From the NCBI RefSeq assembly GCF_000711695.1, contig NW_013546881.1, positions 1-36,201 of the forward strand: a DNA stretch of 36,201 bases. The letters are read 5' to 3'. Both the position numbers and the translations under genes were made by a program. Source of the DNA: Tilletiaria anomala UBC 951. Its lineage: Eukaryota > Basidiomycota > Exobasidiomycetes > Georgefischeriales > Tilletiariaceae. Of the stretch, positions 1 through 36,201 are shown in pieces (position 1 is the first letter of the stretch; each line of letters opens with the position of its first letter). A model generated the notes under the pieces. That model had not been told where the DNA came from, did not search any database, and saw only the letters and a list, made by a program, of their open reading frames with translations.

Positions 1-957
1 GCATTTAGTCGTTGACGCGGTCACGGGGCGCGTCCTTCGTCTCATATGCCTCTCGGCTGGGAATACTGTTGTGAAAGACCGAAAGGATCACGTGAAGCAC
101 ACGCGACTAAAGCGTGATCGCTTGCCACCTGCCATGGAAAACAATTGGATGCATGTATGTCGTTGCTCAACTGGGCGATGGTAGTACCGTGAATGTACAT
201 ATATCTGCCTTGGACCCCGGTCCGCCGTACCTTTCCCTTCACCCCTTGCAAAAGCTCTCAGCTGATCGATGTCGCAAACATTCGCGCGGACACACTTACT
301 CTCTTATCTATATTGCAGCGCGCAACTAACATGGTAGGCCATATCGAGGGCAATCAGGTGCTCATTGCCTTAGCGGGCTATACCCCCGGCAAGCCGATGT
401 AACCAGGAGCATCTGCGAGGAGGCCGTGCTGAATTTTCTCACCACTTCAATCGATCTTCACTAAGAAGGCCGACCATTCACCACACTCGGACACGTCTTT
501 GGCATTTCGGTATTAACCCGCAATGTCGTTATCAACATCAGCACAGGCCCGCGCAGCCTTGTAGGCGGAGAGTTCAAGTTCCTCATTCGGAACCTCTAGG
601 AGTGCAGGCGCAGGTTAGTCGATCGCAGGATCGGCATAGCCAAAAAGCGCAATGCTGATGTGTGTTGGAGACGTCTACCTGGCGCAAAGCCAGCTGACTC
701 TTCTCGTAACTGACCCAAACCCGATGCAGATCGTCGCATGACGATTCGACGCCTCGAATGTGGGAGGCTTTACCGAAGTGGTGGCTTACTGCACCACCGT
801 CAAGTTCACAAAGTATCAAGTGCTTAACGTAGTCAAATACCGTAACTTTCTCAAAAGAGCAGGGGCCATCTTTATACCCAAATCTATGATTTCCCAAGAT
901 CTTTTGCCCCTCCCAAGGACACAATTGCTCCCATGACACTTTCCCATGACACCGCTT
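1..957. other. Gene-free stretch with scattered protein-like text
   Basis: I recognise no intact gene here. Several short stop-free stretches with protein-like composition occur in more than one forward frame between about 110 and 940, so a decayed coding relic is possible, but I cannot name a family. The right edge is the 3' end of the thiolase gene, which reads leftwards and stops at 958. Confidence 0.3.
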
Positions 958-2363
958 TTACTGCTCAGCGACAATGAGACTTGCCTTGCCGTACCCCGTT
1001 CCGCAGCACATGGTAGCAACGCCAATGTCCTTGCCTGTCCGCCTGAGCTCGGTGAGCAGGCTTAGTACTAAGCGCCCGCCCGATGCACCAAGCGGATGCC
1101 CTAGCGCGATGGCACCGCCTTTCGGGTTCACACGCTCCGCGTCTAGCTTGAGCGTGTCGATAGTCATCAAGGCTTGAGAAGCGAATGCTGGTTTGAGATG
1201 GACACAGGAGGTATAAGCAGGGGCTCATTGAATGGTTCACATGGGTTCATTCATACCTTCGTTGAGCTCCCAAAGATCGATGTCATTGACAGTCAGTCCA
1301 AAGCGCGCCAGCAAGATGGGCGATGCTACAGCTGGGCCAATACCTGCAACGAATATATCAACATCGTTAGTTCAGCTGCGTTCAGAAAACACAGCATGAG
1401 ATCCCATGTCGGTGAAGCGTAAAACGCACCCATGACATGTGGTTTGACTCCCTTGACAGCTGTGCCGACCCATTTGCCGAGGATCTCCATGCCTGCCTGC
1501 TCTGCGAAATCCCTTCTGGCCATGGTAAGCGCAACCGCGCCATCGCTGACTTGTGAGCTGTTCCCTGCCGTGCTGGCTCCGTTTTCCCTGAACACGGGCT
1601 TGAGTGTCCCCAGCTTTTCCGCCGAGCTGTCATGCCTAATTCCCTCGTCCTCTGCGATGGTTTTGACCGTCTCCGTGCCGCTCTCAGGCTCGACCCAGCG
1701 CACGAGTATAGGCTCGATCTCTGGTGCAAAGAGTCCGGCCTTCTGAGCTTTACTGGCGCGCTGGTGCGACAGAGCAGCGAACTGATCTTGCCGTTGCCTG
1801 CCGATATTCCAATGCTCTGCAACACGCTCGCTCGTCTCTCCCATTGGCATGATACAGTCGCGTGCGTCTTGTGAAGCCGATTGTTTGAGCGTCGGACTGA
1901 GGTCGACAGGGATGGCGCGCGAGCCATAATTGCGGGTCATGCTCTCTACACCCGCTGCAACACCGCATTGAATTTCTCCGCTCTTGATGGAATGTGCAAT
2001 GTCGGTAATCGATTGCAGCGAGCTCGCGCACTGACGGTTGACAGAGCGATACGCCGATTCGATGGGCATGCCAGCATGTAGCGCTGCCATCCTGCCGCTT
2101 TTGGCGCCTCCGAGCTCCATCAGCACTGTACCCGTGCAGATGTCCTGGACGGCATTCTTGACATCTACGCCTCGCTTCTCCAGTCGCTCGCGGGTCTTCT
2201 GAAGAACATGCGCTAACAGCTCTTCCGGGTAAGCATCCTTGAGGCCCTTCTTCACGCGTGCGATGGGCGTGCGCAGGCCGGTGGTGAAGACAATATCGTC
2301 TGGACGCTTCTTGAGGATGTTAGCCAATGCCTGGCGGCTGACAGGGCTTGCTCGGAATGACAT
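958..2363 (-). CDS. POT1: 3-ketoacyl-CoA thiolase (peroxisomal Pot1/Fox3 type)
   Basis: Acetyl-CoA C-acyltransferase, which cleaves 3-ketoacyl-CoA with CoA in the last step of fatty-acid beta-oxidation. Exons read 2363-1430, 1343-1257 and 1187-958 and give 416 residues, the usual thiolase length. All joins keep frame at GT-AG introns. The nucleophilic cysteine lies in NRQCASS (Cys112). The conserved NEAFASQ block (residues 339-345) is split by intron 2. GHPLG (His371) and MCCGTG (Cys401) complete the active site. The N-terminus contains RASPVSRQA (residues 4-12), which resembles a PTS2 peroxisomal signal except for Ala in the second position, and there is no PTS1 at the C-terminus (IVAEQ). 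Family assignment is firm. Peroxisomal location is inferred, and a mitochondrial or cytosolic thiolase cannot be fully excluded. Confidence 0.93.
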
Positions 2364-3137
2364 GACGGACGGCCAGTCGTGCAGCGCCTGGGACCTGGGG
2401 GCTTGTCCGTGCCGTTGTAGTTACTGTGCGTCTCGGCAAACCAAGAATTATCCGCCCACCTGATGAGCACCAGTCTCGGTATATATACCCTCATGCATGG
2501 TCTGTCGGTGCGTATCTTCACCCAGGTCGTCTGAAGGAGTGTTTGAATCTGTCGGCCGATTGGATGAAATTTCCGCCGTGGTTTCCGGTTTCTGGAAACC
2601 TCCGGATAATGGAATGCTAGAACGCTCAACGCTCGGAGGACAGTATATTCTACTTCAGACTGGAAGAGCACACGTCCAAGAGCCCTTTCTTCATGGGGCG
2701 AAAGCATCAATATCTCTAATAGTCCATCCACCTCCCTTCTCTGATAATCATCAATCATAGATGTGCACAGGACGCCCACAATCGCTCTACGAACTATGAC
2801 GGAAGCGCGACCCCGCCGTGCGCCAGCGAGGTATGCATCTGAACGCACCGGATGAGGTGTGGATTCCTCGAATGATGATTAAGTCCTTGCACACGAGGTG
2901 ACTGCCGACCAAGAATAAGTGCGCAGACGATCAGTCCATAGTCAATTGCGACGCTCCTCAATTATGAATTCGGTGCTCACGTCTTTATAGGATGTCACGG
3001 ATAAGAAAGGAGCGTTGCGCCCGCAGTGATGGGCCTCCAAATTGAATGCTCGAATGCTCAAATAATAAGTACAGCAAACCTTGGCTTTACATGTCTGAAT
3101 TTCGACTAGGCCACTTGTAAAACTTTACGACATCACT
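2364..3137. other. Intergenic, 5' region of the thiolase gene
   Basis: No convincing ORF. It lies between the start of the leftward thiolase gene and the end of the leftward gene at 3138-5915, so it should hold the thiolase promoter. The only notable element is the palindrome at 2587-2600. Confidence 0.5.
2587..2600. promoter_or_regulatory. Short palindrome upstream of the thiolase gene
   Basis: GGTTTC-TG-GAAACC is a perfect inverted repeat with a two-base spacer, flanked on each side by CCGG, about 225 bases upstream of the thiolase start. The core TTCnnGAA has the form of a minimal heat-shock element, and the flanking CCGG could suit a Zn2Cys6 factor. It does not match the yeast oleate response element as I know it. 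A regulatory role is inferred only from position and symmetry. Confidence 0.25.
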
Positions 3138-5915
3138 TTACTGCTTGCTCGACTTTCGTCGGCTGAGCAGCCCTTTGATGCTGGATGTGACCTTCCCTGG
3201 CACAGGGGGACTTAATGGTCGCGCGTTTGCAACTGCAGCCGTCGTTTCGTGCGCGTTCGCATGATTCGGGGTTTCAGAAGAGCCGTGCTTTTGGATTCCT
3301 TGGTGGACTGGCGTGCTATCGGGGCGTCTTGGCGGTGGAGGGTGGCGGTATGGGATGCCAGGATCTGATCGATTTGAAGCGGTGGATACTTCACGATCGC
3401 GGATGGTCGGCAAATTGGGAGAGAGGCAGGCTTTGCCCTCTGAAGGTACCATGAGACTTTGTTCCGGGTCGCCGCCGACAGTCTCGCGTGCAACGTCGCT
3501 CGATGACAATACGACAGGCAAGTCTGTTCGTATGATCCTGACATCGTCCTGCAGGAGAGGCGGTAGGTGCCTTGAAGATGCAGGACCCGGGAACGGGGTA
3601 GACAGCCTCTGGGCAAAGTCAGCTGCACTCTGACTGAGCGATTGTCTTCTGTGTTTCATATGAAAAGGTGACGACTTGCGATTGAGCGGCGACGACGCTC
3701 GCACGGGCGGTGTGATTCCTCGATGGATTATGCTTGGGCTCTTGCCGCGTAGTGGCGGCGATGTGGTAATACTGAGCGTCGAGTCATCGTAGCCAATGTT
3801 GGCGATGCAACCTCCAATTGGAGAAGCAGTCTCCTTGCGCAGCCGTTCGCGCTCGATGGATGCTTCGCGCTCTCGTGCTTCAGCCTCATCGAGCAGCAGA
3901 TACATAGCGCGGGCTCCGCCCAATTGGCCCTTGGCTTTCCGCTTGGCTCGCTCCTCCTTGCGGCGGAGTTCTGCCTCAATTGAGGCTCGCAGGGCTTGGT
4001 CCACGGCGGAAGCCTCACGTGAGGCCTCGTTGGGCGTAAGACTTCGAGGCAGATACGCATATGCGTCCGGCGACAGAGATCGATAAGGAACCTGAGGTGT
4101 TGGGCTTGTGGAAGGGGGCCGAGGCGAAGGCGTCGGATGCACAGGCGCCGACGGAGGCGACGCGGAATTCTCCTCAACCATGAGCTCCGACTTGGAGTGG
4201 CTCATGTGCAGCTCGTCGGCCTTGACCTTGTGAGGTGGAATAGAGAAAGGGTTCGGCATTTCGATGCTCTGACTATTGAGCTCCTCAGCAACAGGAACCT
4301 CGTCTGTGGGTCCGTCATCGTCGTCATTGAGAGGGAAGGCGGGTCTGCCGTCGGGTCTGGGGAGAGGATGTTTAGATGCGAAACTGCCTGGAAGCCGGGG
4401 TGTTGGAGACGGGGAAGACAATCTGAGGATGTCACTGCCGCACATATTGACCATATCCGGAGAATTGACTCTGACTTGCAGAATCGCTTCACGGCGTGCA
4501 AGGCGTTCCTGCGCGTCCATGTTCTGCTCAGCAAGGATTTGAGCTGCTTGCCGATCGCGAATCCATTTGGCTTTTGCCGTTCGGCTGAAGGGTATCTCAT
4601 AGTCGGGAGAAAGGCCGTGGAGCAAGCGAGGAGTGCAGTCTTTGCAGCTGCACGTTTCGTTGAGGGGTATCAGCCTGCCGTCGCTGAGATGACCGTCACC
4701 TTCGTCGGTCCCGCCAGCCCCATCCGGCTGCCCTCGAAACGAGGTCAACTTGGCCATAAGTCTATTGGAAGACCGCCCTAGAAGGCTGGGGCGATGACCC
4801 TTGTGCTGCGCCACCGATGGCTCCGCATCTTCCATTCTTGGCAGGATGGGAGAAAGAGACATGTGAGAGAATTCGGTCCCGCCTACCACAGTCTCCAGTT
4901 CGGAAGCTCCGTCTTCTGGTAGAACAACAGGTGGGCCTTCAGTGATATTCACTGCACTCTCCGGCGCAGAAGGGGTGGAAGGGGCGGGTGTGGAGCCAGT
5001 AGCTGACGGTAACATTGACAATGGCGCTGGTGCTGGTGCTGTAGATGTGATCGTTGAAGTTACGTCGCCGTCGGTCGTAAAATCAGGGCCAAAGCTTAAG
5101 GCTTTCATCACCGCGCGAGGCGCGACAACGCGAGGTCCTGTTCCCCCTTTGCTCTGATGTATCAGTGGAAACATAGGGTCGGAAGATGCTTGTACTGTTA
5201 GCCCTAGCTTGCTTGGCGACGACTGCAGCAGGGCGGCGTTGCGCGTGTTCTTGACCGTCAGCGCATGCCAATCGAGCCCCGCACCACCCTCAAAGCGAGA
5301 CGCTTCCTGCTCCGAGCCCTGGGGCTCCTTGTGCTTCAAACAGCTCTTGAGCTGCAACACAACTTCTCCTGAACCAGGTAGTGATGTAGGCGAAGAAAAA
5401 TTTAGCAGTTCGGATTGAGGGATGTTGCGCTTTCCATCTCTTGTTGATGCTTCAGCCACTCTGCCATCGGCTTCAGACCGGGTCTGAAGGGATTGCCTAG
5501 AGTCAACTGAGATGTCCCAGGTTGCATGGCATATTTCCTTGCTCCTTGATCCTTCGAAGTTCAACGGCGGTTCCGATACCACTGGTCGTAACTCTGCACC
5601 GCCTAGAAATGTCATGTCCACTGGAGGTCTATGTCCGCTTTGTCCATAACTAGGGTAGTCCTTGAGAGCCGGAAGAGCATCTAGACCGGGAGGAGCAGAG
5701 ATTTTGCGCAGAGCGAGCAGGGAAGCCTTCGACCTCGGGCCGGAAGCAGTGGAAGGCGACGACAGTGCATCTTGAGGCACCCGGACTTCATTCGCAGGTG
5801 CTGCAGGGGGCTGGGTTTTTTTCAGAGGTTGAAGCTTGCCGCCGGTCCGGCTACCACCAAACAGACTGCGCTTGGAGGAATGAAAGGGATCTTGCGGGCT
5901 GTTTTTCGAAGTCAA
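3138..5915 (-). CDS. Large disordered protein of unknown function
   Basis: A single open frame of 925 residues with no intron needed. I do not recognise a family. The protein is rich in Ser, Pro and Thr throughout, with many SP and TP pairs that are possible proline-directed kinase sites. A small CSCKDC cysteine cluster lies near residue 420. A charged Ala/Glu/Arg/Lys-rich stretch at about 635-700 looks like a helix or short coiled coil. The C-terminus is basic (SIKGLLSRRKSSKQ). There is no signal peptide or membrane segment. The uninterrupted length and coherent low-complexity composition make it a real gene. A scaffold or signalling adaptor would fit, but that is a guess. It shares an intergenic region of about 0.7 kb with the divergent TFB5 gene. 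Confidence 0.75.
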   Translation of the reverse strand: MTSKNSPQDPFHSSKRSLFGGSRTGGKLQPLKKTQPPAAPANEVRVPQDALSSPSTASGPRSKASLLALRKISAPPGLDALPALKDYPSYGQSGHRPPVDMTFLGGAELRPVVSEPPLNFEGSRSKEICHATWDISVDSRQSLQTRSEADGRVAEASTRDGKRNIPQSELLNFSSPTSLPGSGEVVLQLKSCLKHKEPQGSEQEASRFEGGAGLDWHALTVKNTRNAALLQSSPSKLGLTVQASSDPMFPLIHQSKGGTGPRVVAPRAVMKALSFGPDFTTDGDVTSTITSTAPAPAPLSMLPSATGSTPAPSTPSAPESAVNITEGPPVVLPEDGASELETVVGGTEFSHMSLSPILPRMEDAEPSVAQHKGHRPSLLGRSSNRLMAKLTSFRGQPDGAGGTDEGDGHLSDGRLIPLNETCSCKDCTPRLLHGLSPDYEIPFSRTAKAKWIRDRQAAQILAEQNMDAQERLARREAILQVRVNSPDMVNMCGSDILRLSSPSPTPRLPGSFASKHPLPRPDGRPAFPLNDDDDGPTDEVPVAEELNSQSIEMPNPFSIPPHKVKADELHMSHSKSELMVEENSASPPSAPVHPTPSPRPPSTSPTPQVPYRSLSPDAYAYLPRSLTPNEASREASAVDQALRASIEAELRRKEERAKRKAKGQLGGARAMYLLLDEAEAREREASIERERLRKETASPIGGCIANIGYDDSTLSITTSPPLRGKSPSIIHRGITPPVRASSPLNRKSSPFHMKHRRQSLSQSAADFAQRLSTPFPGPASSRHLPPLLQDDVRIIRTDLPVVLSSSDVARETVGGDPEQSLMVPSEGKACLSPNLPTIRDREVSTASNRSDPGIPYRHPPPPRRPDSTPVHQGIQKHGSSETPNHANAHETTAAVANARPLSPPVPGKVTSSIKGLLSRRKSSKQ

Positions 5916-6648
5916 GAGTCATTTTCATACTCGACCTCGTGTGGACTACCACGGTGCGATACCCACATTACTTCGCAGAACCCGCAGAAAGCCGTCCTCT
6001 TAACTGTACAAGCATGGCTTGCCCCACCACCTCCCGAATCGACATGGCGCCTGTCGAGGCCTTCACCCTCGAGTGCCATCAGATGAGTGCTCGGATTTTT
6101 CATCGTAGGAATCATAAGTAAGCTGAAGGAACGTCCATCATCTGAACCTTGGAAGCTATAGGAGATCTGTCGTCAGGATTAAAGATGAATAGCGACGGCG
6201 TCCCTCAGCGATGGAGCTCCACTGCTCCCCGCCTCGAGCATCTACAGTGCAGGTGCCATAATGTCGGAGAATGCGTCAGGGCAGGCCGCTCGAATCGGCA
6301 TCACCTCTTTGATAGATAAGCTGTTACCTTCGCCGGTTCTGATTCCGTGGTGAATGAGTAGCACACCATGTAATAAGGTAAATTGATGAAACAGTTGCTC
6401 GAGTGGAGCGCAAAACGCCGCAGCGTGGTGGCATCCCAGGAGTCGCCCCTGCGCGGTTGGCTTTTTGAGCGCCTCAAGCGCCTATAGAGACGTTGACACA
6501 TTAACGTCCACCACGAGGAGGTCTCGCCTTGACTGAGAATCTGAGAGCGAGTCATTTGACTGCTTGCTCAACATTGTATCGGTGCTACCAGTGTACATTC
6601 CTGATCTTGCCGATCCAGTTCTGATACTACGCAGATTGCAATGCCATC
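5916..6648. other. Divergent intergenic region, unknown gene / TFB5
   Basis: No convincing coding sequence. It presumably carries the promoters of both the leftward 925-residue gene and the rightward TFB5 gene. The only detail noted is an ATG at 6641 that overlaps the TFB5 start. Confidence 0.5.
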
Positions 6649-6676
6649 ATGCGCGCTGTCAAAGGGACGCTGCTGA
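6641..6676 (+). other. Short upstream ORF overlapping the TFB5 start
   Basis: An ATG at 6641 opens a frame of 11 codons plus stop that runs out of frame across the TFB5 start codon at 6649 and ends within exon 1. If transcripts begin upstream of 6641, scanning ribosomes would meet it first. The transcription start is unknown, so its use is unproven. Confidence 0.3.
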
Positions 6677-7002
6677 CCTGGTATGTGGCTCCGTTTCTGG
6701 GAAGCAGTGAGATGCGCCAGATTTCCACTGACCATTCTTTGCAATGTCTGACACGCTCAGCGATCCAGCGGTCAAGCAGCTCATCCTCGTCATTAACGAG
6801 CAGATGGTCTTCGTCATCGAAGATCTGGATGAAACGCATCTGCTCATCGACCCGTCGATGGTAGAGGCAATGAGGATACGGCTGGATGACGAAGTGAGCG
6901 CTTCCACCAGGCCTCTTCTCTTCTTCATGCAACACCTAACCATGGTTCTCTTCTTCCCCAAATTTTCAGCTCGAGAAGAACACGTACACGCTGGAAGTGT
7001 AG
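6649..7002 (+). CDS. TFB5: TFIIH subunit Tfb5 (TTDA/GTF2H5)
   Basis: The smallest subunit of general transcription and DNA-repair factor TFIIH; it binds and stabilises the p52/Tfb2 subunit and stimulates the XPB/Ssl2 ATPase in nucleotide excision repair. Exons 6649-6680, 6761-6893 and 6970-7002 join in frame to 65 residues, close to the family norm of about 70. The family signature is complete: RAVKGTLLTCDPAVKQLIL, then FVIEDLDETHLLIDPSMV, then the C-terminal LEKNTYTLEV supplied by a 33-base last exon. Cys11 is created across intron 1. The gene is easily missed because no exon exceeds 133 bases. Confidence 0.95.
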
Positions 7003-7847
7003 GGAGTTGAGGATCCAGCTTCTTCAACCTCTTTCATCGTCCCACACGTCCAATCTCGGCGCTCGCTCTCCCGCACGCCTTGCCCTGCCATTGTAACAAA
7101 TAATTATGGCGATACAGCAGGCACAATACATGCGGTTCCCAACCCCAACGTCGCTCACGGGTTATCCACATGCAAGTTTCTCGTTCGGAAGTAAAGGTGC
7201 TCGCATGCCTTCGTCGCAGCTTGTTCTGATGAAAAATTACTACCGTAGAGCGACCCACCCCACTGCACATGAGCTGCTAACGATTGGCAATCCGCAGCAG
7301 GTCTCCAAGTCAGCTCTTCAGTATGCTTGCACAGACTACATCGTCTCTGTGGCATCATTGGCTGGCCTTTCGAACGCATTAGGATCGGCATCACTACTCC
7401 GCCTCGCCACTGAGCACGTAAGTCCGCAAGCCTCAGACCAGGTCATGCACAGCGTGGACATTCTCAAAACGGTAAAGCACCGCTTACTCGCGTGCATACC
7501 TTCAATGCATCCATGTAAAGCCTATGTACCGTCTTTCATGCATCTCCTTCGCGCTCCACTTGGTCAAACAGACAGCGACCAAGTCACCATGGGGTGGTTA
7601 ACCGCTTCCTTTGTTTCCTTTGTTTCTTTTCCAAATATCATTTTGAGGAATGAAGTGCGTATGATAGAAGGTGCATGAACTCTAAGGCGGAACGAGCCTT
7701 CCGCTTATCCTGAATTTTTTGTCATCGATCATCTTCCCTATATTCAGCAGGAACCTCATCATCTCATTGTCGTTGCAGCCGGTGACCTCACGCGTGCAAG
7801 CGAAGATTGGAAGTTGCACAGCCTGTGCCTCTTGCATTTAACGGAGG
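7003..7847. other. Intergenic between TFB5 and UTP22
   Basis: An open frame of 190 codons (7106-7678, plus) lies here, but its translation shows no family, signal peptide or domain that I recognise and has the look of chance sequence. The stretch should contain the TFB5 terminator and the UTP22 promoter. I see nothing else. Confidence 0.4.
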
Positions 7848-10800
7848 ATGAAGCGCAAAGCGAGCGGTTCGGCTCGAGGCACGCAGCCGACGGACAAAAG
7901 ATTTGCGAGAGAAAAGGACTTGACTTCCTCTACCTCGTACAATCCTGCGAACGAATCCCTTGAAGAGGACGATGAAGGGTCAAACAGTGGCTTCGAAGAC
8001 CTGGAAGCGGAGAATGCTACAGAAACCGGTCTCTCGGGTGGATCGTACGGGGAAGAAGAGGACGGCAGCGAGATGGAGGGCGGCTTCGTCGATCTAGAGG
8101 CCGAAGAAGAAGACAACGCGGAGGGTGACGATGTCGTCGAAGGCGAGCAAGGGGATTCGATTGGAGCAAACGCAGATGATGCTGAGGCAGGAGCCACTAC
8201 TAATGCAACTGGCAAATCAAAGCGTATCTCGTCGCTGTACGCAATCCCGACCAACGAAGAAATGCAGGGACTTCGAGAAACATCTGAGCTGTTCAAGAAC
8301 AACGTGATCAAATTGCAGGTGAGCGGGCATAGTTCCACGAGGCCACCTCCGCTCGTGTACTCACCGTGGTTCTTGGCACGCAGATCGAGGAATTGCTTCA
8401 AGAAGTACGACCCTCTTACGAAAGGGCTGGTGCTCTCGAGCTCGTCCTCCGACGGCTTCATCTTCTGCTTTCTGGACTGCCCTCTATTGAGCAACAGGCA
8501 CTCCCTACAGCCATCGAAGCGGCCCAGAAGCTCTTCAAATCTTTCTCATCGATCTCAATTCCATTCGCAGACCCCGCACCACGTACTGACGGAAAAACGC
8601 AGCACAAATTTGGCTTTGCACCTCCTGAAGGGCTCCATTTGGTTGGCAGCTGGCCACTCAAGAGCGCCACAAAGCGTCCCGAAGGTATGGACGTCGATGT
8701 CGCTGTGATCATGCCTTCTCGTCTGTTTCAGGAGAAGGATCACTTGAATCTTCGATATGCGCACAAAAGGGCCTTCTTCCTTGCTGTTCTGGCCTCGGCC
8801 ATTCGAGACGCTTCACAGCCGTCGTCGACAAGAAAAGTGGAAAAAGCTGGGGAGTCGAGTGAGGCAGGGCTACCAATAGGGCTGTCGTGGGAGCTTTTGG
8901 ACGCAGATCCGCGCCGACCCATTCTGGTCCTCACTCCTACACACGGCAAAACAGATGCAGACTTTAGCAAGCTCAAAGTTCGAATCCGCATCCATCCTGC
9001 GTACGATCCCGCATCTATTCCATTCAACTTTTCACGACTCGCTCCAAGCCGCAATTCGATTCGTGTCAACGTAGCTGCCTCGTCTACAGACGCCATGGAG
9101 GATGTGGACGATATTGACCACCTGTCTGTCTCGTCTGCTACGGCCATTTACAATACAACGGTCCTAATGGACGGCTTAGCACTTGCCCATCTCGTGTATC
9201 TGCACAAGACTGCGCAGGCTTGCCCATCTTTCCAAGACGCCTGCTCGCTCCTCAAGACCTGGGCCTTTCAGCGCGGCTTTGGATCGGGTGCAGGAAGGAG
9301 GCGCAAGGACACCAAAAATGCAGCTCGTGATTACCGGTATATGCTCGTTGGTAGTGGCAGTGCGCGGTTTATCCTGACCATGATTCTCGCGCATCTGCTG
9401 CATGGCGAGGCGAAGAAGGGAACAACAACGGAGAGAGCCAAGTTATCCAATGGGCTGAGTAGCTATCAACTCTTTCGTGGGGTCTTGGATTGGCTCTCAA
9501 AGCATGACTTTGCCGCTTCCCCGGTGGCGATGAAGCATATCGAGGGCATCCCGTCGATGCAAGCGAAGATTCCTGCCGATGACTTCCGCAGGCATTTCGA
9601 ATGCGTACTTGTTGATCCGACCGGGTGCATCAATCTCCTCGCATCCTTGCCGGTAGGGAACATCAACAAGCTCCAGTATGAAGCGAAGCGTACCTTGACT
9701 CTCATGGACGATGGTGAAGGAGACAACTTCGGCACCGTCTTCTTGTCAGACCTCTCTGCGCCTTATTTCTCATTCGACGAGGTGGTGCAAGTCGCGCACG
9801 GAGCAATCCAGAAGCTTGCCCTAGTGGAAGGCGACGGGGCGAAAGTCTTGCAGGCGCTGGCCAGGGCCGACATCGGCGGTCGTAGTGCATCCGCATGCAA
9901 AGAAATGGTCTCAAACTTGAGGCGAGGCCTTGCGGATCGTGCAAATGTCGTAGCGGTGCTCGCAAATGCTGACGAGGCTAGCGGCTTGGTCCGTCTGTCA
10001 GAATTCGAAAAGGCGGTCGCTCCAAGCTCTCAAAACATAATCGGTATCTCATACAACATCGAAAATGCACTGCGCATTGTAGACCATGGACCTGCGCCCA
10101 CTGACGCAGAGGTAGCTGCCTCCTACCGCAAGTTCTGGGGTGACGTGGCTGAGCTGCGCCGCTTCAAGGATGGACGCGTATTGGAGAGTATCGTGTGGAA
10201 GTCCACTGCTGCCACGCGGCGATGGACGGTGCCACGCCAAGTTGTTCAGCACGTGCTTGCGCGACATCATGGCATTTCATCAAAGGATATTGTCTTCTTC
10301 GGAGCCTCTTTCGACGGCTTGCTCGACGTGGATCGCAATCTCTCACTCAAAGCATTCCTGTCTTCGCCACAGGAAAAAGGCTTTCAGCTTGTCCAAGCTG
10401 CTTTTGCCGATTACTGCAGAGCTTTGCGATCGACGGACATGCCGCTCTCGCTCAGCAGCATTGTTCCGACGAGCTCGGCGCTTCGAGGTATGAGCACATT
10501 TGTACCCGGTCCACTCAACGTCAACGGCTTGGGAACCAAAGTACCAGATGTGGCATCTTACCTCCCAGCTCAACAAGTGGTCCTGACATTTGAGAGCTCA
10601 GGCCGCTGGCCGGATGACCTGGCGGCTATCCAACCCATGAAGGCTGCTTTCTTCGAGCGCCTAGCCACCTCGATAGCGGACAAGGTCCAGGGCTCGCTTG
10701 CTCGGGTCCTCTTTGATGCCCAGGCGCCTGATCTAGCCGATTGCTGCGCTTTGGAGGTAATCATGCCAACCGGCTTTGCCTTTCAAGCAAGGATCCATCA

Positions 10801-12078
10801 CGATCGTGAGAGGGTGCTATTGCGACGGATCTTGGACGACAAGCTTGGCGAGACTCCGAAACGCAAGAATCTCGCTCGGTCTGCCTTGGCGCTTCACGAC
10901 AGACGTTTCACCCATGCTTCTCGTCACCACATCGCCATGAACATCCTTACCCACAAGTTTGCTGCGCTTTCAGAGACGGTACGGCTTGCAAAAAGATGGG
11001 TCGCAGCGCAAATGGTAGGCTCACACGTTCCAGAGGAGAGTGTCGAGCTGCTCTGTGCAAGTATCTTCCTTAGCCTCGGTGACGCAGCTCCTGCTTCTGG
11101 ACCATCAGGGTATGTCCTTTTCCTGCACAAACTCGCTTCTTGGGCTTGGCGCGAAGAGCCGGTGGCGGTCCCTCTGTTCACGGCATCGCAAGCTCCGGAG
11201 GAAACCAAGTCAGCAGCCTTTCCAGAACATATCTCAAGGCAAGTCAGTCAAGCGTTCCAGCGCACAAGGAGCTCAGATCCAAGTCTCTCGCAGCGTGCGT
11301 GGTTCATTGCGACCGAGCAAGATGTTCAGGGTAGCTGCTGGTCGGAGAGCCGCCCTTCAGTGATGATTGCAGACGCCCTGCGGCAGCTGGCACGAAGTAG
11401 CATCGAAATCCTCAAGACACCAGCTGCTATTCCGGCGATACGAGAAAAGGTGAGCCTAGATTATAGCTTCAACTCTAAGATAGTGTAAATAGTTGAATGC
11501 TCTTTTCTTTTCCTTTGCAGATCTTATTCACGCCGCCTACCGCAACGTATGACTTTCAGATTCACCTCCAACCGCACCTACTGCCACGCTACAGCGAATC
11601 TCTCGTGTACACCGAGGCAAAGTGGGATCCGTCAGTGGCATCGCATGAATATCGCAACTTGTCTGCCGCTAATCAGCGCTCCAGCATCCTTGGCCATGAG
11701 CCGAGGCCTGGCTTCGACAGTTTAACAGCCTTTGCACAATTATTGGAGGCGAGTGTACAGTCGAGAGTTTGATATCTACTCTTTGAGCGACAAGTCAGGC
11801 TGACTCCTTTTGACATCGCTTTCCAGCACCTCTACGGCGATAGCTTCAAAGTTTTCTACGACCCGCACGGCGGTACGACCATTGCGGGGCTTTGGAATCC
11901 GGCGCTGAGCAACGAGCGGCCGCACAAGGTCGCGCTTGGCTTCTCCAGCGAGCCCGTTATGAAGGCTGATGCGCAGAAGGAAGCAAAGGCCAAGTCGATT
12001 CGCATCAACCAAGCGGCGATCCTCGCAGAGGTTGAGCGTTTGGGTAAAGATTTGATTGTAAAGATTGAGCGCAAGTAG
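7848..12078 (+). CDS. UTP22: U3 snoRNP / SSU processome protein Utp22 (NOL6, Nrap)
   Basis: A nucleolar component of the small-subunit processome (UTP-C module with Rrp7 and casein kinase 2 in yeast), needed for 18S rRNA maturation. Exons 7848-8318, 8384-11449, 11521-11748 and 11827-12078 give about 1338 residues; the yeast protein is about 1240. An acidic N-terminal tail (residues about 40-125) precedes the Nrap domains. LVGSWPL followed by MDVDVAVIMP and LFQEKDHLNLRYAHKRAFF is the family hallmark, and VFYDPHGGTTIAGLW marks the C-terminal domain. The Nrap fold is related to nucleotidyltransferases but is thought to be inactive. The last intron appears to use a GC donor at 11749 (GAG/GCGAGT); a GT at 11755 is an alternative that adds Ala-Ser. 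The gene converges on GBP2 with 136 bases between the stops. Confidence 0.94.
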
Positions 12079-12214
12079 AGGCACATCCGCCATGCAGTGG
12101 ATAGACAACTTGCATGTGAAAGGATGACTGTGACGGAGCTTGTTTTACATTTTGGTGGACCCACAGCATTGAACAAACCAGACTCGCAAGCGGCATGGAG
12201 AGATATTTGTGCAT

Positions 12215-14596
12215 TCATTGACCGCCTCGCGCACCGCCGAAGACCTTGAAGTGCCTGTTGAACTCGATCTCCAATGCCCGACCACCGTAGACATAATGGT
12301 TGAACTTCGTGATCGCCGTCTCTGCGTCCTCGGCCGAGCTGAATTGGACGACGCCCTGGCCCTTCGATCGGCCGCCTTCGAAGAGAATCTCCGCCTCCTC
12401 TACGCGCGAGATGGTCTGGAAGAGCTCGACGAGGTCCTCGTCTGATGTCGACCACGGTAGGTTCTTGACGAAGATCTGCGTGCTTGGCTCCGATGGTGGC
12501 AGTGGTGCGGCGCTGCTGCTGCTGCCACCGCCTCCACCGCCGCCAAAGCTGCCCGGGCCACTGCGACTTCCGGAGAACCCACCACGCATGCCGCCACGGC
12601 CCCCAAAGCCGCCGCGGAAGCCACCAGCACCACCGTAGCTGTTGCCGCCATAGCCACCCATCATGCCCATGCCTCCCATGCCCATTCCCATGCCCATTCC
12701 GCCAGGGGCGAAGCGGTCCTGATAGAAGAAATGCCAAAGTGTAGAGCTGTTGAGAAACAGACAGCGGCACCCAAACATCCGATCCAAGGTAAGCTCACCA
12801 ATCTGACTTCAAGGTTCCTGCCGTTCCAATTGTAACCGTTGAGCTGCTGGATGCAGACTTGTGCTTCGCCAGGGTCGGCGACTGTGACCGTACCACTTCC
12901 CTTGGAGCGACCATCGGGCCCTTGGTTGACGTCCGCACGAATGGGCGTACCGCCTGCTTGTCTGATCAGGTCCTTGAGATCTTGCCAGCCAGCTTCGTAC
13001 GGGAGCTTAGAGGATGGGGTCCGAGAATGAATGAGGAAATGCTGCTATGCGGTTCGACAAAGAATTGGCAACTCACATTATTGATGAAGAGCGCAGCGCC
13101 GCCGCCCATACCGCCCATACCACCCATACCACCCATACCACCCATCATGCCCCCTCGACCACCCATGAAGCCTCCACGTCCACCCATGGGCATGCCCATC
13201 ATCATTCCGCCTCGGCCAAAGGGCGATGCAGGTTGGCCGTAGCGCGCCTCGTCTTCTCGGTCCTGTTACAGGAAAGAATTAATGTTCAGTGATGGAGGTG
13301 AGATGCAGAGAGGCACGGTTCGAACCAACCTCTCGAATGAAGACAGTGCGTCCGTTAAGTTGCGTCTCGTTTAGCGTATCGATCGCCTTTCTTGCCTCCG
13401 CCTGCGTGGAATACTCAACAATGCTATCACCGAGGGGGTTGCGCAATGAGGTCCGGCACAGAGAGATAACGAGTGCGTTAGCGACTTAGACGCCTCTCAG
13501 GACGTCGCGCAATGACTCACCCGCATCCCTTTGACATGCCGTTCGGCAGCGTGATGACTTCGGCAAAGACAACATTTCCCGCTAACCGGTGCGCAACCAA
13601 ATAATTGTAGCACGCGACGCAGCACAGCGTCAAACCCAAGGCCAGCAGTAATCCTTCGCGTCAGCTTTCCGTCCCCACGCTCTCGCAAAAAATCTCCACG
13701 CCAATCCACATCTCAGAAGGCAATTCCGCGCCCAAGGTCCGAATCCAAGTCTACTGCCGCTTGCGCTTGTGCGTGTGCAGCTTGAGCAACAGTCGCTGCC
13801 TAGCATGTAAGGCGCTGGTGCTACTGTTGCTCTCGCCATTGTTCAGCCAGCGGCAGCTTGAGAGCGCGTGGATAGCGACAGCTCGACAAGAGGTAGTCGG
13901 CACGCTGCCAGCTTGCCAGAGTGAAGTATTGGAAAGAAGAAAGTAAAGAGTGGTCGGAATGAAAAAAGCTCGACCTGACCGCGCTTTTCACCGTGGTCCC
14001 TAAATGCTGGTCCCATCCAAGCGAACCACGACCAAACCCGAATCCAAGTCCCAATCCAGGTGCAAAACCGAATCCAAATCCAGGTACCCACCCTCCCGCA
14101 TGAAGTCCTTGAGATGGTTCCACTTGACGTCGTAGGCAAGGTTGCCTATGTAGACTCTGTTTTGCTTCTGACTCCTCTTGGCCGCCTCGACGGCCGCTTT
14201 GGCGGAAGGCCCGGACATCATCATCATCCCGGTAGCGGGGCCGCCATAGCCTCTGAACCCGCCGCCGCCGCCACCACCACCACCGCCTCGCGGTCCTCGG
14301 TAGCCGCCACGGTAGCCGCCACTTCCGCCGCTACGTTGTGCGTCGCCTGCGCCGCCAGAGTGGCTGCCGCCGTCGGTGCCGTCGTTGGCGGCTCCTTGAT
14401 GCGGATCATCCGACGCATCCATGCGGCCGCCGCGGTCGTTTCCGTTCTCGTGCTCTGGCTTGGGCGAATAATCGCGTTCGCGCTCGGATCGTCGCGTGTC
14501 GCGATCCGGCGACCACTCGTGCGCTCCACTGCGGTACGGCGAGCGCGAGCGTGATCGCGAGCGTGCATGCTCTTCCTTTGTGGTGACTGGTGACAT
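12215..14596 (-). CDS. GBP2: Three-RRM SR/RGG RNA-binding protein, Gbp2/Hrb1-like
   Basis: A shuttling SR-like mRNA-binding protein; yeast Gbp2/Hrb1 bind TREX and act in mRNA export and quality control. Six exons (14596-14092, 13581-13521, 13423-13330, 13262-13077, 13005-12799, 12718-12215) join in frame to 518 residues. The N-terminus is RS-rich (RSRSRSRSP). It is followed by an RGG tract, RRM1 (about 147-220, RVYIGNLAYDV and KGCGIVEY), a Met/Gly linker, RRM2 (about 277-350, ALFINNLPYEAGW), a long Gly/Met/Arg-rich linker and RRM3 (about 432-507, QIFVKNLPWSTSDEDL). RRM1 alone is spread over three exons, one only 61 bases. I chose the ATG at 14596 (MSPVTTKEE); an in-frame ATG at 14653 would add 19 residues that look like leader sequence. 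Family placement is firm; orthology to Gbp2 rather than Hrb1 cannot be told. Confidence 0.93.
13102..13146. repeat. 9-bp tandem repeat coding for Gly-Gly-Met
   Basis: Five head-to-tail copies of CCRCCCATA (the last ends in C) lie in exon 4 of the GBP2-like gene and encode the Gly-Gly-Met repeats before RRM2. The near-identical units suggest recent slippage, and the copy number may vary between strains. Confidence 0.85.
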
Positions 14597-15628
14597 GGAG
14601 AGGGAGAAGAGGATGTAGTTGATGTATTGCATGGTTGGGACAATGGCACGCAATGCAGAGGTGGGGAGGAGAGTACGGAGAGGGGATGGCAGTCAGCGTC
14701 TGTGTCAAGTCAAGGCTAGTCAATAGAGCCGGTCGACAGGTGCGATCAAGCGTGAAAGAGAGACTGGTCCCCGATTCTCCCATGGCAGCCATACTTCCGA
14801 AGCGCTCAGAAGAAACGGGTACAAGAGAGGCACCGCTTTGTAGCACACACTGACAGGTGTGAGAAGATCTGCGCGACCCGCGGGGGACCGGGTGCGTGTG
14901 CGGGAACGGCGCGCGTGCAAGCCGGCGCTGTTGGCTGTGCTTTTCTCATCAATATTCCAAAGTGCAGACTCACCGCTGTCTGTCATTTCGTGGTTCTGAG
15001 CTCAGCCGCTGCCTCGATTGTCCGTTTCCTCTTACTCTTCGGTCGAGCGAAGGAGGCCTACTCGCCGAGTGCTGGTGCAAATTGTATGTAGCGTGAAATC
15101 CCGAGTTGGCCGTGAGCCCCTCGTTTCCTCGTCAACCAGATTCCAGCTGAAGCTCGATACGTGGGGAAGTTCGTTGCGATCCAAGCGGCGTGGGTAGAGT
15201 CGCAACCTGCTGGATGTGGTTGCACTTCTGATGATATGAAGACAGGATGCGGTATCGCGAGAGGGAGAGACGTGAACAATTGACAGACAGCTTTCGTCTC
15301 TCAATTTGGGACTTGGCTTGGGAAGGGCGGAAGTAACCCTACTTTGTAAAACAGATGAAACGTGTAGAGTGGCGCAGTGCCGTAACCCGCACTCCCTCTC
15401 CTTATTTGTTCTTCGAATGTGTTCAGTTCGCGGACATGGCATCCCACAACGGATTAGACACTGACTCGAGGCTCGACTCACCTCGTCTCGCCTCTCTCTC
15501 TTCCTGCTTCTCCCTTCAACCAGGCACCATTCAACCCTCCCAGGGCCAACACAGTTTACAAGCTGACACGGGCCCGTAGACGATCAGCGCTGGCCAGCGG
15601 AAAGACCGCTGCGACCGCTGCCTTCGCC
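14597..15628. other. Divergent intergenic region, GBP2 / CBL-MVK fusion
   Basis: About 1 kb between two divergent starts. I find no supported gene. The 140 bases before the ATG at 15629 are rich in C and T on the plus strand, as is common near fungal transcription starts. Small ORFs on both strands show no family resemblance. Confidence 0.5.
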
Positions 15629-18600
15629 ATGGCCCCTCCATCACTTCCTCTCACGCGCTCTCCGTCGTCGACAGCCGAATCGGACTCGACGCTGAGCACC
15701 AACCCGACTGCGACAGCCACACCCTCCATCGGCCTTTCGATGGGCAGCAACGCTTCCCTCACCAGCCTCGAGGACAGCAGCAGCAGCGTGCCCAGCTCTC
15801 CGTCTGCGTCTACCATTCTTCATGCCAAAGAGCAACACCTCACTCGCATGGCCGCCGCTAGCGGCGGTGCCTTCGGCGCAAGTACCTCTTCTACGCCCCA
15901 CGTAGTCCCCGGCGAGCATCCTCTCAAGTCGCGCCGGGCGCCAACTACAGGCTATCGTTTCTCCACCATCTGCGCCACCATCGATGATCCTGCGCACCAT
16001 GACCAGTACGGCGCCTCGTCGACGCCGATTTACATGTCCGCCACATTCAAAGGCCCGCCAGGCGCCGAGTTCGACTACTCGCGCTCAGGCAACCCTACGC
16101 GCAGCATGCTGCAGCACCACCTGTGTCAGCTGCAGAACTGCAAGTTTAGCTTCGCTGTCAGCTCCGGCATGGCCTGCCTCGACGTCGTCACCCGGCTGCT
16201 GAAGCCGGGCGAGCGCATCGTCGCCGGCGACGACCTCTACGGGGGGACGAACCGCCTGCTCGGCTACCTCAAGTCGCACGGCGGCGTAGAGACGGATCAC
16301 GTAGATACTACGAATGCCGAAAAGGTGGAGCAACTGCTCGAGCAGCGAGCGAAGGACATCACGGCTGGCACGCCGGGGATTGGACCCGTCAAGATGGTCC
16401 TTCTGGAAACCCCCACCAACCCTCTCCTAAGAGTCATCGACCTCGCTCGCTGCTGCAAGGCCGTGCGTCGCTTCGCACCGGACGCGCTGATCGTTGTAGA
16501 CAACACGATGATGTCGCCCTATCTCATGCGTCCGCTCGAGCTCGGCGCAGATGTTGCGTACGACTCGGGCACCAAGTACCTCTCCGGCCACCACGACCTC
16601 ATGGCCGGCGTAATCGCCTGTGATAGAGACGACGTCGGGAAGCAGATCTCCTTCACAATCAACAGTGTTGGCAATGCGCTGACGCCGATGGACTCGTTCC
16701 TGCTCCTGCGCGGCATCAAGACCCTTGCCGTGCGCATGGACCGCCAGCAGGAGTCGGCCGTGCAGGTCGCGCAGCATCTGCATCGCCTCGGCTTCAAGGT
16801 TAACTACCCTGGTCTTGCCTCGCACCCGGGCAAGGCGATCCACGACGCGCAGGCCGCCGGCCCGGGCGCCGTGCTGTCGTTCGAGACGCACGACGAGGAT
16901 CTGTCCAAGCGCATCGTCGGCGCCGCGCGCCTCTGGGGCATCTCCGTCTCGTTCGGTTGCGTCAACTCACTGATCAGCATGCCATGCCTGATGAGCCATG
17001 CGAGCATCGATCCCAAGGTTCGCAAGGCGCGCAAGCTCCCCGAGGATCTCATCCGCCTCTGCGTCGGCATTGAGGATTGCAGGGACCTGATTGAGGATCT
17101 GCAGAACGCCCTGCTGGAGGCCGGTGCGATCCGCAAGAAGTACAAGCGCAGGCCGCAAGGACAGCCGCAGGTTCATGCTCAAGTAACTGGAGATAGACAA
17201 GGAGAGGATGAGAAGGAGGAGGAGGAGGTCGAGTACGAGCGAGTTCCAACCGAAGCAGAGGCGGAAGAAGCCAACTACCTTCGCTCAGGTCCAGGTAGCA
17301 CCGGCGGCCTTGACGTCAATCGCCTCGAGACGCGCGGAGGCGACGACGATGAGGACAACAGTACCGATGCGGCTGACGTTGCCCCACATCCGCCTCGCGC
17401 GCAAAACATCAATTCGAACCTCAACACGGCCGTAGGGTCCGTCCTGATCGCCGATGCTTCCGCTCGCAGGGCCGGTGCCGGCTTCGCTGAAGACCATGTG
17501 CCATCACCGTCGGTCATTGTGTCTGCTCCGGGCAAAGTGATCCTGTTTGGCGAGCACGCCGTCGTCCACGGCGTCACAGCCGTCGCGGCGGCTGTTGCGC
17601 TGCGTTGCTTTGCACAGGTCAGCCCGCGCTCTGACGGATGCATCAGCCTGAATCTACTCGACCTGAAGGTCGAGCACATCTGGCGCCTCAACGATTTGCC
17701 GTGGGACCTCGTGCCGACAAAGGATGTGCGCGATGGAGACGATCTGGCCTCGCCCGATTGCCTTGATGCGCGTCTCAAGCTCGCGATCGAAAAGCTGGTC
17801 ACGCAGACTGCGAAGGAAACTCAGAAGAGCTACGCGGCTTCAGTTGCTTTTATCTATCTGTACATGTGCATCGCTGGAAGGGAGCAGAAGTGAGTCATGC
17901 GCTCAGTCTGAGGCTTGTGTCAAAGGATATATGCTGACATCTGCGCCTCTCTTCTTTTTTGGTGTTCATAGCGGCGGGCAGTCCTTCTTGCTTCGCTCTG
18001 CGTTGCCTATTGGCGCAGGTCTAGGCTCTTCCGCTGCGTACTCGTCCTGCTTGGCCACCGCGCTGATTTATACGCATGACCACTTGCCTCGGCCCGCCGG
18101 CGGAGCAGCTGGCAGCATCAACGCTTCTGAAGCCTCGCTTATCAACGCTTGGGCCTTTCTCTCTGAGAAGGTGCTGCACGGAAACCCGTCCGGCGTGGAT
18201 AACTCTGTCTCGGTGCACGGTGGCGCGCTGGTATTCAAGCGCGCGCACGCTCGCAACGGCCTGCTTGCCAACGAGATGCAGGCACTGCACGGCTTCCAGT
18301 CTGTTCGCTTCCTGCTCACGGACACCAAGGTGAGCAGGGATACGAAGAAGCTCGTCGCGAACGTCGGACGGCAGCTGGAAGAAGAGCCAGAGCGCATCAA
18401 TGCGCGTCTTGCAACGATCCAGTCCATCTCCAATGCCGCGTCCAAGCTTCTTGGTACTTCCAGCAGTGCCTCGACACGCCAAGAGTTGCTCAAGGAGCTT
18501 TCTGCCCTCATCGAACAGAACCATGCGCAGCTTGTGGATCTACAAGTCAGCCACGAGTCGCTCGAGGCCATCCGCGCCACCACAGCTAGCGAGCCGTGGC

Positions 18601-18893
18601 AGCTGTCCACCAAGCTGACTGGTGCCGGCGGGGGAGGATGCGCCGTCACGCTTCTCCCGGACGAGCTTCTGCCCGAGCAGCTCGACGGACTCATCAGGGC
18701 GCTGGAACAGCAGGGTTTCGCGTGCTACGAAACGAGCATTGGCGGCCCTGGTATCGGTTTGCTGGTCAATCGAGGTGGCGAAGATCAGAATGCTGGCTTT
18801 CCTGCCGACCGCGCCTTGTTCGTTCAGGGCGACGGCAATAAGATTGCAGAATGGACAAAGACACATGGTCCCGATGCGTGGGCCTTTGCTTAA
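15629..18893 (+). CDS. Fusion protein: cystathionine beta-lyase + mevalonate kinase
   Basis: One gene of two exons (15629-17889 and 17972-18893) encodes 1060 residues. Residues 1-100 are Ser/Thr-rich. Residues about 105-500 form a complete PLP-dependent cystathionine beta-lyase of the metG/Str3 type (cystathionine to homocysteine): YSRSGNPTR, AGDDLYGGTNRLL, and the PLP lysine Lys316 in SGTKYLSGHHD. Residues about 505-627 are an acidic, low-complexity linker. Residues 628-1060 form a complete mevalonate kinase (Erg12; ATP + mevalonate to 5-phosphomevalonate): SAPGKVILFGEH, PIGAGLGSSAAY (766-777), Glu819, Asp830 in GNPSGVDN and TGAGGGGC (970-977). There is no in-frame Met between about residue 460 and well inside the kinase, so the kinase cannot start separately in this frame. 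The start has an ideal context (GCCATGG). The intron splits the kinase between Gln753 and GGQSF. Neither end carries a recognisable PTS1. Confidence 0.93.
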
Positions 18894-19013
18894 GAGAGAG
18901 ATGGAATACTTGGTCCCTGCATCATGTACCGCAACTCTAGACACCCACAATAGTGATTTTTAAAAGGCTACGTAATGAAGTATGCGTTAGACTGCAAATG
19001 ATTTTGCCAAACG

Positions 19014-19858
19014 TCAAATTATAGGCTCCCAGGATACACCGCAACCGCAGCCGGCACCTTTTGCTTGAGGGTTGTCCTTGATGGCAAATTGGCTCCCAAT
19101 GAGCTCCGTAACAAAATCTATTGTCGAGCCTTTGACCAAATTGAGCGAGACCGAGTCAATGAAAAGTGTCACTCCTTCTGCGGCCTTGAAGTGACTACAA
19201 ATGAGCAGAGGAAAGATGTACATATGGGGAGCTTTAGCGTCCACATCACCTTGTCTGCTTTTCGGCTGTAGCGGTGCTCACAAGTCATCGTCTTCGGCTT
19301 CGTCCGTTAACTCCATCTTGTACTGATAGCCGTGGCATCCGCCAGGCTCGACAGCTATCCGCAGCGCCAAATTGGGGTTCTTCTCCGTTTCTGAGACCTG
19401 CTTCAACTTCTGCAAGACCCAAGAGAGGCCCAGCTTGTCAGCCGCACGATTGCTAATACAATCTCCTGATGTTCACTCACTTCTTGCGCTCGTTCAGTCA
19501 GAATAATGTCAGGGTCACCGCTCTTGAAAACGTCCGGCTCTTCCGGCTCCGCCGGCTTGCGCACTAGCGTCACGGCCGACCGAGTCTGTTGTCCCCACGC
19601 ACAGCTGCTCGGACCGCGCCTTTCTGATAGCCACCAAGAAGCTGCTGAATGAATACCGGAAGCTGCTTTTGCTGAAGCCCATCTACTGCCGGATGACTGC
19701 TTTGGCAACGCTGAATGGGTGTAAGATCGCGACTCAGTCCGTACTTGAATCGAGAACGGGATGACCGACGTAAAAGCGGGGATATAACCGCTTACGCAGC
19801 GACGACCGACCGGCGCCGCTGCTATGATTTGTCGACCAATGCACCTTTGGCAGAGCAT
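19014..19858 (-). CDS. ISA2: Mitochondrial A-type Fe-S assembly protein Isa2
   Basis: An A-type (IscA/HesB) protein that works with Isa1 and Iba57 to make [4Fe-4S] clusters in the mitochondrial matrix for aconitase, lipoate synthase and others. Exons 19858-19481, 19409-19282 and 19194-19014 join to 228 residues. The three conserved cysteines are Cys151 in GGCHGYQY and Cys218 and Cys220 in GCGCG, followed by VSWEP. The N-terminal stretch of about 115 residues is basic, poor in acidic residues and rich in Ser and Ala, as expected of a mitochondrial presequence. It is long, so a shorter start or an extra intron in exon 1 (a possible donor lies just after codon 21) is possible. The gene converges on the fusion gene with 120 bases between stops. 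Confidence 0.9.
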
Positions 19859-20279
19859 TCTTTTCCCTCTGGAACGGACTTGCTGCAGATATATCTGCTG
19901 TGGAGAGTATTGAGCACTTGGAGGAAGTGATGGGACAATCGGAAAGCTAACACTAGCTCTGTGAAGGCACTGGGGATGGACGAGATGAGGTGAGCCTTCT
20001 ATATCGGCTTTAACGTGGCAACCCTAACCAGCCTCCACCATGGATTGCACGGACCACACTCAAGCTCAATTCGAGTTGCGATACACCCCCCTTCTCTCAT
20101 AGGACACCCACGCTGTTGTCTAACGTTGCCGGTGTCCATCCTGGCGATTGGGTCGTACGTTAAACCGCTTAGTGGCCTTTGTGCTGCAGGAGTTGCTGAA
20201 AGGCATAATTTGGAAGCTGCTCTCTGGCCAAATTGATCCACCGAGTCTGCCGACAACAGAATACTAAACGGCGCCCATC
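19859..20279. other. Divergent intergenic region, ISA2 / PI31
   Basis: No gene seen. It should carry the promoters of both flanking genes. A telobox-like AACCCTAACC lies at 20020-20029. Confidence 0.5.
20020..20029 (+). promoter_or_regulatory. Telobox-like motif AACCCTAACC
   Basis: One and a half TTAGGG telomere units in the short ISA2/PI31 intergenic region. In other fungi and plants such sites bind telomere-repeat Myb factors (Tbf1, Teb1 and Tay1 types) and act in promoters. The role here is inferred from position. Confidence 0.35.
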
Positions 20280-21583
20280 ATGGATCCCCTCGACCCATCA
20301 GCGCTGTTGGAGACACTACCTACGCTACTCCCTGCGCGCCCCATTTCGGAATCTTCGGCGCCCGGGTTCACATCATGGCAGCTGCGCAATCCTCAAGATG
20401 GGCTTGCAGCGATGGCGCATACCATCATGACCCGTTTGGATTTCCGATTGATCAACCTTGGCGAGAGTCATAGGGTTACGCCGAGCTCGCCTGATTCATC
20501 TACTGTTGCTAACAGGCTGCCTAATGGTTGGAGCAGGGGCTCGCCGGATACATTCACGTTCGGATACAAACACGAACAGAGTAGCTTGGAATTCATTGTC
20601 AAGGTTATCAAAATGGCGAATAGGACGTTGTTTAACGCTACAGCTGTTGAAGTAAGCTTGCCTTATTTCTGCTGCGCAGCGCCGGAAAATGCTGACCCAG
20701 TAAATTCTGTACAGGATAGCAAGACTGCTACATATGAGCTGCAGACCAGCGACTACACTTCCGCCTCTTTCTTTCCTTACCCATCAAGTCCCTCGACAGG
20801 AGCACAGCCAGAACACCTGGTCAATGGCTTTATCTCGTCCTCGCGACTGCGCGACTTTGTCCTTGCATACAAGCAATTGATCGTGCAAAAGCTTGTGCCG
20901 GGCCTGCGCAAGGATGGCTACGAGGAGGGAACAAGCGAGGCGGAAGGATCGGGAAGCAGGCGTCTCGCCTCTGGGCAATCGCAGCAACAGCAGCAGCTCG
21001 ATCAAGGCGAGAGGAGGCACTTCTATCCCGATGACCCTGTCGGTCCAAGGCTGCCCAACCGGCCGCCGTACTTTGACGATCCCGATGACCCAAGCACGCC
21101 TGACATTGGTGGTCGCAATCCGCTCATCATCGGTGATCGCGATCTCGACCCTCTCGGAGGTGCGCCATTTGCAGGTCCACATCCATTCGGCGGCGGCAGC
21201 TTCGGTCCACCTCCCCTGTTCCCAGGTCAACCACCAGATCATGGCGGAGGCATGATCGTCGGGCCGGACCATCCAATGTTCCGAGATCGTTTCCAGCCAG
21301 GAGGCTTCGGTGGGGGCGGTATGGCCGGTCTGCCACCCGGGGCTGTCCCTCCTGGTGCACGCTTTGATCCCATTGGGCCCTTTGGACAGGGACCTTGCGC
21401 TCCGCAGCCTGGCGCAGGAAGAGGTCGCAGAGGTCCGGCAACCGGAGAGCCTGATTTCGACGACTTTAGGCCTCCGAGAAGTGTGAGTTGAGAATGATCG
21501 TCAAAGCCGCGCAAGTCTGAGCCTTGAATTGAGCATAGGTCGTGTTCTGCGCACAGAGTGACTACGACAACATGTTCATGTGA
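20280..21583 (+). CDS. PI31-family proteasome regulator (PSMF1/Fub1-like)
   Basis: PI31 proteins bind the 20S proteasome, inhibit its peptidase sites in vitro and affect its assembly or transport. Exons 20280-20651, 20715-21482 and 21557-21583 give 388 residues. The N-terminal FP domain (about 25-190) contains GWSRGSPDTFTFGYKH and FIVKVIKMANRTLFNATAVE, then DSKTATYEL and SFFPYP. The second half is Pro/Gly-rich and disordered, as in the family, with DDPDDPSTPDIGG and the repeated GGG-P text. The last nine codons, on a 27-base exon, restore the conserved end DYDNMFM; reading on instead would stop at Ser-Val-Ser. Intron 1 (63 bases) keeps the frame open if not removed and would add 21 residues inside the FP domain. 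Confidence 0.88.
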
Positions 21584-21674
21584 TCTTGACTAGGTTTGCG
21601 TTCGTTTGCCTCATGAGATGAGCTTTAGTCGTACGCTCTTAGGTAGCGCTGTAATGCAAAATGCAAAGGAATCA

Positions 21675-22618
21675 TCAGAAGTCCGTACCCGGTTGACCAA
21701 CAATCTGATCGAGCTCACCTTCGCGCAAGTAATCTAAATGCTTCACGTGCACTGCAGCAGCTTGTTGCACACCTTCACCACTCCATAGCCGCCGTCTTGA
21801 GTCGTGACCGTAAATTACGGTGCGATCCGGAATGGCCTCAACCTCGTCGTTCTCCTTGTTTCTTTCCTGTTGCTCTCCTTCTTCTGCCTCTGGCTTTTCA
21901 GTCTTGTCCCTTCCATCGCCTGCCCCTTCGCATATGCTTTCCTCCTCCTGGAAAATTGGCTTGTGCTCTTCTTTGAGAAGCCCTTCGGCATCCAATGGCC
22001 AAACTGGGTTGCCTGCGAGGACACAGCCTGCGCCTACGGTGCAAAATGACTCGACCATCACGTCTGAAGAGACAAAGCTGCGCACTTCAAAGACATTGTG
22101 AGACCCGACTGAAGCGGCTTCCACGCCTGATGTGACAAGAAGACAGGCAAAATTGGGCATCAGCCTCAAGCTGATGTCTATGTGCGAGCTTGGAGATACC
22201 CACGGGACCCGATCTCGAAATAATTGTAGTCGCCTATTCGCATCACATTTTCTCGTCTGACGTGTATGGTACAAAGAGTAGATAATCACGGGTTGAGTGG
22301 TGCACAAAATTGAAGGAAGACATTGCGCAGACTCACCGATTGACGATCACTGCGCCTTCTTCGATGATGCATCCAGATCCAATCACGATGGGGCCTCGTA
22401 GCGCCAAGATCGCTGCTTTCGGGTGGACGACCGTCTCCGTTCCGAATGTGACATTGCCTCGAATATCTGTATCCTGTGCGATGGTCACCTTCGATCCAAC
22501 CGTGATTTTTTCGGCACTGTGATAGCAAACACGATGAGCCGCATCGTCGTTAGAACAGAACGCAACTTCGTGAAACTCACGACGTGGACGCAAAATTCGC
22601 GACACCTTCCCTCGACAT
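21675..22618 (-). CDS. DCTN6: Dynactin subunit 6 (p27), left-handed beta-helix protein
   Basis: Part of the pointed-end complex of dynactin (with p25, p62 and Arp11), which helps dynein engage cargo. Exons 22618-22581 (38 bases), 22516-22337, 22256-22204 (53 bases) and 22126-21675 join in frame to 240 residues. The gamma-carbonic-anhydrase-like hexapeptide coils are clear: VGSKVTIAQDTDIRGNVTFG, VVHPKAAI, MRIGDYNYFEIGSRV and VGSHNVFEVRSFV, then VGAGCVLA and RTVIYGHDSRRRLW. The short third exon supplies the IGDYNYFEIG coil; without it the frame fails, which supports the model. A Glu-rich insert of about 50 residues interrupts the C-terminal coils. The gene converges on PI31 with about 90 bases between stops. 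Confidence 0.9.
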
Positions 22619-23555
22619 TTTCGAGCTGCTTCGTGGTTGCCCCAGAGGATTTCTCCCAGCATAGATATGAAGGAAGATTCTGGCGAGAAGGCTGTGAGTT
22701 GGATGTACTTGTATGCATAGCCTACGAAGCAATGACATATGAGATATGAGGCATGCGAGTTTAGGAACAGCTCGCTGCTAGTCTTCTGCGTGCTCGCGCT
22801 TCCGCCTTGTTCGCTGTATTCAATGCGCGGTGTCCCGTGCCTGTGTAGCCCGACAGAACTCATTCCGCGATCCGCTCCCCTCGTCCAGAGCAACGCGTGT
22901 CCCTGGCAGTGTATGCAATGCTCACTACGGGCACAATCTTCGCTTCGAGGACCAGACTCACACATACGATGTGTGTATCCACATCTGGAGACGACTGACC
23001 GTCATTGAAGTCTATGATAAGTCGAAAACCTAAGCGCAAGAGCGGCTGGATGAGCAAATTGATGCAGTATACACGCCCCACGTCATGGTGACCGTCCCAT
23101 GTGGTAACGGGCACATTCAGCCTCTTTCAATGTGTGACATGTGACAGTTCGGGTCTTGCCATGCACGTCTGGCGATCCAGGCTGCATTTTGCCATAGTCA
23201 ATGCGGGAGCGTGCCTGCAGGCCTGTCTGCGGTGGGAGCACTGCCGATTTAGGGGGATGTGACGCGTCGACGGTATGTTTATAAAATTGTCACTCATCAG
23301 ACGCGCAAACGACAACCAAAGCAGGATGTCTTGGCTGTGGAGAAAGCGAAAAGCGCAGCATCACATGACGTGATGTCAAGCCATGTCTATGCACGGCCAT
23401 CGCTTGTGATCAATGGGGCTATCGAAGCGCGTTTCCCGACGTTCAAAGTGCCGTTGCACGTGGCGTGCGGTCGAAATCCGCGTGCATGTTTGGCTCAAGT
23501 TGGAAGCCCTACCGGCCAGTAGTTTGAATTGGAGCATCTCGGGATTCATCCATGT
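22619..23555. other. Intergenic between DCTN6 and YOS1
   Basis: Both neighbours read leftwards, so this holds the YOS1 3' end and the DCTN6 promoter. No supported gene. A diverged repeat shared with 34540-34610 lies at 23411-23515, and a partly symmetric CRE-like site (ATCACATGACGTGAT) lies near 23369. Confidence 0.4.
23411..23515 (+). repeat. Diverged dispersed repeat, copy A
   Basis: Two exact blocks, GCTATCGAAGCGC (23418-23430) and GGAAGCCCTACCGG (23502-23515), recur in the same order and orientation at 34549-34561 and 34597-34610. An ATCAA precedes the first block in both copies. The spacer differs (71 against 35 bases), so the copies are old or partly deleted. The family is unknown. Confidence 0.5.
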
Positions 23556-23980
23556 TCATCCCAGTATCAGCTCGTATATGATGACGACAGTATTGACGAC
23601 GATCAGCGGTACTGCAAGACCACAATGTCAGAAGATCGCTTGGGAACATGGCAACGAAAGCTGGGGCCTTACTCCTTAATAGCATCCGAACTGCACTGAT
23701 GAGACTGATTAGCCGCGCCTTGATGCTCGCATCTTGCGGGTGCCCATAGCCCTGGTCGAAGCCTTGCACTTGGTTGGCTGACCAACCGACTGTGTGATGC
23801 AGTGAAGGAACATCGAGATGGCAGAGGAATGCGTGTCAGCCACCGGTTTCGAAGCTGCCACAGAAAGCTGTTTCGCCTGCTGCACTTACCTCGAGCCAAG
23901 AAGCGCTCCTCGTTCAAGATTGCAATCGCGTTTACGAGCAGCAGCCCGGCGTAGACGATGCCGCCGAGGCCCAGCACCAT
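23556..23980 (-). CDS. YOS1: Yos1/IER3IP1-like ER-Golgi transport protein
   Basis: A small membrane protein of the Yip1-Yif1-Yos1 complex needed for COPII vesicle traffic from ER to Golgi. Exons 23980-23890, 23762-23673 and 23611-23556 join to 78 residues, close to the family norm of about 80. The N-terminal membrane helix (about 4-22, VYAGLLLVNAIAIL) is followed by the signature NEERFLAR. A polar loop leads to SLISAVRMLLRIPL, and a second membrane helix (about 57-76) ends in the conserved VIIYELILG. Confidence 0.93.
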
Positions 23981-24385
23981 CTCGGAATGCCACTTCTGAC
24001 GCCTGGCTCAAGATCAGACCGAGATGCCTTCGGCCCGTCTCTCTTCGGTGCTGCAGCGTCTCCTGTACGTCCTTGTTGAACACCTAAAAGTAGAACTTTG
24101 CAAGTTGCAACACGTTACGTCTACGAAGTTGGTGGAAAGATGTTCAGGTCTTCAGGTGGTGTGATGGGTTGTGCGACGTGAGAGTGATCAGTGCCCGCAC
24201 ACCGCCGGATCGCCGGCGCCTCTCGCACAGAGTGGAGACGATGAGAGAAACCCTGCCGAGAACGCACACATTATTGTGGACCAGGTATATGTACCATCTC
24301 GAGCAAATCCGTCATGCTCTCCATCGGCAACGTCAATCGCAAATCAGTGCTTGAACCTGTGAGACCACAGTTAACTAGCACAAGC
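23981..24385. other. Divergent intergenic region, YOS1 / GPI-type protein
   Basis: About 400 bases between two divergent starts. An in-frame ATG at 24314 lies upstream of the chosen start of the rightward gene but would place 24 polar residues before the signal peptide, so it is unlikely to be used. I see nothing else. Confidence 0.5.
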
Positions 24386-25070
24386 ATGCTACATAGCCTG
24401 ATCCCGCGGCTCCTTGCCGCCCTACCGGCGCTGATGCTCCTGCTCCTGAGCGGCGCCGCGCTGCCAGCATCAGCGCAATCACAGCAGGCCTCGTCCTCTC
24501 CAGCGCCGAGTGGTAGCTTCTCTGCCACCAATTCGGCAGTATCAGGTGAGAGTTAGCTTCCTCCCATCGGCGCAGGAGATGCTTGCACGCTGACTCGTCC
24601 TTGCACCTTGGCTGCGGATTTGCATGCACCTCAAGGCAAAACAACTTCTGCAGCTGCCACTTTCGCTCCATCCTCTACTTTTCTCTCGCTGACAACTAGC
24701 GTCAATGGCTCGACAACAAGCGTGTTCAATGTGACGTTGACTTCGAGTTCGACTTCGAAATTTACGCCGACGACGCTGCCAACCGCAGCTGTGAGTTTGT
24801 GCTCGTGCTCTGACCATCGCCAGAAGCAGGATGGAATGGTTTCAGATAGCTGACTATCATCGTGTCGACTCCCCTCCGCCTCGTCAGGTCATCACGGCAG
24901 GATCATTGGCAGGTACAGCATCAGCACCATCGCCAGGCGGAGGTGTAACAGCAGTAGGCCCGAATGATAGCTACGTCGTCAGCGCTGCCAAGGCGGTAAT
25001 GACCCCGTTGGGCTTCACCATTTTCTCCTCGGCAGCAAGCGTCGCGCTTGGATCGTACCTTTTCCTTTAG
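24386..25070 (+). CDS. Small secreted Ser/Thr-rich protein with GPI-anchor-like ends
   Basis: Exons 24386-24545, 24654-24790 and 24888-25070 join in frame to 159 residues. An N-terminal signal peptide (LLAALPALMLLLLSGAALP, cleavage probably after ASA near residue 30) is followed by a Ser/Thr/Ala-rich body with two N-glycosylation sequons (NGS and NVT). The C-terminus is hydrophobic after a run of small residues (PLGFTIFSSAASVALGSYLF), as in GPI-anchored fungal cell-wall or membrane proteins. I cannot assign a family, and such proteins diverge fast. The function is unknown; surface location is inferred from the two ends. Confidence 0.72.
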
Positions 25071-25293
25071 AGTTCAACCCTCTACGGACTATCCCTCGGT
25101 GCACGCATGCGCTTGCTCTGAGGAGCCTTACGGACACTTCTAGGAACTTTGAACCTATACTTCTGTGCAGCCGAAAGGCCCCCGACTTTCTCACACACTC
25201 GCAGATAGCATTCGCATGTTTTTGTCCCTCGATATCGCATTGATGGCATGTGGTACATGTTGCAGTACATGCTACTGGCTCGATCACGACCGC

Positions 25294-26393
25294 TCAAAAA
25301 GTCTCCTCCTCGTCGAGAACAGCGGGTACCTGGGTGTCGGTGTGATGGATGAAGAATCGTCAGGGGCAATGACAAGGGCGAAGAGGCATTGTGCAAACTC
25401 ACCTCGGCGCCTTCTGGGACCTCAAAGCCCTCTTCTGTGCTGTACAAAACATGCTGGATGCCCTTGAGTGTCTCCGCTTCTGCCCCTTCGGCTAGCTGCT
25501 CAGACCCCTCTTCCCCAGTTCCGAGCCGCTCCTGGACCAGCAGTTCGATCTCGCGGAGCTTGCCAAAGTAAAAGTCCCGCTCCTTCTCCAGACTATCGAC
25601 GCTTACTTTGAGCTCATCCATCTGTGCCGTAAGCATGTTAAGCGCCTCGTTCGACACGCCGCCCGCACCGCCTGCACTGCCCGACGATGCGGGCGCACCT
25701 ACGCGCGCTCGTGGTGCAGTAGACGCGCCGCCAATCGCGGGCTTGCGTGCTGCGCCTGTGGTCGTCGACGCTCGCGCGCTGCCTGCTGCGGCACGCGGTG
25801 CACCGCCGAGGTTACGCGCCGCGCCGACCGTCACGGCTCCGTGCAATGGTGGGGGAACAGCCGCCGCACCACCACGCCGCGCTTCCGGGTCGTATTCGTG
25901 TCCGGGGAAATTGCTGTCCCAGAATCTCTGCAGGCGTTGAGCGCAAATCACACGAGCATCTCAATGGGGGTTAGTGGTGTGTATGGATGAGCCGATGCAC
26001 GGTTGCACACACCTTGCTCCACTGCAGCCATTCTAGGTTGTCCTGCATCTTGCACTTGATGAGACGCTCGACTGGGATCGGCTTGGAGATCTTGTTCCTC
26101 TTGAAGGCCTCCTGGAGAACCTTGAAGTTGTTCAGGTACTCATATTCCTGCTTGGCCGTCCAGTTGAGCTTGCCCATCGGTACATTGCCTGTGTAGCATG
26201 GGATCTGTTAGCACCATTGGTCTATCCTCGCTTCGCTAGGTCTTGCCAAAGCTAGTCGACTCATTTACGCACCGTAGATGCTGTCGATGATCTGCGCGTA
26301 AGCGGCGCCGGTACCGCACTGCTCGACCTTGGTGTAGCTCAACGCGAGCAGGTCGTTAAGCCACGCGATCAATTCTGTCCTGGATTCCCCCAT
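25294..26393 (-). CDS. BIM1: Microtubule plus-end protein EB1/Bim1
   Basis: EB1 proteins track growing microtubule ends through an N-terminal CH domain and recruit SxIP and CAP-Gly partners through the C-terminus. Exons 26393-26273, 26188-26013, 25927-25403 and 25329-25294 give 285 residues. The CH domain (1 to about 105) has ELIAWLNDLL, VPMGKLNWTAKQEYEYLNNF, MQDNLEWLQW and FWDSNFPGHEYDP. An Ala/Gly/Arg-rich linker follows. The EBH coiled coil (about 192-265) contains the conserved LEKERDFYFGKLREIE. A 36-base last exon adds VPAVLDEEETF, an acidic tail ending in EEETF that is equivalent to the EEY/F tail bound by CAP-Gly domains. The gene is convergent with the GPI-type gene and divergent from OST1. 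Confidence 0.95.
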
Positions 26394-26828
26394 GTTGGCT
26401 GCCGATTCCAGCGTGCGTCTGTGTCAGCAAGTAATGTCATTCATCTATGTGTGTATCGGTCTGGTGTTGCAGGCGAAGAACGTTAAAGAGGTATGAGGAC
26501 TAGCAGATCAACACAAGGTGAAGGCCAAAGGGAGAGCGAAACGCGTCGGACAGAGAGTCACCCAGTGCCCCACTTCACTCAGTACGCGCCTGGCACTGCC
26601 CATTGGAAGAACCAGACGAGAATTGACAGGAGAGGGCGGAACAGCCATGACAGCTTGACAGGATGCCGCCATTCAAGCCGACGTTGTGTTGGGTTGGACC
26701 TCGCTCAGTAAGAGGACGATGACGATGGTGGCGGCCAGAAGGTTGAATGAAGAACTGCTAAAAAGGCAAGTGAACCCCTGCCAATAGCACCGGGAAGGAC
26801 TGGACAAGGACGCACGACGGCTCAGGGT
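26394..26828. other. Divergent intergenic region, BIM1 / OST1
   Basis: About 435 bases between two divergent starts. No coding sequence that I can support, and no clear promoter element. Confidence 0.5.
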
Positions 26829-28470
26829 ATGGTCGTGATGCCGCGGATAACATTCGTGCCAGGTCTGCTGCTGCTGGTCGGGTTGAACGCCGCGGGCTGC
26901 CTGGCTGCCGTGCCAAACGCCAATGATTGGCATCTCACAAACGTTGTCAAAAACCTTGAACTGCACGGTTCCGTATCGCAAGCGATAACGACGTACACCG
27001 TCAAGCGAGGCTCGGGTTCATCGGAACCCTTCTTCGTCGCCTTCAGTGCAGCGGAATACGAGAAGCTCGCCTTCGCCGATGCCATCGTCGATGGGCAAGG
27101 GAAGACCCCCACAGCTCTGCCGCTCCAGGATGAGGGTCTCGATCCAGAAGATCCCACGACGCACCTTGCCTCCTTGAACCTGCCGGAAAGCGCAGCTGAG
27201 GTCACCGTGTCGGTCCGATGCGCCTACAACCATCTCGTAGAGGCGCTCCCCAAGGTGATCGCTCAGACGGATCCAGTGCTGCTTATATGGAAAGGAGACG
27301 TGGGTCTTCGCACACCCTACGTAGCCGACAAGGGCAGAGTCAAAGTAATGTGAGTGACCACCGCGCTAGCATGAGATAAAAAGAGATATCTCTGACGACA
27401 TGATGTTCTCGCTTGTATGCAGCACGCCGATCCAAAACGTTCCAAACTACACACCAAAGGACGAGACGGCGACCAAATCGGGCAACAAAATTACCTTTGG
27501 CCCCTACGAGAACATCCAACCTTACCGCTCCGCGTCGATCAAACAAGGAAGCGTGCACTACGAGCACCCTGTACCAGTTACCAGCGTCGTGACTTTTGAC
27601 AGAGTCGCTGAGGTTTCGCACTGGGGAGACAACATTGCCATCGAAGACCGCATCTGGTTGCGCAACGATGGACCGGCACTGAAAGGTCACTTCTCGCGAA
27701 TTGACTACCAGATGGCGCAGTTCAAGCAGAAGGGACAGGCGAGCACCTTGATCCGCTTCCGGGTGCACTTACCAGCCGGGGCGAAGGACGCCTACTTCAT
27801 CGACCAGATCGGCAACGTCTCCACCTCGCGCTTCTATCCTGCCCCGCCTGCGCCGCATCTCATCGCGACACCCTCGAATTTGCTCGGCGAGAGACGGTCC
27901 TCGGCGCTGGACCTTCAGCCGCGCTATCCAATTCTGGGTGGATGGAACTATACGTTCAGCATTGGCTGGAACCAGAAGCTTAGCACGGGTGGCTGGGCCA
28001 AGCGGCTCGGAGCTGGCACCTACAGTGTCTCCGTGCCTTTCCTCACACCTGTCGGTGATGCCACCGCTCTCGACGACGTCAAGACCACCATTGTTCTGCC
28101 CGAAGGCGCAACGTGAGTAGCGATTTTTGAATGGGACTTCGCGCAAGCCCGCCGGCTTTCGGAGCAGCCAACTGACACATTCCTTTTTGCCTTGATGACT
28201 CACAGTGACATCAAGACGTTCCTACCCTTTGCGGTCGATAGCTTGACCCAGCAAAAGTACGTGACATATCTCGATACGGTCGGACGGCCTTCCCTCGTGC
28301 TCGAAAAAGCAAGGTGCTCCGAGAAGCACTCGCAGCTGGTCTACGTTCAATATCGGCTATCGCCAACTGCCCATTTGCGCAAACCACTCGCTGTCTCCAC
28401 CGTCGCGCTCGGGCTGTTTATGCTTGCTGGTGCACTACGGAGATTCGATCCAAAGATCAAGGCGCAGTGA
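26829..28470 (+). CDS. OST1: Oligosaccharyltransferase subunit Ost1 (ribophorin I)
   Basis: A subunit of the ER oligosaccharyltransferase that N-glycosylates nascent proteins. Exons 26829-27349, 27423-28112 and 28206-28470 join in frame to 491 residues; yeast Ost1 is 476. A signal peptide (about 1-27) is followed by the lumenal ribophorin I domain. Diagnostic blocks are NDWHLTNVVKNLELHG, TFGPYENIQPY, FDRVAEVSHWGDNIAIEDR, KDAYFIDQIGNVSTS and PRYPILGGWNYTFSIGWN. A single membrane helix lies near the end (about 460-482), followed by a short polar tail. Start at 26829 or the in-frame ATG three codons later; both keep the signal peptide. Confidence 0.95.
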
Positions 28471-28785
28471 TCTGCTGCCTACATGTATTCGTGCGCTCTA
28501 GTGCTGCTCGTGTTGGTCGCTCGCAAGATGCCTCAAAATGAAATAATTTGCATAGGCCAAAGCGAGATTTGTGAGATATACACAGTCGAGAAGATGTTAT
28601 TTCCGATATGCGGAGCAAAAGGCAAGAGTAAGAGGCGACACAATCCGGCCCGTAGCCTGGACCTGATCACGTCCCGATGAGTCCGTATACCTAGCGAAGT
28701 TCTGTATGATTACATGGCTGTATTGTTCACTGTTCCTAGCCGAGTGTCGCGCGCGGCCGCCGCTTAGCGCTCGGGCATGACCACA
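28471..28785. other. Convergent intergenic region, OST1 / repeat-peptide gene
   Basis: About 315 bases between two stop codons. It should hold both 3' ends. I see no gene or repeat. Confidence 0.5.
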
Positions 28786-29443
28786 TCAGTACGCATGACC
28801 ACCTCCGGGCGGTTTGTGGGACCAGCTGTCCGCGGCAGCGTGACTGGGAGCATACGGCCAAGTCGCACCTGTCTCTCTTCCTTCGTCGGCAACATCCACC
28901 TCTTCACGGGACGGTGCTGAAATTTCTCCGCGACGGTAGCCCGGCCCGCCACCTTGGGGAGTGTGCGAAAAATCGTCGCCGGATGGAGAGCCTTTGCCGC
29001 CGTCGTGGTGGACGTGTTCGCCGCCACGGGCAGGTTCGCGGTTGTTACCGCGTCGCGCTACGAGCGATGCCTTTCCTGGCACTACTGCTGATGCAGCACC
29101 GAGAGGTACTCTGGCTTCGCGCAAGATGGATGAACGCTCAAAAATGTCCATGTCACGGTCGTCGTCCCGTTTGAAAGACGGGCCGCCGCCTGGTGGCGTG
29201 TGAGAGAAGTCATCCTGGCTGGCCGAGCCGTGATTCCTGTTGTCCAAAAGGCTGTCCGGCCGGCCTGAGCATAGGTCAAATTGACTCAGCGTCATTATCA
29301 TTCTCCCCTCGCGGCAGCGTTGCTGCTTCCCAGATGAAGCTCGACTCACTATCAGTGCGGGGCCTGCTGTCAGGAGTTGCTTGTGCGACGGTCGCGAAAA
29401 GCGACGCGCCTGTGAGGATGAGGGTTGTTTTGGACCACAGCAT
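28786..29443 (-). CDS. Secreted precursor with three 14-residue peptide repeats and Kex2-type sites
   Basis: Exons 29443-29350 and 29264-28786 join in frame (phase 1) to 190 residues. Residues 1-22 are a clear signal peptide, with cleavage after AQA. Three copies of a 14-residue module follow: DDFSHTPPGGGPSF (49-62) then Lys-Arg, DDFSHTPQGGGPGY (128-141) then Arg-Arg, and DSWSHKPPGGGHAY (177-190), which ends at the stop codon. A further Arg-Arg lies near residue 110. Kex2-type cutting would therefore leave the module at the C-terminus of three fragments. The repeats use different codons for the same residues, so the peptide rather than the DNA is conserved. This layout is that of fungal Kex2-processed repeat proteins, alpha-factor-like pheromones and ustiloxin-type RiPP precursors. 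I do not recognise this peptide. Function unknown. Confidence 0.8.
28789..28830 (-). repeat. Peptide repeat 3 (DSWSHKPPGGGHAY)
   Basis: The most diverged copy: Trp replaces Phe, Lys replaces Thr and His replaces Pro. It needs no C-terminal cleavage because the stop codon follows directly. Confidence 0.8.
28930..28977 (-). repeat. Peptide repeat 2 (DDFSHTPQGGGPGY + RR)
   Basis: Identical to copy 1 at 11 of 14 residues but with many synonymous codon differences. It is followed by Arg-Arg, a Kex2-type site. Confidence 0.85.
29167..29214 (-). repeat. Peptide repeat 1 (DDFSHTPPGGGPSF + KR)
   Basis: First copy, followed by Lys-Arg, the preferred Kex2 site. Confidence 0.85.
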
Positions 29444-30697
29444 CGTTGTAGCTCGACAGAAACTGGTACCCCAGCTCTTTCAAACGGGCGTGCTATACAG
29501 CGATAACGTGGATGGGGGGAGGGGGATTAGGATTGATGCAAGGCTGAGATTTCGGACAAGCGATCAAGGAGCGCCTCTGTCGTGTTATTAAACAAGTTTT
29601 CCTTGAAAAACAGTGACGGGTCAATTGCGATTGAGGGGTTGAGGATTGATCAGCAAAGCCTCTATGAACATGGGCCTGCATGTATACCAGCCTGGATCAG
29701 GAAGGGATACATACATATATCGGCAAGTGGCAGACCCGTACGCACTTTAGGCGGCCCAACTAGGTGGTCTGATGGCATCCAACTTGCCAGGACACAAGGA
29801 TCAAGAGATTAGAGGGCTGCCTGCATCGAGAGCAGAGTTTCGCATCGATCAACGTCCGGCGGTAGTCGGCTGCTCAAGGTGAGCCACAGGCAAGGCAGGT
29901 CTGCAGAGGCACCAGCTGCTGGCCGCGCCGACGATGTTTTGGCATAGGACTCAAGCTCCTCAAAGTCTTCCCCTTTCCCATCGTCCTGCACCTTGGCCGC
30001 ATGCGGCACAGAGTACGCAGTCTGGCACACTGGCACAGTCACATTTGTCTACTCGCTACATTGGTTAGTCAGGTCCGCCGTGGTGTCCACTGTCCTGTCA
30101 TCGCAGACCAATGCTAATTTGTCTTTGCTGGCAAGCCCGGCTGTTCGAGCATAGGATTACATAGGACGACTGTTGGATGCTGCCAGGGAGGGGCAACCAC
30201 TATTATCATGTGGCCGAATCATGCGCTCTGTTCTCGCGGCTGGTGCTGATCAAGGCACAACAGCACAGTGTGAGAGCGAAAGGCTGGATGTGGATGTTGG
30301 ATGTTTGGACAGCATGCCGTGCTAACGGTCGGCTGGAAATGAAAAAGAGACACCCCTTGCGTTTCGGCGTGTGGTCACAACGCGACGCGTGGTCCAAGTG
30401 CAATAACCCTAACCTTGGACTGGCACATTCCTCATTTCTTTCACGTGATGCTTCAACGCAAATGACCTTACCTAAGTCTCCAACGCTCTTCCGCCCTGGT
30501 CCGTGAATTTTTTGGATCCAGTTCCATTCTGATCGAACCTCGTCGATATCTTCGGTGTCCGTCGACCTTTGAATTTGCCATTTGATGCATTGAAGGTTTG
30601 ACAACTTGTCCGGATCTTGTGGTAAGAAACTTGAAGGGCCTCGATTCACCCAGCATCTCACTTCGTTGCTGCTACAGTACCTTCCGCGGCTTCCAGA
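29444..30697. other. Divergent intergenic region, repeat-peptide gene / MAK16
   Basis: About 1.25 kb with only short ORFs of no recognisable family. It should carry both promoters. A telobox-like motif lies at 30404-30414, about 285 bases before the MAK16 start. Confidence 0.45.
30404..30414 (+). promoter_or_regulatory. Telobox-like motif TAACCCTAACC upstream of MAK16
   Basis: Nearly two telomere-type units upstream of a ribosome-biogenesis gene. Teloboxes are known in ribosomal and ribosome-biogenesis promoters of plants and some fungi, so a regulatory role is plausible but unproven here. Confidence 0.4.
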
Positions 30698-31918
30698 ATG
30701 CAGTCTGACGATGTCATCTGGTCCGTGATCGGGCATCAATTTTGCTCGTATAAGATCAAGTCCACGACTCACTCGACTTTTTGCCGAAATGAATACAACC
30801 TGACCGGTCTCTGCAATCGCCAATCCTGCCCTCTTGCCAATGCACGCTATGCTACGATCCGAGAGCGGGAAGGAATCGTATATCTTTATGTCAAGACGGC
30901 CGAGCGTTCGCACCTACCATCTCGGCAATGGGAGCGCATCAAATTGAGCAAGAACTATGCCCAGGCTCTGGAGCAAATCGACAAGGAGCTGGTGTACTGG
31001 CCAAAGTTCATCACGCACAAGACTAAGCAGCGTCTCACCAAGATCACACAGTATCTCATCAAGCTTCGCCGAATCAAGCTCAAGGAGGAGGATCAACCGA
31101 GACTGGTGGGGATCAAAAAGAAGACAGAGAAGCGAGAGGCGACGCGAGAGAACAAGGCACTGAGAGCTGCGAGACTAGAAAAGTCAATTGAGAAGGAGCT
31201 GCTCGAGCGACTCAAGAGCGGAGCATACGGAGATGCCCCATTGAATGTCAACGAGGACGTCTGGCGTGCCGTGCTCGATCGGAGGCGTGAAAAGGAGGAG
31301 GCAGAAAAAGAGGACGAGCTTGGCCTGGAAGACGAGGAGAGCGAGGAGGAGGACGAGGAAGACATGGAACAGATGGAGAAAGAGTGGGAGATGGAGGATG
31401 GGGAGGACCACGAGGGCGTGGGCGATCGCGAGTTCGTCAGCGACGATAGTGAAGATGATGATGATGACGAGTTGGAAGACATGGACGGGTTCTTTGACTC
31501 GGTGAGTACCGCCCCTGCGCCTGTGTATCTTGGCCCGTGCGATTTGGCTCACCTTGCACCGCTTGCGCACACTATAGGACGGAAATACGATCGAATCAGA
31601 AGATGACGACGAGAATGATGAGGACGAAAGTGATGATGGGGACGATGATGGCACAGAGCCCAAAACAAGTGGTTCTAGCAGGCGCAAGCAGGCGCCAACA
31701 GCCCCTGCAGCACGTAAAAGTGACCCCTCTAGCAAGAAGCGGAAAGGTGGCAAGAAGGGTGAGTGTTCCTGTGCGCTTTTCAACCGGCTTTGGTACACCT
31801 GGGCGGGTTCCTTGTATTCATCGCCTTCATTTTCCCATTGGCAGGCGGTCCCGGTATGGAGATCGAGTATGAGCACGAGACCGAGCCGCTCACTGCAGAG
31901 AAGCTGGCTAGCTGGTGA
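30698..31918 (+). CDS. MAK16: 60S ribosome biogenesis protein Mak16
   Basis: A nucleolar assembly factor of early pre-60S particles. Exons 30698-31501, 31578-31758 and 31845-31918 join in frame to 352 residues. The N-terminus is diagnostic: [17 protein letters not shown], then [20 protein letters not shown] with the conserved cysteines. [38 protein letters not shown] and the [15 protein letters not shown] block follow. The C-terminal half is very acidic (runs of Asp and Glu from about residue 215), then a Lys/Arg-rich stretch (KKRKGGKK, a likely nucleolar signal), and the end [18 protein letters not shown] is typical of the family. Confidence 0.96.
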
Positions 31919-32749
31919 TCTGCGCGTGCCGGGGTACACCTACGTTCGCGCGGATCGTTTGTTCAGTTGCAATTACAGCGAGTCTCTCGATTGTGTCACA
32001 TCTCATATGCTGCAGGCACGACATGACTTTGGGGGCATCTATGCTACAGAGTGAAGCGCAAGCCAAATGAAGCATTAGTACATGCTGCAAATAAAATGAA
32101 ATGAAATGGATGCGTGGAGAGCAACATTAGAGCGGAGCTACTGCCGCGGAATTGACAAGTAGAACGATAGCCTTCTGTTCCGGCGAACCATCATCAGCGC
32201 CGCTCTAGTGTCCAGCCGTACGGGAGCATGCTGGTGAATATTGGGCCCATCATCGGAGGGTACATCGGGAATCTGGCCGTTTAGATTGGGAAATGAGAGA
32301 GGTCACCCCATGCCTTGGCACCCGCAAGAGTATGAACATTCTTGCCGCTAGTTTTCCTGCTTTACGTGAGCCGAATGCCATCACATAGGTGCAGATGCAG
32401 TGCCTCTACTGGCTCCTCCGAACCCTTGCCAGCAGGCGACGAAAGCCATTGGCGTCCGTATTGTTCACTTGCAGCAGTTATTACCCCTGCTTCTGCTTCG
32501 ACGTGTGCCTCTTAGTCCTGGTCGTGTTGCGCACTGGCGCAGGGACTCTCGGACCAGGTGACGCTGCCAGAAGCCGTTGAGTGAGTATGGCTTCGGGGCC
32601 ACGACTGGCCTCCTTCTGGTGTGGGGCAGGGGGATCTGACACTTGTGCTGGTACAAGGTTCGCCAGCTCAGCCTTCTCTGCGTCATCGCTAGACCGAGGT
32701 GACAGTTCGCTATTGTTCTTATTCAAGGATATTTGCGAAAATTTTCGAT
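31919..32749. other. Intergenic downstream of MAK16
   Basis: No supported gene. Small ORFs on both strands in 32389-32749 may include heavily decayed 3' parts of the transporter relic to the right, but I cannot align them with confidence. Confidence 0.4.
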
Positions 32750-33975
32750 TCAGAAGCGAACGTATTCGTTCGTGCTGCGTTCGAACGACCGTTTCACCGC
32801 CTTGTAATTGGCGTCGAGCAGGGGTACAGAGGGGACGGTTGGGATGAAAATGCTGATTCCGGATGCGCGGAAAACGAGGCCACACTGAAGCATAGTGAAG
32901 CCGTGCTTGTGTTGGAAAGCGCACGCGATGATGCTGGTCAGCATGTAGTACGTGTATGGCAGTGCGCTGATGATCAACACGAGAAGCGCCTCTGGCACGT
33001 GGAGGGACCGCAGCGGCTGTAGGAGTCGACGGAGGAGTTTGTGCGCTCTCGACTCATCAGCAGGAGCCGAAGGCGGATGGGAAAGGGAGCCGTGGGACGC
33101 CTGTGCGCTGGAAGATGGTTTGCCCGCATAGCAGGCACCAGATCGCTTCATGGAAGACCGTGGAACGCGGTACGGAGCCATTGCTAATGAGCTTTAGTGG
33201 GGAATATGGTCAGGTGGCGGGGCGGCAGAAATGTGACTGTCAGGCATTGGGCTTGATCGGCGTTGGCGCACTGCGATACGACGAGCAAGGATGGACTATT
33301 CACTCTGGCAAAAGGGTGAAAGCAGAACCAGGGATATGGCCCTGACGATGTCCAAGAAGAGAAAGTTGCTCCTCCAGCCGACCTAGGCCATGAGCAAACA
33401 TCCAATGACGGTTCCTAAGCTGGGCCCGACCGATACGCCAGATTGGAAAACGTCCATGACACTGCCGTAATTTCTGGCATACAAATCACCACGAGTCACA
33501 TTGAAGGCATCAGCATGAATAGCATAGAAGAATGCAGTGACGGCTCAGACTCATTCTGGCAGGGTGAGGTTGCCGATGCTCCTACTACCGATGCTGATGG
33601 CGCTTGCCCTCCCGCAAGTTTGAAACGCGCGTAGCATCATCAGTCCGGCGTACACTGCCCCTGACAAGTGAGACGCGTCCACAGGAGTAGCCACAGGCCA
33701 AGGTCGGAGCCGAGGAAGAGGTCGAGGAAGGCGATGTAGATCGGTCGTCTCCCGAACATATCGGTCAGCGTGCCGAAGCAAAGCGACGAGATGCCCTGGA
33801 AGTTCATGTAGATCGTCACGGATAGGTTGGCCACTTCGGCCGTGATGTGCAGATTGCACGAGACGACCAGGGTGGCGGGTAGGTATGTACTCGCCGTCGG
33901 GGGCGAGAAGAAACGGATGAGCGTGATAATGCCGATGATCGTTCAGCGTTCGGCTGAGGTGAAGATCGTGTGAGG
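32750..33975 (-). pseudogene. Decayed MFS multidrug-type transporter (DHA1/Qdr-like)
   Basis: Blocks of a drug:H+ antiporter of the major facilitator family follow in the correct order on the minus strand but in different frames. They are a first membrane helix region with a stop codon just before TIIGIITLIRFF (33943-33945), then NLSVTIYMNFQGISS and DMFGRRPIYIAFLDL (motif A). Next, after a frame change near 33670, comes YAGLMMLRAF, then YGSVMDVFQSGVSVGPSLG with a stop just before GWRSNFLFLDI. Last is the central loop and helices 7-8 (33181-32750). The C-terminal helices are not recognisable. At least two frame changes and two stops make a working protein very unlikely. Part of the central loop is still open, so decay is not ancient. 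Substrate unknown. Confidence 0.8.
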
Positions 33976-34539
33976 TTCGGACGTTAATGCCATGTAGTGC
34001 GTTTGGCTCGCGTCAGGCATCGGCGCCGGAGTCGGCAGAAGCAAGGGCGATCCGCCCAGCTCGGATCTACTCGCTCTCGCTCATCTCCACTCTGCTGCAG
34101 CCCCTGCGGTGGCCGTGACGCATTTGGCGGGCCGACGATGGATGGCATGACTTGTGGGCTTTTCACTTGCGCCGGATGCACAGATGCAGAAGCGCAGCGT
34201 TCATGCTGCTCTTCACCTCTTCCGATTGCCTTGAAGCTGGTCATGATGAGGGTAGGGTGAAAATGGCTGACGTGCGCTTGCGGCAAAGACCAAGATTGCG
34301 AGGGATGTCACTGTGTGATCCCAAAGGTGTCACGGTAGCTGCGTTCCAGCGACTGCAGCTTGTTCTCTAGTGTTGAAACGCATTCGACGAAGATAGGTTA
34401 CACCGTCTATACACTGGAGGTGTGCTATTGCGATTGTTCCCTTGGCCATCCCAGCCTGAGATCATCCGCACCGACATCGAGGGGATGTGGAATGAATGTT
34501 GTTCGCAACGAAAGTGAGCTTTGGTGCGGCTGCGGCACA

Positions 34540-34610
34540 TCAAGGGCTGCTATCGAAGCGCCATGGAAAAGAGCAAGTGAATCGCTGGTATCGATGGGAA
34601 GCCCTACCGG
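34540..34610 (+). repeat. Diverged dispersed repeat, copy B
   Basis: Partner of the repeat at 23411-23515, with the two shared blocks at 34549-34561 and 34597-34610 in the same orientation. It is shorter between the blocks by 36 bases. Confidence 0.5.
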
Positions 34611-36141
34611 TCGCTGCTCGTTTTCTGTCCCGTGCATGTGGTGAGCCAGAGCGGTGCGCTGTTAATTGCGCGGCACCCGCGCCGATATTAGTCCTAAACG
34701 AAGAGGTGCACACAGCAGCGACCCGTCGGTGCATGTGGCTGCGCCACCAGCGAAACTGGGAGCGGTGTTTATGTTCTCGGACAGATTGCGATGTGCAGAT
34801 CATCCTATCCACGTGATCCACCTTGTCCTACTCATAGCACACTTGTGGAGTCAATGGAGTGACACACCGTGTCCACCTTTCGGTCGAAATTGGGGGCGGT
34901 CGGGCCACACGGAGGAAAGCGGGCGACTCGGACCAATATGGCGGGGGGTTACGTCATTGATTCGGGGGATTTGGCAGAGGGGTTCATCTTTTCCCGAGGC
35001 GTGACTTCTGACGCCAGCGGCAGTGGCCGGATGGGTTTGGTGGGTTTGGACATGTCACAGTGCAGATAGCTGACGCCGCGGGACCCGCATGCGAGAGTGT
35101 AGAACGTATGGCCGCGTCCATCCTGTCTGCTCAAGGAAAGGCACAGCCCAATGCGCCGAGCCGGGAGAGGTGCTGCGGCAACCATACGCAGAAGACTTTA
35201 TCGAACGCCCAATTTCCGGCTTGGCGGTGGTATGTGTCGAGGATGGAGCACAGCCCTTTCCAAAGGGCCCTGCGCGCATTCTATGTGCGGCGCTGGCACT
35301 TGGCAGCCCTGATTCAACTGATGCAAACCCTGCACCGAGACATGGATGTTACACTGCGTGCTTGAGACGCTCGCGAGGCCAGGCTCCGAGCTTGCCACAA
35401 CTTACGAACTTGACGCGTTTCTTTTTAGAGGCGCTGTACAAGTACACACACAATGTAGACCGTGCTTCATCTGTCGGGTCCCCTCGCACCACTCCCTCGT
35501 CACCTGATGTGCGGATGCGACTTGCCGGTCCATCATTTCCTTACGCCCGCTCGCGAGCGCGCCGCATATGAACATGGTATCCGCGCTTGTAGTGCGCAGG
35601 CGGGGAGCTGGGAAACGAGAAGGATGTGATCCTGACTGTCGCTGGTGGACGAGGGAGGCACGTTTGGTGAGGGGTATCCATTGTAGAGTTGGATGGACGA
35701 GCCTTCTATGTGCGGTCGCCCCTCCGCCCGCCAGTGATGATTGATAGGGTGAACAATGTGTGTGATCTGCAAGCCAGGGGACGAGTGCACTCTGACTGGC
35801 TGGCTGGCCAGCTGCCGCGGCCCAACTCGACGGGGCTGGGCTGTGTGCCTGGATGGCTGTGGGAGCACGGACGCAATGCGGGCCCGCCCATATCAGCGCA
35901 GCTGAAGCGAGAGTGTGCTGGTCCTCCCCGCTCTGTACCCCCTTTCTGTGGGCCCTGCTGCGCTGACATGTTGGCAGACGGGATCTACAGCTCAGATTGG
36001 CAACCAGTCCTTTACCCCACAATTCGTGTGGGATCGGAGCGTCGCTCTCTCAGCTGGGAACATCTCTTTTACATGCATCCCACCCACCCACCTCACCATC
36101 CTTGTAGGGTTGCCAGAACTGAGGCCAACGTCGATATTCGC

Positions 36142-36151
36142 ATTAGGGTTA
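36142..36151 (-). promoter_or_regulatory. Telobox-like motif (GTAACCCTAAT on the minus strand)
   Basis: A single TTAGGG-type unit with flanking match, about 50 bases from the window edge. It could belong to the promoter of a gene beyond the edge. It is too short to signal a telomere. Confidence 0.25.
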
Positions 36152-36201
36152 CTTGATCTTCCAAACAACATAAACAACACCATTTGTCATTCTCTCCCTC
36201 C

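What the first reader, a model, noticed from the sequence alone, without database searches (positions are those of the whole stretch)
28786..29443. Possible new family of Kex2-processed secreted repeat peptides
The sequence shows a signal peptide, three gap-free copies of a 14-residue module (consensus D-[DS]-[FW]-S-H-[TK]-P-[PQ]-G-G-G-[PH]-[SGA]-[FY]), KR and RR right after the first two copies and a stop right after the third. Synonymous codons differ between copies, so selection has kept the peptide. Known classes with this layout are mating pheromones, Kex2-processed repeat proteins such as smut Rep1, and RiPP precursors. I do not know this core sequence from any of them. The module sits at the C-terminus of each predicted fragment, not between two dibasic sites, which is unusual.
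Basis: partly seen in the sequence, partly recalled or inferred. Interest (0 to 1): 0.85.

Follow-up and report, generated by a model that had tools for sequence, protein, structure and literature searches.

The report
Orphan secreted peptide precursor in Tilletiaria
A little-known relative of smut fungi carries one gene that looks like the precursor of three secreted peptides sharing a selection-kept 14-residue ending; such precursors are common in fungi, but this one has no detected relative and an unusual layout.

Summary
On the minus strand, 29443-28786, an 85-nt intron (29349-29265) gives a 190-aa protein with a signal-like N-terminus and three 14-residue modules, followed by KR, RR and the stop codon. 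The repeat is beyond chance (0 of 1000 shuffles), and selection has kept the peptide. The window is Tilletiaria anomala UBC 951. The deposited model K437DRAFT_265082 shares intron 1 but has a second, 43-nt intron that destroys module 3; I judge this an annotation error or an alternative isoform. Three of these end in the module.

'New family' is not shown: three searches of 5.8 billion proteins gave only the gene itself and two chance matches, and the genome shows one locus. Best reading: a lineage-specific Kex2-processed repeat protein (KEP) releasing hydrophilic linear peptides; signalling is inferred. Orphan KEPs are common (2560 of 7878, PMC7329392). Unusual here: only the C-terminal end of each predicted peptide is conserved.

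The parts
28786..29443 (-). Whole coding region, two exons (29443-29350 and 29264-28786, stop included), 190 aa
   Evidence: same start and first intron in deposited protein P0001
29378..29443 (-). Likely signal peptide MLWSKTTLILTGASLFATVAQA
   Evidence: By eye and hydropathy; coordinates; no signal-peptide program run
29265..29349 (-). Intron 1, 85 nt, GTGAGT...CTCAG
   Evidence: also in the deposited model
29173..29214 (-). Module 1, DDFSHTPPGGGPSF
29167..29172 (-). Dibasic site KR directly after module 1
29056..29166 (-). Predicted 37-aa spacer piece without a module
29050..29055 (-).
28936..29049 (-). Predicted 38-aa peptide ending in module 2
28936..28977 (-). Module 2, DDFSHTPQGGGPGY
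28930..28935 (-). Dibasic site RR directly after module 2
28789..28929 (-). Predicted 47-aa peptide ending in module 3
28789..28830 (-). Module 3, DSWSHKPPGGGHAY, followed directly by the stop codon
28826..28868 (-). 43-nt second intron of the deposited model, which would remove the first five bases of module 3 and shift its frame; doubted here

Best explanation
The gene encodes a lineage-specific Kex2-processed repeat protein (KEP). Shown by sequence: a signal-like N-terminus, three selection-kept 14-residue modules, a dibasic site or the stop codon directly after each, and a Kex2-type protease gene in the genome. Inferred: the precursor enters the ER; Kex2 in the late Golgi cuts after KR64, RR103 and RR143; a Kex1-like carboxypeptidase trims the basic residues. 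This would release peptides of about 40, 38 and 47 aa that end in the module, plus a 37-aa spacer. Inferred with less support: the peptides are linear, hydrophilic extracellular ligands whose shared C-terminal part D-x-[FW]-S-H-x-P-x-G-G-G-x-x-[FY] is the recognised end, the unlike N-terminal parts being mere carriers. My odds: real expressed gene 0.93; secreted 0.9; cut at the dibasic sites 0.8; linear rather than cyclised 0.85; ligand for a receptor of the fungus or of a neighbour (plant or microbe) rather than a structural or metal-binding role 0.5. The confidence given is for a secreted KEP cut at these sites, without the ligand step.
For: Gene model and modules; repeat beyond shuffles; purifying selection on the module; two of three dibasic sites exactly at module ends, third module at the stop; Kex2-type protease with Peptidase_S8 and P-domain in the genome, S10 carboxypeptidases; S1' and S3' pockets of yeast Kex2 may accommodate acidic residues (PMC2515848, passages), which fits KR|DDD and RR|GEI; KEP peptides have been detected in basidiomycetes (PMC9769878, passages); the module peptides are hydrophilic (GRAVY -1.41, -1.58, -0.92).
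Against: No orthologue, so nothing shows that the sites are kept in other species. The deposited model lacks module 3. Only 22% of the protein is module, and PMC6339444 calls motifs separated by variable regions atypical of KEPs. No dibasic site on the N-terminal side of the modules, so the 14-mer itself is not a predicted product. No transcript, peptide or phenotype seen. Six KEP knock-outs in Coprinopsis showed no apparent phenotype (PMC9769878).
Confidence: 0.7

Rival explanations
1. A secreted, mostly disordered protein that stays whole; the modules are binding motifs and the dibasic sites are not cut.
For: Long unlike spacers, low module coverage of 22%, no observed product.
Against: Two of three dibasic sites fall exactly at module ends (1.7e-4 by chance), and the third module ends at the stop.
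Confidence: 0.15
2. The deposited two-intron model is the main transcript: module 3 is not made, or only in an unspliced isoform.
For: P0001 is reproduced exactly by the 43-nt intron 28868-28826; 93% of models in this genome had transcripts covering more than 75% of their length (PMC4056295).
Against: Module 3 is conserved against modules 1 and 2 in the unspliced frame, with synonymous sites nearly saturated, and ends exactly at that frame's stop.
Confidence: 0.2
3. An alpha-type pheromone-like peptide of the ascomycete kind, acting in mating.
For: Copy-KR-copy-stop layout and an aromatic C-terminus; PMC6339444 reports alpha-type layouts in other basidiomycete KEPs.
Against: Sequence match to yeast alpha-factor (recalled) is within background: for the 13-mer 341 and 1586 of 41,720 background windows score as well as the windows in modules 3 and 2; for the C-terminal 7-mer 55 and 285 of 45,158 for modules 2 and 1; within-module shuffles reach the score in 0.07 to 0.58 of cases. 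No run of XA/XP dipeptides after the dibasic sites. STE2 family gave no match (no positive control); a STE3 receptor is present, as expected for a-type pheromones.
Confidence: 0.06
4. Mimic of a plant C-terminally encoded peptide (CEP) hormone, acting on plant receptors.
For: Against a CEP profile, module 1 scores above 0 of 41,720 background 13-mers being as good, module 2 with 6 of 41,720 as good; within-module shuffles reach these in 0.7% and 0.4%. T. anomala DNA has been reported from intercellular fluid of rice (PMC4056295).
Against: Module 3 does not match (score 3.36, reached by 15% of its shuffles), and an unrelated spacer stretch of the same protein scores 14.64, with only 25 of 41,720 as good. 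The CEP ending with G-H is absent. The columns invariant here, D1, S4, H5, P7, G9-G11, are mostly not those that define CEPs. The family was picked after recalling several. The species' role in nature is unknown.
Confidence: 0.03
5. A repellent-type surface protein like Ustilago Rep1, or a cyclised RiPP of the ustiloxin type.
For: Rep1 peptides are 35-53 aa and Kex2-cut (PMC4617103), a similar size; ustiloxin-type precursors share signal peptide and Kex2-spaced repeats (PMC7329392); each module has F or Y at its end.
Against: Rep1 repeats are amphipathic and form surface-active fibrils; these peptides are hydrophilic. UstYa family gave no match (no positive control). No tailoring enzyme among the window frames scanned, which were 12 of the 34 ORFs and one further OST1 exon; two of those 12 matched no family. 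Only 103 of 1680 basidiomycete KEPs had a UstY-type neighbour (PMC7329392).
Confidence: 0.08

Closest known systems
Kex2-processed repeat proteins (KEPs) of fungi
   Same: Signal-like N-terminus, three repeats, dibasic sites at repeat ends
   Different: Only the C-terminal 14 residues of each piece repeat; the rest of each piece is unlike
Rsp1 of Ustilago maydis
   Same: Described as hydrophilic imperfect repeats separated by putative Kex2 sites, 260 aa, in a smut (PMC4617103, passages)
   Different: Eleven repeats of 18 or 21 aa in Rsp1; three 14-residue modules with long spacers here. Sequences were not aligned: I had no Rsp1 sequence
Rep1 of Ustilago maydis
   Same: Kex2-cut peptides of 35-53 aa, similar size to the pieces here
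   Different: Rep1 repeats are amphipathic and form fibrils; these are hydrophilic
Ascomycete alpha-type pheromone precursors
   Same: Copy-KR-copy-stop layout, aromatic C-terminus
   Different: No Ste13 dipeptide signature, sequence match within background, no STE2 match (no positive control)
Plant CEP peptides
   Same: Partial match of modules 1 and 2
   Different: None in module 3, no G-H end, other invariant columns

Membership tests
KEP | N-terminal signal peptide | tested here: inconclusive
   Hydrophobic stretch and AQA end by eye; no predictor run
KEP | At least three repeats of at least 8 aa in pieces bounded by Kex2 sites | tested here: met
   Three 14-mers, in three of four predicted pieces; by the deposited model only two
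KEP | Repeats make up at least 15% of the protein (rule of PMC6339444) | tested here: met
   22%; rule seen
KEP | Repeat spans most of each released piece (usual form) | tested here: not met
   14 of about 40, 38 and 47 residues; flanks unlike. The surveys' own pipelines were not run
KEP | Cleavage by Kex2 shown | not testable with these tools
   Kex2-type gene present
Alpha-type pheromone precursor | Ste13 signature (XA/XP run) after the Kex2 site | tested here: not met
   Residues after the sites are DDDRDM, GNNREP and GEISAP
Alpha-type pheromone precursor | Cognate STE2 receptor in the genome | tested here: inconclusive
   No match, but no positive control
Ustiloxin-type RiPP precursor | UstY (DUF3328) gene nearby | tested here: inconclusive
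   No match in the genome, but no positive control
Rep1-type repellent | Amphipathic repeats | tested here: not met
   GRAVY -1.41, -1.58, -0.92 for the module pieces; amphipathicity itself was not computed
Plant CEP mimic | CEP domain with terminal G-H in the repeats | tested here: not met
   Modules end PSF, PGY, HAY; module 3 does not fit the profile

The most novel reading that the evidence does not exclude
A new type of peptide signal in the smut lineage: a precursor that joins one short C-terminal recognition element to three unrelated carriers, so that each released peptide has the same receptor-binding end and a different body. The third peptide may be switched on or off by splicing of the 43-nt segment 28868-28826.
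Probability: 0.12. Interest if true: 0.7.

Novelty: new variant of a known kind. Interest (0 to 1): 0.38.

Why it matters
The two published KEP surveys required three repeats in annotated proteins. The deposited model of this gene shows only two modules, so it could not have qualified by this module. If the third module is real, gene-model errors hide such precursors. If the peptides are made, they are concrete, easily synthesised candidate ligands in a homothallic fungus whose role in nature is unknown (PMC4056295).

Tried and rejected
Homologue searches: whole protein (1587 candidates), masked three-module profile (only the 7992 candidates sharing most words were scored), widened-word profile (1230 candidates). 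Apart from the gene itself they gave P0002 (E 3.3) and P0003 (E 6.7). I read both: neither shows a module next to a dibasic site, each has one partial match, and both are taken as chance. Own genome, protein: the two exons and one match on C47 (E 0.43), taken as chance and not read further. Own genome, DNA pattern: 12 matches against 3 for the control pattern. Three are this gene, 8 were read in frame and none continues like the module, and 1 (contig C198) got no locus and was not read. Pfam: no family at E <= 1 for either form of the protein. PDB: one match, E 1, Filamin-B, taken as chance. Alpha-factor and CEP comparisons: see rivals.

Structure prediction was not tried: a spliced, mostly hydrophilic orphan would give a poor model. 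Metagenome DNA scans had a cap of zero and no fungal genome collection other than this genome is on hand, so orthologues in other Exobasidiomycetes could not be sought at DNA level. Supplementary tables of the KEP surveys could not be opened (cap zero), so a listing of this gene there is not excluded; their main texts do not hold the word Tilletiaria. Searches of the paper library. 'Tilletiaria anomala' with 'Kex2' gave 0 papers; the library holds open-licence papers only.

Full report
What is there. The window is a contig of Tilletiaria anomala UBC 951 (Basidiomycota, Exobasidiomycetes, Georgefischeriales). The minus-strand gene at 29443-28786 has one well-formed intron, 29349-29265, and encodes 190 residues. 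The deposited protein K437DRAFT_265082 (P0001) has the same start and the same first intron. The ATG has A at -3. The gene lies tail to tail with a ribophorin I / OST1 gene (26829-28470; 315 bases between the stop codons). Upstream, on the other strand, begins a MAK16-type gene (30698).

Is the repeat real? Three 14-mers, DDFSHTPPGGGPSF, DDFSHTPQGGGPGY and DSWSHKPPGGGHAY, are followed by KR, RR and the stop. Their three-way score is 168; the best of 1000 shuffles of the same protein is 87. Synonymous sites are changed at 87, 97 and 89%, non-synonymous sites at 13, 26 and 29% (Fisher p 1.4e-5, 3.0e-5, 0.010 on rounded counts). The copies are therefore old and selection has acted on the peptide in this frame. 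Similarity stops at the module: in the 4, 6, 8 and 12 residues upstream, 0.30, 0.23, 0.25 and 0.12 of 5000 shuffles reach the observed score.

Predicted pieces. With the signal cut after A22, the pieces are 40, 37, 38 and 47 residues once the basic residues are trimmed; three of the four end in a module. One search lists the first as 41 because the script started one residue early. The module pieces are hydrophilic (GRAVY -1.41, -1.58, -0.92; the spacer -0.02).

The deposited model. P0001 is reproduced exactly by a further 43-nt intron, 28868-28826, which removes the first five bases of module 3 and shifts the rest. That model therefore holds two modules. Because module 3 is conserved in the unspliced frame and ends at that frame's stop, I take the one-intron form as the functional one (about 0.8). 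But 93% of this genome's models had transcripts covering more than 75% of their length (PMC4056295, whole text read), so an alternative splice form is possible.

Machinery. The same 18.4-Mb genome has a Kex2-type protease (L012: Peptidase_S8 and P-domain), S10 carboxypeptidases (21 matched stretches), DPP-IV-type matches in two adjacent stretches and STE3 matches in three stretches of one contig. STE2 and UstYa gave no match, but those two calls had no positive control. The carboxypeptidase and DPP-IV matches were not resolved to Kex1 or Ste13.

Relatives. Three searches of 5.77 billion proteins returned the gene itself and two matches taken as chance (read). In the own genome the protein is found at one place (a further match at E 0.43 is taken as chance) and the module pattern at 12 places, three of them this gene; 8 of the other 9 were read and are not modules. 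The word filter of the protein search, missing or wrong gene models and the lack of other fungal genomes here limit what these negatives mean. So this is an orphan; a 'family' is not shown.

Comparison with known systems. KEPs are widespread: PMC7329392 (abstract, section 13 and passages seen) counts 7878, of which 2560 had no homologue. PMC6339444 (abstract, the results section, section 15 and passages seen) describes KEPs in basidiomycetes with alpha-pheromone-like layout, and says that motifs separated by variable regions do not fit the usual form. PMC9769878 (passages seen) detected such peptides in mushrooms, saw no apparent phenotype on deleting six KEP genes, and noted possible cleavage after single arginines. 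The present gene meets the repeat-number rule (three) and the 15% rule (22%), but only the C-terminal 14 residues of each piece repeat. Rsp1 of U. maydis, hydrophilic and with putative Kex2 sites, is the nearest by description (PMC4617103, passages seen); I had no sequence to align.

Tests of specific readings. Alpha-factor: scores lie within background and there is no Ste13 signature (and sequence). CEP hormone: modules 1 and 2 score high (0 and 6 of 41,720 background 13-mers as good), module 3 does not, a spacer stretch of the same protein also scores fairly high (25 of 41,720), and this protein's invariant columns are mostly not those of CEPs. I looked at this family after recalling several, so it is only a lead. 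Reviews seen in passages list CEP-like peptides in nematodes and one bacterium (PMC8618561). Repellent or cyclised RiPP: against, by hydropathy and by lack of a UstYa match (no positive control).

Verdict. Observation confirmed; interpretation partly supported. It is an orphan KEP with a C-terminally anchored module. Secretion and cleavage are likely but unshown; signalling is an inference.

Noticed in passing
window 15629-18893, + strand: One open frame (15629-17893, 754 aa) joins a Cys/Met PLP-dependent enzyme domain (residues 123-495) to the start of a GHMP-kinase-like sequence (22.6 bits, just under the cut-off of 23.1); the rest of the kinase follows in another frame at 17724-18893 (GHMP_kinases_N and _C, over cut-off). 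A possible gene fusion or two genes without a stop between.
   Followed up: partly
window 29049-28936, - strand: The predicted second peptide carries a His-rich stretch, GGEHVHHDGGKG; with the invariant S-H of the module, metal binding is conceivable.
   Followed up: no
G000 contig C145, 12993-14057 (L013-L015): A STE3-type receptor is present while STE2 gave no match, as expected for a basidiomycete (STE2 call without positive control).
   Followed up: no
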